Below, piece after piece: positions 1-64,000 of a DNA stretch of 64,000 nucleotides. How positions within the stretch are numbered: position 1 is the stretch's first letter; each line of letters opens with the position of its first letter. The stretch is taken from assembly GCF_900110125.1 (NCBI RefSeq), contig NZ_FOCN01000014.1, positions 1 to 64,000 of the forward strand, written 5' to 3'. The notes under the pieces were generated by a model. It was not told the origin of the DNA. It saw only the letters and a list, made by a program, of their open reading frames with translations, and did not search any database. The stretch comes from Cryobacterium luteum (GTDB lineage Bacteria > Actinomycetota > Actinomycetes > Actinomycetales > Microbacteriaceae). A program made the position numbers and the translations under genes.

Positions 1-1
1 C

Positions 2-619
2 AGCGGCCTCGGCGCCGGGCTCACCGCGAACGTCAACATCACCGTGCCGGTGCTCACCCTGATGGGTAAGAGTGAAGAGCCCGGCGAACTCGAAGGCTAC
101 GGGCCGATCGACCCCGAAACCGCCCGCAAGCTGGCCGGCACCGCAACAAGCTTCCTGCGCGTCCTCACCCACCCGCACACCGGCATCGTCCTCGACGTCA
201 GCGCCGAACCCTTCCGAGTACCCGCCGCACTAAAGAAATACCTCCGCCTGCGCGACGGAAGCTGCCGCTTCCCCGGCTGCAACCGCTCCGCCGGGCACAG
301 CGACCTCGACCACACCATCGACAAACAATTCGGCGGCCCCACCACCGCCACCAACCTGCACTTCCTCTCCCCCGCCCACCACAACCTCAAACACTTCAGC
401 AACTGGACAGTCACCGCCGACCCCGACGGCACCCTCCACTGGACCAGCCCAGCCGGCAAACACTACGCCACCGACCCCGCCACCCGAATCACCCCACCGC
501 CGCAACAAGCACCACCAACACCCCCACCACCAGCCACGCCACCACCACCCGTACCGGACCCCTGGACCTCCGACAGGGCCGCCTCCGGCTCGGACACCAC
601 CGACACCCACCCGTTCTAG
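2..619 (+). CDS. DUF222/13E12-family HNH endonuclease, C-terminal part (5' end outside window)
   Basis: The frame is open from base 2, so the gene starts upstream of the window; the GTG at 44 is an internal codon. The visible part has the layout of the actinobacterial DUF222 family: the end of the helical DUF222 region, then an HNH module with RDGSCRFPGC, a second Cys/His group (HSDLDH), the NLHFLSPAHHNLKH segment and a Pro-rich low-complexity tail. The HNH residues look intact, so nuclease activity is plausible, but the biological role of this multi-copy family is unknown. A decayed relative lies at 57.4-58.0 kb. Confidence 0.9.
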   Translation, partial: SGLGAGLTANVNITVPVLTLMGKSEEPGELEGYGPIDPETARKLAGTATSFLRVLTHPHTGIVLDVSAEPFRVPAALKKYLRLRDGSCRFPGCNRSAGHSDLDHTIDKQFGGPTTATNLHFLSPAHHNLKHFSNWTVTADPDGTLHWTSPAGKHYATDPATRITPPPQQAPPTPPPPATPPPPVPDPWTSDRAASGSDTTDTHPF

Positions 620-746
620 CGCCGCGCGGTCACCTGCGCGGCGGGGAATGCCGGGTGCAGAATGCTGACCGGCGGGCGGGGCATCCGCTGAGCCGCTCGT
701 CCGCAACACTATTGCCGAGGGCAGCTACCGGGTGTAGATATGGGGC

Positions 747-1214
747 ATGGTCGAATGCCTGCCCCATTTCATCGGATCAAAGTCCATTCCCGGCGCTCAA
801 ATTTCGGATCCTCTCGCGGTGTGCAAGATCTGCGGGGGAATCACCTGCAACGAGCACGGCCAGCGCGACCCGGCCGTGCCGGAATTCGTCTGCGTACTTT
901 GCGATATTGCCCCTCTCAATCACAGCGCCGGCGGCGGTGGTGACGGCGGCCAACCATCCTCCTCCAGCCGCTTCGCCTCGTGGGAACAGTTCCTGGAACG
1001 GCAGCCATCGTATCCGCAGGACTGGCTGGCCGAGGGCCTGTACCAGTGGACCAACGAACCCGGCCTTCTGATCGAGTACGTGGGACCAGACCCGGCGGCC
1101 CAGAAATTGCTCGCGGCAGCCGCCGCACTCGGCTCTCTGTTGGAGATCCCGCCCGAACACCTGCCGCAGCGGGTGGCGCTGATGCTCGGTTTCGGACCCC
1201 AGCTGCTGCTATGA
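747..1214 (+). CDS. Hypothetical protein with two N-terminal CxxC knuckles
   Basis: 155 residues, not recognised as a named family. The N-terminal third holds two Cys pairs (VCKICGG near residue 26 and FVCVLCD near 49) with an intervening CNEHG, compatible with a small zinc ribbon. A Gly-rich linker follows, then an acidic and aromatic C-terminal half. The stop overlaps the ATG of the next gene (ATGA), so the two are probably co-translated. The pairing of a soluble putative zinc protein with a two-helix membrane protein suggests a shared role that cannot be named from sequence. Confidence 0.6.
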   Translation: MVECLPHFIGSKSIPGAQISDPLAVCKICGGITCNEHGQRDPAVPEFVCVLCDIAPLNHSAGGGGDGGQPSSSSRFASWEQFLERQPSYPQDWLAEGLYQWTNEPGLLIEYVGPDPAAQKLLAAAAALGSLLEIPPEHLPQRVALMLGFGPQLLL

Positions 1215-1675
1215 CCGTTCCGGCCGTCGCGCCCGCCTTCGACTACGAGATCCGCTGCCGCGACGATGTGGCCGAGGGGACCCTCAGTATCCCGGAACGC
1301 TCCGACTGGTGGAGCCTCCCGTCCAACGTGAGTTCTGACATCGTTCGAGTGGATGTGGGTGGTCGCGTCGATTTTCTGCGCGCCACCCAGCGAAAGTTCG
1401 GCCAGTCGAACGAGGCCTTAGTGGTCTGCGGCACCTCGCACCAGCTGCGCCTGCATCGGCTGCGCACCTCGACCGATGGGCGCCTGGCACTGTTCGGGCT
1501 GGCGCTGGCGATCATCGCCGAGGGCATCAAACTGTCCCTCACCATCGGTCAGAGCACTCCGCTCGTGGCCATCGGAGCGGTGGGCGTGAGTGTGCTCAAC
1601 GTTCAGGCCGTGCTGCTGACCGCGATCGGCCTCGTGCTCGTGGTCTGGAAGCGCGTGCTCGCGGCACGGGGTTGA
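1211..1675 (+). CDS. Hypothetical membrane protein with two C-terminal helices
   Basis: 154 residues starting at the ATG that overlaps the preceding stop (ATGA); the frame is open further upstream but this start fits the overlap. The N-terminal 90 residues look soluble (beta-rich, ending in RLHRLRTSTDGR). Two hydrophobic segments follow, about residues 95-115 and 122-147, with a short basic C-terminus. No family recognised. It ends 30 bp before the convergent ku gene. Confidence 0.6.
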   Translation: MTVPAVAPAFDYEIRCRDDVAEGTLSIPERSDWWSLPSNVSSDIVRVDVGGRVDFLRATQRKFGQSNEALVVCGTSHQLRLHRLRTSTDGRLALFGLALAIIAEGIKLSLTIGQSTPLVAIGAVGVSVLNVQAVLLTAIGLVLVVWKRVLAARG

Positions 1676-1704
1676 GAAGCACCCGCCATGAGACGGACAG
1701 CCGC

Positions 1705-2538
1705 TCAGGAGGCCGAGCGGGCTCGCTTCGGCTTCGATTTGGGCTTGGCCCGGTCACGGCTGGCCTCGACGCTGCGCCGCAGTGCTTCCATGAGGTCGAG
1801 CACCTCGCCGCCCTCACCTTCGTCGGTCGTTTCACCGAAGGTCACCTCGGTCGACACCGCGTCACCGCTCTTCAGCTTGGCCTCAATTAGCGCCCGCAAT
1901 TCGTCCTGATAGTCGTCGTTGAAGGCATCCGGTGCAAAATCGGCCGCGAACGACTCAACCAATGCCGCCGACATATCCAGTTCTTTGGCACTGATATTGA
2001 CCCGCTCGTCGAGGGACGCAAATTTGGCCTCGCGTACCTCGTCGTCCCAGAGCAGGGATTGCAGCATAAGCACGTCGCCGTGCACGCGCAACGCACCCAG
2101 CCGGGTCTTCTGCCTCAGGGCAAAGTGCACGATGGCCGTGCGATCGGTGGCTTCCAGCGTGCGCCGCAGCAGCACGTAGGCCTTGGCAGACTTGCCGTCC
2201 GGTTCGAGAAAGTAGCTCTTGTCGAGCATGATCGGGTCGATCTGGTCGCTCGGCACGAACTCGACCACGTCGATCTCCTTGCTGTGCTCGGCCGGCAGCG
2301 ACGCGAAGTCGTCAGCGGTGAGCACCACGGTCTGCTCGCCGTCGTCGAAAGCCTTGTCGATGTGGTCGTACGGAACGACCTTGGCGCAGATCTCACACCG
2401 ACGTTGGTAGCGGATGCGTCCCCCATCGGCATCGTGCACCTGATGCAGTGACACGTCGTGATCCTCGGTGGCGCTGTACACCTTGACGGGCACATTGACG
2501 AGCCCGAAGGTGATCGCACCGGTCCAGATGCTTCTCAT
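1705..2538 (-). CDS. ku: Non-homologous end-joining protein Ku
   Basis: 277 residues. Bacterial Ku forms a homodimeric ring on double-strand ends and recruits LigD. The N-terminus MRSIWTGAITFGLVNVPVKV is the family signature; a CEIC pair follows near residue 47, and the C-terminus is a basic, Lys/Arg/Ser-rich tail (KPKSKPKR) typical of Ku proteins with an added DNA-binding extension. The ATG at 2538 is preferred over an in-frame GTG five codons upstream because family members start with MRSIW. It is divergent from ligD with 71 bp between starts, the usual Ku-LigD pairing. Confidence 0.95.
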   Translation of the reverse strand: MRSIWTGAITFGLVNVPVKVYSATEDHDVSLHQVHDADGGRIRYQRRCEICAKVVPYDHIDKAFDDGEQTVVLTADDFASLPAEHSKEIDVVEFVPSDQIDPIMLDKSYFLEPDGKSAKAYVLLRRTLEATDRTAIVHFALRQKTRLGALRVHGDVLMLQSLLWDDEVREAKFASLDERVNISAKELDMSAALVESFAADFAPDAFNDDYQDELRALIEAKLKSGDAVSTEVTFGETTDEGEGGEVLDLMEALRRSVEASRDRAKPKSKPKRARSAS

Positions 2539-2609
2539 GCGACCAGTACACACCCGAATGAGACATTTTTCGCCTAGTAGACCCGGGGTTTCCGCGGCAC
2601 AGTTGACGC

Positions 2610-5144
2610 ATGAACGCCAGCAGCCAGGTCGTCTCTGTGGAAGGCCACCGCATCACACTCACCCACCTGGACAAGATTTTGTACCCGGAGACCGGCACCA
2701 CGAAGGCCGACGTGCTGGCCTACTACGCGGCGATCGCCGACGTGCTGATCGCCCACGCGGCGAACCGCCCGGCCACCCGCAAGCGCTGGGTACACGGAAT
2801 CGGCACCATCGAGCACCCCGGCACGATGTTCTTTCAGAAGAACCTCGAACCGTCAACGCCGAACTGGGTGAAACGGCACGAGATCGCGCACAAAGATCAT
2901 GTGAACACCTATCCGCTCGTGAACGACCTCGCCACCCTCACCTGGCTCGGGCAGATGAGCGCCCTCGAAATCCACGTGCCGCAGTGGCAGTTCGGCCGCA
3001 CCGGCACCCCGCGCAATCCCGACCGGCTGGTGCTCGACCTCGACCCGGGCGACGGTGTCGGACTGCTCGAATGCGCCGAGGTGGCGCGGCTGGCCCGAGT
3101 GATCCTGCAGCACATGGGATTGCAACCGATGCCGGTGACCAGCGGGAGCAAGGGCATCCACTTGTATGCCGCCCTCGACCTGTCGTACACCTCAGACCAG
3201 GTGTCGGCCGTGGCACACGAACTGGCCAGAGCGCTCGAGGCGGACCACCGCGATCTCGTGGTGAGCGACATGAAGAAGACCCTGCGCCCCGGCAAGGTGT
3301 TCGTGGACTGGAGCCAAAATAATGCCGCGAAGACCACCATCACACCGTATTCCCTGCGCGGGCGCAGCCACCCGATGGTTGCGACGCCGCGCACCTGGAA
3401 GGAGCTGGCCTCGGCCCAGCTCGAGCAGCTCGACTACAGGCAGGTGCTCGCCCGCTTGAAGCGCCGGGATGATCCGCTCGCGCTGCTGTCGGCCGGGTCG
3501 TTCGAGCATGCGGCTGGCACAACCAGCGACACGGCGACCCCCGCCCTCGTGACAACGGACCGGCTGACGGTGTACCGCGGCAAGCGCGACGCCGCGAAGA
3601 CGCCGGAGCCCGTTCCCGCTGCGCCGGCCGTGGCGTCCAACGGCCTGTCATTCGTCATTCAGGAGCACCACGCCCGCAGCCTGCACTGGGATTTTCGACT
3701 CGAACACGAGGGGGTGCTCGTGTCGTGGGCGCTGCCCCGCGGCGTGCCCGTCACATCAGCGCAGAACCGGCTGGCGGTACACGTCGAAGATCACCCGCTC
3801 GAGTACGGCAGCTTCGAGGGAACTATTCCGGTCGGGGAATATGGTGCCGGCGACGTGTCCATCTGGGACCGCGGCGTGTACGACCTCGAAAAATGGCGCG
3901 ACGACGAAGTGATCGTCACCCTGCACGGCGAGCCGGACGCCGGGCTCGGCGGCACCGCCCGGTTTGCCCTGATTCGCACGAGTGACAGCCACGGCAGCAG
4001 GGCAGCCAACAACTGGCTGATTCACCGCATGAAACCGAGCGTCGGATCCTCGGGCAGCTCACGCACGAATGCCCGCCCGCACGGCGGCCCAGCCGCCGAG
4101 ATCACTCCCCCGCCACCGAAAAACGCCTACTCTCCCATGCTCGCCGCCGCCGGTTCCGAAGCCGATCTCGGCGACGACCTCGGACTTGGCGAGTGGGCGT
4201 TCGAAATGAAGTGGGACGGCATGCGCGCACTCGCCTATGTGTCGCTGGCCGAGCACAACGTTCGCTTGGTCACCCGCAACGGGCACGATGTGACCGCGTC
4301 CTATCCCGACCTCGTCGCCGACCTGCTCGCGGCACTGGCGCCAAAAGCGAGCAGCGCAGCACAGAGCAGCGCAGCACAGGACGGCGCAGTGCTCGACAGC
4401 GCAGTGCTCGACGGCGAGATCGTGGCCGTCGACAAACGCGGTCGCCCCGACTTCGGCCTGTTGCAGACGCGGATGAAACTCACCGAGGCCCGCGAGGTCG
4501 CCTCAGCGGCCCGCACGGCTCCGGTGCAGCTGATGCTCTTCGACCTGCTCGAGCTGAACGGCCGCTCGCTCACCGGATTGACCTACACCGCGCGCCGAAA
4601 CCTGCTGGAAGCCACGGTGACCGCGACCGGCTCCACGCAGGTACCGCCACGTCTCACCGGCGGCTTCGCCGAAGCCTTTCAGATCAGTCGCCAGCTCGGT
4701 TTGGAAGGGGTCATGGCCAAACGGCAGGACGGCCGCTATACGATCGGGCGGCGGTCCAGGGACTGGGTGAAGATCAAACATTTTCGCACCCAGGAAGTAG
4801 TCGTCGGCGGCTGGCGACCGGGCCGAGGCAACCGCGCCGGTGCGATCGGATCGCTGCTCCTGGGGATACCCACCGACACGGGCTTGCGTTACATCGGCCG
4901 GGTGGGCACGGGGTTCGGCGAACGCGACCTGGCCGACATCCGCTCAAGGCTCACCCGTCTGGTGCGCAAGACCACTCCGTTCAGCGACATCCCGCAAACG
5001 GATGCGCAGGGCGCGGTCTGGGTGCGCCCCACCCTCGTCGCCGAGGTCGAGTTCGCCGAGTGGACTGCGACCGGTCGGCTGCGCCAGCCGTCCTGGCGAG
5101 GCTGGCGACCCGACAAGGCACCGGGCGACATAACATCCGAATGA
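2610..5144 (+). CDS. ligD: ATP-dependent DNA ligase LigD (polymerase-phosphoesterase-ligase)
   Basis: 844 residues, the NHEJ end-processing and sealing enzyme, in the order Pol-PE-Lig seen in mycobacteria. The Pol (archaeo-eukaryotic primase) domain spans about 1-300, with metal-binding LDLDP (D143, D145) and TSGSKGIHLY. The 3'-phosphoesterase domain begins near 348 (FVIQEHHARSLHWDFRLEHE). The ligase domain has adenylation motif I EMKWDG (K534), the LDGEIV motif near 597 and C-terminal VKIKHF and OB-fold sequence. A 15-bp repeat expansion sits just before LDGEIV. Partner of the divergent ku; a separate Pol-like protein lies at 9474-10496. Confidence 0.96.
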   Translation: MNASSQVVSVEGHRITLTHLDKILYPETGTTKADVLAYYAAIADVLIAHAANRPATRKRWVHGIGTIEHPGTMFFQKNLEPSTPNWVKRHEIAHKDHVNTYPLVNDLATLTWLGQMSALEIHVPQWQFGRTGTPRNPDRLVLDLDPGDGVGLLECAEVARLARVILQHMGLQPMPVTSGSKGIHLYAALDLSYTSDQVSAVAHELARALEADHRDLVVSDMKKTLRPGKVFVDWSQNNAAKTTITPYSLRGRSHPMVATPRTWKELASAQLEQLDYRQVLARLKRRDDPLALLSAGSFEHAAGTTSDTATPALVTTDRLTVYRGKRDAAKTPEPVPAAPAVASNGLSFVIQEHHARSLHWDFRLEHEGVLVSWALPRGVPVTSAQNRLAVHVEDHPLEYGSFEGTIPVGEYGAGDVSIWDRGVYDLEKWRDDEVIVTLHGEPDAGLGGTARFALIRTSDSHGSRAANNWLIHRMKPSVGSSGSSRTNARPHGGPAAEITPPPPKNAYSPMLAAAGSEADLGDDLGLGEWAFEMKWDGMRALAYVSLAEHNVRLVTRNGHDVTASYPDLVADLLAALAPKASSAAQSSAAQDGAVLDSAVLDGEIVAVDKRGRPDFGLLQTRMKLTEAREVASAARTAPVQLMLFDLLELNGRSLTGLTYTARRNLLEATVTATGSTQVPPRLTGGFAEAFQISRQLGLEGVMAKRQDGRYTIGRRSRDWVKIKHFRTQEVVVGGWRPGRGNRAGAIGSLLLGIPTDTGLRYIGRVGTGFGERDLADIRSRLTRLVRKTTPFSDIPQTDAQGAVWVRPTLVAEVEFAEWTATGRLRQPSWRGWRPDKAPGDITSE
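4349..4408 (+). repeat. 15-bp tandem repeat inside ligD
   Basis: Two identical 15-bp units (GAGCAGCGCAGCACA) are followed by two near-identical units around GGCGCAGTGCTCGAC. They encode duplicated SSAAQ and DGAVLDSAVLDGE, so part of the strand leading into the catalytic LDGEIV motif has been copied in frame. This looks like slippage in the loop between ligase motifs I and III. Confidence 0.8.
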
Positions 5145-5169
5145 TGCGGGTACGATCTAGCATTACCCC

Positions 5170-5871
5170 ATGGTGAGTGCTCGACATCCCGAACACGCGG
5201 CGATACCACGCGCACAACGCGTCACCCGCCGGTGGCCGCTGATCAGCGGTCTCGGTGCGGTCGCCCTCTCCCTCGGCCTCGGCGTCCTGGTACTGCTGCG
5301 CGGCACCGCTGACACCGCCGACGCCGCATCGCTCGCCATCGACCGGTCCTGGCTGGCCTGGATCGACCGGTTTCGCGGCCCGGCCCTGGACTCCGCCGCG
5401 CTGGTCTTGAACTATCTCGGCTTCGGGCTTACGGCGTCGCTGCTGATTCCGGCACTGATCGTGGCCGTTCTGCTGCTGGCCCGACGTTTCTGGGCGGTCG
5501 GCTTCTATCTCGCGGCGACGATGCTCACCGGCGGAGCCGTTCAGGTGATCAAACGTCTGTTCGCGAGAACCCGCCCGCAGGACATCCTGGTGACCGTCGA
5601 TTTCGGATCGTTTCCGTCGGGTCACGTGGCGAACGCGGCCGCCATGGCCACCATTTTCGTACTCCTGTTTCCACGGTGGTGGGTCGGGGCGCTCGGAGCC
5701 GCCTACACGCTGGCCATGATGATCAGCCGCACCTACCTGGGAGCACACTGGTTGACCGACACGATCGGTGCCCTGCTGCTCGGCACGGGCATTGCCGTTG
5801 TAGTCTGGGCGCCGTTGGCGGCAAAACTCGACGGCGAATACCGGCTGCGAGCCGACCGGAGACCGCACTAA
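5170..5871 (+). CDS. PAP2-family phosphatase, integral membrane
   Basis: 233 residues with five or six hydrophobic helices. The three PAP2 (type 2 phosphatidic acid phosphatase) motifs are all present: K-x6-RP (K128-P136), PSGH (149-152) and SR-x5-H-x3-D (S186-D197), with the catalytic His residues intact. Likely substrates are lipid phosphates such as phosphatidate or undecaprenyl diphosphate, with the active site facing outward. It starts 25 bp after ligD and is followed by a second PAP2 gene, so it may be transcribed with both. Confidence 0.88.
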   Translation: MVSARHPEHAAIPRAQRVTRRWPLISGLGAVALSLGLGVLVLLRGTADTADAASLAIDRSWLAWIDRFRGPALDSAALVLNYLGFGLTASLLIPALIVAVLLLARRFWAVGFYLAATMLTGGAVQVIKRLFARTRPQDILVTVDFGSFPSGHVANAAAMATIFVLLFPRWWVGALGAAYTLAMMISRTYLGAHWLTDTIGALLLGTGIAVVVWAPLAAKLDGEYRLRADRRPH

Positions 5872-5905
5872 CCAGACCTCGCTGTTGCACCGAAAGGACG
5901 CGCGG

Positions 5906-6901
5906 ATGAATGCCATCCAGCCCACCACGGCGTGGCGCTCACGCTGGAACAAGCTCATCGTCGATCCCCGTCCGCTGTCAGCGGCCGGGCGTCGTCACAT
6001 GCGGTGGACAGCCGGCGCGCTCGTGGCCGCCGGAATCATTTTGTTCGCCTGCTTGCTCGTTGACGTGCTGCAGCCCGACCGGGCGTCGTTCTACGATTCT
6101 CCGGTTCGGGAGTGGCTCGTCGATAACCGGTCGCCGACCCTCACGGTCGTCATGATCGGGCTGGCCATCGTCTTCGGGCCGGTCGCACTGCCGATTATCG
6201 TGCTGGTGCTCACCGTGGTCTGGGGTTTCACGGGCAAGCACGCGTGGCGGCCCCTGCTGCTGGCGATCGCCATGCTGACCGGAGTCATTCTGGCTCAGAT
6301 TCTGGCTCCCCTTATTGCCCGCACCCGCCCGCCGGTCGAGCTGATGCTGTTCGGCGCCGACTACTCCTTCTCATTTCCATCGGGGCATGTTCTCGGCGCG
6401 GCCGATTTTGTGCTGGTGCTGACCTACCTGATCGTGTCGCGGAGGCCCAGCCGCCGGGCTGTCGCCATTGGGTTCAGCATCGCGGTGGTCTGCATCGCCC
6501 TCGCCGCGATCAGCCGGCTGTATCTCGGCTACCACTGGGCGACGGATGCCCTCGCCTCGCTCTCGATTTCGCTCGTGGTGCTCAGCGCCGTGATCGCCTG
6601 GGATACCCGTCACGCTGCCCGCGGTCTACAACCGGGCGCGGCGGGCTCGAACGAAGCAGTAGACGCCGTACGCGATCAGGCCGATGCCGATCAAGATCAG
6701 GGCGATCGTTCCGAACGGCAGGGCGGCGAGCGCCTTGAGCGCCCCATCGAGCCCGGTGGATTTACTGGCATCCTGGGTGAGCGCGGCGGCACCGATGAGG
6801 ATCGCGACGACGGCGAGCGCGACGCCCTTGGCGACATACCCGACGACGCCGAGGGCGATGACCGCGCGCCCGACCGGCCCGCTCGGCACGGCGACGTCTG
6901 A
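5906..6901 (+). CDS. Second PAP2-family phosphatase with antisense read-through tail
   Basis: The ATG at 5906 follows an AAAGGA ribosome site; an in-frame TTG at 5885 is less likely. PAP2 motifs: IARTRPP, FPSGH and SRLYLGYHWATD, in a multi-helix membrane protein that ends naturally near residue 240. The frame then continues about 90 more codons without a stop, antisense to the 3' part of the convergent DUF1206 gene; this tail is hydrophilic and Asp/Arg-rich, unlike a PAP2 domain. The ancestral stop was probably lost, or the tail is a genuine extension. Enzyme call firm, C-terminal end uncertain. Confidence 0.82.
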   Translation: MNAIQPTTAWRSRWNKLIVDPRPLSAAGRRHMRWTAGALVAAGIILFACLLVDVLQPDRASFYDSPVREWLVDNRSPTLTVVMIGLAIVFGPVALPIIVLVLTVVWGFTGKHAWRPLLLAIAMLTGVILAQILAPLIARTRPPVELMLFGADYSFSFPSGHVLGAADFVLVLTYLIVSRRPSRRAVAIGFSIAVVCIALAAISRLYLGYHWATDALASLSISLVVLSAVIAWDTRHAARGLQPGAAGSNEAVDAVRDQADADQDQGDRSERQGGERLERPIEPGGFTGILGERGGTDEDRDDGERDALGDIPDDAEGDDRAPDRPARHGDV

Positions 6902-7429
6902 CCGAAACTTCTGCGCTGCACCCTTGTAGATGAAATACCCGGCAACGCCGAGCACGGCCACCCCGGCCAGGAACAGCACGATTGTGCCGCCGGGTGAGGA
7001 CAGCAGCGACGCACTGGCGCTCTGGGCGCTGCCGGCCGAACTGGACGAACCGCCCTGAGCAAAGGTCAGGGCGGTGGCTCCGAGCGCGAAGTAGACGATG
7101 GCTTTGGCAATATTGGCCAGACGACGCGACCACCTGCGTTTGGGCTCGCCCTGCAGCACGAAGGCGGAGATGAGTAGCCAGAGCCCCAGGGCGAACATTC
7201 CGATCACAACGGTCCAGAGCAGAAATACTCCGCCCGGGCTCGACGCCAGTTGCGCGAGCGCCCCGCTTTGATCAGCCGAACCGCTGCCGGCGCCGATCGC
7301 CACGGTGATCGCGATCGAACCGATCAGGATGTGCAGCAACCCGTTCACGGCGAATCCCAGCCGGGCCAGCAGTTGCAGAGTGGAACTGTTGCTCGCGTCG
7401 CGAGCGATGTGTGTCGCCGATGCATTCAT
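6626..7429 (-). CDS. DUF1206 integral membrane protein
   Basis: 267 residues from the ATG of MNASATH; an in-frame start eight codons upstream is less likely. Three similar pairs of helices, each with a Gly/Ala-rich hydrophobic stretch followed by an amphipathic segment, are the threefold DUF1206 repeat. Function unknown; these proteins are common in Actinobacteria. It lies 62 bp downstream of the VOC gene on the same strand. About 276 bp of its 3' end are overlapped by the convergent PAP2 reading frame. Confidence 0.85.
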   Translation of the reverse strand: MNASATHIARDASNSSTLQLLARLGFAVNGLLHILIGSIAITVAIGAGSGSADQSGALAQLASSPGGVFLLWTVVIGMFALGLWLLISAFVLQGEPKRRWSRRLANIAKAIVYFALGATALTFAQGGSSSSAGSAQSASASLLSSPGGTIVLFLAGVAVLGVAGYFIYKGAAQKFRSDVAVPSGPVGRAVIALGVVGYVAKGVALAVVAILIGAAALTQDASKSTGLDGALKALAALPFGTIALILIGIGLIAYGVYCFVRARRARL

Positions 7430-7491
7430 CACGGGCTCAGCATAGGCGCACACACACCGTCCCGCGCAGGACTAGACCGTCCACTGGCACA

Positions 7492-7965
7492 TCACCGGGT
7501 GACGTCGTCTCGGAGTGACGGGTCACCGGCCTCGGACGTCTGGGCACCTTCGGCGGCGACACCGGCGATGTTGACCATCCAGTTGGTGCCGAATTTGTCG
7601 ACCAGCGTGCCGAAGCTGTCACCCCAGGGAGCTTTGTTGAGCGGCATGGTGATGGTGCCTCCCTCGACCAGCTTGTCCCAGTAGCCGGTCAGTTCGGTCT
7701 CATCCTCGCCGCTGAGGGAGACCGTCACGCTGCTGCTCGTGGGGAGTTCCATGCTGTTGGGGGTGTCGGAAGCCATCAGCGAGAATCCGCTCGTGGTCGT
7801 CAGCTCCGAGTGCATGATCTTGTTCTGTTCGGCCGGATCTTCGCTCGCCTGGTATTCCCCGAAGGTGCTGCGGGTGACCTCGCCGCCGAAGACGCCCTGG
7901 TAGAAGTCCATCGCTTCGCGGGCAGTGTCGCGAAAGCCGAGATACGGGTTGAGACGACTGCTCAT
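7492..7965 (-). CDS. VOC-family protein (PhnB/3-demethylubiquinone methyltransferase-like fold)
   Basis: 157 residues starting at an ATG preceded by AAGGAG. The N-terminus SRLNPYLGFRDTAREAMDFY is typical of the PhnB-like glyoxalase/bleomycin-resistance clan, as are NKIMHSEL and the C-terminal WGDSFGTLVDKFGTNWMVNI. These proteins have paired beta-alpha-beta-beta-beta modules; most members, often annotated 'VOC family', have no proven substrate. The frame is open far upstream but that extension is antisense to other genes and is not coding. Confidence 0.9.
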   Translation of the reverse strand: MSSRLNPYLGFRDTAREAMDFYQGVFGGEVTRSTFGEYQASEDPAEQNKIMHSELTTTSGFSLMASDTPNSMELPTSSSVTVSLSGEDETELTGYWDKLVEGGTITMPLNKAPWGDSFGTLVDKFGTNWMVNIAGVAAEGAQTSEAGDPSLRDDVTR

Positions 7966-8124
7966 GGTTGTTCTCCTTCTCATCGGGGCGGGGTTGTGGA
8001 GTGGTGCTGTGATTATTGCCCCGATCCAGCAATCTGACGAGTCGTGACAGGCAGCCGTTCCCAGGAGAGCGCTATGGCCGTTCCCTGAACCGACACAGAC
8101 TGCTCGGCGGGTACAGTGACGGGC

Positions 8125-8433
8125 ATGAAGCTGATCGCCATCGACCCGCCCACCCGCAGCTTTTCGCGCTGGCTCACCGACGAAGAAATCGGCCGGGTGA
8201 TCGCCCACAAACGCGGCTGGCGGCAGGCGCCCGACGGCAGCGTGCTGGCGGGCAAGATTCGCAAGACCAGAATCAGCGCTTCGCTCGCGCAGCTCGGCGC
8301 CACCGCGGTCGCGCGCGGCTGGGCCAGCCGGCCGCGGGTCGAGCCGAGCGACAGCAGCGGCCCCACCCACATGATGTGGGGCATCATCGACGCGCGCACC
8401 GACGCCGAGATCGCCGCAGAACTCGGCGGGTAG
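8125..8433 (+). CDS. Hypothetical protein, 102 aa
   Basis: Starts MKLIAIDPPTRSFSRWLTDE (a GTG three codons earlier is possible). The protein is basic, with alternating Arg/Ala, and has an HMMWGIIDARTDAEIAAELGG end. Base usage fits the neighbours and the reading frame lies alone between a divergent VOC gene and a downstream GST-like gene 30 bp away, which supports it being real. No family recognised. Confidence 0.6.
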   Translation: MKLIAIDPPTRSFSRWLTDEEIGRVIAHKRGWRQAPDGSVLAGKIRKTRISASLAQLGATAVARGWASRPRVEPSDSSGPTHMMWGIIDARTDAEIAAELGG

Positions 8434-8463
8434 TTCTCGGGGTACGTCGCGTAGCGTGGATGT

Positions 8464-9465
8464 ATGAGCCTCGACCCCAGTTACATCACACCCGGCAAAG
8501 ATTTCGACCGCGACACCAATTACATCGAAGACCGCATCACCCAGGACGGCCGGGACGGCTGGCCCGTGGAACCCGGCCGCTACCGTCTGGTCGCCGCCCG
8601 CGCCTGCCCGTGGGCCAACCGCACCACGATCGTGCGCCGCCTGCTCGGCCTCGAGGGCGTCATCTCCCTCGGCCTGCCCGGCCCCACCCACGACAAGAAC
8701 AGCTGGACCTTCGACCTCGACCCGGGTGGCGTGGACCCGGTGCTCGGCATCGAACGCCTACAGCAGGCCTTCTTCGCCCGCTTTCCCGACTATCCGCGGG
8801 GCATCACCGTACCGGCGATCGTCGATGTCACCTCGGGTCAGGTCGTCACCAACAACTACCCGCAGATCACCCTCGACTTCGAAACCGAGTGGATCGCGCA
8901 CCACCGCGCCGGTGCCCCCGACCTCTACCCCCAAGCCCTGCGGGCCGAGATCGGCGAGGTCGCCAACCTCATCTTTCACGACGTCAACAACGGCGTCTAC
9001 AAGTGCGGCTTCGCCGGCAGCCAGAAATCCTACGAGCGGGCCTACGACGCACTCTTCGCCCGGCTGGACTGGCTTGAAGAACGCCTGGCCGGGCAGCGGT
9101 ATCTCGTGGGCGACACGATCACCGAGGCGGACATCCGCTTGTTCACCACCCTTGCCCGCTTCGACGCGGTCTATCACGGGCATTTCAAGTGCAATCGCAA
9201 CAAGCTCAGCGAGATGCCGGTGCTGTGGGCCTACGCGCGCGACCTGTTCCAGACTCCCGGTTTCGGCGACACGATCGATTTCAACCAGATCAAGAAGCAC
9301 TACTACGTGACCCACGTCGACATCAATCCCAGTGGCATCGTGCCGAAGGGTCCGGATGCTGCGGCTTGGCTGGCACCGCATTCTCGCGCCGATCTCGGTG
9401 GCCGTCCGTTCGGCACCGGAACCCCGCCGGAGCCGCCGCTGCCCGCCGAGCGCATCGTGAACTGA
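8464..9465 (+). CDS. Xi-class glutathione S-transferase-like reductase (glutathionyl-hydroquinone reductase family)
   Basis: 333 residues, full length for the xi-class/ECM4-YqjG family. The thioredoxin-like domain carries ARACPWANRT with catalytic C48; TVPAIVD and TNNYPQIT follow, then the all-helical C-terminal domain with GDTITEADIRLF and NQIKKHYYVTH. In organisms with glutathione these enzymes reduce glutathionyl-hydroquinones; most actinobacteria use mycothiol, so the physiological thiol here is probably mycothiol, by inference. Confidence 0.93.
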   Translation: MSLDPSYITPGKDFDRDTNYIEDRITQDGRDGWPVEPGRYRLVAARACPWANRTTIVRRLLGLEGVISLGLPGPTHDKNSWTFDLDPGGVDPVLGIERLQQAFFARFPDYPRGITVPAIVDVTSGQVVTNNYPQITLDFETEWIAHHRAGAPDLYPQALRAEIGEVANLIFHDVNNGVYKCGFAGSQKSYERAYDALFARLDWLEERLAGQRYLVGDTITEADIRLFTTLARFDAVYHGHFKCNRNKLSEMPVLWAYARDLFQTPGFGDTIDFNQIKKHYYVTHVDINPSGIVPKGPDAAAWLAPHSRADLGGRPFGTGTPPEPPLPAERIVN

Positions 9466-9473
9466 CGATCGCG

Positions 9474-10496
9474 CTAGTCGGGCTTTTTGGCGCGGCTGGG
9501 CTGCACCCGCGGCGGCTCCCCCGGCATCTTGGGAAAGTCCGGCGGAAACGGCAGCTCGCCGAGGCCGTCGGCCAGATCGCGTTCCCACCACGAATAGAGG
9601 GTGTCGATCGAGCCGGGCTGCTCGTGCAGGGCAGCCCACGGGTCGCCCTGCTCCCGCAGCCGGGCCGGCACGGTGAGGATTGTGAACGCGCGCGGATCGG
9701 CCTGGGCCAGTTCGCTCCACTCCAGCGGGCAGGACACCGGGGCGTGCGGCAGCGGCCGCGGGCTGTAGGCGCCCGCCATGGTGCGGTCACGGTTGGCCTG
9801 GTTGTAGTCGATGAAAATGCGCTCACCGCGCTCTTCCTTCCACCAGTTCGTGGTGACCTGGGTGGGCATCCGTCGCTCCAGCTCGCGCGCTGCGGCGATG
9901 ACCGCGTGCCGCACGTCGAGAAATTCGCGGATCGGAGTGATCGACGCGAACACGTGCAGCCCGCGGTTGCCGGACGTCTTGACGAACGCGGTCAGACCAG
10001 CCTCGGCCAGCAGATCCCTGAGCTCGAACGCGACCGGAATAGTGTCAGCGAAGTCCGTGCCCGGCTGCGGATCGAGGTCGATGCGCAGCTCGTCGGGATT
10101 GTCGGCGAGTTCGGCGCGAGACGGCCAGGGGTGGAACACGATCGTGTTCATCTGCACCGCCCACACCGCGGCGGCCGGTTCGTCGATCACGAGCTGCGGA
10201 TGCGTGCGCCCGCTCGGGTAGACCACCGGCACGGCCCGCACATAGTCGGGTGCGCCCTTCGGCGGGTTCTTCGAGAAGAACTGCTCGCCGTCGATGCCGC
10301 CACTGAATCGTTGCAGCGACAGCGGACGATCACCGTTGGCGCGCACGAATTGCTCGCCCACGGCGATGATGTACCGGGCGAGATCGAGTTTGGTGATTCC
10401 CGGTTCGGGCCAGAGTACCCGGGCCGGGCTCGACAGGCGCACCGCGCGCGCGCCGTGCGGGCCGTCAACCGTCACAACCTGCGCGTCAGAGCTCAT
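9474..10496 (-). CDS. Stand-alone LigD polymerase-domain protein (NHEJ primase-polymerase)
   Basis: 340 residues starting MSSDAQVVTVDG; the frame is open beyond this but only antisense to the MFS gene. It is a single archaeo-eukaryotic primase/LigD Pol domain: HPQLVIDEP, LRIDLDPQPGTDF with catalytic Asp residues, and TSGNRGLHVF. No phosphoesterase or ligase domain is present. Such proteins (PolDom) add nucleotides or fill gaps during end joining with Ku and LigD. It is distinct from the Pol domain of ligD 7 kb away and divergent from an MFS transporter. Confidence 0.92.
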   Translation of the reverse strand: MSSDAQVVTVDGPHGARAVRLSSPARVLWPEPGITKLDLARYIIAVGEQFVRANGDRPLSLQRFSGGIDGEQFFSKNPPKGAPDYVRAVPVVYPSGRTHPQLVIDEPAAAVWAVQMNTIVFHPWPSRAELADNPDELRIDLDPQPGTDFADTIPVAFELRDLLAEAGLTAFVKTSGNRGLHVFASITPIREFLDVRHAVIAAARELERRMPTQVTTNWWKEERGERIFIDYNQANRDRTMAGAYSPRPLPHAPVSCPLEWSELAQADPRAFTILTVPARLREQGDPWAALHEQPGSIDTLYSWWERDLADGLGELPFPPDFPKMPGEPPRVQPSRAKKPD

Positions 10497-10580
10497 GCGC
10501 ACACTGTAGTCAGATACGTCAGGAGCGGGTGCCCGGCACGCGTACTCTGAACGAGTGCCTCGAGTCGTGACTGCCCTGCA

Positions 10581-11882
10581 ATGACTCCAGCGCACCCGGG
10601 CCGCGGGGCGGCATCCGCTGGTTGGAACGGGCACTCCCACGGCAGCTCCGACTACCGCAAACTGCTCGCGGGACTGTTCTTCGCCGGCATCGCCACCTTC
10701 GCCCAGCTGTACTCGCCCCAGGCGGTGCTCGCCCGGATCGCCGACGATATCGGCGTCAGCGCAGCGGATGCCGCTCTCGTCATCTCGGCGTCGACGCTCG
10801 GCCTGGCCGTCGGCGTGATTCCCTGGTCGCTCGTGGCCGACCGACTCGGCCGGGTGCGGGCCATGTCGATCGCCGTGATCGCGGCAACGGTGTTCGGGCT
10901 GCTCGTGCCCTTCGCTCCCACCTTTTCGCTGCTGCTCACCGGTCGTTTCGTGGAAGGGCTCATGCTCGGCGGCGTACCGGCGATCGCGATCGCGTACCTG
11001 AGCGAGGAAATCGAGCCACGGCACGCCGCCCGCGCGGCCGGCACCTACGTTGCCGGAACCTCGATCGGCGGTCTGCTCGGGCGGCTCGTGGCCGGGCCGA
11101 TCACCGAATTGGCACACTGGCGGGTGGGAGTCTTCGCGGTGGGAGTGCTCTGCGCTGTCGCGGCCGTTCTGTTCATTACGCTGGTTCCTGCACCGCGCGG
11201 CTTCGTGCCCCGACGATTCGTGCCGCGGCGGGCACGCGAGCGTGGCAGCGACCCGGGGCTGGTCGATCTGTTACGCGCCAACCTGTCGTCGCCGCGCCTG
11301 CTCGCCCTTTATGCCCAGGGGTTTCTGCTGATGGGCGGGTTCGTCGCCCTCTACAACTACCTCGGTTTTCGCCTCGCCCACGACCCGTTCAACCTGCCGC
11401 AGGCCCTGATCAGCCTGGTCTTCGTGGCCTACCTGGCCGGCACCTGGTCGTCGGCCCAGGCCGGCATTCTGGCCGCCCGCTTCGGCCGCTGGTGGGTGCT
11501 GATCAGTTCTCTCGCGTGCATGACCGCGGGAGTGCTGCTGACCTTGTCAACCGTGCTGGTACTCGTTCTGCTCGGCGTGCTGCTGGCCACGGCCGGGTTC
11601 TTCGCCGCCCACGCTGTCGCCTCGGGCTGGACCGGGGCCGAAGCCCGGATCGGTCGCGCCCAGGCATCATCGCTCTACAACCTCGCCTACTACGCCGGGT
11701 CGAGCCTGTTCGGGTGGCTCGGCGGCGTGTTCTTCGTGCAGTGGGGGTGGGGCGGAACCGTCGGCATGGTCGCCGGCCTCGCCGTGCTCGCGGCCGTTGT
11801 GACCGTTGCCGCACTTCGTCCTCCGCAGAATCCGGCCCACACCACCGGGTTCGCAGGTAGCCGATCTAACATCGGACCATGA
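10581..11882 (+). CDS. MFS transporter (YnfM/arabinose-efflux type)
   Basis: 433 residues with about twelve hydrophobic helices. The loop between helices 2 and 3 has ADRLGRVRAM, a typical MFS motif A. A charged cytoplasmic loop with repeated FVPRRFVPRR lies in the middle (about residues 205-228). Best fit is the proton-driven drug/sugar efflux group; substrate unknown. It shares an 84-bp divergent region with the Pol-like gene and overlaps the next gene by ATGA, so it is co-translated with the DUF427 protein. Confidence 0.9.
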   Translation: MTPAHPGRGAASAGWNGHSHGSSDYRKLLAGLFFAGIATFAQLYSPQAVLARIADDIGVSAADAALVISASTLGLAVGVIPWSLVADRLGRVRAMSIAVIAATVFGLLVPFAPTFSLLLTGRFVEGLMLGGVPAIAIAYLSEEIEPRHAARAAGTYVAGTSIGGLLGRLVAGPITELAHWRVGVFAVGVLCAVAAVLFITLVPAPRGFVPRRFVPRRARERGSDPGLVDLLRANLSSPRLLALYAQGFLLMGGFVALYNYLGFRLAHDPFNLPQALISLVFVAYLAGTWSSAQAGILAARFGRWWVLISSLACMTAGVLLTLSTVLVLVLLGVLLATAGFFAAHAVASGWTGAEARIGRAQASSLYNLAYYAGSSLFGWLGGVFFVQWGWGGTVGMVAGLAVLAAVVTVAALRPPQNPAHTTGFAGSRSNIGP

Positions 11883-12367
11883 CTGAGCGAGTACAACCCG
11901 ACCCCGTGCACCCCGGCCAGGAATCCGTCTGGGATTACCCACGCCCACCCCGCGTCGAGCACACCGGGGAACACGTCACCATCGAACTCGAGGGAGTGAC
12001 CATCGTCGACACGACCGACGTCGTGCGGGTGCTCGAGACCAGCCATCCGCCGGTCTACTACCTGCCACGAAGCGCCTTCGCTCCGGGGGTGCTGCAGGCC
12101 GCACCCGGCCAGAGCTACTGCGAATACAAGGGCGTCGCCGGTTACGCGTCAATCGGCGCGCGCATCCGCTCAGCGTGGTTCTACCCCACTCCGACGCCGG
12201 GATATGAATCCCTGGCCGAGCGGGTCGCGATTTATCCGGGAGCGATGGACCGGTGCACCGTCGACGGTGAAACCGTGCGCGCGCAGGAAGGCGACTATTA
12301 CGGCGGCTGGATCACCGCGAAAATCGTCGGACCGTTCAAAGGGTCAGCGGGCACTATGGGGTGGTAG
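11879..12367 (+). CDS. DUF427 domain protein
   Basis: 162 residues. DUF427 hallmarks: an early WDYPRPPRVE, VTIVDTTDVVRVLETSHPPVYYLP, SYCEYKGVAGY and a terminal DYYGGWITAKIVGPFKG. The domain is a compact beta fold common in Actinobacteria and without an established activity. It overlaps the MFS gene stop by 4 bp. Confidence 0.93.
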   Translation: MTERVQPDPVHPGQESVWDYPRPPRVEHTGEHVTIELEGVTIVDTTDVVRVLETSHPPVYYLPRSAFAPGVLQAAPGQSYCEYKGVAGYASIGARIRSAWFYPTPTPGYESLAERVAIYPGAMDRCTVDGETVRAQEGDYYGGWITAKIVGPFKGSAGTMGW

Positions 12368-12448
12368 CGATTCTCGACGAAATTGTTGCACGGACTTGTC
12401 CGGGTGCGGGTACCCTCAGACCAGCCAGGCCTAACTGAAGGAGCTGCC

Positions 12449-12766
12449 GTGAACCGCGACGAGAGTGACGATCAGATTCTCAGGCAGTGGACACGCCGCC
12501 TCAGTCAGGCCCTTCAGATTCTGGACCTGGAGGTAGACAACAACCTCGTGCTCAACGTCGCCGACGAAGCCGCCCATGCGGTCAGTCCGATGGCCGCACC
12601 CATCACCACCTTCGTCGTCGGCTACGCCGCTGGCTTTGCCGCTGCTCAGTTAGCGCTCGCGTCGCAGACGGCCATCGTTCGGGCAGCGGATGTCGTGATC
12701 GCCGTCTGCCGGCAGCCCGCGACCGAGAGTCCCGACGAGGGCGGCTGGGTCAACACCGCCCAGTAG
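12449..12766 (+). CDS. DUF6457 protein, probably molybdenum-cofactor associated
   Basis: 105 residues from a GTG preceded by GAAGGAG (12438-12444). The sequence DILRQWTRRLSQALQILDLEVD-like start, the ADEAAHAVSPMAAPITTFVVGYAAG centre and helical C-terminus match the small domain often fused to or beside MobA/FdhD molybdopterin genes. Its convergent neighbour is a molybdenum oxidoreductase of the FdhF/YdeP family, which supports a role in cofactor supply or enzyme maturation (inference). Confidence 0.8.
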   Translation: MNRDESDDQILRQWTRRLSQALQILDLEVDNNLVLNVADEAAHAVSPMAAPITTFVVGYAAGFAAAQLALASQTAIVRAADVVIAVCRQPATESPDEGGWVNTAQ

Positions 12767-12791
12767 CCCAACGGCGCATTGTCTCAGCCGA

Positions 12792-15086
12792 TCAGGCAGC
12801 CGCACGCTCCAATCGAATGATGACGGCCTTCGATACCGGCGTGTTACTGCCGTCCGCGACGCTGTCGAGCGGCACGAGCACGTTCGCCTCCGGATAGTAC
12901 GCGGCGGCGCAGCCGCGCGGCGTCGGATAGGCCACCAGCCGATAGCCCCGCAAGACCCGGTCGACGTTGTCGCTGAACTCGCTGTGCACATCGACCAGAT
13001 CCCCGTCGGAAAACCCGAGGGCGATGAGGTCCTTCTTGTTGATGAAGACCACGTGCCGGCCCTTCTTGATCCCACGGTAGCGGTCGTCGAGCCCGTAGAT
13101 GGTGGTGTTGAACTGATCGTGGCTGCGCAGGGTTTGCAGCACCAGTCGCCCGGGCGGTACCTCGAGGTGCTCGAGCGTATTCGTGGTCAGCATGGCTTTG
13201 CCGGTGGGGGTGTTGAAGGTGCGGGAGTCGCGTGGGCCATTCGGCAGCACGAACCCGCCCTCCTGGCGGATGCGTTCGTTGTAGTTCTCGCAGCCGCCGA
13301 CCACATTGGCGATGTGATCGCGGATGCGGTCGTAGTCGGCTTCGAAACCGGCCCAGTCGACAGCAACCTTGTTCTTCAGCACGGCCTGGGCCAGCCGGGC
13401 GATGATCGCGACCTCGGAGAGCAGATTCGGTGACACCGGCTTGAGCTTGCCCCACGACGGGTGCACCGCGCAGACGGAATCCTCCACCGAGACGAACTGC
13501 TCCCCGCTGGCCTGGTGGTCGATTTCGGTGCGCCCCAGGGTCGGCAGGATGAGGGCTTCTGCGCCGGTCACGGCATGCGAACGATTGAGCTTGGTCGAGA
13601 TCTGCACACTCATCTCGGTGCGCGTCATGGCGGCCTCGGCAATGCCGGTGTCACTCATGGCGGCGACGAAGTTGCCGCCGAGCCCGAGCCACACCTTCAT
13701 CGACCCGTCGCGCATGGCGCGCACCCCGTCGACGGAATCGACGCCGTGCTCGCGGGGCGGGTCGAAGCCGAACTCGGCCTGCAGGGCGTCGAGGAAGGCC
13801 GGCGGCATCTGTTCCCAGATGCCCATGGTGCGGTCGCCCTGCACGTTGCTGTGGCCGCGGATCGGGGACGCCCCGGCACCGGGCTTGCCGATGTTGCCGC
13901 GCAACAGCAGCAGGTTGATGATTTCCTTGATGGTCTCGACTCCCTTCTTCTGCTGCGTCAGCCCCATCGCCCAGGTGATGATCACGCGATCGGCGTTGAT
14001 GTATCGCTGCGCAAGTTCGTCGATCTGAGCCGCGCGCAGTCCCGTCGCGGCCAGCACCATCCGCTCGTCGAGGGCGGCCAGATGCTGCCGCAACTCGGGC
14101 AGCCCCTGGCAGTGTTCGTCGAGAAAGGACTGGTCGAGCACGGTTCCCGGCGCGGCAGCCTCGGCGTCAAGCACCCGTTTGGAGACGGCCTGCAGCAGGG
14201 CCATGTCGCCGCCGATGCGAATCTGCAGAAACTGGTCGGCAATGTCGGTGCCGTGGCCGATGATTCCGCGCACCCGCTGCGGGTTCTTATAGCGGCGCAG
14301 GCCCGCCTCCGGCAGCGGATTGACGGCGACGATCCGGGCGCCGGCGTCCTTGGCTTCTTCAAGCGCGGTAAGCATGCGCGGGTGATTGGTGCCAGGGTTT
14401 TGCCCCATGATGATGATCAGGTCGGCCTTCGCGAAGTCGTCGTAGCTGACCGTGCTCTTGCCGATGCCCACGGTCTGGCCCATGGCCCAGCCGGTGGATT
14501 CGTGACACATATTAGAACAGTCCGGCAGGTTGTTGGTGCCGTAGGCCCGCACGAACAGTTGGTAGGCGAAGGCGGCCTCGTTGGAGGCGCGACCGCTGGT
14601 GTAGAAGGCGGCCTGGTCGGGCGAGTCGAGCCCGTTGAGCTGGGCGGCGATCACGCGAAAGGCCTCTGGCCAGCTGACCGGCTGGTAGTGCTCGCTGCCG
14701 GCCGGCTTGTAGACAGGTTCGACCAGCCGGCCCTGCATACCGAGCCAGTATTCGCTCTTCTCCCGCAGGTCGGCAAGCGAATGCTCGGCCCAGAAACTGG
14801 TCGGGATGGTGATCGGGGTCGCCTCCCAGGTGACGGCCTTGGCGCCGTTCTCACAGAATTCGAAGGCTTTGCGCGTGCCCGGGTCGGGCCAGGCGCAGCT
14901 CATGCAGTCGAAACCGTCTTTCTGGTTCATCGACAGCAGGGCGCGCATCCCCCGCAGGGCACCCATCTGGGTGAGCGCCGGGTCCATGGAGTGCAGCACC
15001 CCGGGCACGCCGGCGGCCCAGGCCTTGGAATGAGTGACCTCGATGTCATCATCGGTGACGTCTTTGATCGGGGGTTCACTACTCAT
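12792..15086 (-). CDS. FdhF/YdeP-family molybdopterin oxidoreductase
   Basis: 764 residues from MSSEPPIKDV; upstream in-frame codons run into the intergenic region. The family is formate-dehydrogenase-alpha-like and binds bis-MGD molybdenum: N-terminal GFDCMSCAWPDP, YTSGRASNEAAF, CSNMCHESTGWAMG, IIIMGQNPGTNHPR, and a C-terminal molybdopterin-binding domain (RSHDQFNTTIYGLDDRYRG). It lacks the N-terminal four-Cys [4Fe-4S] signature of classical formate dehydrogenases beyond the CMSC pair. Physiological substrate unknown; E. coli YdeP is linked to acid resistance. It is divergent from a small Cys protein with a CsoR/CstR-type operator between. Confidence 0.93.
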   Translation of the reverse strand: MSSEPPIKDVTDDDIEVTHSKAWAAGVPGVLHSMDPALTQMGALRGMRALLSMNQKDGFDCMSCAWPDPGTRKAFEFCENGAKAVTWEATPITIPTSFWAEHSLADLREKSEYWLGMQGRLVEPVYKPAGSEHYQPVSWPEAFRVIAAQLNGLDSPDQAAFYTSGRASNEAAFAYQLFVRAYGTNNLPDCSNMCHESTGWAMGQTVGIGKSTVSYDDFAKADLIIIMGQNPGTNHPRMLTALEEAKDAGARIVAVNPLPEAGLRRYKNPQRVRGIIGHGTDIADQFLQIRIGGDMALLQAVSKRVLDAEAAAPGTVLDQSFLDEHCQGLPELRQHLAALDERMVLAATGLRAAQIDELAQRYINADRVIITWAMGLTQQKKGVETIKEIINLLLLRGNIGKPGAGASPIRGHSNVQGDRTMGIWEQMPPAFLDALQAEFGFDPPREHGVDSVDGVRAMRDGSMKVWLGLGGNFVAAMSDTGIAEAAMTRTEMSVQISTKLNRSHAVTGAEALILPTLGRTEIDHQASGEQFVSVEDSVCAVHPSWGKLKPVSPNLLSEVAIIARLAQAVLKNKVAVDWAGFEADYDRIRDHIANVVGGCENYNERIRQEGGFVLPNGPRDSRTFNTPTGKAMLTTNTLEHLEVPPGRLVLQTLRSHDQFNTTIYGLDDRYRGIKKGRHVVFINKKDLIALGFSDGDLVDVHSEFSDNVDRVLRGYRLVAYPTPRGCAAAYYPEANVLVPLDSVADGSNTPVSKAVIIRLERAAA

Positions 15087-15180
15087 TCTGATCTCCGTTG
15101 CTCTGGTGCCGGCCGCGCGCTCGTCGCTGGCACGATACACCGACTGGAGCGGGAGCATCCGGTGCGACAGGAATCTCTTT

Positions 15181-15198
15181 TATACCCCCATGGGTATA
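15181..15198. promoter_or_regulatory. CsoR/CstR-type operator between fdhF-like gene and small Cys protein
   Basis: Perfect inverted repeat TATACCC-CCAT-GGGTATA (7-bp arms, 4-bp spacer). ATACCC-N4-GGGTAT is the class of site bound by CsoR/CstR/RcnR four-helix repressors that sense copper, persulfide or nickel. The right arm runs into TATAGT (15195-15200), which could be the -10 box of the + strand gene, and the left arm reads TATAAA on the - strand, so a bound repressor could block both divergent promoters. No csoR-like gene is in the window. Confidence 0.7.
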
Positions 15199-15233
15199 GT
15201 CTGGGGACTCCTCCCCAACGAAAGGCACCCAAA

Positions 15234-15398
15234 ATGTGCAGAGCCATCACCTGCAAGACCTGTCAGAAGACCACCTGGGCCGGGTGCGGCCAGCACGTCG
15301 ACCAGGTCATGAAGGGCGTGCCGCGCAACCAGCGTTGTGAGGGTCACGTAAAGGAGAAATCCACCGGCGGATTCTTCGCCCGCCTGCTCGGTCGGTAG
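15234..15398 (+). CDS. Small Cys-rich protein, 54 aa (putative zinc/persulfide-related)
   Basis: The ATG follows GAAAGG. MCRAITCKTCQKTTWAGCGQ starts a protein with five Cys in the first 35 residues (C2, C7, C10, C18, C35) and a CEGH near the end, a compact metal-binding pattern. Very similar short proteins (MCRAxTCKTC-x-KTTWAGCG) are widespread in Actinobacteria but uncharacterised. It lies 35 bp after a CsoR/CstR-type operator, suggesting control by copper or reactive sulfur. Its frame belongs to a very long ORF antisense to the fdhF-like gene, but only this segment is credible. Confidence 0.75.
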   Translation: MCRAITCKTCQKTTWAGCGQHVDQVMKGVPRNQRCEGHVKEKSTGGFFARLLGR

Positions 15399-15527
15399 GG
15401 CAGGCCGGCCTCATCCGGTCATCTGTGCACGCAACACGCCGTCTACCCCGATAAGAGCGTCGGTACACTGAACACAGTCAGGAGCCGGCCGCATTCGACG
15501 TTCGCCTGACTTTGGTTGGGGGCGCGG

Positions 15528-16237
15528 ATGAGCAGCAGGGCACGCACGACAGCGCGGAGGCCACTGCTCTCCAACTTCGTCTGCAAAACGGTCATGGCCC
15601 TCACCGGCCTGATCTTCTCGGCGTTCGTGCTCGTGCACATGGTCGGCAACCTCAAGGTGTACCTGGGCGGCGAACATTTCAACGATTACGCTCACTGGCT
15701 GCGGGAGGCGTTCGAACCGGTACTCCCTTACGAGGGATTGCTCTGGGTACTGCGCCTCGCCCTGCTCGCCAGCCTCGCCGGGCACGTCGCCTGCGCGGCG
15801 CTGCTCTGGCGTCGCGCCCGTGTCGCCCGCGGCCCGGTACGCCGACGACACGCGGGGTGGCGTTCTTTCACAGCACGCACCATGCCGGTGACCGGCCTCG
15901 TGCTGCTGTTCTTCGTGATCTTTCACGTGCTCGACCTGACCACCGGCACCGCGCCAGCCGCGAGCGGGGGGTTCGAAGCGGCGACCGTGAACACGAGTCA
16001 CGCCTACGAAAATCTCGTGGCCAGCTTTCAACGCCCGCTGGCCGGTCTGTTCTACGCTCTCGCCATGATCGTGCTCGGCCTGCACGTGGCCCACGGCCTC
16101 TGGGCCGCAGCCAATGACCTCGGCGCGACCGGCCGGCGATTTCGCCAGGTGGCCGTCGTCGTCTCTGGCGTCGTGGCCCTGGTGATCATGCTCGGCAATA
16201 TTTCGATCCCCATTTTCGTGCTGATCGGAGTACTGAA

Positions 16238-16241
<4 letters not shown>
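15528..16241 (+). CDS. sdhC: Succinate dehydrogenase cytochrome b subunit (SdhC, b558 type)
   Basis: 237 residues, five transmembrane helices, membrane anchor of complex II of the single-subunit cytochrome b558 kind (as in Bacillus and many Actinobacteria), so no sdhD is expected. KTVMALTGLIFSAFVLVHMVGNL, LRLALLASLAGHVACA, FHVLDL and LGLHVAHGLW carry candidate heme-ligand His residues. ATG at 15528 preferred over TTG four codons upstream. Overlaps sdhA by ATGA; operon order is C-A-B. Confidence 0.93.
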
Positions 16242-18273
<2,032 letters not shown>

Positions 18274-18277
<4 letters not shown>

Positions 18278-19023
18278 AGCTCACCCTGAAAATTTGGCGC
18301 CAGGATTCGGCGCAGGCGGCCGGCCGGTTCGAAAGCTACTCGCTCGACGGTGCGGGCGAGGAGTTCACCCTGCTCGAAGCCCTCGACAAACTCAACGACA
18401 CGCTCGTCGAGACCGGCCAGGTGCCGGTCTCGTTCGACTCCGACTGCCGCGAGGGAATCTGCGGCTCCTGCGGCGTGACCGTCGACGGCGTTCCGCACGG
18501 ACCGATCGCGAATACCCCGTCGTGCCGGCAGCACCTGCGCAGCTTCACCGACGGCAGCACCGTCACGCTCGAGCCCTTTCGCTCCGGCGCTTTTCCCGTG
18601 GTGCGGGACCTCGCCGTCGACCGATCCGGACTCGACCGCATCATCGAGGGCGGCGGGTACGTCTCGATCGACGCCGGCACGGCAACGGATGCCGACGCCC
18701 ACCAGGTCAGCCACGAAACGGCAGAAGCCGCCCTCGATTTCGCGGCCTGCATCGGCTGCGGGGCCTGCGTCGCCGCCTGCCCGAACGGCTCGGCGAGCCT
18801 GTTCACGGGCGCCAAGCTCATGCACCTCACCCTGCTGCCGACGACCCGTCAGGAGCGAGGCCAGCGCGCCGTCGGCATGACCGAGGCGATGGATGAAGAG
18901 TTCGGACCCTGCTCGGTCATCGGGGAATGCGTGGAGGTCTGCCCGGCCGGCATCCCGTTGACGGCGATCGCCGGCCTCAACCGCGAAAAGCTACGCTCGG
19001 TGCTGCGCGGCAAGGCGTCGTAA
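18274..19023 (+). CDS. sdhB: Succinate dehydrogenase/fumarate reductase iron-sulfur subunit
   Basis: 249 residues from GTG overlapping the sdhA stop (GTGA). N-terminal [2Fe-2S] domain with DCREGICGSCG and downstream C (PSCRQH); C-terminal clusters with CIGCGACVAACP and, later, PCSVIGECVEVCPAGIP. This cysteine set is that of b558-type complex II. Electron conduit from SdhA to quinone at SdhC. Ends 5 bp before the convergent dicarboxylate transporter. Confidence 0.95.
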
Positions 19024-19028
19024 ACGTT

Positions 19029-20486
19029 TCACCAGAGCCCGAGCACCTTCATCCACAGGCTTGCCGAGACCGTCCAGATGGCGATCAGCACGACGCTCAT
19101 GATGAACCCCACCCGGAACCACTCCGAGGTCTTGACGTAGCCGGAACCGTAGATGACTCCGGCCGGGCCCGAGGCGTAGTGCGTGATCGCTCCGAACAGG
19201 TTGCCGATGAAGCCGAGCGTCAGCGCGGCGAACATCGGCGGGGCGCCGGACGCGATGGCTGCGCCGAGGAAGATCGCGTACATCGCCACAATCTGCGCCG
19301 TGTTCGACGCGAAGAAGTAGTGCGCGTAGAAGTAGGCGAGGGTGAGAATAGCGAAGGCGAGCATCCACGGCAGGCCTCCCACGGCGACGGCTACGGCGTC
19401 GCCGATCCAGCCGATGACGCCAAGCGCGTTGAGTTGGTCGGCCATGCCGACGAGCACGGAGAAGAAGATCAGCGTGCTCCAGGCTGAGACGTTCTCGGCC
19501 ATGTCCTTCCAGGTCAGCACGCGGGTGACCAAGAGGATGCCGATGCCCACGAAAGCCGCGGCCGTCGCGCTGATGCCGAGCATACTCCCGAGCACCCAGA
19601 GCACGAGCAGCAGTACGAAGGTGCCGGTCATGACCAGCTCGCCGCGCGACATCCGTCCCATTTCGGCCAGTTCTTTACGAGCATAGGCGGGCGCTTCGGG
19701 CGTTTTGGTGATCGTCGGGCCGTAGACCTTGGACATCACCCAGGGCACGGCAACGAGGCTGAGCAGCCCGGGAACGAGGGCGGCAAGCGCCCAGTTGCCC
19801 CAGGTCACGTCGATGCCGAGATCGATCGCGGCCTGCTGGGCGATGGGGTTGCCGGCCATGGCGGTGATGAACATCGCCGAGGTGACGGCGTTGACCTGCA
19901 CCGAGGTGAAGGCCAGATAGGAGCCGAGCTTGCGCCTCGAAGCGTCGGTGTCGGGCGTCGACCCCTGCTCGCGGCTGAGCGAGGCGATGATCGGGTAGAG
20001 CACTCCCCCATTGCGGGCCGTGTTCGACGGCGTCGCCGGAGCGAGGACGAGGTCGGTCAGGGCCAGGCCGTAGCTCAGTCCGAGGCTGGAAGCGCCGAGC
20101 TTGGAAATGAACCACAGGGCGATGCGGCGGCCGAGGCCGGTGAGCAGAAATCCCTCAGCGATGAAGAAGGCGGCCACGATCAGCCAGATCGTGGGGTTGG
20201 AGAAACCCTTGAGCGCCTCGGTGGCCGGGTCCATGGTGCCTGTGATCATGGCCAGCGCCAGCCCGAGCAGCGCAACGGATGGCGTGGGCAGCGGCTGCAG
20301 GATCAGCCCCAAAATTGTGCCGACGAAGATCGCCAGCATGTGCATGCCGCGAGCGTCGACGCCGTCGGGCGGCGGCACCAGATAGATCGCGAGCGTGACG
20401 AGAAGGATCGCTGCGACCTTGACGATCACAGTGCGTCGGCCGGGCGCCTCCGTGGCGACCGATGTGACGGTTGATTCGGTACTCAT
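19029..20486 (-). CDS. DASS-family (SLC13-type) dicarboxylate/anion transporter
   Basis: 485 residues with about eleven to thirteen helices. Two SNT-type motifs, APATPSNTARNG in the first half and FFASNTAQIVA in the second, are the Na+/substrate-binding SNT loops of the DASS family. Likely imports or exchanges C4-dicarboxylates such as succinate, malate or fumarate, which fits its position convergent with sdhCAB. A 14-bp palindrome lies about 80 bp upstream of the start. Confidence 0.92.
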   Translation of the reverse strand: MSTESTVTSVATEAPGRRTVIVKVAAILLVTLAIYLVPPPDGVDARGMHMLAIFVGTILGLILQPLPTPSVALLGLALAMITGTMDPATEALKGFSNPTIWLIVAAFFIAEGFLLTGLGRRIALWFISKLGASSLGLSYGLALTDLVLAPATPSNTARNGGVLYPIIASLSREQGSTPDTDASRRKLGSYLAFTSVQVNAVTSAMFITAMAGNPIAQQAAIDLGIDVTWGNWALAALVPGLLSLVAVPWVMSKVYGPTITKTPEAPAYARKELAEMGRMSRGELVMTGTFVLLLVLWVLGSMLGISATAAAFVGIGILLVTRVLTWKDMAENVSAWSTLIFFSVLVGMADQLNALGVIGWIGDAVAVAVGGLPWMLAFAILTLAYFYAHYFFASNTAQIVAMYAIFLGAAIASGAPPMFAALTLGFIGNLFGAITHYASGPAGVIYGSGYVKTSEWFRVGFIMSVVLIAIWTVSASLWMKVLGLW

Positions 20487-20550
20487 GATGTCTCCACGGT
20501 TGCTCGGCGCCTCCGACCAGTCGACCCGGCCGAAGCGGAACTCGTGGACG

Positions 20551-20579
20551 CGCGGGATCGTTCCCGCGTGACGTCACGC
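20551..20579. promoter_or_regulatory. Palindromic cluster upstream of dicarboxylate transporter
   Basis: Two abutting inverted repeats: CGCGGGA-TCGT-TCCCGCG (20551-20568) and the perfect 14-bp palindrome GCGTGACGTCACGC (20566-20579). They lie in the 145-bp divergent region, 65-93 bp before the transporter start and about 53 bp before the DoxX gene. Probable operator of a dimeric regulator; which one is not evident. Confidence 0.5.
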
Positions 20580-20631
20580 TTGCAATTTTAGCGTCATCGC
20601 CGCAAACCCGTCGACGACTACACTCGTTGCA

Positions 20632-21108
20632 ATGACTCCTGATCAACTTTCCGAGGCAGCGACGAACGCACGTCGTTCTGTGCCGCGACTGCTGGGGCGG
20701 CTGGCCCTCGGGGGCTTCCTGCTGCTGGCCGGAATCAGCCATCTCACCTTCAATCGGGAGGCATTTCAGGCGCAGGTTCCCTCCTGGGTGCCCCTCGACT
20801 CGGACCTCGTCGTCGTACTCTCCGGAATCGCCGAAATCACCCTTGGACTCGCACTCGTCGCGCTGCAGCGGTGGCGGGTGGCTGTCGGCTGGACCGTGGC
20901 CGCATTCTTCGTGGCCATCTTTCCCGGCAACATCTCGCAATTCGTCTCGGCGACCGACTCGTTCGGGTTGAACTCGGATCTGTCTCGGGGCATCCGCCTC
21001 GCCTTTCAACCACTGCTCGTACTGTGGGCACTGTGGTCCACTGGTGCCTGGCGAGCCTGGCGCGGCAGCCGGCACCGTGAATCGGGTGCGACGCCTAGAG
21101 CGAAGTAG
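20632..21108 (+). CDS. DoxX-like integral membrane protein
   Basis: 158 residues, four hydrophobic helices. LLGRLALGGFLLLAGISHL, a SGIAEITLGLALVALQRWR centre and a PGNISQFV segment match the DoxX/MauE-like superfamily. These proteins are involved in thiol or quinone-linked redox homeostasis in some bacteria; the role of this one is unknown. Its end overlaps the convergent gene by 14 bp. A TACACT sequence shortly before the ATG could be a -10 box with a very short leader. Confidence 0.82.
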   Translation: MTPDQLSEAATNARRSVPRLLGRLALGGFLLLAGISHLTFNREAFQAQVPSWVPLDSDLVVVLSGIAEITLGLALVALQRWRVAVGWTVAAFFVAIFPGNISQFVSATDSFGLNSDLSRGIRLAFQPLLVLWALWSTGAWRAWRGSRHRESGATPRAK

Positions 21109-21712
21109 TGACGGGGCTTGAGCGCAACCACATGCCCGACGTGGGGTGAAACGGTAGCAGGACGTGCAGGAGGAGCCCGGACAGGGCGGTGAAGGCCATT
21201 GCTCCGATCGCGCCGAAATTCGTGGACTGTGCGTCGACGTCGCCCCCGGCCAGCGTCGTCAGCGTCCAGCCGAGCGCCCACAGCGCGGCCACGCCGATGG
21301 ACCACAACCACCGTCGCCGGGCGCGGTGCGGTAGCGCGACAGCCTGAGCCGCACCGAGCACGAGTCCGGTGATCGCTCCCATCAGGGCCAGCTCGACCAA
21401 CGTCGTGCGATAGTTGACGACGGTCGAGCCGAACAGCAGCCCGAGGCCCATGCCGATCCCGGTCAGGGGAATCCAGATCAGCGGATCGAGACGACGCCGA
21501 CTGACCAGCACCTGTCCGACGCCGATGACGACCCCGCAGACCGCGCCGCCGATCAGCGCCGACACGGGATTGCTGACCCGCCCACCGACCGCCGTGCCCG
21601 CCAGGCCCGCTATCGGAAAAGCAAGGAACCCGATCAGCCAGAGCAGCCAGGTGGAGAGAAAGGTGGGGTTACGAAAGCTGGGATTACGGTGGAGGCGCCG
21701 CGTGCTGGTCAC
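21095..21712 (-). CDS. Hypothetical membrane protein, six helices
   Basis: 205 residues from GTG at 21712, chosen for the GGAG eight bases upstream; an in-frame ATG at 21790 lacks a ribosome site. Six hydrophobic segments with many small residues (AGLAGTAVGGRVSNPVSALIGGAVCG; LMGAITGLVLGAAQA). No family recognised beyond 'membrane protein'. Convergent with the DoxX gene. Confidence 0.7.
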   Translation of the reverse strand: MTSTRRLHRNPSFRNPTFLSTWLLWLIGFLAFPIAGLAGTAVGGRVSNPVSALIGGAVCGVVIGVGQVLVSRRRLDPLIWIPLTGIGMGLGLLFGSTVVNYRTTLVELALMGAITGLVLGAAQAVALPHRARRRWLWSIGVAALWALGWTLTTLAGGDVDAQSTNFGAIGAMAFTALSGLLLHVLLPFHPTSGMWLRSSPVTTSL

Positions 21713-21867
21713 GATTCTGCTCCAGTCCCAAACGCCGGTCGGTGGGGTGCTCCGGTCGGCCAGAAGATCTGAAGTCCGACACACAGACATGGTACGCCCA
21801 GGCCAGTGCACCGCGACAGCTGGTAGGCACACCCGGCAACGACCCCGCAGCAGGGCCGGCGCCACCA

Positions 21868-22344
21868 CTACTGGGCTGGAGTGCCCATGTCTTCGGACCA
21901 CACGGCAGTCGCCCCGCTGTGACCGATCAGGATGGCCTGCACCATTGTGCCCGACGAAGCCCCAAGCGCCGCAACGGCGATGGCGATGGCAACCCACTGC
22001 GGCGCACGGGTCGTTGGTGCCTTCTTGAGGTTCCACCAGAACAGCACCGCGGCGATGAGGACCATTCCGATCACCCAGGGCAGCATTCCTTCGGCCAGGT
22101 CAGCGTGAGTTTCAATGAGGGCGCTCTCGGAAACCCGTTCTTCCAGGGCCTCCCCCGATTCGGTCGACAACGGCACGAGCACGAGCGCAGCCAGGGTCAG
22201 CCCGAGCGGCAGGAGCTTGGCCCAACGGCGAAAGCGCGGCCAGAATGCTGCCAAAAGCAGGATCAGCGCCGCGGTCGGAACCACGACCTCGGTCGCGTGC
22301 ACGATAAGCGGATGCATGGGCAGACCGAAAAATGTGTCAAGCAT
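21868..22344 (-). CDS. DUF2231-like small membrane protein
   Basis: 158 residues from the ATG preceded by GGAGATAACC. DTFFGLPMHPLIVHATEVVVP at the start with a conserved HPLIVH, then four helices, resembles DUF2231 membrane proteins. Late segment GASSGTMVQAILIGHSGATAVW keeps the His typical of the family. It occupies the place right after jetC where jetD is normally found. Confidence 0.75.
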   Translation of the reverse strand: MLDTFFGLPMHPLIVHATEVVVPTAALILLLAAFWPRFRRWAKLLPLGLTLAALVLVPLSTESGEALEERVSESALIETHADLAEGMLPWVIGMVLIAAVLFWWNLKKAPTTRAPQWVAIAIAVAALGASSGTMVQAILIGHSGATAVWSEDMGTPAQ

Positions 22345-22396
22345 GGTTATCTCCACAGGTAAGTCGTCTCGGCGCAGGTTCTTCAGATCAAACGTG

Positions 22397-22421
22397 CGTC
22401 TCTACATCGATGCTAGAGACG
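22397..22421. promoter_or_regulatory. Inverted repeat upstream of DUF2231 gene / downstream of jetC
   Basis: Perfect 8-bp arms CGTCTCTA and TAGAGACG separated by 9 bp, with the internal palindrome CATCGATG. It lies 53-77 bp upstream of the DUF2231 start and about 100 bp past jetC. No T-run on either side, so an operator is more likely than an intrinsic terminator. Confidence 0.45.
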
Positions 22422-22454
22422 GGGGTCTGCCATCGCTATGTAGGACAGCCTGCG

Positions 22455-22499
22455 CTAAGCGGAGGCGGCGTCCCCGCCAGGTGCGGATGTCGCGACCAT
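22455..22499 (-). other. 14-codon micro-ORF at the usual jetD position
   Basis: Twenty bases after the jetC stop an AGGAG precedes an ATG that opens a 14-codon frame (MVATSAPGGDAASA) closed by TAG. The spacing between AGGAG and ATG is short. It might be the relic start of a deleted jetD or chance. Confidence 0.25.
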
Positions 22500-22518
22500 C
22501 TACTCCTGCTAAGTACCG

Positions 22519-25500
22519 CTAAGCCGCGGCTTGCGGCGACGCCAACGGCGTGATGTAGGAGTAGCCGCTGGCGGTGTTCTTGGTGATCGACAGCACGAGC
22601 TGCATGTGTGGCTCGAGCGCGGTGACCTTGTCGAGGGGCGCGCCGACGATGAGCTGAAAGCCGAGCCCCTTCCACGCGGCGACGGCCCGGCCGGCGAACT
22701 CGGCGTCGGATTTCACGAAGCCCTCGTCGAGGAACACTGGGGCGAAGCGCGGCCGGGTGCGGCTTTCATCGCCGAGCTGAAAGCGCAGGGCTGCACCGAC
22801 GACGAACGCCACGAGTTCCTGCGACTCGCCACCGCTCTTGCCGCCGAGCGAGGAGTAGGTGCTGACTTCCACGCCCTCCGGCGTCACCCGCACCGCGGTG
22901 ATCTCCACGTGAGCGCGCACGTCGAGCAGCAGCTCGCGCTGCGCGGTACTGGAGCCGGTCAGGCCGTCGGGTCGACGGATCAGAATCATGAACTGCTGCA
23001 GCCGGGTGAACCGGTCTTCCGTTTCATCGTCGGTGAGCTGTTCCGTCGACCCCGAGGAGAGCGCCTTGAGCTCCTTGCGAAACGCGGTCGCGTCATCGCG
23101 GTGCAGGCGGCGCAGCGAAATTTGCAAGCGGTCGCGGGTCGCACCGAACGGAAGTGTTGCGAGGATTTCATTGATTGGCCGCAGGCGGTCTTCGATCTCC
23201 TCGATCGCCGTGTTGAACGCGCCGGTGAGCGGCACGAGGTCCTGCCCGCTCCACGTTTCCAGATGACGTTTCCATTCCTGACGCCGCTCCGACAAGCCGA
23301 GGGTGCGGATGGCATCGAGGATGTCGGTATAGCTCGTGACCGATTCAAGCGCGACGCCGATGTTCGGGTCGGGCCAGCGGGCCTGGTAGCTCTCGAAGAT
23401 GCCGATCATGGTGGCTCGGTCGCGTGCGGCGAGGCCCCGATCCTGCGCCGATTGGGCGATGAGTCTTTCACGCAGGCGCTTCAGGCCGCCGGGAAAGCCG
23501 GCGAGATCGTTCTGGTCGGTGACGAGTGCGAACTGCTCGCTGAGGTGTGCGGAATGCTCCTCGGACAGGGTCAGAGTCGCACCCCGTTCAATCTGCTCGA
23601 GCCGGTCGGTCACCGTGTCCTGCGCGTCGACAAGGGCGCCCTGCTCGTCACCCAGCGCCGCGCCGGTCTGCTCGGTCAGGTGCTTGAGCTTCTGGGCGGC
23701 GTCGAGTTCCAGCAGGAGCCGGCCCTCTTCGTCACTGAGGGCTCGCAGGATGTCGCTGCCGGCCAGCATCCGCTCTTGTTCGGACTGCTTCGCGAGAATG
23801 CGTGCCGCGGCGGCTGCAACGTCGATTGATGACCAGTCGGTGTCGAGAATGTGCTGGTGAGCGGCTTGACGCCCCCGCAGCTCACCGAGTTGCTCGGCAA
23901 TAGCGGATGCCCGCCCCGCGGCAGCGTCGGCCACCAGCGCCTGCGCACTCAACTCCGCCGCAATGTCGTCGAGTCGGGCGCGGCTGGAAAACCCAATGAT
24001 CGATTTCTGGCCCGCGTTCGCACCGTGCGCGCCGCGGGAACCGTTGCGGGTCTGCCCGCTCGGGGTCACCCGTGCGCCGGACCAACCGGATTCAGCCGGG
24101 CCCCCCAGGTCGGACGGGCCGGGCACACACAGGGCGTCGAGGTTCGATGACCTGAGGCGCGCCTGCACCCAGCTGCTGAACGGCGAGTTTTTCACGTCGA
24201 GCTTGCCCGACACGTAGCGGGAGTCTCCGGCGCGGTGCTGGTGCGGCTGCAGCGCCACGCCCTCGAAGTGGATGCGCAGCGGCAGCTGCAGCGGATCGAT
24301 CGCCGCGCTCAGCTGCGCGAGCCGGGTTTCATCGACGAGCAGCACCCGTACGACCGACGCCAGGGTCACCTCTGCGGCCTGCCGCCACTGCTCCTCGCCG
24401 GCGGCGAGGTCGATCAATTCGGCCAGGAACGGCAGTTCCTCGGGCGGAATTGCCGCGGCCTCGGCGATCATCAGCCGGGCGTTGTGCAGGGCGAACGGCA
24501 CCAGGCTCTCCCGCCCGGTCAGAAACACCCGTTCCTGCTTGAGTGAGCGGATGCCCTCCTCCACCGGGTATAACTCACGTTGCAGCGCCGAGCGAGTCGC
24601 TTCCAGTGCCGTCTCGGCGGCCGTGAACCCGGTAGCAAACAGGTCAGCGCCCTGCTGGGCGGCTGCAAACGCCGCGGCGGAATCGATCGGCGCGGAATCG
24701 ATCGACGCCGCCAGCGAACGCACCCGGGCATCGAAAGCAGTGCGCTCACGAGCCACCTGGTCGTGCTGCTCGCCCAGCTGCACGAGTTCGGCCTGCAGCC
24801 GTTCGAGCACGTCGCCGCCATTATCGCGCTGCTGCTGTTGCAGCTGGGCGACCCGGGTCTTCAGCGCCGTTTCGGTGTCGCGGGCCTTGGCCCTGGCGGT
24901 CTCGTTCTCACGGCGGGCGGCCCGGTTGGTGTCGGCGGCGTTCTCCAGCAGGGTGTGCTCGGCCATCAGCTGCCAGAGCACGAAGGGGGTGTTCCCTGGC
25001 CGGTGCACCCCGAACGTGTCGACCAGGTCGGCCTGGGCGGTCGCGGCCTCGTAGGACTGGTGGAGCTGGGGCAGGCGTTCGAGCACCTGGGCCTTCTGCG
25101 CCTCGGTGACCATGGCGCCGTAGGAACGTTCGAGATCTTCGAAGTGGTCGACCGCCTTGTCGGCGGCGGCGAAGGTCGCGGGCTCTTCGAGCACCATCGA
25201 CTTGTACAGGCCGTCGACCGTTTTGACCTGCTGGCCGGCCTGGATGCGGGCGAGCAGGCGCAGGGCCTTACCGCCCTCGCCGTTCGCGCCGATGCCGAGC
25301 CGGGTGTACAGGGTCTGGGCGAAGGCCGCGTAGGTGTCGAACACGTCGAGGCCGTCGAACCGGGACTTGAGTGCACGTTTATCGAACCGACTCTCGGCGC
25401 AGGAGGCGAGGTCGCGCAGGTCCAGGCTCCCGTCGGTCGTGGCCATTTTCATGGTGACGTCGGCGAATTTGTGGGTGCCGCGCGGCACGAAGTAGGCCCG

Positions 25501-25929
25501 CAGCACGGTGAATCGGCGTTCGTTGTCATCAATAAAGGTGAGAGCGACGGCTCCCCAGGTGGCTTCGTGCGCACCCCGCAGCACCTGGTCGGTCAGTTCA
25601 CCCGTGCCGGCTTCCCGGTTGGTGTCGGTCTTTCCGCGCAGGTAGGTCATCAGGTTGCGCTGGTCGACGCTTCGGGCGCGCCCCGAGCCGGCATCGTTGG
25701 AGGCCCCGTTGAACGGAGTGTCGGAGGGCATCATGAGAGCGAGATAGGCGTCGAGCAGGCTGCTCTTGCCCGTGCCGGACGCACCGGAGACGAGGGTGGC
25801 CTGCCGGGCAAAGTCGATCTCATGGTGGCCGTGAAAACCGCCCCAGTTGACCAACTGCATCGATTCGGCCCGCCACTGGGTGGTGCCCTCGGTAGCGCCG
25901 TCGATGTAGAACAGCGGGGAATCGTTCAT
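22519..25929 (-). CDS. jetC: JetC-like SMC-type ATPase of a Wadjet/MksBEF complex
   Basis: 1136 residues. Walker A GASGTGKS (49-56) in an N-terminal half-domain, long heptad-rich coiled-coil arms (about 265-440 and 680-860) around a central hinge-like region, and at the C-terminus the ABC signature [11 protein letters not shown] and Walker B PVFLDEGF. This is the MukB/MksB-type SMC of the Wadjet family, which recognises and extrudes small circular DNA. It overlaps jetB by 4 bp. No JetD nuclease gene follows. Confidence 0.92.
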
Positions 25930-26636
25930 ACCAGGGGCTCCAAAAGGGTTTCTTCGCGGTTTTCAGCGCTGTTTTCTTCGCGCAGCCAGTCGAGCAGCTC
26001 ACCGAGGCGTTCCACCGACAAGAGCACCTCAATCACCGCCGAGATGCGAAACCGGTCCGGATCACTGGTTTTCAGCAGCACCCGCGCCTTGGCCAGGCTG
26101 TCGACCGCGGCCGCTGCCTTGCGGGCGTCTCCGGAAAGGTCAGTGGCGTACTCGGGGCGAAAGTGCGCGACGTTCTCGACCAGGTTGTCGCGGTCGACCA
26201 GCACGATCTCCTGGCCGTTGGCTCGTTCGCTGCGAAAACGCTGTCGCAGCAGCACGAGCAGAATGGTCTCTTCGCGGGTGTAGGCCACGTCGTGCAACAG
26301 TGTGGGAAACCGTTCGCCGCCCTCAGCGATGGCTTGTCGCTTGAACGCGACCTCGTAGTGCCGGTCGACGTGCAGGTCGAGAAAGACGTCGTTGAGGCGC
26401 GATTTGAGCAGGCTCTGCGACTTGAGCAGGGTCTGCCATTCGGCCGGCTGCAGGGCCGCCGAGATGTAGCGGTGCTTCAGCAGCAGCACGAGGGTGCGGC
26501 GTTGCTCCGCGCTGAGCCCGCCCTCGTCTCCCTCGAACAGGGACAGGCTCGCCGGTTCGCTGTCGATACCGGTGTACTCGACCACATCGCCGTCGGTCAT
26601 GTCGTCAGTCATATTGCCGGTCAGGTCGTCATTCAT
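25926..26636 (-). CDS. jetB: JetB, DUF4194 kleisin-associated subunit
   Basis: 236 residues. DUF4194 (MksE/JetB) features: [20 protein letters not shown], a winged-helix region, [14 protein letters not shown], and the terminal [25 protein letters not shown]. The first 35 residues are acidic and repetitive ([17 protein letters not shown]). It acts as the KITE-like subunit bridging JetA and JetC. Overlaps both jetA (8 bp) and jetC (4 bp): one translationally coupled operon. Confidence 0.9.
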
Positions 26637-28164
26637 GCTCGGAACCCAAATTCTGGGCGGCCAGGGCCGCCATGTCGTCGTTGGTCAGGGTGCGGCGCGG
26701 CAGGTCGAAAACCCGCACCGAGCCATCCGGTCGCACCGTTTCGAAGCTCTCAAGGCCGGGCTGAACGGCGGGCACGCCCAGCTGGGCGGCCAGTTGCAGC
26801 AGGCCGAGAATCTCGACCGGCCGGCGCAGGCTGGCGTCGAGCGCGTTGAACGCGCTGCCAACGGATGCGGCCTCCCCCGCCCCGGAAGCCGCCCCGGATC
26901 CCGCCGCGAACGCCGCCACCAGCGCGTCGCGCAGTTCTTCGAGCAGCGGCCCGCCCTGCTGACGCAGGTCGCCGAGGCTCGGCCCGGCCGGTGCAGCAGA
27001 GGACACATCGACCAGCGCCGGCGGACCCCGGTGAGCGACCGGGTCGTAGAAGCGCTCACGCAGATGCTCGACCTCGAGTCGGCCGGGCATGAGTTCGGCG
27101 GTGACCGTGGAGCGCGGGCCGGCGGTCAGCATCCAGGTGGCCAGTTCGCGGTTGATATCGCGCAGCACGTGTTCGAGCTCGCGGTCTTTCACCACGTCAT
27201 GGTTGACGATGTGCTCGCGCAGGGTGGTGGTGAGCCCCTTGCGCTGGGTCAGCACGTCGTCGATGCCCTTGCGCAGCAGGGTCACGGTACTCATGAAGCT
27301 GCGGCGCTCGTTCAGGCTCAGTTCGAGGGCGAACGGGTGCAGCAAAATCGTCTCGAGGTCGGCTTTGAGCCCCTGTATGAGGGTGTCGTTGCGCAGCAGC
27401 GTGAACGCGCCCTCGAAGGCGCGACCCTCAGCGGTCGACGACATGAGGGCATCCGTTTTGGCGAGGTAGTCGTCGAGGACCTCGCTGATCGGGCGTTGCT
27501 CACCGCGAAAGTCGTTGATGATTTGTCGGTGCATGGCCGCGACCGACTCTTCGACGCGTTTGAAGTCGCTCGGCAGCTGCGCGATGAGGTCGATGAGGTT
27601 GGCGTAGCCCTCGTGCATCTGTTCGTTCGAGGCGGCCGCAATCAAGCCTCCGTCGGCGAGGCGGTCACGTTCGCTGGTCAGTTCATCGATCTGCTGGTCG
27701 AGGCGGCGCACCCGCTCCTCGCGATCGGGGTTGGCCTCGGTGGCGCGGTGCCGCACCGTGTCGACGATCGTGGCGAGGCGGGATTCGCTGATCAGCGCCC
27801 GATCGCCGGCGAGACCGTCGACCAGCAGCAGGGCTTCGAGGGCGTGGCTGGTGAGTGAGTAGTGCTCGTCACTTCCCTCATCGCCGTCGCGGAGCTCGCG
27901 GTACAGCCAGAGGTCGTTCATCCACTGCACGCAGAGGGCCCGGCCGGTTTTCTCGGGGGCGTCGATGCCGGTGCTGCGGAGGTCGGCGAGGTAGGCATCC
28001 ACCTGGGTGTGCAGCAACTCGCAGGGAACGCTGCGGCGATCACGGCTGAACGAACTCTTGAACACCGCGAGCACGAACGGCGCCCATTTGCGGTCGAGCA
28101 GGCGCAGGGTGGGTTTGTCGAAGGCTTCGCGCACCCGCGCCAATTCGCCCGCAATATCACTCAA
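26629..28164 (-). CDS. jetA: JetA, DUF3375 kleisin subunit
   Basis: 511 residues, first gene of the operon. DUF3375 signature at the start: [35 protein letters not shown] and [17 protein letters not shown] coiled coil runs near 175-200 ([21 protein letters not shown]). It is the MksF-like kleisin that closes the JetC ring. It is divergent from an LLM oxidoreductase with 176 bp between starts. Confidence 0.9.
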
Positions 28165-28249
28165 TAGCTGGTTCCTCTCCAGCTCTCCACTTTAACCGAC
28201 TGGCCGGGTGCCCCCGTACGGTGGCCAACCCAAATACGTCGGGCCGCCA

Positions 28250-28285
28250 ATGTGCAACTTTGTGTCGCAGAATTTCTTTGGGTGA
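28250..28285 (+). other. Possible leader peptide upstream of the organosulfur operon
   Basis: An 11-codon frame MCNFVSQNFFG ends 55 bp before the LLM gene. Cys-containing leader peptides control several actinobacterial sulfur operons, and the downstream genes look sulfur-related. There is no visible ribosome site and only one Cys codon. Confidence 0.2.
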
Positions 28286-28340
28286 ACAAGAAAGCGGCGA
28301 GCGGGCGACCCGAGCGAGACGCCTGCGGCAGAGTTTCGCC

Positions 28341-29732
28341 ATGACTACTCCAGCAGAGGCCAACCAGAACCCGACCCGCCAGCACGCCACTCGTCAACTG
28401 CATCTAAACGCGTTCCTCATGAGCACAGGCCACCACGAGGCATCCTGGCGGCTGCCGGAAAGCAACGGCCTGGCCGGCACTGACGTCGCGCACTTTCAAC
28501 GTCTCGCACGAATCGCCGAAGCTGGCCGGTTCGATTCGATCTTCTTCGCCGACTCCCCGGTGTTGGGGGGCGACGTGGGGCGCCGTCCCTCCGCCACGCT
28601 CGAACCCACCGTGCTGCTGACCGCGATCGCCGCAGTCACCGAGCACATCGGCCTGATCGCCACGGCGAGCACCACGTACAACGACCCGTACAATCTGGCC
28701 CGCCGGTTCGCCTCGATCGACCATGTGAGCGGTGGCAGAGCCGGATGGAACGTGGTGACCACAGCCGGTGACGAGGCGGCGAAGAACTTCTCGCAGCCCG
28801 GCCAACTCGCCCATTTCAGCCGGTACGAGCGGGCGTCGGAGTTTCTCGACGTGGCGCAGAAACTTTGGGACAGCTGGGACGACGACGCCACCGTCGTCGA
28901 CAAGGCTTCGGGCGTTTGGGCCGACCACGACAGGGTGCACGCCATCAACCACGAGGGTGAACATTTCCAGGTGCAGGGCGCGCTCACCGTGCCACGGTCG
29001 CCGCAGGGCCATCCGCTCATCGTGCAGGCGGGTTCCTCGGAAGACGGTAAGAATTTCGCCGCCGAGCATGCCGAAGCCGTGTTCGTCGCCCACCAAACGC
29101 TCCAAGATGCGCAGGCGTTCTACGCCGACCTCAAACAGCGCACGAGAGACCTCGGCCGCGACCCGGAGAGCATCAAGATTCTGCCCGGCATCGTGCCGAT
29201 CATTGCAGCCACCGAAGCGGAGGCTCGCCTGCTCGAGCAGCAGCTTGAAGATCTGATCCAGCCGGAATTCGCCCGCCAGCGGCTGGCGAGCCTGCTCGGT
29301 CGTTCGCCCGCGTCGCTCCCGCTCGATGAGCAGCTGCCGGCTGATCTGCCCCACGAAGACGCCATCGAGGGGGCGAAGAGTCGCTACACCCTCGTCGTTG
29401 AACTGGCGCGCCGGGAACACCTCACCGTGCGCCAGCTAATCGGCCGGCTCGGCGGCGGCCGCGGACACCTCGTGGCCGTCGGAACGGCAACGCAGATCGC
29501 CGACACGATCCAGACCTGGTTTGAATCGAAAGCGGCCGACGGCTTCAACATCATGCCCGCCGTGCTGCCGTCCGGGTTGCAAACCTTCGTCGAACAGGTC
29601 CTACCGATTCTGCGTGCGCGCGGCCTGTTCCGCACCGAGTACGCCGGCAGCACCCTGCGTGAACACTATGGACTCCCCCGCCCGCAGAGCCGCTTCGCCG
29701 TCGAGCGCTCGCTGCTCGGCGCATCCGCCTGA
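28341..29732 (+). CDS. LLM-class flavin-dependent monooxygenase (NtaA/SnaA/DszA group)
   Basis: 463 residues from MTTPAEANQ; the frame is open upstream without a better start. Group hallmarks: LHLNAFLMSTGHHEASWRLP, FDSIFFADSP, EPTVLLTAIAAVTEHIGLIATASTTY, NLARRFASIDHVSGGRAGWNVVT, HEGEHFQVQG and PQGHPLIVQAGSS. These enzymes use reduced FMN from a separate reductase to cleave C-S or C-N bonds. It heads an operon with an SsuABC-like importer, and a flavin reductase lies 5 kb downstream. Likely role: desulfonation or organosulfur degradation; substrate unknown. Confidence 0.92.
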   Translation: MTTPAEANQNPTRQHATRQLHLNAFLMSTGHHEASWRLPESNGLAGTDVAHFQRLARIAEAGRFDSIFFADSPVLGGDVGRRPSATLEPTVLLTAIAAVTEHIGLIATASTTYNDPYNLARRFASIDHVSGGRAGWNVVTTAGDEAAKNFSQPGQLAHFSRYERASEFLDVAQKLWDSWDDDATVVDKASGVWADHDRVHAINHEGEHFQVQGALTVPRSPQGHPLIVQAGSSEDGKNFAAEHAEAVFVAHQTLQDAQAFYADLKQRTRDLGRDPESIKILPGIVPIIAATEAEARLLEQQLEDLIQPEFARQRLASLLGRSPASLPLDEQLPADLPHEDAIEGAKSRYTLVVELARREHLTVRQLIGRLGGGRGHLVAVGTATQIADTIQTWFESKAADGFNIMPAVLPSGLQTFVEQVLPILRARGLFRTEYAGSTLREHYGLPRPQSRFAVERSLLGASA

Positions 29733-29753
29733 CCCGCCAGAAAAGGACTGATC

Positions 29754-30779
29754 ATGAATCGAAAACCCCTCACCACCCTCGGCACCGCCATCCTCGTCGC
29801 CCTGGCTGCGCCGCTTTTCACCAGCGGATGCTCCGGCTCCGCCGCCGCCGACACCGAGATCACCACCATCCGCTACCAGGGCGCGCCCAACACCGTGAGC
29901 CTGATCGAGTTGGCCGGGGAACTCGGCTACCTCGGCGACCTCGATCTCGACTGGGTGAGCAACACCACGAGCGGGCCGCAGAGCATCCAGTCGGTCGCCA
30001 CCGACGAGACCGACATCGGCGGTGCCTTCTCCGGCGCCGTCGTGAACCTGATCGAAGCCGGCGCCCTGGTCACGGCGGTCATCAACTATTACGGCGAAGA
30101 CGAGAAGACCTTTACCGGCTACTACGTGCTCGAGGACAGCCCGATCCACACGGCACGCGACCTGATCGGCAAGAAAATCGGCGTGAACACGCTCGGAGCC
30201 CACCACGAAGCCGTGATCAGGACCTACCTGCAGGCCAGCGGCCTCAGCCCGAACGAGATCGCCCGGGTGGAACTCGTCGTCGTCCCGCCCAACGACACCG
30301 AACTGGCCGTGCGCCGAGGTCAGCTCGACGTCGGAACCCTCGGCGGGGTCTTGCAGGACAACGCACTCGCCGTCGGCGGCGTGCGTGCGCTGTTCACCGA
30401 CATCGGAGTGGTGGGCGGTGCCTTCGACGCCGGCCAGTACGTGCTGCGCAACGATTTCATCGACGCGAACCCCGCTACCTCGAAGAAGCTCGTCACCGGC
30501 ATCGCCCAGGCGATCGAGTGGCAACGCAAAACTCCCGTCGACGAGGTGATCGCCACCTTCACGAAGATCATCGACGAACGCGGCCGCAACGAGAACACAT
30601 CGACACTCAAGTATTGGAAGAGCGTAGGGATCGCCCGCACCGGCGGCGAAATCACCAACCAAGACTTCACCCGGTGGGCCGGCTGGCTCAAGGAATCGGG
30701 TGCCGTCACCACCAGGCTCACCCCGAGCGACTATTACACCAACGAGTTAAACGGTCTGCTCGATGCTGGACAGGAGTAG
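29754..30779 (+). CDS. ABC transporter substrate-binding lipoprotein (SsuA/NMT1-like)
   Basis: 341 residues with a lipoprotein signal ending LFTSGC (C26). The mature part is the NMT1/SsuA-like periplasmic fold: IRYQGAPNTVSLIELAGELGYLGDL, IGGAFSGAVVNLIEAGA, ARDLIGKKIGVNTLGAHHEAV and DVGTLGGVLQDNAL. Binds a sulfonate or similar small organic anion for the adjacent ATPase and permease. AAAGGA ribosome site; 21 bp after the monooxygenase gene. Confidence 0.92.
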   Translation: MNRKPLTTLGTAILVALAAPLFTSGCSGSAAADTEITTIRYQGAPNTVSLIELAGELGYLGDLDLDWVSNTTSGPQSIQSVATDETDIGGAFSGAVVNLIEAGALVTAVINYYGEDEKTFTGYYVLEDSPIHTARDLIGKKIGVNTLGAHHEAVIRTYLQASGLSPNEIARVELVVVPPNDTELAVRRGQLDVGTLGGVLQDNALAVGGVRALFTDIGVVGGAFDAGQYVLRNDFIDANPATSKKLVTGIAQAIEWQRKTPVDEVIATFTKIIDERGRNENTSTLKYWKSVGIARTGGEITNQDFTRWAGWLKESGAVTTRLTPSDYYTNELNGLLDAGQE

Positions 30780-30782
30780 ACC

Positions 30783-31670
30783 ATGAGTCCCAAAATCAGC
30801 CTGCGGGGTGTGAGCAAGGAGTTTCGCATCCGCCCGTCGAAGGACCAGCCGCAGGGCGCCGTGCTTACCGCCCTCGACAATGTCAGCCTCGACGTTTCCG
30901 CAGGGGAGTTCCTCACGCTGGTGGGACCGAGCGGCTCCGGCAAGACCACCCTTCTCGACATTCTCGCCGGCCTGTCCCGACCGTCGTCCGGCAGCGTGTT
31001 CGTCGACGGCGCCCCGATCACCGGCTCTGGCCGCGACCGTGCCGTCGTGTTCCAGCAGTACGCTCTGTTCCCCTGGCGCACCGCAGCGGCCAACGTGACT
31101 TTCGGGCTCGAGGGGCATCGGCCGGGCGTACCTCGGCTCTCGAAGCGGCAACGCGTCGACAAGGCAAGCGAGTACCTCGACCTCGTGGGACTCACCGGTT
31201 TCGAAGACCGCTACCCGCACGAGCTCTCCGGCGGCATGAAGCAGCGCGTCGCCATTGCCCGCAGCCTCGCCTACGAACCCGACATCCTGCTCATGGATGA
31301 ACCTTTCGCCGCGCTCGACGCCCAGACCCGGGAGCAGCTGCAGGGCGAGCTGCTGCGCATCTGGAAGGCCACCGGCAAGACAATCGTCTTCATCACGCAC
31401 GGCATCGAAGAGGCCGTGTACCTGGGCCAGCGGGTCGCGGTGCTCAGCGCACGCCCCGGTCGGCTCAAACAGATCGTCGACATCGACCTCGGCGAGCGCA
31501 GCACCACCGAGGATGTGCGATCGAGCCCGGCCTTCGTCGCCCATCGCCATGAGATCTGGTCGCTGCTGCACGATGAAACTCGCGCAGCCCAGGATGCCGG
31601 CCACCACAAGATCCTGCCCGACGGTACGGCACCCGACGAGCAGAGCCAGCAGAAGGTAGCAGCCCGATGA
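30783..31670 (+). CDS. ABC transporter ATP-binding protein (SsuB/TauB-like)
   Basis: 295 residues. Walker A GPSGSGKTT, Q-loop VVFQQYALFPW, signature LSGGMKQRVAIARSL, Walker B ILLMDEPFAALD and switch H in FITHGIEEA. This is the nitrate/sulfonate/taurine import class. Three bases separate it from the binding-protein gene, and it overlaps the permease by ATGA. Confidence 0.93.
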   Translation: MSPKISLRGVSKEFRIRPSKDQPQGAVLTALDNVSLDVSAGEFLTLVGPSGSGKTTLLDILAGLSRPSSGSVFVDGAPITGSGRDRAVVFQQYALFPWRTAAANVTFGLEGHRPGVPRLSKRQRVDKASEYLDLVGLTGFEDRYPHELSGGMKQRVAIARSLAYEPDILLMDEPFAALDAQTREQLQGELLRIWKATGKTIVFITHGIEEAVYLGQRVAVLSARPGRLKQIVDIDLGERSTTEDVRSSPAFVAHRHEIWSLLHDETRAAQDAGHHKILPDGTAPDEQSQQKVAAR

Positions 31671-32548
31671 CCGCGACACTGGTTCGCGAGCGCCCTACCA
31701 ACGTGACGGATGCTGCGGGCACACGCCCGCTGCCCGCGGGCGACGTACGTCCGACCAGTGCGGCCCTGCTCACGTTTACGCGGCGTGCCCTGTGGAAGTC
31801 GGGGGCGATCGGGCTCTTCCTGCTGTTGTGGGAATTCGGGCCGATCTACCTCGCCGACGAGACCACCCGGGTGTTCATGCCGCCGCTGCACGAGGTACTG
31901 GCCGCCGGGGCCAGCCTTCTCGCCAACGGGCAGCTGCAGGAACACTTGGCTGCGAGCCTCACCCGGTCCATCACCGGGTTTACTGTGGCCGTGGCGTCGG
32001 CGATTTCGCTCGGCCTGCTCGTGGCCTGGTACCGCGCTCTCGACAGTTTTCTCACCCCGCTGCTCGAGCTGTTTCGCAACACGGCCGCGCTCGCGCTGCT
32101 GCCGGTGTTCATTCTGCTGCTCGGCATTGGCGAACTGTCGAAGATCAGCATCGTGGCCTTCGCAGCGTTCTTCCCGGTGCTTCTCAACACCATCGCCGGG
32201 GTGCGCACGGTCGACCCGCTGCTCATTCGCGCGGCGCGGTCGCTCGGGCTTTCGAACTTTCGGCTGTTCCAGAAGGTGATCCTCCCCTCGGCAGTGCCCA
32301 CAATCTTTACGGGCATTCGCATGGCCGGAACCTCCTCCATTCTCGTGCTGATCGCCGCCGAGATGGTGGGAGCGAAGGCTGGGCTCGGGTATCTGATCGT
32401 GAATGCGCAGAGCAGCTTTCTCATTCCCGACATGTATGCCGGCATCCTCACGGTGTCGCTGCTCGGCCTCACGGTGAACTTTCTGCTGGTCGGCCTTGAA
32501 CAGCACTTCTCCCGCTGGCGCACCGCCGTCGGCGCCCAGTCCCTCTGA
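31667..32548 (+). CDS. ABC transporter permease (SsuC/TauC-like)
   Basis: 293 residues, six helices after a soluble N-terminal segment. The EAA loop is AARSLGLSNFRLFQKVILPSAVPTIFTGIRMA, typical of the sulfonate/nitrate/taurine permeases. Overlaps the ATPase gene by 4 bp; completes the importer. Confidence 0.92.
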   Translation: MTATLVRERPTNVTDAAGTRPLPAGDVRPTSAALLTFTRRALWKSGAIGLFLLLWEFGPIYLADETTRVFMPPLHEVLAAGASLLANGQLQEHLAASLTRSITGFTVAVASAISLGLLVAWYRALDSFLTPLLELFRNTAALALLPVFILLLGIGELSKISIVAFAAFFPVLLNTIAGVRTVDPLLIRAARSLGLSNFRLFQKVILPSAVPTIFTGIRMAGTSSILVLIAAEMVGAKAGLGYLIVNAQSSFLIPDMYAGILTVSLLGLTVNFLLVGLEQHFSRWRTAVGAQSL

Positions 32549-32587
32549 ACCAACCTGCCCCCGGTACTACCAATGTAAGGAGATCCC

Positions 32588-32890
32588 ATGCCCGTCATCA
32601 CCGAAACCCTCTGGGCGGTGCACTCCAACGACTATGACTACTCGGTGCCGAAGAACCTCGAGCACGACAATACCGAGGTGCGCCGTGCGGAGTTCACCCG
32701 GGTGAAGTACGAGTCGGCACACCCCGTGGTGCGCGTGCACCCGCTGACCGGCGAACGCGGTCTGGTCATCGGCGGTTTCGCGCAGCGACTGCAGATCGTT
32801 GGGCTCTCCACTACGGAGTCCCGCAACTTTCTGCGACTGCTGCAGGGTGATTCGTCACAGTACTCGGAGACCGTGGCGCTCGCTGCCTGA
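32588..32890 (+). pseudogene. Fragment of a TauD/TfdA-type alpha-ketoglutarate dioxygenase
   Basis: 100 residues behind a good ribosome site (AAGGAG). AVHSNDYDY and YESAHPVVRVHPLTGERGLVIGG plus GLSTTESRNFLRLL align by eye with the middle of TauD/AtsK sulfonate dioxygenases, which continue on both sides. The N-terminal HxD iron site and the C-terminal His/Arg are missing, so it cannot be an active dioxygenase by itself. It probably arose by internal deletion of a sulfonate dioxygenase gene at the end of the import operon, and is still followed by an intrinsic terminator. A small functional protein is not excluded. Confidence 0.6.
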
Positions 32891-32906
32891 CGTTCAGGAC
32901 CGGTCG

Positions 32907-32947
32907 GTGGCGCGTAGGGTAATTCACCCCCTGCGCGCCACTTTTTT
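32907..32947 (+). terminator. Intrinsic terminator of the organosulfur import operon
   Basis: Stem GTGGCGCG / CGCGCCAC (8 bp, extended inside by GGG/CCC pairs) followed directly by TTTTTT (32942-32947), 16 bp after the dioxygenase fragment. Confidence 0.8.
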
Positions 32948-33032
32948 CGGCACCTTTACGCTGTGCGTCGGTGAGCGTCGCGGTAAGTCTCCCGACCCGG
33001 CCGCATTCGGGCGCTCGGCCTAGCTTTCAGTC

Positions 33033-34457
33033 ATGACGAATCACACCCTGCCCCTCCGGTTTGAGCACGATGGCACTATCGTTCTCGGAGCGATGGTGCG
33101 CACCCTGGGTGCCTTCCCCTCCGGCTGGCGATATCCCGGCGCGCATCGCGACCCGGCGGCCGATCCGAAGGCGCTCAAACGCGTCGGCCGAGCCGCCGAG
33201 AAGGCGGGCCTCGACTACATCTTTCTCGGCGACTGGCTGTCGACCGACACGGACCTTGAATTCTCCGATCCGCACCTTCTGTCGCGGGTCGACCCGATGA
33301 GTACCGCCGCGTTTCTGGCGGCCTTCACCCACCACATCGGCATTATCGGCACCGTCAGTACCGTGCACTCCGAGCCCTACGCCGTGGCCAGGGCGGCCGC
33401 CTCGATCGATCGCCTGAGTGGGGGCAGGTTTGCGCTGAACCTCACCCTGACGACCGATCCGCGCGGCGAGGCCAATTTCGGCCGGGCCGGAGTCACTCCG
33501 GAGTTCGACCGCTTCGATGTGGCCAAGGAGTTCGTGGCGGTGCTGCGTGGCCTGTGGGACACCTGGGACGACGATGCCTTCACCCGGGACGCGTCGGGCG
33601 GATCACTCATCAACCGTGAGCTTATTTCCAGCCTCAACCACATTGGGCAGTCCTATGCGGTCGCCGGCCCGCTCAATGTGCAGCGGCCCGTTCAGGGGCA
33701 CGTGCCGATCATGCATTCGGGAACCTCACATCGAGCCCAGGAATTTGCCGCCGAGTTCGCCGATATCTACCTCGTGGCACCGGCCGACCAGGCAGAAGCC
33801 GTTCGCCTCTATGACACGACGAAGCGTCGGGCCGTGTCTTTCGGGCGACGCGCAGCCGATCTCACGATTATCGCGCCGATCCTGCCGATCATCGGGGTCA
33901 CCCGCACCGCCGCGCACGCGGTCTATGACCGTCTGGTTGAGCTCTTCCAGGTGCACGACGGCAGCGCCACGGCCGAGAAACTCGACCTTCCGGCCAATCG
34001 CAACGTTCAGACGCTGCTGCGCATCGTCGGTCTGCCGCTCACGATGCGCAGCTTCGACGAGAGTGTCAGCGCGAGCACGGCTGCACGTTTCAATAGGCTC
34101 GGCGACAGGCTGATCAACCTTGTGACCGAGCGCTCCGGCCGCACTGTTGGGGGCACTCGACCGGTGACCTACCGACATTTGCTCGTGGCCCACCTCATTC
34201 GCTCGCCGATCATTGTGGGCGACGCCGTCGACATCGCCGACTACATCGAATGCTGGTATCGCGCCGGAGCCGTCGACGGGTTCAGCGTGCTCAGCGCCTT
34301 TCTGCACGAGCAGTTCGAGTTGTTCGCGAGTCTCGTGGTGCCAGAGTTGCGCCGCCGCGGCCTCGTGCGGGAGGCGTACACGACAACGACGCTCCGCGGC
34401 CATCTCGGCTCGAGCGTTCCGGCCCGGCGCGTGCCCTCCGACCACCTCATCGCCTAA
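33033..34457 (+). CDS. LLM-class flavin-dependent monooxygenase, second copy
   Basis: 474 residues. IVLGAMVRTLGAFPSGWRYP, LDYIFLGDWLS, RVDPMSTAAFLAAFTHHIGIIGTVST and SEPYAVARAAASIDRLSGGRFALNLTL place it in the NtaA/SnaA/DszA group, diverged from the first copy. It lies behind its own 85-bp leader after the terminator and 8 bp before the flavin reductase, forming a two-component monooxygenase unit with it. Confidence 0.92.
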   Translation: MTNHTLPLRFEHDGTIVLGAMVRTLGAFPSGWRYPGAHRDPAADPKALKRVGRAAEKAGLDYIFLGDWLSTDTDLEFSDPHLLSRVDPMSTAAFLAAFTHHIGIIGTVSTVHSEPYAVARAAASIDRLSGGRFALNLTLTTDPRGEANFGRAGVTPEFDRFDVAKEFVAVLRGLWDTWDDDAFTRDASGGSLINRELISSLNHIGQSYAVAGPLNVQRPVQGHVPIMHSGTSHRAQEFAAEFADIYLVAPADQAEAVRLYDTTKRRAVSFGRRAADLTIIAPILPIIGVTRTAAHAVYDRLVELFQVHDGSATAEKLDLPANRNVQTLLRIVGLPLTMRSFDESVSASTAARFNRLGDRLINLVTERSGRTVGGTRPVTYRHLLVAHLIRSPIIVGDAVDIADYIECWYRAGAVDGFSVLSAFLHEQFELFASLVVPELRRRGLVREAYTTTTLRGHLGSSVPARRVPSDHLIA

Positions 34458-34465
34458 GGAAGCCC

Positions 34466-34996
34466 ATGGTTACCCAGACCCTCATGCCCGCTGACGCGAA
34501 CGAAACCGTTGAGCAGTCATTCATTCGCGCGTTTCGCAGCCACCCGGGAGGCGTCGTCGTCATCACCGCTGTCAGTCCCGACGGCGCTCCGGCGGGGTTT
34601 ACCGCTACCTCGCTCGTGTCGCTCTCGGCCTATCCCCCGAGAGCGACTTTCAATATCGTGAAGTCGGCGTCGAGCTGGCCGGCGGTCACCGACGGCGCAC
34701 TGCTCGCCGTTCATTTTCTGGCCGAGTCCTCGTCGGAACTGGCCCAGCGCTTCGCCGGACCGGCCGCCAACCGGTTCACCGGTGATCACTGGTACAGCAA
34801 CGATCTCGGACTGCCAATTCTGCGCGATGCCATCGGGGTGCTGGTCACCCGGGTGAGCACGGTCGTGCCAATCGACCTGAATGCGGTCGTGGTGCTCGAC
34901 ATTCAGCAGGGTCGGTTCAGCGACAACTACCCGCCCCTGCTCTACCACAACCGGCACTTCGGCACCGTCGCGGTGCAGCCGGAAGACGTCATCTGA
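34466..34996 (+). CDS. Flavin reductase family protein (FMN-binding split barrel)
   Basis: 176 residues from the ATG preceded by AAGGAAG. FRSHPGGVVVITAVSPDGAPAGFTATSLVSLSAYPP is the flavin-reductase (FlaRed/HpaC) N-terminus; LAVHFLAESSSELAQRFAG follows and DNYPPLLYHNRHFG ends the fold. It supplies reduced flavin to the neighbouring LLM monooxygenases using NAD(P)H. Confidence 0.93.
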   Translation: MVTQTLMPADANETVEQSFIRAFRSHPGGVVVITAVSPDGAPAGFTATSLVSLSAYPPRATFNIVKSASSWPAVTDGALLAVHFLAESSSELAQRFAGPAANRFTGDHWYSNDLGLPILRDAIGVLVTRVSTVVPIDLNAVVVLDIQQGRFSDNYPPLLYHNRHFGTVAVQPEDVI

Positions 34997-34997
34997 C

Positions 34998-35047
34998 GCC
35001 TCGTTAACGGAGTACACTCAGAAATGCCTTGACTCCGTTATCGAGTC
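34998..35047. promoter_or_regulatory. Duplicated operator upstream of the TetR gene
   Basis: CGTTAACGGAGT (35002-35013) and ACTCCGTTATCG (35032-35043) are inverted copies differing at one base; the central 9 bp arms TAACGGAGT/ACTCCGTTA are perfect. Each lies inside a partial palindrome of the form ACTCCGTTAACGGAGT (the second is GACTC-CGTTATC-GAGTC), the layout of two TetR dimers bound side by side. Located between flavin reductase and the TetR start, suggesting autoregulation. Confidence 0.6.
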
Positions 35048-35084
35048 GGGCGCCAGATCGACAGCGAAATCGGGTGAGCAGCGG

Positions 35085-35783
35085 ATGCGATCGGATCGAC
35101 ATATAGACGCCTCACCCAGCGCAGGCACGCCGGGCACGACGGGCCGCCGCGAACGCAACAAGGAAGCCAAACAGGCCCGCATCTTTGCGGCCGCCGCCGA
35201 ACTGTTCGCCGAACACGGCTTCGCCGCCGTGACGACACAGCAGATCGCCGAACGGGCCGATGTGGCCAACGGCACCCTGTTTCGCTACGCGTCGACCAAG
35301 TCCGAGCTGCTCCTGATGGTCTGCAACGACGATTTTCGCCGCAACCTCGATCGCGGTCTGGTGAACGTTTCTGCTGATGAATCGGGCGCCACCGAACCGG
35401 CGCGGCGCATCCTGACGCTGCTCACCCCCCTGATCGTGGCCGGGCGGCGCAGCGACGCCAACACCGCCGCCTATCAACGCGAGATTCTGTTCGGAGAACC
35501 GAGCGAGCGCTATCGCACCGAGGCCCTCGTTCTTGTGGCTGAGTTGCAGAGCGCGATCGCCGGCATCCTCGCGGATGCCCCTGCCCAAACCCCGCTCGCA
35601 GCCAGCGCGCCTCCAACCGTGAACGACCCCACGTTCGCCGCCCGCGCCGTGTCCAACGTGCTGCACCTCGAGCTCGCTCGGGCCGCCCTGTCGGGAACGC
35701 CTCTCCCCGCCTTTCTCGCCGCTCTGACCAGCCAGATTGACCTCATCACTCGGGGATACCTCGCACCGCGCCCGCCGGGATAG
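35085..35783 (+). CDS. TetR/AcrR-family transcriptional regulator
   Basis: 232 residues from MRSDRHID. N-terminal helix-turn-helix at about residues 28-70: ARIFAAAAELFAEHGFAAVTTQQIAERADVANGTLFRYASTKSELL. The all-helical C-terminus should bind a small ligand. Duplicated operator just upstream. It separates the monooxygenase genes from the acyl-CoA dehydrogenase gene 59 bp downstream and probably controls one or both sides. Confidence 0.93.
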   Translation: MRSDRHIDASPSAGTPGTTGRRERNKEAKQARIFAAAAELFAEHGFAAVTTQQIAERADVANGTLFRYASTKSELLLMVCNDDFRRNLDRGLVNVSADESGATEPARRILTLLTPLIVAGRRSDANTAAYQREILFGEPSERYRTEALVLVAELQSAIAGILADAPAQTPLAASAPPTVNDPTFAARAVSNVLHLELARAALSGTPLPAFLAALTSQIDLITRGYLAPRPPG

Positions 35784-35842
35784 CTCTCGATGCGCCCCCA
35801 CCGGCTCCGCACGATAATCAGCACCACGATAAGGGACAAACC

Positions 35843-36700
35843 ATGACCAAATTGACCAACATCACCGTTCTCGGAACCGGCGTTCTCGGCTCCCAGATCG
35901 CCTACCAGACCGCGTTCCACGGCTTCAAAGTGGTCGCCTACGACATCACCGACGCCGTGCTCGAAACAGCGAGGGCGCGTTTTCGCACCCTCGCCGACAC
36001 CTATACGTCCGACGTTGCCGGTGGCGCTGACGGGCGCGCCGAGCAGGCCCTCGACAACATCACCTATTCCAGCGACCTCGCCGCAGCCGTACACGACGCC
36101 GATCTGGTCATCGAGGCCATTCCCGAGAACCTCGCAATCAAGGAAGACACCTACAACCGTCTCGGCGCCCTCGCCCCGGCGAAAACGATCTTCGCGACGA
36201 ACTCGTCGACGCTGCTGCCGAGCGACCTCATGGGGTTCACCGGCCGCCCCGACCGCTTTCTCGCACTGCACTTCGCCAACCACGTCTGGGTGCATAACAC
36301 CGCCGAGGTCATGGGCACGGCGCTGACCGATCCGGATGTCTACGCCACCGTCGCCGAGTTCGCCGGAGATATCGGAATGGTTCCGATCGAGATTAAGAAG
36401 GAGAAGGCCGGATACCTGCTGAACAGCCTGCTCATTCCACTGCTCGACGCGGCCGCCGACCTGCTCGTGGACGGCATCGCCGAACCCGAGATGATCGACA
36501 AGACCTGGCGCATCGGCACCGGCGCCCCGGCCGGACCGTTCCAAATCTTCGATATCGTCGGGCTCACCACCGCTTACAACATCTCGTCAACGGCCGGTCC
36601 CAAGCAGCAGCTATTCGCCGCGTACCTCAAGAAGAACTACATCGACCAGGGCAAGCTGGGCATCAGCACCGGCGAAGGTTTCTACCGCTACGCGAATTAG
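35843..36700 (+). CDS. 3-hydroxyacyl-CoA dehydrogenase family oxidoreductase
   Basis: 285 residues, normal for single-function 3-hydroxybutyryl-CoA dehydrogenases. NAD-binding ITVLGTGVLGSQIA, ADLVIEAIPENLAIK, FATNSSTLLPSDL with catalytic Ser, ALHFANHVW with catalytic His, and EKAGYLLNSLLIPLLDAA in the dimer domain. Typical members read HFFNP, so substrate may differ from classical beta-oxidation intermediates. AAGGGA ribosome site; likely co-transcribed with the TetR gene. Confidence 0.9.
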   Translation: MTKLTNITVLGTGVLGSQIAYQTAFHGFKVVAYDITDAVLETARARFRTLADTYTSDVAGGADGRAEQALDNITYSSDLAAAVHDADLVIEAIPENLAIKEDTYNRLGALAPAKTIFATNSSTLLPSDLMGFTGRPDRFLALHFANHVWVHNTAEVMGTALTDPDVYATVAEFAGDIGMVPIEIKKEKAGYLLNSLLIPLLDAAADLLVDGIAEPEMIDKTWRIGTGAPAGPFQIFDIVGLTTAYNISSTAGPKQQLFAAYLKKNYIDQGKLGISTGEGFYRYAN

Positions 36701-36830
36701 CCCGGGTGCGCCGGTGACCGTTTGAACGTGCGGAGCTTTCGCCCTGCACGGGGGCGAGCTTCCGGCGGTGACCGGCGCTGTCCGATGGTGCGGGTGAGCG
36801 GTGGCCTATTCTCCGCGGTTTCGTACCTGG

Positions 36831-39062
36831 TCAGTTCGATGCGTGGCCGAGCGGGGCGTCGCCGACCAGGTACAACCGCTGCGTGGCCCGGGTCATCGCA
36901 ACGTAGAGGGCTCCGGCCCCGCGCTCAGAGGCCGCGAGGATGGCCGCTGGGTCGACGACGACGACCGCGTCGAACTCGAGTCCCTTGGCGTCCTGCGGAG
37001 TGAGCAGCGCAATCTCCCGGCTCAGGCCGAGCGCCCCGACACCGAGCAGGTCGCCGAACTCAGCCCGCAGCGTCGTTTCAAGGGCGTCGAGCGCGGCGTC
37101 GACGACGATCACGGCGAGGGTGCCACCGACACCCAAGGCGCGGTCGCGGCGCACCGCGGTTGCGGCATCCGCTACCGTGTCGACCGGCCACTCACTCGAG
37201 CGCACCGTTCGCGACCGGGTGATTTGCAGGCGATGCGACAGTGCCACCGTCTCGGCCGCCGTGGCGATCTGGCTCGGAGTTCGATAGTTCACGGTGAGTT
37301 CTTCGAGCCGCCAGCGGTCGGCCTCCGGCGAACCGTCGAGCACGGGCTGTAACGCTTCCTTCCAGCTGGCGGATGCCGCAGCGCTCGCCGCCTGCGCAAT
37401 GTCACCGACGATCGTGAACGACCGACGTGGTCCGCGCCGCAGCACCAGCCGCCACTGCATGGGCGAGAGTTCCTGGGCTTCGTCGATGACGACGTGGCCG
37501 TAGGTCCAGCTGCGATCCCGCGCGGCACGCTCACTGGTCGTGGCCCGCTCCTCGAGTTCGGCGAAGCTGGCGGCGAGCTCCTTCGCGTTGACGAGGCCCT
37601 TCACCTGCATGTTCTCGATGGCCGTCTCGGCGTTCTCCACATCGCGCCCCCGCTGTTCTTTGAGCGCGCGCTTCTTGGCCTGATCGACCGCGTTGTACTC
37701 ACCGAGCAGCTCGGCCGCTTCGTCAAGCAGCGGAATGTCAGCGATCGTGAACTCCGCGTCGCGCGGGCGGGCCAGCAGCTTGCGTTGGGCATACCGCCAG
37801 CGCGGAGTCAGCTCGGCCAGCCAGTGCGGCCGGGCGTAAAGGTCTTGCACCAGTTTCTGCGGGGTCAGCGGCAGCCAGGCGGTGTTGAGCGCCACCCGCA
37901 CATCATCGGCCAGGCGCAGATCCTCGCGCAGCATGGGTAGGTCGGTGTCGTCCATCGACCGGCCCTGCTTCTGCAGCTGTTCGAGCCAGACCCGGGACAG
38001 CGCGTTGATGGCGGTCTTCACGAATGTGACCCTGGCCTCGTTGTGGGTCTTGCCGGTGCCGCGAGCGCGCGCGATCGCGTGCGCCACGAGTTCCGGCTGC
38101 AGCACGATGCGGTCGCCGTTCACCACGAGTACCTGCGGGGCCGAGGGGGTGCGCTGCCGGGAATGCACCGCTCGGGCGATGAGGTCGGCCATGAAGGCCT
38201 GGCCTTTGAGGGCCGCAACGGCCGGGGCGTCCTCTCTGGTCGCTTCAACGCCGGGAAAGAGCTGCCCGACCGAGGCGAGAACCACGCCGGTCTCACCGAG
38301 CGAGGGCAGCACGGCCTCTATGTACTGCAGAAACGAACGCGACGGGCCGATGATGAGCACGCCACTGTCCCGCAGGCGATCCCGGTGCGTGTAGAGCAGG
38401 TAGGCAGCGCGGTGCAGTGCCACTGCGGTTTTTCCCGTGCCCGGACCGCCCTGCACGACCAGAACACCGGCCAGCTCCGAGCGGATGATGCGGTCCTGCT
38501 CGGCCTGGATGGTCGAGACGATATCGGACATGTGCCCGGTGCGCTGCGCGGTGAGCGCTGCGAGCAGGGCGCCCTCGCCCTGGTGAGTCGTGGCCGACGG
38601 ATCGGCGAGCAGGGCCGCGTCGAGAATTTCGTCTTCGATGCGGATGATGCTTCGCCCCTTGGACAGCAGGTGCCGGCGGGCTCTGGCGCCGAGCGGCGTG
38701 GCGGCGGTGGCCTGGTAGAAGGCACTCGCTTGCGGCACCCGCCAGTCCAGCAACAGCGGCTTGTGGTCTTCGTCGCGCAGGCCGACCCGGCCGATATAGC
38801 GGTAGACCGAATCCCCCGAACCGTCGGGCACAGTCTCCAGCCGGCCGAAGGCCAACCGGTCGTCCACCTCGCGCAGCTGCACGATGCGGTCCTCATAGAG
38901 CCGGGCGAAGGTGTCGCGTTCGCTGCGAGACTGGTGGTTGCCGCCGACGTCGAGGCGGCGCACCTCTTTCAGCTGTCCCTCGGCCTCTTTCTGCAGCGCG
39001 TCCAGCCGCGCATACAGCGCCCGGACATAGTCCTGTTCCCGCACAAGCTCCTGGTCGATCAC
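36831..39062 (-). CDS. HelD-like RNA polymerase recycling ATPase (UvrD/Rep superfamily 1)
   Basis: 743 residues. The N-terminal coiled-coil arm (MIDQELVREQDYVRALYARLDALQ) inserts into RNA polymerase in HelD proteins. Walker A GGPGTGKT near 226, then superfamily-1 motifs: SRSFLQYIEAVLPSLGE, VIDEAQELSPMQWRL, VGDIAQA, LTVNYRTPSQI, LTPQDAKGLEFDAVVVV and YVAMTRATQRL. HelD/HelR dislodges stalled RNA polymerase and, in some actinobacteria, rifamycins. No clear rifamycin-associated element was found upstream. Confidence 0.93.
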   Translation of the reverse strand: MIDQELVREQDYVRALYARLDALQKEAEGQLKEVRRLDVGGNHQSRSERDTFARLYEDRIVQLREVDDRLAFGRLETVPDGSGDSVYRYIGRVGLRDEDHKPLLLDWRVPQASAFYQATAATPLGARARRHLLSKGRSIIRIEDEILDAALLADPSATTHQGEGALLAALTAQRTGHMSDIVSTIQAEQDRIIRSELAGVLVVQGGPGTGKTAVALHRAAYLLYTHRDRLRDSGVLIIGPSRSFLQYIEAVLPSLGETGVVLASVGQLFPGVEATREDAPAVAALKGQAFMADLIARAVHSRQRTPSAPQVLVVNGDRIVLQPELVAHAIARARGTGKTHNEARVTFVKTAINALSRVWLEQLQKQGRSMDDTDLPMLREDLRLADDVRVALNTAWLPLTPQKLVQDLYARPHWLAELTPRWRYAQRKLLARPRDAEFTIADIPLLDEAAELLGEYNAVDQAKKRALKEQRGRDVENAETAIENMQVKGLVNAKELAASFAELEERATTSERAARDRSWTYGHVVIDEAQELSPMQWRLVLRRGPRRSFTIVGDIAQAASAAASASWKEALQPVLDGSPEADRWRLEELTVNYRTPSQIATAAETVALSHRLQITRSRTVRSSEWPVDTVADAATAVRRDRALGVGGTLAVIVVDAALDALETTLRAEFGDLLGVGALGLSREIALLTPQDAKGLEFDAVVVVDPAAILAASERGAGALYVAMTRATQRLYLVGDAPLGHASN

Positions 39063-39450
39063 GCACGCACCCCTTAAACCGAAGCCCCTAGTTTACTCGC
39101 CGACGGCATCGGCCTTGCTGTGTATTAAGCCGCTCGGGTATGCCAGCCGGCACGCGTCGTTCCGGCGGTCGCCGTGGCAACGCGGGCAAGCATTCCTTAT
39201 CCAAGAACTCGATGCGAGCTGGACGCCTCAGGTCACGGCCCTGGAAGCTCTGAACTACGCCGACTACCCCTACACGCCAGCGACAGAAGTGCCGCACCAC
39301 GACGAGTCTGACGTGCGCGAACTCTGGCAGTCCGGCTGCCGTTTCCGCCAATTCTGCGCTCGAGCGCAATCTGGACTGTGGGAGTGATTTCTCGTGGCGA
39401 CGTTGGTGACTACGCTGTGTCGCAGTGCGCTCCTGTCGAGTGCTCTGCTC
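39063..39450. other. Intergenic region with only a weak ORF
   Basis: 388 bp between the helD-like and EamA genes, both on the - strand. The + strand frame 39115-39387 encodes 90 residues ending in RELWQSGCRFRQFCARAQSGLWE, without a ribosome site or recognisable family. The - strand frame across it is equally anonymous. It may hold degenerate sequence; no repeat or terminator stood out. Confidence 0.4.
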
Positions 39451-40443
39451 TTATTGGTCGCGTTCAGAAGGGCTGGCGGCCACGTCCGCGTGTGCGGGCA
39501 AGCCCGAACCGGCCGGACTCGACTCGGTTGAGGGAGCTGTGACCGCGGCGATGGCGACGCCGACGAGCGCGACTGCGCCGCCGAGTGCGGTGATCGCGTT
39601 GAATGATTCGCCAAGTAAAAGGGCGAAGAGGTAACCGAGTGCCGGAATTGCTGCGGTGAGCACGCCGGTGACCGCGGCGGGAAGGCGTTCGGCGCCGTAG
39701 TTAAAGAGAACGAGAGTCGGCGCGGTGATTACGACACCGAGGACCAGCAGCCCCCCGAGGCCTCCCCATCCGCTCGGGACGGCGGCCGCGCCGGCCGCCG
39801 TCTCTGCGACGAGCCAGGGGACCATAATCGCCGTACCCCACACGGCGGTCGCCGTCGCCAGCACGAGTGGATCAACGGCCCCGGCCGGCTGTCGACCCAC
39901 GGCGGCCCGTTGTTGGGGCTCGGCGGGTGCACCCTTGCGGAGGAGCACTGTATAGAGTGCGTAGCTGGCCAGACCGGTGAGGCAGAGCAGCACACCGATG
40001 TCCAAAGTGAGGCCAGCACCCGCCACGATAACGACGCCGGCTGTCGCGAGCGCTAGTCCGACGATCGTGCGGGGAGCCACGCGCTCCTTCAGGATGAATA
40101 GACCGAGCAGGGCGGTCAGCGCGGGCAGCGCCGCGTTGCTGAGAGCGGCCGTGCCGGGCGTAGTGAACTCAAGACCGATGTTGGTCAGCGAGTAATATAT
40201 CGAAACTCCGAGGAGCCCCAGCAGAATGGTGCGCGGGTCTCGGAGGGTACGCGCGAACAGTGGCCGGCGTGCGGCAAGGGGCACAAGGACGATCAGCCCG
40301 ATCCCGAACCGGCCGACCGAGAGCACGGCTGGCGACGCCGTTTTCAATACCTCGCCGCTGATTCCGAAGCTCGTCGACCACAGCAACACGGCGATTCCGA
40401 CGGCTACCAAAGGAAGGCGTCGATGAAGTGCGGTTTTGACCAT
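39451..40443 (-). CDS. EamA-family (DMT) transporter
   Basis: 330 residues, ten helices in two EamA repeats. LLWSTSFGISGEVLKTASPAVLSVGRFGIG starts repeat 1 and TAPTLVLFNYGAERLPAAVTGVLTAAIPALGYLFALLLGE is in repeat 2. A polar linker (GAPAEPQQRAAVGRQPAG) and polar C-tail are in the cytoplasm. Probable metabolite or drug exporter; substrate unknown. Confidence 0.9.
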   Translation of the reverse strand: MVKTALHRRLPLVAVGIAVLLWSTSFGISGEVLKTASPAVLSVGRFGIGLIVLVPLAARRPLFARTLRDPRTILLGLLGVSIYYSLTNIGLEFTTPGTAALSNAALPALTALLGLFILKERVAPRTIVGLALATAGVVIVAGAGLTLDIGVLLCLTGLASYALYTVLLRKGAPAEPQQRAAVGRQPAGAVDPLVLATATAVWGTAIMVPWLVAETAAGAAAVPSGWGGLGGLLVLGVVITAPTLVLFNYGAERLPAAVTGVLTAAIPALGYLFALLLGESFNAITALGGAVALVGVAIAAVTAPSTESSPAGSGLPAHADVAASPSERDQ

Positions 40444-40643
40444 GCTCGCAGTCTATTTCCGGACCAACGCCTACCCTGGTGCACGCTCGTCGCTGCGAAC
40501 CTCAGTGGATCAAAGACGTCAACGGCAGTGACTCCGGTTGAGTGCCCAAGCTCGGAACGAGCATCACCCGAGACAGCCCCGTCCCGGTGCTCAGTTCTCG
40601 TAGCGATCCCGTTGCCATCCACGTTTTGACCTGACGCAACTGC

Positions 40644-41240
40644 CTACGGGTGCGCGAAGGGCTCGATCGATACCCCCGGCGTTGGAGCACGGAACCCGGG
40701 GGTGTCGCAAGACACTTCAACGAGGTATATCCAGTTGTCGCCGTCGAACCCACCCGTCACTCGCAGTTGGTCGCTGTCAACCAGTCCAGCGAGCTGGGCC
40801 CCGTAGGTGAACGAGTCGTAATCCGGGTCGAAACTGGTGGCAGGAAAGGTTGACGTCCAGACCCGCGCGTAGCGTTCAGCGGTAGTCAACCAGTCCTCGT
40901 CCATATCGAACCAGGAGCTTTTTGCGAGAAAGGCGACTTCGTAGCCGTCTGACCTCGTCTCCCAGTGCGGGGTACCGCTCAAGTCCTCGGACTCGGTCCA
41001 GCAGGCGGACTCTGGTGGCGCGGCGCGCTGCACGTCCCACGTTCCCTCGAAGGCATCGAAGGTGGGATGGATGGAGCCCGCGATGGTGTCGGTGATGCTC
41101 GACCACTCGGTGAGCCTGCCGCCGGACGCAGCGGTCGGCGACACCTGGGCATCCGTGGGCTGGGAACCGCAGCCGGTAGCGCCCAACAGGAAGATTGAGA
41201 CCATTGGGAGAACGAGGGCGGTGCTTCGGATGCGGGCCAT
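40644..41240 (-). CDS. Hypothetical lipoprotein, 198 aa
   Basis: Signal peptide with lipobox LLGATGC (C24), then a Ser/Thr/Gly-rich linker and a soluble domain with several Trp and two later Cys residues (SACWTE, EVSCDTPG) that may form a disulfide. No family recognised. It is monocistronic; the 200 bp downstream towards the EamA gene show nothing clear. Confidence 0.75.
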   Translation of the reverse strand: MARIRSTALVLPMVSIFLLGATGCGSQPTDAQVSPTAASGGRLTEWSSITDTIAGSIHPTFDAFEGTWDVQRAAPPESACWTESEDLSGTPHWETRSDGYEVAFLAKSSWFDMDEDWLTTAERYARVWTSTFPATSFDPDYDSFTYGAQLAGLVDSDQLRVTGGFDGDNWIYLVEVSCDTPGFRAPTPGVSIEPFAHP

Positions 41241-41417
41241 GCCTTCACCCTAAGACCAGCGTTGCTACGGCGAGTCGGGCGCAGCTCTGACTGAATTCGT
41301 TCGGACGAGTGATCCGCTGCGACCGGCCACCGGCAGCATCCGTTTCGGTGTCAAAGTTTGTGTCGAATGTTTACGTGCGTGTTCGCTTATTCGCGCCGGC
41401 GGGAACAAGCTGTGGTC

Positions 41418-42596
41418 ATGTCAGTCATCACGGTCGCACCGCTGGAGCATATCCGGCGCGAGCGCAGCAGCATCAAGTGGACTCGGTTTCCCGCCGACGT
41501 GCTTCCCTTGTTCGTTGCCGAGATGGATTACCCCCTGGCCCCGGAGATCATTGCAACTCTGGTCGAGCGTGTGCAGGCGTCGGATACCGGCTACCTGGAC
41601 GGACCCGGCCCGCTCGCCCCGGCCTTCGCCGCATTCGCCCTGAAACGCTGGGGCTGGACCGTCGACCCGAGCCACGTGCACCTCGCAACCGACGTGAGCG
41701 TCGGCATCGTCGAGGCGCTCCGCCTCGCCGTACCGCCCGGCGGTCGGGTTGCGATCACACCGCCGGTCTATCCGCCCTTCTACGAACTCGTCGAGGAGGC
41801 CCTGGCTACCGTCATCGCGACCCCGCTGATCGAGCACGGTGACACCTGGTTGTTTGACTTCGCCGCGCTGGAGAGCAGCTTCGCTGCCGGCATCGATGCC
41901 TTTCTCCTGTGCAACCCGCACAACCCGCACGGGATCGTCTGGGCCCCCGACACACTCGAAACGCTCGCCCGGCTCGCTGCTCGCTATGACGTCTTCGTGA
42001 TCTCCGACGAGATCCATGCCCCACTCACCTACCCCGGCGCCACCTTCACTCCGTTCGCCCCGCTCGCCCTCGCCGCTGGTGCCCGGGCGGTCACCGTGAC
42101 CAGCGCAAGCAAGGGCTGGAACGTGGCCGGACTCAAGTGCGCCATCGTGATCGCGGCCGATGACGCCACCAACGATCTGCTGGGCCTTCTGCCCGAGGAA
42201 GTCGCCTGTCGCACCAGCATCCTCGGCCTGCACGCGAACATCGCCGCGTTCGGTTGTACCGACTGGCTTGACAATGCCATCGATCAAATTGTCGCCAACG
42301 ATCTACTGCTCTCTGAACTTCTCCGCGAACACCTGCCCGCCGTGATCTATCACCGGCCGCGCGCCAGCTATCTTGCCTGGATGGATCTTCGCCACGTCGG
42401 ACTGGGGGACAACCCCTATCAGCGCATTCTCGACGACGCCCGCGTCGCCCTCAACAGCGGCGAGTCGTTCGGGCTCGGCGGAGCGGGTTTTGCCCGCCTC
42501 AACCTGGCCTGCTCCCCCGACACCCTGCGCGAGGCCGTCGTGCGCATCGCGGCGCTCGTCGCGCGGGAAACCGCCGATACACCGACGGCCGTTTGA
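41418..42596 (+). CDS. MalY/PatB-type PLP-dependent cystathionine beta-lyase
   Basis: 392 residues from MSVITVAPL; a GTG two codons upstream is possible. Fold-type I aminotransferase of the MalY/PatB group: SIKWTRFPADVLPLFVAEMDY at the start, DTGYLDGPGPL, LCNPHNPHGIVW, ISDEIHAPLTY and the PLP lysine in SASKGWNVAGLK (K232). Likely beta-C-S lyase giving homocysteine, or cysteine desulfhydrase. It overlaps or abuts metY, which supports a transsulfuration role. Confidence 0.9.
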   Translation: MSVITVAPLEHIRRERSSIKWTRFPADVLPLFVAEMDYPLAPEIIATLVERVQASDTGYLDGPGPLAPAFAAFALKRWGWTVDPSHVHLATDVSVGIVEALRLAVPPGGRVAITPPVYPPFYELVEEALATVIATPLIEHGDTWLFDFAALESSFAAGIDAFLLCNPHNPHGIVWAPDTLETLARLAARYDVFVISDEIHAPLTYPGATFTPFAPLALAAGARAVTVTSASKGWNVAGLKCAIVIAADDATNDLLGLLPEEVACRTSILGLHANIAAFGCTDWLDNAIDQIVANDLLLSELLREHLPAVIYHRPRASYLAWMDLRHVGLGDNPYQRILDDARVALNSGESFGLGGAGFARLNLACSPDTLREAVVRIAALVARETADTPTAV

Positions 42597-42658
42597 TGAC
42601 CACCCGCGCACCAGCGGATGCCCCGCTCCAGCCGCATATTGACGCAACAGGAAGTTCC

Positions 42659-44026
42659 ATGGTCACGCCCGCACCAGCATCCGCTTCGATTCTGAATTCC
42701 GACGCTTCCGATGTTGTCGACCCGATCACCGACTGGGACGGCTTCAGCTTCAACACCCGCCAGGTGCACGTCGGCGAATACGCCGACGAGAACCGCGGTG
42801 CGCGCATTCCGCCGCTCACCCTGAGCGCCGGCTACGTCTTCGACTCCTTCGACGACGGGGCCGCACGTTTCAACGGCGCCTCGCGCGAACCCATCTACTC
42901 TCGGCAGGGCAACCCCACGAACGCGGTCGCCGAGCAGCGTCTGGCATCGCTCGAGGGCGGCACCGCCTGCGTGGCCGTTTCGAGCGGGCAGGCCGCGATC
43001 AGCGCCGCCCTGTTCGCCCTGGCCGAGTCGGGCGAGCACATCGTCTCGACCGCGAGCATCTACGGCGGCACCCGCATCCTGCTCGGCCGCAGCTTTCGCC
43101 GCATGGGCATCGAGGTCGACTACGTCTGGGACACCGACTCCGACGAAGCCTGGGACGCCGTGATTCGGCCCGAGACCAAAGCCATCTTCACCGAAACCAT
43201 CCCGAACCCGCGCAACGACGTCGTCGACATTGCCCGCATCGCCGCCGTCGCCCGCCGCCACGGCATCCCGCTCGTCGTCGACAACACCGTCGCCACACCG
43301 TACCTGATTCGCCCGTTCGAGCACGGCGCCGACATCGTCGTGCACTCCACCACGAAGTTTCTCAGCGGCCACGGCGCCGGAGTGTCCGGCGCTATCGTCG
43401 ACGGCGGAACCTTCGACTGGGCGGCGAGTTCACGCCGCTACCCGCTGTTGACTGAGTCGCTGCGCACCGGCCTGCCCTCACTTCTCGACCGCTTCGGGCC
43501 GGCCGCCTACGCCCAATACGTGCGGGAGGCCGTCGTCAACGATGTCGGCCCCTCGCTCTCACCGTTCAACGGTTTTCTGCTGCACCAGGGCATCGAAACC
43601 CTGTCGCTGCGCATGGAACGCCACGTCGACAACTCCATTGCCATCGCGCACTGGCTCGAAGAACAGCCCGAGGTCGAGGTCGTCGACTACGCCGGCCTGC
43701 CGAGCAGCCCGCTGCACGAGATCGCGCAGCGCTACTACAACGGACGAACCGGATCGGTCTTCGCCGTCACCGTCAAGGGCGGCACCCAGGGTGCCCGCGC
43801 CTTCACCAACGGACTGCGCGTGTTCAGCCGCATGACCGGAATCGGCGACACCCGCTCAATGGTGCTGCATCCGCTCTCCACGACGCATGCTTCGTTCGCC
43901 CCCGACCTGAACGCCCGCCTCGGCATCACCGCCGGGATGCTGCGCCTGTCAGTCGGCATCGAAGCGCTCGATGATCTGTTGCTCGACCTCCGCGGCGGGC
44001 TCGACCGAGTCGCCGGCATCCTCTAA
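42659..44026 (+). CDS. metY: O-acetylhomoserine aminocarboxypropyltransferase/sulfhydrylase
   Basis: 455 residues from the ATG that follows AGGAAG; an in-frame ATG at 42596 overlaps the malY-like stop but has no ribosome site. Cys/Met-metabolism PLP family, MetY length and pattern: FNTRQVHVGEY, YSRQGNPTNAVAEQRLASLEGG, SGQAAISAALFALAESGEHIVS, VVDNTVATPYLIRPFEHGAD and PLP lysine in STTKFLSGHG (K233). Makes homocysteine from O-acetylhomoserine and sulfide. First of several methionine/B12 genes in this block. Confidence 0.93.
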   Translation: MVTPAPASASILNSDASDVVDPITDWDGFSFNTRQVHVGEYADENRGARIPPLTLSAGYVFDSFDDGAARFNGASREPIYSRQGNPTNAVAEQRLASLEGGTACVAVSSGQAAISAALFALAESGEHIVSTASIYGGTRILLGRSFRRMGIEVDYVWDTDSDEAWDAVIRPETKAIFTETIPNPRNDVVDIARIAAVARRHGIPLVVDNTVATPYLIRPFEHGADIVVHSTTKFLSGHGAGVSGAIVDGGTFDWAASSRRYPLLTESLRTGLPSLLDRFGPAAYAQYVREAVVNDVGPSLSPFNGFLLHQGIETLSLRMERHVDNSIAIAHWLEEQPEVEVVDYAGLPSSPLHEIAQRYYNGRTGSVFAVTVKGGTQGARAFTNGLRVFSRMTGIGDTRSMVLHPLSTTHASFAPDLNARLGITAGMLRLSVGIEALDDLLLDLRGGLDRVAGIL

Positions 44027-44046
44027 ACGCTAGGTACCCTGAAGTA

Positions 44047-44604
44047 ATGAAGCTCACCGCGCCAACTTTCACCCCGCCCAGACGCACCTTCGCCACGCTG
44101 GGCGCGCTCGTGCTGCTCGCCGCCCTGAGCGGATGCGCCACCACTGCCACCGGCGCTGGCGCCGGTTCGTCAGCATCCGCTACTACCGCGGCGTCCCCGG
44201 CCGATTGCACCGGCGTCACCGTTGTCGTCGACTTCGGCACGCTCGACGCCGATACCGTCACCGACTGTGTCGCCGCGACCGAGGCGATTGCCGCGAGCGA
44301 ATCCCTCGCCACGATCGGCGTCACGACGGAGGGCAGCGTGGAATACGGCGACCAGATCGTCTGCCGCGTCAATGACCGCCCGGCCGCCGACGAAACCGTC
44401 GTGGTCGAGGGCCAGGAGTCGTTCACCGAAACCTGTTCCTCGATGCCGCCGGCCTACGCCTACTGGGCTCTCTGGGTGAAGGCCAGCCCCGACGCTGACT
44501 GGGACTACGCCATGGAAGGGCTCGGCACGCTCGAGGTCGAACCCGGCCAGTCCGTCGGCCTCGTCTACACCACCGGCACCGAAACTCCCACGCCCGGCAG
44601 CTAG
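44047..44604 (+). CDS. Lipoprotein partnered with ECF transporter (DUF4430-like)
   Basis: 185 residues with lipobox LSGC (C30), then a Ser/Ala/Thr linker and a beta-rich domain with VTVVVDFGTLDADTVTDCV and a terminal WDYAMEGLGTLEVEPGQSVGLVY. The spacing and tail resemble DUF4430 domains, related to the C-terminal domain of cobalamin-binding transcobalamin-like proteins. Its stop overlaps the GTG of the ECF gene by one base. Proposed extracytoplasmic cobalamin capture protein; this is inference. Confidence 0.65.
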   Translation: MKLTAPTFTPPRRTFATLGALVLLAALSGCATTATGAGAGSSASATTAASPADCTGVTVVVDFGTLDADTVTDCVAATEAIAASESLATIGVTTEGSVEYGDQIVCRVNDRPAADETVVVEGQESFTETCSSMPPAYAYWALWVKASPDADWDYAMEGLGTLEVEPGQSVGLVYTTGTETPTPGS

Positions 44605-46547
44605 TGTTTCGCCTGCGCCTGGCCCCGCTGCGCGCGGCAGTCATGCTCGCCGTCGGCTTCGTGCTGCTGCGGGTCGTCTACCGGGTGGTGTTCGGCGGCG
44701 CCGGAGCCGGCCTCGGGCCGGTGCTGCTCGACCTTCCCCGGCTGCAGCTCGACGCACCATTCAGCCACATCACCCTGCTGGGCCCGATCACCCTGCTCGG
44801 TCTTGGCAACGCGGCGCTCAGCGCCCTGCCGATCTCCGCCGTCATCGTGTTCTTCGGGCTGCTCAACGCCATCATCAACGTGCAGGCTCTGTTCGCCCGC
44901 GGTGCCGGCCGCGGGCCGCTGCGGGCGATTTCCCGTTCGCTCGTGATCGCCTGGGCCACCTTTCCGGCCCTCCTGGAGTCGGTGCGGCGCGTGCGGGTGG
45001 CCCGCGCCCTGCGCGGTGAGCGCTCGATCGCGTCCCTGCTCGTGCCGGTTTTTGAGCAGACCATCGAGCGCGCGCTCGCGTTGGCAGCGTCGATGGAGAC
45101 CCGAGGATTCGCGGCCGCCCGCGTCGTTCCCGGCGTGTGCGAGGCACCGGTAGTCTTAGCCGATGCCGGTTTAAATTTCAGAGGCGACTGGCATCTCGAC
45201 GATCTCAACGTTACGCTGGCGCCGGGTTCCCTAACGGTGATCGTCGGCGCGACCGGATCGGGAAAGACCAGCCTGCTGCACAGCATGAGCGGCCTGTTCC
45301 AGCACTTCTATGACGGCGTGCAGCACGGCAGCATTGACATTGCCGGGGCCGACCGGGCCGCGACTCCCCCGCGCGACACCGCCGGTTGTGTCGGGCTTGT
45401 CGCGCAGAACGTGCGCCTCGGCTTTGCCGCCGAAACAGTGCACGACGAGATCGGTTTCGCTTTGGCCGTGCGCAATGTGGCACCATCGATCGTGCACGCC
45501 CGGGTGCTCGAGCTTGCCGCGCGACTGCAGCTTGAACATCTGGTCGACCGCCCGATCGAGCAGCTCTCGGCCGGTGAAGCCAGCCTCGTCGCGATCGCCG
45601 CCGCCCTCGTCAACCATCCCATCCTGCTGCTCGTCGACGAGCCCCTCGCCGACCTCGACACGAATGCCCGTGAGCGGGTCTGCACCGTGCTCGGCCAACT
45701 GGCCCACGAGGCCGGCGTCTGCGTCGTCATCGCCGAACACAATACGAGCGAGTTCGCCCTGGTAGCGGATGCCTGGCTGCAGATTCGAGGCAGCCGCCTG
45801 CACGAGGTCCCCCTCGAACAGGTCCTCACGACGGATGATACCGAAGATACCGCACCGAAATCGAACGCGAGCGCGTCTGCGGTGCCGCTTGCGAGCATCC
45901 GTCGGCTGAGCGTGCGGCACAAAGACCACCTGGCCGTCGACGCCGTGTCCTTCAACGTGCCGGCCGGCGAGCTCATCGCGCTGCGCGGCAGCAACGGCGC
46001 CGGCAAAAGCAGCCTGCTGCGGGCGATCGCGCTGCCGACGGCGGCTGACACCGTGATCGTCGCCGGGCACGATGTCCATTCTTTGAAGCGGCGAACCCGC
46101 CGCCAGGCGGTGGCTCTCGTGCCCGAGAACTTTGATGACCTGCTGTTTGCCATCACCGTGGCCGAGGAGTGTCGCCGCGCCGATAGCGGGCTGACCGGCG
46201 CTGACACGGCACAGACCTTTGCGCGTCTGCTCGGCTTCGACACTGCAGCGGATGCCACGCCCCTGTTCGAGCGCCACCCGCGCGACCTTTCGGCCGGCGA
46301 ACGGCTCTGCCTCGTGATGGCCATTCAGCTCGCGGCCCGGCCGGCCCTGTTGCTCGTCGACGAACCCACCCGCGGCCTCGACCACCGGGCGCGCTCCCTC
46401 GTAAGCGCTGCGCTTTTCACGGCGGCCGGTCACAGTGCCGCGGTCATCTTCGCCACCCACGACGACGACTTTGCGCAGAGCCTGGCCTCCCGCACCCTGC
46501 GCATGCACGCCGGGCGCCTCACCGCTCCCATCGGAGTGCTCTCGTGA
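44604..46547 (+). CDS. Fused ECF transporter: EcfT membrane part plus two EcfA ATPases
   Basis: 647 residues from GTG. Residues 1 to about 190 are the T component: hydrophobic helices and the coupling segment SRSLVIAWATFPALLESVRRVRVARALRGERS. Two ATPase domains follow: first Walker A GATGSGKTS near 215, QNVRLGF, LSAGEASL, LLLVDEPLADLD; second GSNGAGKSS near 468, LSAGERLCL, LLLVDEPTRGLD and ATHDDD. The signatures read LSAGE instead of LSGGQ, common in EcfA. A three-in-one energising module; S-component gene overlaps by 4 bp. Confidence 0.88.
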   Translation: MFRLRLAPLRAAVMLAVGFVLLRVVYRVVFGGAGAGLGPVLLDLPRLQLDAPFSHITLLGPITLLGLGNAALSALPISAVIVFFGLLNAIINVQALFARGAGRGPLRAISRSLVIAWATFPALLESVRRVRVARALRGERSIASLLVPVFEQTIERALALAASMETRGFAAARVVPGVCEAPVVLADAGLNFRGDWHLDDLNVTLAPGSLTVIVGATGSGKTSLLHSMSGLFQHFYDGVQHGSIDIAGADRAATPPRDTAGCVGLVAQNVRLGFAAETVHDEIGFALAVRNVAPSIVHARVLELAARLQLEHLVDRPIEQLSAGEASLVAIAAALVNHPILLLVDEPLADLDTNARERVCTVLGQLAHEAGVCVVIAEHNTSEFALVADAWLQIRGSRLHEVPLEQVLTTDDTEDTAPKSNASASAVPLASIRRLSVRHKDHLAVDAVSFNVPAGELIALRGSNGAGKSSLLRAIALPTAADTVIVAGHDVHSLKRRTRRQAVALVPENFDDLLFAITVAEECRRADSGLTGADTAQTFARLLGFDTAADATPLFERHPRDLSAGERLCLVMAIQLAARPALLLVDEPTRGLDHRARSLVSAALFTAAGHSAAVIFATHDDDFAQSLASRTLRMHAGRLTAPIGVLS

Positions 46548-47341
46548 GCGTTGTCGTATCGCCGCGCCGCAGCATCCGCTTTACGGCCTGGACTCTCACG
46601 GGCGGCAGCGTTCTCGCCGCGGCCGCATTCGCCTGGCCGTTCTTCGTCGGAGCGGTTCCGGCCGACGCGCAGGTCGCGGTTCCGATCGTGGCCTTTGCGC
46701 TGATTCCGGCGCTCATCGTGGGCCTCGTCCTCACCCTCGACCGGGAGATGTACACGGCCAAGACCGTGGCGCTGCTCGGTGTGCTCTCGGCCGTCGGCGC
46801 CGCGGTGCGCATCGCGGGTGCCGGTGTCGGCGGAGTCGAGGCGGTCTTTGTACTGCTGATTCTGGCCGGTCGGGTCTACGGCGCCCGGTTCGGTTTTCTG
46901 CTCGGACTGCTCACCATCGCGGTATCCTCGCTGCTCTGGGGCGGCTTCGGCCCGTGGACTCCGTTCCAGATGTTCGCCTGCGGCTGGGTCGGAGCCGGCG
47001 CTGGGCTCCTTCCCCGCTGGTCAATCACCACGGTGCAGCGGTGGCGCATCCGCTGTGAAATCGCCCTTCTGGCCGGCTACGGCGTGGTCGCCTCGTACCT
47101 GTTCGGGCTCGCGATGAACCTCTGGTTCTGGCCGTTCGCCGTCGGCAGCGGCAGCGGCATCTCCTACGAGGCCGCCGCCGACCCCGGTCAGAACCTGGCC
47201 TCGTTCGCGCTTTACTCGCTCGTCACCTCAACCCTCACCTGGGACACCGTGCGCGCCATCACCACGGTCGTCGGCATCGTCCTAATCGGCCCGGCCGTGC
47301 TCGCCGCCCTCCGCCGAGCCCGCCTGGGACCGCGCCGTTGA
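46544..47341 (+). CDS. ECF transporter S component (candidate cobalamin, CbrT-like)
   Basis: 265 residues with about seven helices: substrate-binding subunit of a group I ECF importer. LGVLSAVGAAVRIAGAGVGGVEAVFVLLILAGRVYGARFGFLLGLL and a WGGFGPWTPFQMFACGWVGAGAGLLP segment are typical of S components of the queuosine/cobalamin-like group. Neighbouring B12-dependent metH (convergent) and the putative cobalamin-binding lipoprotein suggest B12; specificity cannot be read directly. Confidence 0.8.
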   Translation: MSVVVSPRRSIRFTAWTLTGGSVLAAAAFAWPFFVGAVPADAQVAVPIVAFALIPALIVGLVLTLDREMYTAKTVALLGVLSAVGAAVRIAGAGVGGVEAVFVLLILAGRVYGARFGFLLGLLTIAVSSLLWGGFGPWTPFQMFACGWVGAGAGLLPRWSITTVQRWRIRCEIALLAGYGVVASYLFGLAMNLWFWPFAVGSGSGISYEAAADPGQNLASFALYSLVTSTLTWDTVRAITTVVGIVLIGPAVLAALRRARLGPRR

Positions 47342-47378
47342 CTCGGCATCCGTTTCACGCCGCGCGCGAGCTGCGCCG

Positions 47379-47406
47379 GTGCGCGCGAGGCAGAACTCGC
47401 GCGCAC
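47379..47406. terminator. Hairpin 1 between convergent ecfS and metH
   Basis: Perfect inverted repeat with 11-bp arms GTGCGCGCGAG / CTCGCGCGCAC and a 6-base loop (GCAGAA). No T-run. Likely part of a bidirectional stop for the convergent genes. Confidence 0.55.
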
Positions 47407-47427
47407 TGGCGGAAGTCCAGCTGCACG

Positions 47428-47470
47428 CGATGCGCTGGAGTTCCGGCCAAACCGGAACTCCAGCGCATCG
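47428..47470. terminator. Hairpin 2 between convergent ecfS and metH
   Basis: Perfect inverted repeat with 19-bp arms beginning CGATGCGCTGGAG and ending CCAGCGCATCG, loop CCAAA. A third, inverted, one-mismatch copy of the core GGAACTCCAGC lies just upstream at 47410-47421. Long, symmetrical and without T-run; it sits 26 bp past the metH stop. Confidence 0.7.
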
Positions 47471-47495
47471 GCGCAACTCCCCCGGGGCCTGCCCG

Positions 47496-50400
47496 CTACA
47501 CCGAGAAGTACTTCGCTTCCGGGTGGTGGAACACGAACGCGTCGGTCGACTGCTCGGGGTGCAGCTGCAGCTCTTCCGACAGCACCACTCCCATGCGCTC
47601 CGGCTTCAGCAGCTCGACCACCTTGCGGCGATCCTCCATCTCGGGGCAGGCCGGATAGCCGAGCGAGAACCGCGCACCGCGATACTCGAGCTTGAACATG
47701 CCGGCGATATCGCTCGGGTCTTCGCCGCCCACACCGAATTCCAAGCGGATGCGCGAGTGCCAGTACTCGGCCAGCGCCTCGGTGAGCTGCATGGTCAGTC
47801 CGTTGAGTTCCATATAGTCGCGGTACTGGTTCGCGGCGAACATTTTGGCCGTCACTGAGTCCACGTTCGCGCCGGCGGTGACCAGCTGGAGGGCGACGAC
47901 ATCCGTTTGCCCGGTGTCCCTGGAACGCACAAAGTCGGCCAGGCACAGGTGCTTGTCACGCCGTTGTCGGGGGAAGTTGAACCGCAGGCGGTCGGTACCG
48001 AGCTCGCCGCCACTACCGCCGTCGGGGGCGAGCAACCCGGCCTGACCGACCAGACCGGCGGGGTCGTCGCCGTGGTGCAGCACGACCATGTCGTCGCCCT
48101 CGGCGACCACGGGAAAGTAGCCGTAGGCCACGGAGGCGTCGAGCATGCCCTCGCCCAGGATGCGGTCGAGCCAGTAGCGCAGGCGAGGCCGGCCGACAGT
48201 GTCGACCAGTTCCTGATAGCTGGCGCCGTCTTCGGCCCGGCTGGGCTTGAGCCCCCACTGCCCCATGAACGTGGCGCGTTCGTCGAGAAACGCCGAGAAA
48301 TCGGCCAGCGCCACACCCTTGACGATGCGGGTGCCCCAGAACGGCGGTACCGGAATCGGGTTATTGCTCGCGACCTCGGAACGCCCGGGCATCTCTTCGG
48401 GTTCGGTGAGGGTGAGCAGGCTCTTCTTATGGATGCGCTTCTTCAGCGGCGGCAGCCCGACCGCACGGGGGTCGGCGCCACGGGCGATGGCCACGAGCGG
48501 TTCCATCAGGGCGAGACCCTCGAAGGCGTCCCGGGCGTAGCGCACCTGCCCGGCGAAGACGCTGTCCAGGTCGTCCTCGACATAGGAACGGGTGAGGGCG
48601 GCGCCACCGAGCAGGATGGGCCATTTGCCGGCGAGTCCGCGGGATTCGAGTTCGAGCAGGTTCTCCTTCATCACGACGGTGGATTTCACGAGCAGCCCGC
48701 TCATGCCGATGACGTCGGCGTTGTTCTCTTCGGCGACGCGAATGAACTCAGCGATCGGCTGTTTGATGCCGATGTTGATCACGTCGTAGCCGTTGTTGGT
48801 GAGGATGATGTCGACGAGGTTCTTGCCGATGTCGTGCACGTCGCCGCGCACGGTGCCGAGCACGATCGTGCCCTTGCCGGCCGCTTCGGATTTTTCCATG
48901 TGCGGCTCCAGCAGGGCGACGGCGGCCTTCATGACCTCCGCGGATTGCAGCACGAACGGCAGCTGCATCTCGCCGCTGCCGAAGCGGGCACCGACGACCT
49001 GCATGCCAACGAGCAGGTGCACGTTGACGATGTCGAGGGCGCTGAGCCCGCTGGCCCGGGCGAGGTCGAGGTCGGCTTCCAGGCCCTTGGCCTCGCCGTC
49101 GATGATGCGTCGCTCCAGCCGCTCACCCACCGGCAGGGCGGCCAGTTCGGCCGCGCGCTCATCTTTCAGGGCGGCCGAGTCGACGCCGGCGAACAGATCG
49201 AGCAGCGCCACGAGCGGGTCGTAGGTGAGGGTACCTTCGGCGTCGTATTCGCGGCGGTCCCAGACCAGGTCGAGCGCCACCTTGCGGCGGTCGTCTGGCA
49301 CAGAGGCGAGCGGCACGATCTTGGCGGAGTTGACGATAGCGGAGTCGAGTCCCGCCTCGGTGGCTTCGTGCAGAAACACCGAGTTGAGCACCGAACGGGC
49401 GGCGGGATTGAGCCCGAACGACACGTTCGAGACGCCGAGGGTGGTGTGGATACCGGGGTACTTCGCCTTGATCTGCCGGATCGCCTCGATGGTCTCGATG
49501 CCGTCGCGACGGGTTTCCTCCTGCCCGGTCGCGATGGGAAAGGTCAGCGCGTCGACGATGATGTCCTCGACCCGCATGCCCCACACGTTGACGAGAGTGT
49601 CGACCAGCCGGGTGGCGATGCGCACCTTGTGTTCGGCGGTGCGGGCCTGTCCCTCTTCGTCGATGGTCAGCGCGATCACGGCGGCGCCGTGCTCCTTCAC
49701 GAGCGGCATGATGCGGCCAAACCGCGACGTGGGGCCCTCACCGTCTTCAAAGTTCACCGAGTTGACGACCGGGCGCCCGCCGATGAGTTCCATGCCGGCC
49801 TGCAGCACGGCCGGCTCCGTGGAGTCGACGACGAGCGGGAGGGTCGAGGCGCTCGCGAGCCTGGAGACGACCTGTTTCATATCGGCGACACCGTCACGGC
49901 CGACGTAGTCGATGCAGACGTCGAGCAGGTGGGCGCCGTCGCGCACCTGGCTGCGGGCGATGTCGACGCAGTCGTCCCAGTTCTCAGCGAGCATGGCATC
50001 GCGAAAGGCGCGCGAGCCGTTGGCGTTGGTGCGCTCGCCGATGGCCAGAAAGGCACTGTCCTGGTCAAAGCTGACGTGCTGATAGAGGCTGGCGACGCCG
50101 GCATCCGCTTCGAGAACGCGGGGTTTCACGGTGACGCCCCGCAACCGTTCGACCACGGCGGTCATGTGCGCGGGAGTCGTGCCGCAGCATCCGCCGACCA
50201 GGCCCAACCCGAACTCCTTCACGAACTGTTCGTGCGCCGCAGCCAGCTGGTCGGGGGTCAGCGGATAGCTCGCGCCGGTCTTGGTCAGCTGCGGCAGGCC
50301 GGCGTTGGGCATACAGATCACAGGCACGCGCGAGAACTTACTGAGGTGGCGCAGGTGCTCGCTCATCTCGGTCGGTCCGGTGGCGCAGTTCAGGCCGATC

Positions 50401-51125
50401 GCGTCGATTCCGAGAGGCTCGAGCGCGGTCAGCGCGGCCCCGATCTCGCTGCCCATCAGCATGGTTCCGGTGGTCTCCACCGTCACCTCGACGAAAATGG
50501 GCAAGCGGATGCCGGTCTCGGCAATAGCCTGCTTGCATCCGTTCACCGCGCTCTTGGTCTGCAGCAGGTCCTGCGAGGTCTCGATGAGAAACGCGTCGGC
50601 GCCGCCGCGGATGAGGCCGAGCGCCTGCTCGGCGAAGGTGGCCTTGAGGTTGGCGTAGCTGGTGTGGCCGAGGCTCGGCAGTTTCGTGCCGGGGCCCATC
50701 GAGCCGAGCACCCAGCGCATCCGGCCGTCGCGGGCTTCGAACTTTTCGGCACTGGTGCGGGCGATCTCGGCGCCGAGCCAGGCGAGTTCCTCGATGCGGT
50801 CTTCGATGCCGTAGTCCGACAAGTTTGACCAGTTCGCTCCGAAGGTGTTGGTTTCGATGGCGTCGATGCCCGTCTCGAGGTAGACATCGTGGATGGCCGC
50901 GATGATGTCGGGGCGGCTCACGTTGAGGATCTCGTTGCAGCCCTCGAGCTGCTGGTAGTCGTCGAGAGAAGGATTGTGCTCCTGCAGCATGGTGCCCATG
51001 GCGCCGTCGGCGATCACCACGGAGTTCGTCACGGCATGCAGCAGGGCCTGGGATCGAGCCGGGAGAGCCGCTTCGACGGGTGATTCGGCGGCAGTTGTTC
51101 GCTCGGGCTCTTGGTCGGTGCTCAT
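47496..51125 (-). CDS. metH: Cobalamin-dependent methionine synthase
   Basis: 1209 residues, full length with all four modules. Homocysteine domain: VIADGAMGTMLQ, ETNTFGAN and zinc motif GGCCGTTP. Methyltetrahydrofolate (pterin) domain: FLAIGERTNANGSRAFR, DVCIDYVGRDG. Cobalamin domain: RGDVHDIGKNLVDIIL (DxHxxG His ligand) and GMSGLLVKST. C-terminal AdoMet activation domain: FSLGYPACPEMEDR. Converts homocysteine, from MetY/MalY nearby, to methionine with B12. Its 5' side is a strongly structured intergenic region. Confidence 0.97.
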   Translation of the reverse strand: MSTDQEPERTTAAESPVEAALPARSQALLHAVTNSVVIADGAMGTMLQEHNPSLDDYQQLEGCNEILNVSRPDIIAAIHDVYLETGIDAIETNTFGANWSNLSDYGIEDRIEELAWLGAEIARTSAEKFEARDGRMRWVLGSMGPGTKLPSLGHTSYANLKATFAEQALGLIRGGADAFLIETSQDLLQTKSAVNGCKQAIAETGIRLPIFVEVTVETTGTMLMGSEIGAALTALEPLGIDAIGLNCATGPTEMSEHLRHLSKFSRVPVICMPNAGLPQLTKTGASYPLTPDQLAAAHEQFVKEFGLGLVGGCCGTTPAHMTAVVERLRGVTVKPRVLEADAGVASLYQHVSFDQDSAFLAIGERTNANGSRAFRDAMLAENWDDCVDIARSQVRDGAHLLDVCIDYVGRDGVADMKQVVSRLASASTLPLVVDSTEPAVLQAGMELIGGRPVVNSVNFEDGEGPTSRFGRIMPLVKEHGAAVIALTIDEEGQARTAEHKVRIATRLVDTLVNVWGMRVEDIIVDALTFPIATGQEETRRDGIETIEAIRQIKAKYPGIHTTLGVSNVSFGLNPAARSVLNSVFLHEATEAGLDSAIVNSAKIVPLASVPDDRRKVALDLVWDRREYDAEGTLTYDPLVALLDLFAGVDSAALKDERAAELAALPVGERLERRIIDGEAKGLEADLDLARASGLSALDIVNVHLLVGMQVVGARFGSGEMQLPFVLQSAEVMKAAVALLEPHMEKSEAAGKGTIVLGTVRGDVHDIGKNLVDIILTNNGYDVINIGIKQPIAEFIRVAEENNADVIGMSGLLVKSTVVMKENLLELESRGLAGKWPILLGGAALTRSYVEDDLDSVFAGQVRYARDAFEGLALMEPLVAIARGADPRAVGLPPLKKRIHKKSLLTLTEPEEMPGRSEVASNNPIPVPPFWGTRIVKGVALADFSAFLDERATFMGQWGLKPSRAEDGASYQELVDTVGRPRLRYWLDRILGEGMLDASVAYGYFPVVAEGDDMVVLHHGDDPAGLVGQAGLLAPDGGSGGELGTDRLRFNFPRQRRDKHLCLADFVRSRDTGQTDVVALQLVTAGANVDSVTAKMFAANQYRDYMELNGLTMQLTEALAEYWHSRIRLEFGVGGEDPSDIAGMFKLEYRGARFSLGYPACPEMEDRRKVVELLKPERMGVVLSEELQLHPEQSTDAFVFHHPEAKYFSV

Positions 51126-51226
51126 TGGCTCAGCTTAACGGCGGGTGCAAACGGTCGGTCGCGCCGAAGTAACGTTTCTTAGCCTTCAGCGGATGCGCGC
51201 GGCTTTCGGGCCGGAGTACCGCCGCA

Positions 51227-51350
51227 ACTCGGCGCCCCGTGGGGCGCCGAGTGTCGTGCAGGCCGCGTGGCACGCGGCGACTGCCCGATGAGTGACGAAG
51301 GACCCCGTGCCAGGCACAGAGATCAGAGCCCCCGCATTATTCGTCACTCA
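51227..51350. other. Structured intergenic element upstream of metH
   Basis: Three successive perfect inverted repeats in the 364-bp gap between metH (- strand) and the ImmA-like gene (+ strand): 51227-51252, 12-bp arms ACTCGGCGCCCC/GGGGCGCCGAGT with a 2-bp centre; 51262-51278, 8-bp arms GCCGCGTG/CACGCGGC; 51289-51350, 11-bp arms TGAGTGACGAA/TTCGTCACTCA enclosing GTGCC-A-GGCAC. Read on the - strand it would form three stems about 100 bases ahead of metH, as in an attenuator or riboswitch. No B12-box consensus was recognised. Confidence 0.55.
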
Positions 51351-51388
51351 CGAGCGTCGCCGCAGCCGCTTCCCCCCGGAAGCCACGT

Positions 51389-51400
51389 TAGACATGTCTA
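51389..51400. promoter_or_regulatory. Palindromic operator of the ImmA/MAB_1171c/EspR-like operon
   Basis: Perfect palindrome TAGACATGTCTA, overlapped by GTTAG (51387) and CTAAC (51404) as an outer imperfect repeat. It is 90 bp before the first gene of the operon, which ends with a DNA-binding protein that could bind here. TAGGAT at 51460-51465 may be a -10 box. Confidence 0.5.
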
Positions 51401-51489
51401 TCCTAACCCTATTTGTGAGGCCGGTACAGACATCCGCTCCGGCCGTACTCGCCGAGCGGTAGGATGAACGGGGCAAATAGGGGGTATCG

Positions 51490-51984
51490 ATGGACTACGC
51501 GTCACGCCAGAAACAAGCACACACCATGGTGGCCGCGCTAAACCTGCCCCGACCCCTCACGGCCGACTTGCTGCACCAGCACATGGAAACGATGCGTGGC
51601 AAGAAGATCGTGGTGCAGACCGCGACCCCGCGCATGCTTGAGGCTGGGCTGTGTGGGCTCTGGATCGCCGTAGCCGGGGAAAGCTTTGAGCGCATCCACC
51701 ATGCACCGACCAGCTCGGTGGTGCACCGCCAGCAATTCATCAATCACGAATTCGGCCACATGATCCTCGACCAGGAACAAGAATTGATCTCTGCGGAACG
51801 GGTGGCTCTGCTGGCCCCGCTGATTCCTCTGGATGCCATCGCCTACGCACTGTCTCGCAGCCAGTTCACCGACGAGCAGGAGGCTCTCGCCGAGGCCATC
51901 GGCGATCAACTGGCCCTCATGATGCTGCACGACGGGCCAGAAGCGGCCCACGGCACTCAAACCGGATTCGGACGCGTGCTCTAG
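51490..51984 (+). CDS. ImmA/IrrE-like putative metallopeptidase
   Basis: 164 residues. The core is QFINHEFGHMILDQEQE with the HExxH zinc motif at H86-H90, preceded by a helix-rich part and followed by ARRLLAPL-like helices; an acidic residue that could be the third ligand lies nearby. ImmA/IrrE proteins cleave HTH repressors or sense DNA damage/phage. Short, without a fused HTH. Its stop shares a base with the GTG of the membrane protein gene, so both are translated together. Confidence 0.82.
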   Translation: MDYASRQKQAHTMVAALNLPRPLTADLLHQHMETMRGKKIVVQTATPRMLEAGLCGLWIAVAGESFERIHHAPTSSVVHRQQFINHEFGHMILDQEQELISAERVALLAPLIPLDAIAYALSRSQFTDEQEALAEAIGDQLALMMLHDGPEAAHGTQTGFGRVL

Positions 51985-52991
51985 TGCAAGCACTAATACT
52001 GATAACGGCGTCTGCAGTCCTGTGGATAGCAGCAGCGTTTTGTGTCCCCTCTGTTTTAAAAGGACGTCGGCGTCCACTATTTTGGTTCCTGGCCACCTTC
52101 GCTCTAACCATGAGCCTCCAACCCAAGCCCGTCTACGACGCTATGGATGCCTTACTGGGCGGTGTCAACGCGACGTACTTCATTTTTCATGCGCTGGCTA
52201 TCGCCACGGTGGGCTTGGCGGATGTGATGGTTCAACAAGCGGTTACAGCGTCTGAAATCGCACGCAGGCGGAAAATAATCACGGCCGTGGTTGCGGGTCT
52301 GATCGTCTTCGTTCAGGCCCTCCTCTTCTTCGGCAGCGACTGGCATCTGACGAACAACATTTCCCAGTCGTTTATTGCCGAATGGTCCTACACCGCCTAC
52401 GCGGCGACAACGTGGGTCACCATCGCATTCTTTTCCATCTCGGTGCTGTCCGCCAGCGTGGCCGACCTGCGGGCACAGACCAGAAGCGCCACTCGCGTGG
52501 CACTGATAATTTTGAGCCTCGGTTGCCTATGCATTCTCGCTTATACAATCAACAGCCTCATCGGTGCGACCCAGACGACGCTCGACCCGACATTCGTTCT
52601 GCCAGATTGGCGTGAATCCGTGCAGAAATTCGTGTTGCTCCTTGCACCACTCAGCATGGGCGTCGGCCTCGGATTGACCGCCGCCGTCGATGCGCTGGCC
52701 GCCGCCAAGAAGAATTTTCGCGACCGGGTGTTGCTCTGGCAGATCACTCCGCTGTGGCAGCGCCTCCTCGCCGACAATCCCGAGCTCAGCATCGAACGCA
52801 AGCTCTCCCCCCGACAACTGCTCACCGTGCGCAATCCCGGAGTGCACCTCTATCGGCGGCACGTCGAAATTCGCGACAGCCTGCTGTTGCGCTCCGGGCA
52901 GACCGTGACCGCCGACGAACTGGTCATAATCGATCGGGCCGAAGCGCGCACCCAGGCCCGAACCACTACTCTGGCGGGAGTCGCCAAATGA
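51984..52991 (+). CDS. MAB_1171c-like multi-helix membrane protein
   Basis: 335 residues from GTG. About seven hydrophobic helices fill the first 245 residues (LILITASAVLWIAAAFCV start), then a soluble C-terminal part (RDRVLLWQITPLWQRLLADNPELSIE and LYRRHVEIRDSLLLR). This matches the actinobacterial 'MAB_1171c family putative transporter' layout, repeatedly found beside ImmA/IrrE and XRE genes. True function unknown; a receptor or anti-regulator is as likely as a transporter. Overlaps the next gene by ATGA. Confidence 0.75.
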   Translation: MQALILITASAVLWIAAAFCVPSVLKGRRRPLFWFLATFALTMSLQPKPVYDAMDALLGGVNATYFIFHALAIATVGLADVMVQQAVTASEIARRRKIITAVVAGLIVFVQALLFFGSDWHLTNNISQSFIAEWSYTAYAATTWVTIAFFSISVLSASVADLRAQTRSATRVALIILSLGCLCILAYTINSLIGATQTTLDPTFVLPDWRESVQKFVLLLAPLSMGVGLGLTAAVDALAAAKKNFRDRVLLWQITPLWQRLLADNPELSIERKLSPRQLLTVRNPGVHLYRRHVEIRDSLLLRSGQTVTADELVIIDRAEARTQARTTTLAGVAK

Positions 52992-53446
52992 GCGCCGCGC
53001 GAGGCGCCGGCGAGGTGAGCCCGCAGCTGGAATTGGCACGCAAGCTCAATCTGCTGCTCGACGTCGTCGTGGCCGAGGGCAACACGCCATACACCTATCG
53101 CCAGATCGAAGCGGGCTTGAACGAACGCGGCCTGACCCTCTCGCGAGCACGCTGGGCCTACATGATCACCGGCGAAGGCCCCCTCGTCACCGATCAGGCA
53201 CTGCTCACCGGCATCGCCGAGTTCTTCCGCATCCCCCCGGAATACATGCTCGGCGACGGCGACCTGCCGGAACGCGTCGACGCTCAACTTGAGTTCGTGA
53301 AGAGCCTGCGCGTTCAACGTGTGGTGAGCTTCGCGGCGAGGATGCTCGGGGATGTTTCCCCAGAAACCCTTCGGTCCATCACCGAGCTGCTCGAAACCGA
53401 GACCATGGAACCCGCCGATGGGTCGACCTCCGGCCCGCCCGCCTAA
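52988..53446 (+). CDS. EspR-like XRE-family DNA-binding protein
   Basis: 152 residues from the overlapping ATG. N-terminal helix-turn-helix (YTYRQIEAGLNERGLTLSRARWAYMITGEG) and FFRIPPEYMLGDG, then a helical dimerisation half (DAQLEFVKSLRVQRVVSFAARMLGDVSPETLRSITELLE). The layout matches EspR/EspR-like regulators of mycobacteria. Presumed transcription factor of this operon and possible target of the ImmA-like peptidase. Confidence 0.8.
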   Translation: MSAARGAGEVSPQLELARKLNLLLDVVVAEGNTPYTYRQIEAGLNERGLTLSRARWAYMITGEGPLVTDQALLTGIAEFFRIPPEYMLGDGDLPERVDAQLEFVKSLRVQRVVSFAARMLGDVSPETLRSITELLETETMEPADGSTSGPPA

Positions 53447-53499
53447 CCGAACCGGATCGGGGAGCCGGCGCGCCGCGGTCACTGCCGACGAGCACCTGA

Positions 53500-53826
53500 C
53501 TAACGGGCGGTACCGCCGGCGATCGTGTACGACCACAGCTCGCTGCTCACACCGACGGGACGCGCGGCCGGTTCGCCTTCCTTCGGCGTCTCACTGCGGT
53601 GGCCGTGAGCGAACGACGGCGAACTCACCCAGGCTTGGAACGACTCCTCGTCGGCCCAGCGGGTCACGACGAGCCAGGTCAGGCGGTCATCGGTGGGCTT
53701 GAGTAGTTCGAAGCCCTCGAAACCGGGGCGGTCGTCGACGGCGCCGGCGCGCGCGGCGAATCGCTGGGCAAGCTCGTCGCCGCCGTCGCTCGGCACGGTG
53801 ATGGCGTTGATTTTGATGATCGTCAT
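53500..53826 (-). CDS. ABM-domain monooxygenase (heme-degrading/antibiotic biosynthesis type)
   Basis: 108 residues from MTIIKINAITV; the longer frame has no better start. AARAGAVDDRPGFEGFELLKPTDDRLTWLVVTRWADEESFQAWVSSPSFAHGH is the dimeric ferredoxin-like ABM fold with conserved NxxxV, W and H positions. Members include HmoA/MhuD heme oxygenases and quinol monooxygenases; no closer call is safe. Confidence 0.9.
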   Translation of the reverse strand: MTIIKINAITVPSDGGDELAQRFAARAGAVDDRPGFEGFELLKPTDDRLTWLVVTRWADEESFQAWVSSPSFAHGHRSETPKEGEPAARPVGVSSELWSYTIAGGTAR

Positions 53827-53969
53827 GGGGCTGCTTCCTGTTGACACGCTCGAAGGTAACTCCACCATGCTGCCACTTTCCGCTGCGCGGACGCGCCATT
53901 CCCCGTCACGACAGCTCTAACCGGCCGGGTTCCCTATGCTGCAGGGCCAATGCTTATGCTGGAGACACT

Positions 53970-54632
53970 ATGCGACTTCTCCTGATCCGCCATGGCCAGA
54001 CTCCCGGCAACGTTCTCGGGCGGCTCGACACCGAGCATCCCGGTCCGGGGTTGACCGATCTCGGTCTGCGTCAGGCCGCCGCCATTCCCGATGCCCTGCG
54101 CTCCGACCCCATCGACGCCATTTTTGTGTCGACGCTGCTGCGCACTCACCTGACGGCGCATCCGCTCGCCGCCGATCGCGGACTCGACGTGCAGGTCGCG
54201 ACCGGGCTGCACGAGATCGAAGCGGGGTCACTCGAAGGGCTGCGCGATCGGGCATCCGTTCGCACCTATCTGCAAACCGCGGTGGCCTGGGGTTCCGGTG
54301 ATCTCGACCAGCGGATGCCCGGCGCTCAAGACGGTCATGACTTCTTTCGACGGTTCGACGCCGACATCGCTGTGGCAGCCGCGACCGCGGACGTCGCTGC
54401 TGTGTTCAGCCACGGCGCGGCCATCCGAGTGTGGACCGCAGCCCGCGCGCAGAACGTGCCGGCGACCTTTGCCGGCGAGAACGAACTCGACAACACCGGC
54501 GTGGTCGAGCTGACCGGCTCACCCGAGGAGGGCTGGACCCTGCTGTCCTGGGCCGGTCTGCCGGTGGGCGGGATGGCCCTGGCCGACCTGACGGCGGCCG
54601 ACCCGCTCGGCGAGCCACTCGCCGAGCCGTGA
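53970..54632 (+). CDS. Histidine phosphatase family protein
   Basis: 220 residues from ATG preceded by GGAG. LLIRHGQTPGN gives the catalytic RHG; STLLRT, EIEAGSLEGL and FSHGAAIR (second His) complete the phosphoglycerate-mutase-like active site. Acts on phosphomonoesters; the substrate is unknown. Confidence 0.93.
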   Translation: MRLLLIRHGQTPGNVLGRLDTEHPGPGLTDLGLRQAAAIPDALRSDPIDAIFVSTLLRTHLTAHPLAADRGLDVQVATGLHEIEAGSLEGLRDRASVRTYLQTAVAWGSGDLDQRMPGAQDGHDFFRRFDADIAVAAATADVAAVFSHGAAIRVWTAARAQNVPATFAGENELDNTGVVELTGSPEEGWTLLSWAGLPVGGMALADLTAADPLGEPLAEP

Positions 54633-54694
54633 TTTTCAGCCCGATTTAAACGATTCAACGGCTCAAAACTCACGGCTCGACGCCGACCGGCGCG

Positions 54695-55045
54695 CTACTC
54701 CAGCTTGGCGCGGGGCACCCTGGGCCGCACGAGCGCATGGCTGTCGCGCAGCAACTGCTCGACGAGCTCGGCGGGTACCTGGCCGCCGAGCTCGACCGTG
54801 ATCCAGTGCTTCTTGTTCAGGTGATAGCCCGGCGTGATCCAAAGCGGGAACTCCTCGCGCAGGGCGCGACTCTCCTCCGGATCGCACTTGAGCGACACCG
54901 TCAGCGGCTCGCTCGCCAGCGCCGCGAGGGCAAAAATCTTGCCGTTTCCGCTGGTCTTGAACACGCTCGTCTCCTCACCGAACGGAAACGTTTCGATCGC
55001 TTGCGGCAGGCTCAGGCAGAGGTCGACGAGCGCGTCGGGGGTCAT
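54695..55045 (-). CDS. MmcQ/YjbR (DUF419) DNA-binding-like protein
   Basis: 116 residues. FPFGEETSVFKTSGNGKIFAL, VSLKCDPEESRALREEFP, ITPGYHLNKKHWITV are the YjbR/CyaY-like double-wing signature. Commonly called MmcQ/YjbR; function unproven. Ten bp upstream lies the stop of the luciferase-like gene, so they probably form an operon. Confidence 0.92.
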   Translation of the reverse strand: MTPDALVDLCLSLPQAIETFPFGEETSVFKTSGNGKIFALAALASEPLTVSLKCDPEESRALREEFPLWITPGYHLNKKHWITVELGGQVPAELVEQLLRDSHALVRPRVPRAKLE

Positions 55046-55054
55046 GTTGCCAGC

Positions 55055-56053
55055 TCAGGCAGCGACGAGGCTCATAGCATCGGCGGTCAGTTCCACCGAG
55101 CGCAGGCGGCCAGCGATGAACGGCGACTGGTGGGCGAGAATGAGTTCGTCGGCTCCGGTTCCCGCGGCGAATTCCTCGAGATAGGCGCGCACCTCTTCGG
55201 CCGTGCCGACCGCGGAATAACGCATCATATTGGCGATATTGCGGCCCTCCGGCGTGGTCAGAAAGACGTCGATCTGGTCGTCGCTGTACTCTGGGGTCGC
55301 CGGGCCGCGGGAGAGCATGCCGCGTACCCGGGTGCGGCGGGTGGTCTCGAACTGGTGCACGGCATCCGCTTTATCATCGGCCGCGATCACGTTGGCGGCC
55401 ACGATGAGGTGCGGGGCGGCGAGCTGCTCCGACGGAGTGAAGTCGCGGCGGTAGAGCGCGATGGCGTCGTGCAGCGCATCGGGTGCGAAGTGCGACGCGA
55501 AGGCGTAGGGCAGTCCGAGGGCGGCGGCGAGTCCGGCACCGAACAGCGACGACCCCAGAATGTACAGCGGAACATTGGTGCCGGCGCCGGGAACGGCCTG
55601 CACGCCGGGCACGATCGATTGGCCGCGCAGGTAGGCCTGCAGCTCCATGACGTCCTGCGGAAACTGGTCGGAAGCGCGCGGGTCGCGGCGCATCGCTCGA
55701 GCGGTGTTCTGGTCGCTGCCGGGTGCCCGCCCGAGGCCCAGATCGATGCGGTCGGGGTAGAGCTCGGCGAGGGTGCCGTACTGCTCGGCGATCACGAGGG
55801 GAGAGTGGTTGGGCAGCATGACGCCCCCGGATCCCAGTCGGATCGTGGCGGTCTGCCCGGCGACGTGGCCGATCAGAATGCTCGTTGCCGACGATCCGAT
55901 GGTCGGCATGTTGTGGTGCTCGGCATACCAGACGCGCGCGTACCCGTGTTTTTCGGCCTTTTGCGCGAGCGCGACACTCGCCGCGAAGCTCTCCCGAGCG
56001 GTCTGCCCGGGGGCAATCGGAGCGAGGTCAAGGATGGAGAGCGGAATAGTCAT
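55055..56053 (-). CDS. LLM-class flavin-dependent oxidoreductase (luciferase-like, group 1)
   Basis: 332 residues. [45 protein letters not shown] is the MsnO8-type N-terminus; [26 protein letters not shown] and [20 protein letters not shown] follow. Single-domain TIM-barrel oxidoreductase using FMN or F420; more distant from the two LLM copies at 28 and 33 kb. Substrate unknown. Confidence 0.93.
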
Positions 56054-56120
56054 ACTGGGGGCAACACCGTCACGCCGAATTCGTTACCGCAAGCCGCCAA
56101 CGAACGAGAAATTGCCCGGC

Positions 56121-56591
56121 TCAGCCGCGCTCGGCCAACCGGCCGACACCGGGGAGGAAACGACCGGCGCGCGCACCGTAGGAGCGGTATTCGGGGTGCT
56201 CAGCCACGAGCATCCGCTCTTCCCACCGCGTCTTCACCGACAGCAGTGCGACCAGCGCGATCCACACCACCACATGCCAAGCGGATGCCCCCACCAGCAC
56301 GAGCGCGACACCGCCGGTCATGAGTCCCGCATAAATGGGGCTGCGCATGAGCCCGTAGACGCCCGAAGTGATCAGCGGGGCGCGCTCGCGGGGAATCGGG
56401 CTCGCGGTCAATGCCGGCCCGAGTCCTACGACACCGAGCACCGCGAGTGCCGCGCCGACCAGCCCCAACGCGATCGCGGCCACGATGACGCCGATGCCGG
56501 TCGACCAGAGCGAGCCGTGCGGCAAAAATACCAATGCCCCGAGCAACAGAAATTGCCCGGCGACCAGGCTGAGCGCGAGTGCACGTTTCAT
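56121..56591 (-). CDS. Isoprenylcysteine carboxyl methyltransferase-like (ICMT/NnrU-type) membrane protein
   Basis: 156 residues from MKRALAL. Four helices and the C-terminal LITSGVYGLMRSPIYAGLMTG plus EERMLVAEHPEYRSYGARAGRFLPGVG, the ICMT/PEMT cofactor-binding pattern (RHPxY...E..L). Likely SAM-dependent methylation of a lipid or small molecule. Confidence 0.85.
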   Translation of the reverse strand: MKRALALSLVAGQFLLLGALVFLPHGSLWSTGIGVIVAAIALGLVGAALAVLGVVGLGPALTASPIPRERAPLITSGVYGLMRSPIYAGLMTGGVALVLVGASAWHVVVWIALVALLSVKTRWEERMLVAEHPEYRSYGARAGRFLPGVGRLAERG

Positions 56592-56879
56592 AGTTTGAGG
56601 GTACGCCCGCACGGGTAGCGCGCGAATCGAAGTTAACGGCGCATCACCGCCGTGTAACGAAATGAAACAATTTCGCGTCAATGCAGACATTCCGTACGAC
56701 GGCCACTTACCCTCGTACGAACAGACCAGCTCCGCCAGTATCGTCGGAGAGTGACATTGGGTTTCGATTCCGATCGCGTGCCAACAATTCGCGCACAATC
56801 GCGTCGAAGCAACCGCCTGCTGCGGCAGGTGCATTCGCCCGGCAGCTCAGACGAGACGCCCCGCCGAAGTGGATCCACC

Positions 56880-57074
56880 ATGACCGACGATGAACTCCTG
56901 CTTGAAATCGACTACACCGGCTACGACAGCTCCTGCCGCGACCCGCACATCACGCCGGCCGAGGACCTCGTCGAGTGCCGCCGTCTGCGCGGCCACGACG
57001 CTGAAACACACGGCACCCGAGCCGGGGTGCGCGCCATCCGCTGGCAGGCCGGCGCCTCTCCTCTGGCCGCGTAG
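56880..57074 (+). CDS. Hypothetical small acidic protein, 64 aa
   Basis: MTDDELLLEIDYTGYDSSCRDPHI starts a short acidic protein with two Cys and GHDAETHGTRAGVRAIRWQAG at its end; the frame is open further upstream. No clear ribosome site or relatives known to me. It may be a real small gene or chance. Confidence 0.35.
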   Translation: MTDDELLLEIDYTGYDSSCRDPHITPAEDLVECRRLRGHDAETHGTRAGVRAIRWQAGASPLAA

Positions 57075-57403
57075 ACGCATCCTCGGGCCGAGCTTAGAAG
57101 CTGGGCCCGTGGTCGGAACATGTGCCCGGATACGAGCGCGGCGGAGTATGTGGGTTAGAACCTTCGCAGTCGGATCTCGTCTGCGAGTTTGATGACACAA
57201 ATTCGCTCATAAATTTCACTTTTTCGATGCCGGCAACCACAACCCACCGCCGGATCGCTAGACAAAATGCTCACGAACGAAGGGGGACACAAGGCCGAAG
57301 CGCATGATTCCCGAGCCTCAACTCGCGCCATTTTGCTTGTTGAAAGCATTGAGATTCCCTCGCTTTTGTGTTCGACTTGGAGAAAATTGGCGTCAAGGAG
57401 GCA
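57075..57403. other. Intergenic region ahead of DUF222 remnant
   Basis: 329 bp, noticeably lower in GC than its surroundings (for instance 57186-57260), with no credible ORF. AAGGAGG at 57395-57401 is the ribosome site of the following remnant. Nothing else stood out. Confidence 0.4.
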
Positions 57404-58024
57404 ATGGCGCCCATGTTCATGGAAAACCCGAACGAGACCAGCTCGAACCCAGTCATTGTGGCGGTGGAGCAGGCCCGGGACGCATTGCTTGAGGCTTTGG
57501 GCGGAGTGTCCTTCGGGTCCTTGGGCGATGAAGAATCGTTGACTCTTCTGCTCGCCCTCGAAAGCGTCGGCCGGGTGGTCGACGGAGCCCGGGTGCTGTC
57601 CACGACGGATGTGCTCCGCCGCTCCGAATACCTCGATGCTTCCGTGGCCACGAATGCCGCTGCGAAAACGGCGGAGCACACATGCGCGACGGCCGCCCCT
57701 GGGTTCGCGGCCCCCTACTCTTCGACGCCACCCAAACCTGGCGTCCCGGCGGCCAAAACCGTGCCGCCACCCCCGCCGAAAAACCCAACTGGGAAAAATA
57801 GGGCCGGCCGCACGGGAACGACGCTGAGACTGAGTCAGATCATGCCTATGGCGAGCTCGACTAGCGAGACGTTTGGGTCCTGCAGGCGGCCAGCGCCGGT
57901 TTGCCTTGCTCTCGACGAGCTCGACCAGCGGGATGGCTGCGATACGACATTGATTCGCGTCGAACGCGCATCTTCTGCGCGCGGGATGGGCAGTACTCTG
58001 CACTCCCAACGTGCGGGAAGGTAG
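57404..58024 (+). pseudogene. Decayed DUF222/13E12 HNH endonuclease gene
   Basis: A good ribosome site (AAGGAGG) precedes two possible starts (57404, 57413). SNPVIVAVEQARDALLEALGG, LLLALESVGRVVDGARVLSTTDV is the usual start of DUF222 proteins, but similarity stops near residue 75. The frame then becomes Pro/Ala-rich and anonymous. In another frame (about 57940-58010) RRTRIFCARDGQYSALPTCGK recalls the HNH segment (ARDGGCxxPGC). So the middle was deleted and the rest frameshifted. Confidence 0.6.
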
Positions 58025-58259
58025 CGGGAGCGCCTCGTTTGCGCGCACCGACGAAGGGCACAACTACGTTCACCGGTCTCAGCGCGAACCTTTCTGGGCG
58101 ATCTTCCGCCAGTTCGGCAGCCTTCGAGTCGTGTCCGCCGCGGCCGAGACGCTCGGCCTCGTCGGGTCGCCCAACCTGCCGTTGCCGCTGCTCGGACTTG
58201 ATCGGGCCGCCCGGAGCGCACTTGAGACGGCCCTGAATACGCTCGGCCTGGGCGCGTAA
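58011..58259 (+). pseudogene. C-terminal fragment of a dihydrodipicolinate synthase (DapA)-family gene
   Basis: FWAIFRQFGSLRVVSAAAETLGL, then NLPLPLLGLDRAARSALETALNTLGL resembles the C-terminal helices of DapA-family aldolases/lyases (GLxxxxLPxPLLxLD-x6-L). The TIM barrel and catalytic Lys are missing. It directly abuts the DUF222 remnant, indicating a deletion junction. An inverted repeat CTACGCC/GGCGTAG (58262-58285) follows its stop. Confidence 0.45.
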
Positions 58260-58289
58260 GCCTACGCCCCGGGTTGCAGGCGTAGTGTC

Positions 58290-59156
58290 GTGGGAGTGCA
58301 ACTGACTACCCCCACCCGGCTGCTCGGGACCGCCGAGTGGCGGGCCCTCGAGCAGGCCCACGAAGCGCGCGCCGACGCGCTTACCCGTGGTCGCCGCGAG
58401 CGGGCGGCGACCGGCCAGACGCATCCGGTCGACGATTTCCTGTTCACCTACTACCCATTTCGCCCTGGGCTGCTGCGCCGCTGGCATCCCGGCGCTGGCG
58501 CACTCCTGCAGGGCGCCGCGACCGAGCCTCGGGCGAACTGGAAGTGGTACCGCACCACGGGCAGCGACAGCCAGGTGGATTTCGCCGCCTTCTCCGAGAA
58601 GAATGAGCGCGTCATCGCCTTCATCCGAGCACTCCTCGCAGCGACCCGACAGCGGCCGGCCCAGTTCGGCTGTTTCGGACTGCACGAGTGGGCGATGGTC
58701 TACCGTCAGGGTGAGCACCGCCACATCGCGCCGCTGCGCCTTGGCCAGGGCGATACCGATGCCGTCGTCCTTGAAAACCGCATAGCGTGCAGCCATTTCG
58801 ACGCGTTTCGGTTCTTCACACCCGAAGCCCTGCCCCTCAACCAGCTGCAGCCGACGCGGGAGAATCAGCCGGCGCTGGAGCAGCCCGGCTGCCTGCACGC
58901 CGGCATGGACATCTATAAGTGGGTGATCAAGCTCGGCCCGTTGGTTCCCGGCGAGGTGCTGCTCGACTCCTTCGAGCTCGCCCGCGACATTCGCCAGCTC
59001 GACATGGAGGCCTCCCCCTACGACCTGGTTGACTGGGGCTACACGCCGGTTCCGGTCGAGACTGCCGCCGGGAAGGCCGAGTATGTGCGCCGCCAGCGCG
59101 GTTTCACTGAGCGCAGCAACGCGTTGCGGGAGCGTGTCGTTCGACTGCTCGACTGA
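58290..59156 (+). CDS. Actinobacterial '3-methyladenine DNA glycosylase' family protein
   Basis: 288 residues from GTG. VDDFLFTYYPFRPGLLRRWHPG, RPAQFGCFGLHEWAMVYRQGE, CSHFDAFRFFTPEALPLNQLQPTRENQ, EQPGCLHAGMDIYKWVIKLGPLVP and LDMEASPYDLVDWGYTP are strongly conserved in this family, which databases label 3-methyladenine DNA glycosylase. I see no HhH or AlkA/TagI motif, so that label is not supported by the sequence. A hairpin overlaps the start region. Confidence 0.8.
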   Translation: MGVQLTTPTRLLGTAEWRALEQAHEARADALTRGRRERAATGQTHPVDDFLFTYYPFRPGLLRRWHPGAGALLQGAATEPRANWKWYRTTGSDSQVDFAAFSEKNERVIAFIRALLAATRQRPAQFGCFGLHEWAMVYRQGEHRHIAPLRLGQGDTDAVVLENRIACSHFDAFRFFTPEALPLNQLQPTRENQPALEQPGCLHAGMDIYKWVIKLGPLVPGEVLLDSFELARDIRQLDMEASPYDLVDWGYTPVPVETAAGKAEYVRRQRGFTERSNALRERVVRLLD

Positions 59157-59400
59157 CGCAAGGTCCTCGCTTGCCATCCAGCGCGGGTTGCCAGACTGTT
59201 CTCAGGTTTCGCCGCAGCGACCAGCGGATGCCGCTCGTGACGGCGATCTGCGCGGGTCGCCACGAGCCTGATACGCGTTCAGATCCGCCCAGGACACCCA
59301 TTTGGGGTAGGCCGACCAAACCCGATCCGTCGGGGCTCCGGACCATCTGTGCGGCCCGAGTAAACATCGGGCCGGAACAGAACAACGAATAGGAGCTCTC

Positions 59401-59934
59401 ATGAACACGATCACGAAGCACACGAACATTCGCAAGATCACCGCGCTGGGCATCACCGGCGCCGCAGCATCCGCTCTCATCATCGGCGGTTTCGTCGCCC
59501 CGGCCCAGGCCCTCGACCGCGACAACAGCAGCACGAGCACGAGCGCCGACAGCTCGTCCGAGCAGAACCGCCTCGACATCATCGGCGACCTGTTCGACCT
59601 CTCGGGAAACGACTCGACCGGCAACGGCGTGCTCGGCAACGACACCTCGTTCGGCGGAGTCGTCAACGGCGGAGTCGTCAACGGCCCGCTCGTGAACGAT
59701 TCTCTCAACAGCGACATCGGTGATGTCGCCTCCGGCAACGAGGTCGGCAACGACGCGTCCGTCGGCAGCGGCAACGACGTGGTCACTCCGATCGAAGCGC
59801 CCGTCACCGCCCCGTTTGACGCCGGCAACGGCACGGATGTCGGCACGGATGTCGACGGCGGCGACATCGACGGCTCCGTCGACTCGATCGTCAACGACGT
59901 TCTTGGAGACCTCGGACTCGGGCTCGGCCGCTAA
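59401..59934 (+). CDS. Secreted Gly/Asn/Asp-rich low-complexity protein
   Basis: 177 residues behind an AGGAGCTCTC ribosome site. Signal peptide MNTITKHTNIRKITALGITGAAASALIIGG ending FVAPAQA. The mature part is acidic and low in complexity, built from NGVLGND, GGVVNGGVVNGPLVND, SGNEVGND, SGNDVV and DVGTDVDGGDIDG, and ends in LGLGLGR. Ca2+ binding or a surface/adhesive role is possible, nothing firmer. Intrinsic terminator 17 bp downstream. Confidence 0.75.
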   Translation: MNTITKHTNIRKITALGITGAAASALIIGGFVAPAQALDRDNSSTSTSADSSSEQNRLDIIGDLFDLSGNDSTGNGVLGNDTSFGGVVNGGVVNGPLVNDSLNSDIGDVASGNEVGNDASVGSGNDVVTPIEAPVTAPFDAGNGTDVGTDVDGGDIDGSVDSIVNDVLGDLGLGLGR

Positions 59935-59950
59935 CCAGATTGTCTAAATG

Positions 59951-59982
59951 AGGGCGTCTCCCATCCGGGAGGCGCCCTTTTT
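59951..59982 (+). terminator. Intrinsic terminator of the secreted protein gene
   Basis: GGGCGTCTCCC-ATCC-GGGAGGCGCCC (11-bp stem with one G-T pair, 4-base loop) followed by TTTTT. Confidence 0.93.
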
Positions 59983-60033
59983 CTGGCTGCCCAGTCGTTT
60001 CTGGCTGCTCAGTCGTTTCTGGCTGCTCAGTCG
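59980..60033. repeat. Three 18-bp tandem repeats
   Basis: Unit TTTCTGGCTGCYCAGTCG is repeated exactly three times between the terminator and the stop of the ankyrin gene; the last unit overlaps the ankyrin stop codon. The array begins inside the T-run of the terminator. Confidence 0.92.
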
Positions 60034-60428
60034 CGCGGGTACGACTCGATGATCTCCCGCATCCTCGGCAGGCCGAACTGGTCGGCGATGGCCGCGCCAC
60101 TGTGTGTGCCGAGGCGGGGGTCGGCATCCGCTTCGAGCAGCAACCGCAGAATCACCTCATTGCCCCGAAAAACCGCGCAGGAGATGGCGGTCTGGCCCAT
60201 GACGTTGACAGCGGATGCGTCCGCCCCGCGCCGCAGCAGCTCAGCGACGGTCTCGGCGTGCTGCTGGTACGCCGCGACGATCAGCAGTGTGTCCCCGCGG
60301 GTGTTGACGACGTCGAGTCCGACTCCGGCGTCGATCATTTCGCCGAGCGGGCCGGTGAGACCGTCGCGGGCGAGGTCGAAAACGCCCTCGATGACCTCCG
60401 GGCTGAGCCCTGCTGTGTTCTCGTTCAC
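60027..60428 (-). CDS. Ankyrin-repeat protein, 133 aa
   Basis: GTG at 60428 chosen for GGGAG seven bases upstream; a GTG four codons earlier is also open. Ankyrin repeats: TRGDTLLIVAAYQQHAETVAELLRRGADASAVN and MGQTAISCAVFRGNEVILRLLLEADADPR, flanked by partial repeats. Small cytosolic ankyrin proteins of this kind often inhibit or chaperone a partner (unknown). Its 3' end lies in the 18-bp repeats. Confidence 0.85.
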   Translation of the reverse strand: MNENTAGLSPEVIEGVFDLARDGLTGPLGEMIDAGVGLDVVNTRGDTLLIVAAYQQHAETVAELLRRGADASAVNVMGQTAISCAVFRGNEVILRLLLEADADPRLGTHSGAAIADQFGLPRMREIIESYPRD

Positions 60429-60448
60429 GACTGCTCCCACTCGCTCTG

Positions 60449-60718
60449 GTGTGTGCCCAGCGTAACCGGACCGCGCCTGAGCAGCCGAAACGTCACAATT
60501 CGGCGACCAACCCTGTGTGCGCTGGCGCGAGCGACGACGCCACGCTCCAGGCCATCCAGGACGGACTCAACCAGCCGCAGATGCTGACGTCGATGCCGAT
60601 GAACGGTTACCTGTGGGTGTCTGTTCTCTACGACGACGGCACCATCCAGAAGTTCGTCGACGAGCAATACGGTCCCGACGTCGTCATCGTGCAGTCGGCC
60701 CTGCGCCCGGCGAGCTGA
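60449..60718 (+). CDS. Hypothetical protein, possibly a fragment
   Basis: The 89-residue frame opens with a GTG without a clear ribosome site. Only the last 60 residues (ATLQAIQDGLNQPQMLTSMPMN, YLWVSVLYDDGTIQKFVDEQYG) look protein-like, an alpha-beta fold end. Its stop overlaps the convergent phosphoribosyltransferase by 35 bp. Perhaps the tail of a larger secreted protein that lost its front. Confidence 0.35.
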   Translation: MCAQRNRTAPEQPKRHNSATNPVCAGASDDATLQAIQDGLNQPQMLTSMPMNGYLWVSVLYDDGTIQKFVDEQYGPDVVIVQSALRPAS

Positions 60719-61340
60719 CCGGTCCCGCCGCGAGCAACGCCACCACCTCGGTGTCAGTCGTCGGCGTGAAGTCTCGATAATGCGCACCGACCGCCCAAAA
60801 CTGTGGCGGCTGGATGACCAAGACGATCTCGTCGGCACCCATCCGGAGATCGGCATCCGGCGGCATGACGGGCGCGGCCATCACGACCCGGGCGGCTCCG
60901 CGCTGGCGGGCCACCTGGCATGCGACGCGCGCTGTGGCACCGGTCGCTATGCCGTCATCGACGATGATCACGACCCGGCCGGTCAGGTCGAGCCGCCGTC
61001 GCCCGCCGCGGTACAGCGCCTCCCTGGCCTCGAGCTCTGCCCGCTCGCGGTATTCGACGGTGCGCAGCTTCCCCGCGCTCACCCCAACCTGCCGAACGAT
61101 GTCGTCGTTCAGCACACGCACACCGTCTTCGCCGATGGCGCCCATGGCTACTTCGGGTGCAATGGGCAGGCCGAGCTTGCGCACCACGATCACATCCAGC
61201 GGCGCGTGCAACGCCCGCGCCACCTCGGACGCCACTGGAACGCCTCCGCGCGGAAGCCCCACGACCACCGGGTCGCTGGATCGCAGGGACGTCAGCCGGG
61301 CGGCCAGCTGGCGCCCGGCATCCGCTCGGTCGGCGAACAC
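60684..61340 (-). CDS. Phosphoribosyltransferase-domain protein
   Basis: 218 residues from GTG (MFADRADAGRQLAARL); family members begin exactly so, therefore the in-frame ATG 22 codons upstream is disfavoured. VVGLPRGGVPVASEVARAL and the PRPP loop VVIIVDDGIATGATA are intact. Such proteins are annotated as orphan type I phosphoribosyltransferases in Actinobacteria. Start lies 4 bp after the stop of a 36-codon peptide: translational coupling. Confidence 0.85.
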   Translation of the reverse strand: MFADRADAGRQLAARLTSLRSSDPVVVGLPRGGVPVASEVARALHAPLDVIVVRKLGLPIAPEVAMGAIGEDGVRVLNDDIVRQVGVSAGKLRTVEYRERAELEAREALYRGGRRRLDLTGRVVIIVDDGIATGATARVACQVARQRGAARVVMAAPVMPPDADLRMGADEIVLVIQPPQFWAVGAHYRDFTPTTDTEVVALLAAGPVSSPGAGPTAR

Positions 61341-61344
61341 GGAG

Positions 61345-61455
61345 TCAGCCGGCCGGCACGCCGAACTGCCCGGCGCTCTCAAACTCGATGTCGGCGACGC
61401 GTTCATCCGGGGTGTCGAACGATTTGATTTGCAGCGCGTTCATAGTTATCGACAT
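61345..61455 (-). CDS. 36-aa peptide translationally coupled to the phosphoribosyltransferase
   Basis: GGAGACGGTC precedes the ATG. The product starts MSITMNALQIKSFDTPDERV and ends in FGVPAG. IKSFDTPDE is how many small cupin proteins begin, so this may be a cupin gene truncated after 30 codons, or a real leader peptide. Stop and next GTG are separated by four bases. Confidence 0.5.
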   Translation of the reverse strand: MSITMNALQIKSFDTPDERVADIEFESAGQFGVPAG

Positions 61456-61627
61456 GACCGTCTCCTCAATTCTGGAGGGCCGTTGGCAGGGCGTTTTGAG
61501 CAGGCGACCCACCGGGCGTGGACGGCCTGTTTACGGCCCAGAATAGTCTCGGTGTGCGACCGCGGGTAGGGCCGTCGCGAGTGGATTTGGGGAACCGACG
61601 CCGCGGCATCCGTGGTGAAATAGGGGA

Positions 61628-62404
61628 ATGTTGCGCCGAAGCGCCCCCGAGCACCGTTTTGTCCCGTCCCTCGACGGGGTGCAACTGGCCACCTACGAGC
61701 TGGGCGACCCCGACCATCCGACCGTGCTCGTGGTACACGGCTTCGCGTCGAGCGCGATCGCGAACTGGCACGCCACCGGTTGGACGCGCGACCTGACCCG
61801 GGCCGGCTTTCACGTGATCGGTATCGACCAGCGCGGCCACGGCGCGAGCGACAAACCGCACTCGGCCGAGGCATACACAATGGAACTACTCGTCGGCGAC
61901 GTCGAGGCCGTGCTCGACGCCTATCTGCTCACCGAGGTGCGCTACGTCGGCTATTCCCTGGGCGCCCGCGTCGGCTGGCAGGCCGCCCGCGAACTCGGCG
62001 GGCGCATCACCCAGGCGGTGCTCGGCGGCATCCCCGACGGCGATCCGCTCAAACGATTTCGGATAGCGGCTGCCCGCGCCCACCTCGAACACGGCGCGGA
62101 AGTCACCGACCGCCTCACCGGCACCTATCTCACCATGGCGAAGGCCCTGCCCGGCAACGATCTCGCCGCGCTCGTCGCGCTCGTCGAAGGCATGCGTGGC
62201 GGCTCGCAGCCTGGACCAGCCAATGCCCCCACGCAACCGCTGCTGTTCGCCACCGGCAGCGAAGATAGCATTCTCGCCGCCTCGCGGGCACTGGCCGAGG
62301 CCACGCCCAACGGGAGTTTCTTCGAGATTCCCGGTCGAAACCACTTTAATGCGCCCACGTCGAGGCCCTTCCGCGAAGCCGCGATCGCTTTTCTGAAAGC
62401 CTAG
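61628..62404 (+). CDS. Alpha/beta hydrolase
   Basis: 258 residues. HGFASSAIANW oxyanion region, IGIDQRGHGASDKP, nucleophile elbow GYSLGA, a GSEDSI acid-loop segment and catalytic His in GRNHFNAP. Standard cytosolic alpha/beta hydrolase; substrate unknown. Its stop overlaps the convergent MORN gene by 4 bp. Confidence 0.92.
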   Translation: MLRRSAPEHRFVPSLDGVQLATYELGDPDHPTVLVVHGFASSAIANWHATGWTRDLTRAGFHVIGIDQRGHGASDKPHSAEAYTMELLVGDVEAVLDAYLLTEVRYVGYSLGARVGWQAARELGGRITQAVLGGIPDGDPLKRFRIAAARAHLEHGAEVTDRLTGTYLTMAKALPGNDLAALVALVEGMRGGSQPGPANAPTQPLLFATGSEDSILAASRALAEATPNGSFFEIPGRNHFNAPTSRPFREAAIAFLKA

Positions 62405-62643
62405 GGCTGCGGCTTTATCTGGGTCACCTTAACCGGTTCGGATGAACGGTCATAGGTGATCCACTCGCCAACCTGGTCACCGCGGGAAAAATGACCCGAG
62501 CGCATCTTGCTGCCGTCTTTTCTGAACCACTCCCAGTACCCGTCCAGCTCGCCGCCAGCTTTGGTTCCGCGCGCTTTCACGCTGCCGTCGGCGTAATACT
62601 CGCAGTGTTCGCCATCCGGCGCACTGTGCTGCATGGTGGGCAT
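62401..62643 (-). CDS. MORN-repeat small protein (YwqK-like)
   Basis: 80 residues from ATG after AAAGGAG. Repeats of the type YYADGSVKARGTKAGGELDGYWEWFRKDGSKMRSGHFSRGDQVGEWITYD are MORN variants as in the YwqK family. Binding protein; a toxin-antitoxin role sometimes assigned to the family is not supported here since no toxin neighbour is seen. Confidence 0.85.
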   Translation of the reverse strand: MPTMQHSAPDGEHCEYYADGSVKARGTKAGGELDGYWEWFRKDGSKMRSGHFSRGDQVGEWITYDRSSEPVKVTQIKPQP

Positions 62644-62742
62644 GGAATCTCCTTTCAAGCACCACTCCGGGATGCAGCGCACGCGTTGTCCATCAGGCCA
62701 GTCTTTCAGAGCGGCCCGGCTTCGCAGGGATGGAGCACCAAA

Positions 62743-63969
62743 CTACCCCCGGGGCGTGACCGTCGTCGATCGTTTCCAGACCGGTCCGATGCCGATCCGG
62801 TTGGCCGCCGCCACATCAAAGGTGTACGCGGTGCCATTTCTCAGCCCGGTCACCACCGCCGATTGCACCCGGCCGACCACGAGTCGTGTGGTCACGAGCT
62901 TGCCACCCGCGTAGGCTCGCACCCGATAGCCGAGAATTGCGGCGCCGCCGTCGGTGGGGGCCGTCCAGCGCACGGTAGCGGATGCCTGTCCTGCGGTCGG
63001 CGTTCCCATCGTCGGTGCCCCCGGGGCCGTGCGAACGGGGACATACACGTCCACGGCGTCGGCGCCCCCCGGGCCGAACGGAATACCCGTCAGCATGGTG
63101 ATGGCGATCAGGGGCGCTGCCCCCGGCTGCACATCGATATCTGAATCGGATGCTGAACGGTCGCGAACCGTGACGGTGATTCTGCTTCCGTCGGCGGAGA
63201 CCGCCTGGGGCAGCAGAAGGTTCTCCAACGAATCTTCGTTGAGATCGGATCCGAGCGCGACCTGGCGTGAGACAAAGGGACGAGGGGTGCCGGTCCAGAA
63301 GCCGCGAGGCCCCGTGACGGTGACGCGATCACCCTTGCGCACGGACTGCGTGGGCGCGGAAAAATATTGCGTCCTGGTGTTCACGGAATCGACATCGTCA
63401 CGGTGCAGGCTGAAGACCGGAGTGCGCTCACCCGTGTCGGTACCACGTTCCACGACCGCGGTGACCGATAAGAGGTCGCCCGAGCCGAGCCCAAGGCGCG
63501 GCGGCTGTGCCGTCGGTCCGGTGGCCGTGAATTCGAACCCGTAGTATCCGGCGGCATGAACCGGCACGCCGTTTTCGTCGGACGGCCCGATCAACGGGCG
63601 ATGGCCGGGCGTCACGGAGAAGAATCCGGCCGGCAAAGGAATGGTCACGCTGCGCTTCTGGGCATCGAGCGACACGGCGCCACCCACGGTGAAGTTCTCG
63701 CCGTACAGGCTGTATTCCACGCGCGAGATATCGAGTGCGGAGACCTCGGACGGGAGCAGGAACCGTACGCTCGTGCTGGACGTCGGCAGACTCATGCGGT
63801 GGTCACGATTACCGGCGTCGTTGTTGATGAATATCGAGTGAGAGAACGGTGCCGGCAGGGCTACTGCCCGCGTTACGCTTGCGATCGCGGTGGCACTGGC
63901 ACCGGTGGTCGCCAGGCCCAGCAGCACCGTGAGCGCGGCAGCGAGCGACGCACGCCAGCGCACTGACAT
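62743..63969 (-). CDS. Secreted protein with C-terminal fibronectin type III domain
   Basis: 408 residues. Signal peptide MSVRWRASLAAALTVLLGLATTGASATA. The N-terminal 300 residues are beta-rich (SHSIFINNDAGN, RVEYSLYGENFTVGGAVSLD, VRKGDRVTVTGPRGFWTG) and not assigned. The last 90 are a clear FN3 domain: APGAPTMGTPTAGQASATVRWTAPTDGGAAILGYRVRA, NGTAYTFDVAAANRIGIGP. Likely exported and cell-wall or matrix associated. Start lies near the right edge of the window. Confidence 0.88.
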   Translation of the reverse strand: MSVRWRASLAAALTVLLGLATTGASATAIASVTRAVALPAPFSHSIFINNDAGNRDHRMSLPTSSTSVRFLLPSEVSALDISRVEYSLYGENFTVGGAVSLDAQKRSVTIPLPAGFFSVTPGHRPLIGPSDENGVPVHAAGYYGFEFTATGPTAQPPRLGLGSGDLLSVTAVVERGTDTGERTPVFSLHRDDVDSVNTRTQYFSAPTQSVRKGDRVTVTGPRGFWTGTPRPFVSRQVALGSDLNEDSLENLLLPQAVSADGSRITVTVRDRSASDSDIDVQPGAAPLIAITMLTGIPFGPGGADAVDVYVPVRTAPGAPTMGTPTAGQASATVRWTAPTDGGAAILGYRVRAYAGGKLVTTRLVVGRVQSAVVTGLRNGTAYTFDVAAANRIGIGPVWKRSTTVTPRG

Positions 63970-64000
63970 TTTCGGGTTCTCACGAGAACTGTGCAGATAC

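Follow-up and report, generated by a model that had tools for sequence, protein, structure and literature searches.

A jetABC locus without jetD

The locus examined here, from Cryobacterium luteum, raises the question of what a Wadjet motor does when its nuclease is missing. Wadjet is believed to work by DNA extrusion, JetD making its cut once a small circle has been fully extruded (PMC10586767). In the window, by which we mean the whole stretch of 64,000 nucleotides that was analysed, three genes lie on the minus strand: jetA, encoding an mksF-like kleisin of the DUF3375 family (26629..28164; 511 aa from a TTG start), jetB, encoding an mksE-like KITE subunit of the DUF4194 family (25926..26636; 236 aa), and jetC, encoding an mksB-like SMC ATPase (22519..25929; 1136 aa). 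The jetA and jetB genes overlap by 8 bp and jetB and jetC by 4 bp. JetA matched Pfam DUF3375 (PF11855) at 1.6e-98 and the PADLOC JetA profile at 593 bits, JetB matched Pfam DUF4194 (PF13835) at 2.4e-34 and PADLOC JetB at 357 bits, and JetC matched Pfam SbcC_Walker_B/AAA_29 and PADLOC JetC at 1317 bits. JetA chains in the PDB matched the window JetA with E values of about 7e-15 to 9e-15, and the PDB chains that matched by sequence were those of Wadjet JetA, JetB and JetC, with the exception of three chance-level matches to JetA. Open reading frames, Pfam and PADLOC thus agree with the initial annotation, which had described three overlapping genes; all three are intact, and the JetC ATPase motifs that it reported were all located: Walker A (GASGTGKS), signature (LGGKSGGE) and Walker B (VFLDEGF).

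In cognate systems jetD occupies the position after jetC, which here is a short gap (22346..22518, minus strand) followed by a DUF2231 ORF, the distance between the two genes being 162 or 173 bp according to the DUF2231 start chosen. We searched this gap with the JetD profile on stop-to-stop pieces from all six frames, 25 residues or longer and with no start codon required, and obtained no match, neither to a jetD nor to a relic of one. The annotated absence of jetD from this position therefore stands, and no jetD is hidden in the gap by a frameshift. Past the DUF2231 ORF lie DoxX-like, sodium:sulfate-symporter-family and succinate-dehydrogenase-like genes, and on the jetA side, divergent from jetA, are a luciferase-like monooxygenase gene and an ABC transporter set. 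The window neighbours with a Pfam match are metabolic, transport or membrane genes, and two of the ten ORFs scanned had no match. No tRNA turned up in the window with ARAGORN, and promoter and terminator scans yielded nothing exceeding chance.

By gene content, the locus has the JetA kleisin, the JetB KITE subunit and the JetC SMC-like ATPase with its motifs, as in type I Wadjet, but lacks a JetD Toprim nuclease encoded with jetABC, as do all 53 Cryobacterium loci described below. It equally has the co-directional MksF, MksE and MksB genes of MksBEF, without MksG, in a genome that also encodes Smc, the usual though not invariable companion of MksBEF.

Only a remnant of JetD in the genome

The assembly to which the window belongs comprises 3.83 Mb in 73 contigs and is 99.93% complete. 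We searched it for JetD_C and DUF3322, with C. glutamicum as a positive control that was detected in both searches. No DUF3322 match was found in this genome, and the sole JetD_C match lies on another contig (C47:23971-24252), in an open stretch of 104 codons that spans profile positions 78–176 of 179. The genome-wide check for DUF3322/DUF2220 proteins proposed in the initial annotation thus returned a remnant and no full-length JetD. Within 20 kb around this fragment, queries with Jet proteins of both lineages revealed no further jet sequence, a single 41-residue jetA match nearby (E 0.009) being taken as noise. Immediately before the fragment stands an ORF that matches an HNH endonuclease. 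Over 84 residues the fragment shares 77% identity with the JetD of the divergent Cryobacterium system (L167), against 31–45% for the eight other JetDs compared, and it is therefore what remains of a different Wadjet, since lost. The genome contains a single JetC match and a single DUF3375 match.

The orphan locus is nearly universal in Cryobacterium

Orthologous jetC genes, with 63–93% identity to that of the window, were found in 53 of 57 Cryobacterium genomes; the orthologue is missing from G043, G052, G054 and G055, and G052 and G055 carry divergent JetC only. By tblastn, jetA and jetB adjoin jetC at every one of the 53 loci, whereas jetD stands beside none of them, as judged by a whole-genome JetD_C search combined with a six-frame HMM search of the flanks. 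The six-frame JetD profile gave nothing above 12.9 bits near any of the 53 loci, the downstream flank being at least 3.8 kb in 52 of them and only about 200 bp in G042, where the whole-genome search placed the only JetD of the genome next to its divergent copy. With starts chosen by script, the jetA–jetB overlap is 8 bp in 36 loci and the jetB–jetC overlap 4 bp in 47. Frame changes split jetC in three genomes (G008, G024 and G041). The G008 assembly is 83% complete, and its smc match contains stops too. In G025 a TGA was reported in the jetC match, yet it is not internal and the frame is unbroken. All of the 50 unbroken JetC proteins have Walker A, signature and Walker B motifs, the last reading VFLDEGF in 49 and VFLDEAF in one. 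The adjoining genes vary between Cryobacterium subclades, and among nine window neighbours tested the DoxX-like gene alone recurs widely (24 of 53 loci). A match to smc was present in 56 of the 57 genomes, the window's own included, G045 being the one without.

The possibility that an assembly or sequencing artefact conceals jetD draws some force from the draft state of the window's genome. However, the jetD-less arrangement is also found in genomes of about one contig (G031, G038 and G044), and the six-frame search disclosed no relic; this leaves a sequencing error in the gap, which the initial annotation had named as a potential refutation, with a negligible probability. The recurrence of the arrangement in 53 of 57 genomes shows that it is not due to chance.

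JetD does occur in the genus, at separate loci. JetD_C matches were present in 23 of the 57 genomes and full-length JetD, defined by coverage of 150 or more profile positions within an open frame no shorter than 399 codons, in 19, at 21 loci with a patchy spread. At each of these 21 loci JetD has a divergent JetC match within roughly 1 kb and is never beside the orphan, and four genomes (G000, G019, G022 and G036) have JetD fragments only. Among the 53 orphan-bearing genomes, 17 encode a full-length JetD elsewhere, four have fragments, the window's own among them, and 32 have no match.

Constraint and descent

The median pairwise dN/dS values of the orphan set (49 of the 53 copies) were 0.217 for jetC, 0.204 for jetB and 0.188 for jetA, similar to the median of 0.222 for smc in 21 genomes; these are rough figures, having been obtained by NG86 with dS near 0.7–1.0. 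The set omitted the three broken copies (L126–L128) and the copy with the reported TGA (L123, from G025). For the divergent set (16–21 sequences) the values were 0.116, 0.197, 0.197 and 0.192 for jetA, jetB, jetC and jetD respectively. As orphan and divergent values are about equal, a contrast between them was dropped as proof of function. Distances between orphan JetC proteins agreed with Smc distances across 21 genomes (Pearson 0.93, Spearman 0.63, Mantel 0/2000), which supports vertical descent of the orphan jetC, as judged from protein distances. The divergent JetC proteins of seven genomes also agreed with Smc (Pearson 0.94, Spearman 0.72, Mantel 42/2000), and agreement between orphan and divergent JetC in 12 genomes was weaker (Spearman 0.31, 56/2000). 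Because the divergent, jetD-bearing set scores alike, dN/dS and congruence with Smc do not alone separate housekeeping from defence.

These data bear directly on whether the locus is a decaying defence system that has lost its effector. Signs of decay can be pointed to, namely the three split jetC genes and a jetB in two frames in two jetD-less relatives (L152 and L159), as can a pair of congeners, described below, which shows that jetD can be lost or gained recently. Against this, purifying selection like that on smc holds across the genus, with dN/dS of about 0.2, and frames are unbroken in 50 of 53 loci, with all ATPase motifs in those 50. Since the orphan is present in 53 of 57 genomes, is under purifying selection like smc and diverges in step with it, we set simple decay aside as highly improbable; on these comparisons, the absence of jetD is not simple decay.

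Relatives with and without jetD

Among 299 Microbacteriaceae genomes, JetC was matched in 68 and JetD_C in 33, and we read the flanks of 40 loci. The nearest genus in the JetC tree, g53 (genomes G177 and G230), has JetC proteins 70–71% identical to that of the window, and in both genomes jetD begins at the jetC stop codon. The gene order in G177 is the same as in Cryobacterium, the G230 contig ending before jetB; the JetABCD loci of g53 differ from the Cryobacterium orphan by the presence of jetD. The synteny comparison suggested in the initial annotation also gave loci without an adjoining jetD, in g64 (JetC 65–66% identical; five of five genomes), g18 (58–61%; four loci), g51 (50%; five loci) and g32 (49–50%; five loci). 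Elsewhere in the genome, G184 (g64) has a weak JetD_C match of 23.9 bits and G217 (g32) has a JetD with another JetC. A second clade, with JetC identities of 35–40%, is mixed, jetD being present in three of the 15 loci retrieved.

In a JetC tree computed quickly under LG+G4 (90 rows, four of them flagged as very long branches; L126–L128 dropped), the jetD state changes at least seven times. Support was 100 for Cryobacterium together with g53 and 69 for Cryobacterium alone as a group, and a manual count that allowed losses only required about 9–10 losses of jetD. In the JetD tree (18 rows), the JetDs of g53, g3, the second copy of G023 and a Rhodococcus plasmid cluster, as do three second-clade JetDs. 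As the JetD tree follows the JetC grouping, these trees favour a jetD that was ancestral to the Microbacteriaceae loci and was then lost repeatedly over one that was repeatedly gained. The suggestion of a defence system deprived of its effector is hence probably right as history, whereas its reading as a decaying relic is not. Within one genus, the jetC ends of G173 (without jetD) and G227 (with jetD) are 94.5% identical over 255 bp, which shows that jetD can be lost or gained on a recent time scale.

More widely, 396 sampled Actinomycetota genomes gave 18 DUF3375 loci over the cut-off, in 16 genomes, one further match below the cut-off being dropped. JetD_C was found within about 5 kb of eight of these loci and near none of the other ten, the window included; the flanks of those ten contain JetC, and JetD was not found in them. 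The sample is uneven, six jetD-less jetA loci of the 18 coming from one family (f6). The DUF3375 scores were 442–504 bits for jetD-bearing loci, with one at 367, and 295–393 bits for jetD-less loci.

Candidates for a replacement effector

For 92 of 93 loci, we clustered all ORFs of 100 aa or more that lie no further than 6 kb away, L130 being omitted as its contig lacks jetA. The largest flanking cluster covered 24 of the 53 Cryobacterium loci, and no cluster linked jetD-less genera at one position across the 92 loci and their 6 kb flanks. For 22 jetD-less loci we also picked the first gene-like ORF after jetC by third-codon-position GC, an approximate procedure. Sixteen of these ORFs had a Pfam match and six had none; the matches were to enzymes, transporters, regulators, DnaJ, RsfS and similar proteins, and no DNA nuclease was among the 16. 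At L144 alone the first such ORF is a PemK/MazF-like toxin. Two candidates were rejected. The DUF2231 gene adjoins jetC downstream in only four of the 53 loci. A protein of approximately 190 aa, without a Pfam match, is encoded in the jetABC orientation at 24 of 53 loci, 12 times upstream and 12 times downstream at up to 2.4 kb; it occurs in 56 of 57 genomes, on another contig in the window's own, and its association was treated as incidental.

The N-terminal segment of JetB is nearly invariant and is kept both with and without JetD. In Wadjet, a JetD-contacting IFDR motif has been located at the JetB N-terminus (PMC10586767). The JetB of a jetD-bearing Cupriavidus plasmid, a relative of PA14 JetB, starts MSIFD some 40 residues before its apparent first helix, and the LFEGD of Cryobacterium JetB lies, by eye, about 10 residues before its own. 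We rejected the segment as proof of JetD docking.

The initial annotation had also named a nuclease in trans as an option. Such a partner could be a JetD from one of the other loci or an enzyme of some unrelated kind. The full-length JetD in 17 of the 53 orphan-bearing genomes would suit this, as would a JetB N-terminal segment nearly invariant despite the missing JetD. However, JetD in trans is argued against by the 36 of 53 orphan-bearing genomes that have no full-length JetD in their assembly (the window's own having only the remnant), and each of the 21 full-length JetD loci has its own divergent jetC match no more than about 1 kb away. With no flanking cluster exceeding 24 of 53 loci, and no DNA nuclease among the 16 Pfam-matched ORFs after jetC, we consider a partner nuclease, an unrelated enzyme included, quite improbable, and for the JetD family the proposal is not supported.

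Comparison with known systems

Nuclease-free complexes of this kind are already in print, both as MksBEF and as Wadjet-group operons without JetD. Pseudomonas aeruginosa MksBEF, which works alongside Smc in laying out and segregating the chromosome (PMC7485682), likewise combines kleisin, KITE and SMC subunits, has no nuclease and co-occurs with Smc; it belongs to another phylum, is likened to the present locus by gene content and not by sequence, and has a chromosomal function that was shown there (PMC7485682), whereas for Cryobacterium we infer it. Several members of the Wadjet group without MksG/JetD, MukBEF included, share the lack of JetD, and flanking proteins of such operons have been examined by AlphaFold2 (PMC7617805). 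The type I Wadjet systems JetABCD/MksBEFG (C. glutamicum, M. smegmatis EptABCD, PA14 and E. coli GF4-3) are built from the same three families, JetA, JetB and JetC, in the same gene order; unlike them, the window has no adjoining JetD and its genome no full-length one. The MksBEFG of C. glutamicum, an actinobacterium, is reported to be inactive on the chromosome (PMC7083940); it has a nuclease, which binds via MksF (PMC10123090). P. aeruginosa MksBEF is thus a precedent for a condensin reading of the locus, and C. glutamicum MksBEFG stands against a direct transfer. In the main text of open-licence papers, we found neither Cryobacterium together with Wadjet, nor a description of near-fixation in Cryobacterium beside a separate, patchy Wadjet, nor one of repeated loss in Microbacteriaceae.

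A probable second DNA-organizing motor

We think it probable, from the comparative evidence, that jetABC encodes a nuclease-free SMC complex that arose from a type I Wadjet through loss of jetD and now serves as a near-core DNA-organizing motor beside Smc. An ancestral JetABCD would have lost jetD, and JetABC would have been retained in Cryobacterium. JetC dimers with JetA and JetB would use ATP hydrolysis to drive DNA loop extrusion, as supposed for Wadjet and MukBEF, and with no JetD present extrusion would end not in cleavage but in compaction or organization of DNA, such as chromosome folding and segregation. The condensin option of the initial annotation, MksBEF without MksG, is accordingly the one favoured by near-universality, smc-like constraint, congruence with Smc and the lack of a replacement effector, with the chromosomal role as its presumptive part. 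Set against a condensin are the absence of the orthologue from four of 57 genomes, the splitting of jetC in three of 53, the variation of neighbourhoods by subclade and the retention of the JetB N-terminal segment with and without JetD.

Immunity without a nuclease is a different use of the same motor, in which JetABC would sense small circular DNA by complete extrusion and would silence, compact or mis-segregate it without cutting. In its favour, the Wadjet motor remains whole and under constraint, silencing by Smc5/6 is described for some viral genomes (PMC7617805) and the C. glutamicum Mks complex targets plasmids and not the chromosome (PMC7083940). The orphan, however, is near-universal in Cryobacterium and diverges with smc. 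Defence loci are usually patchy in distribution, and for this reason we regard such immunity as unlikely.

Returning to the DNA-organizing motor, its presumed origin accords with a published proposal that chromosomal complexes came from defence systems, MksBEF via JetD loss (PMC10586767), a step that seems to have been caught here within one bacterial family and that bears on how MukBEF and MksBEF relate to Wadjet. In the Microbacteriaceae, relatives that carry jetD can be set beside others that lack it, at a JetC identity of about 70%. A JetABC set by itself should not be counted as plasmid defence, given that 10 of the 18 Actinomycetota DUF3375 loci have no JetD_C nearby. More tentatively, the Wadjet motor may have been freed from its nuclease repeatedly in Microbacteriaceae and fixed as a set of core genes, acting either as an additional loop extruder on the chromosome or as a non-cutting silencer of circular foreign DNA, the passage from defence to household having perhaps occurred several times independently. 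For Cryobacterium itself, a near-genus-wide motor without its nuclease suggests an anti-plasmid motor that has turned into a household organizer of DNA.

A jetD remnant in the window's genome and jetD presence or absence in other genomes

On contig C47 of the window's genome we found a 3′ jetD remnant (L001, 1501–1815; G000:C47, from 23971), which was assigned to the divergent, jetD-bearing Wadjet lineage of Cryobacterium by its identity to the JetD of L167, a locus of that lineage (77% over 84 residues). An ORF with an HNH match sits immediately before the remnant, and no other jet genes were found around it in 20 kb. An isolated jetD remnant of this lineage indicates that a second Wadjet was probably once present in the window's genome.

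Two congeneric loci of genus g49, L164 (G173) and L165 (G227), encode near-identical JetC proteins (tree distance approx. 0.085; at the DNA level, the final 255 bp that could be matched are 94.5% identical) and jetD is present in just one of them, which, as judged from these sequences, indicates a recent loss or gain of the gene. Genome G670 carries a JetD fragment with an open frame of 244 codons (L225; G670:C11:185000–194500) with no jetABC match beside it, and the jetABC of this genome is found on a different contig, without JetD. We also observed a plasmid-borne jetABC in Mycolicibacterium fortuitum (L227; CP089609.1, 45325–56591), with a JetC that is 44% identical, a DUF3375 annotation consisting of two overlapping genes and no annotated jetD within these coordinates.

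Variation within and around the jetABC genes

The JetB N-terminal segment SLFEGDEG (window 26514–26543, minus strand), which precedes the first JetB helix, is present in 52 of the 53 Cryobacterium JetB proteins, the remaining one reading SLFEGDAG, and akin forms were seen in the JetB proteins of both jetD-bearing and jetD-less relatives. Frame changes split jetC in L126 (G041), L127 (G024) and L128 (G008), reflecting either real decay or sequencing error; all three are single-contig assemblies, one of them only 83% complete. G045, which has the orphan jetABC, is the sole Cryobacterium genome among the 57 without an smc match, probably owing to a gap in the draft assembly.

Near jetA or jetC in 24 of the 53 orphan loci (L095, L097, L105 and 21 more), a protein of approx. 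190 aa with no Pfam match is encoded on the same strand, upstream of jetABC in 12 and downstream in 12. Homologues occur in 56 of the 57 Cryobacterium genomes, lying away from jetABC in the window's genome. At a single jetD-less locus (L144; G175, genus g51), the first gene-like ORF after jetC is a PemK/MazF-like toxin gene (4962–5528).

In the phylum sample, DUF3375 scores mostly set jetD-bearing loci (442–504 bits, with one at 367) apart from jetD-less loci (295–393 bits), a hint that JetA sequence groups may follow JetD presence.
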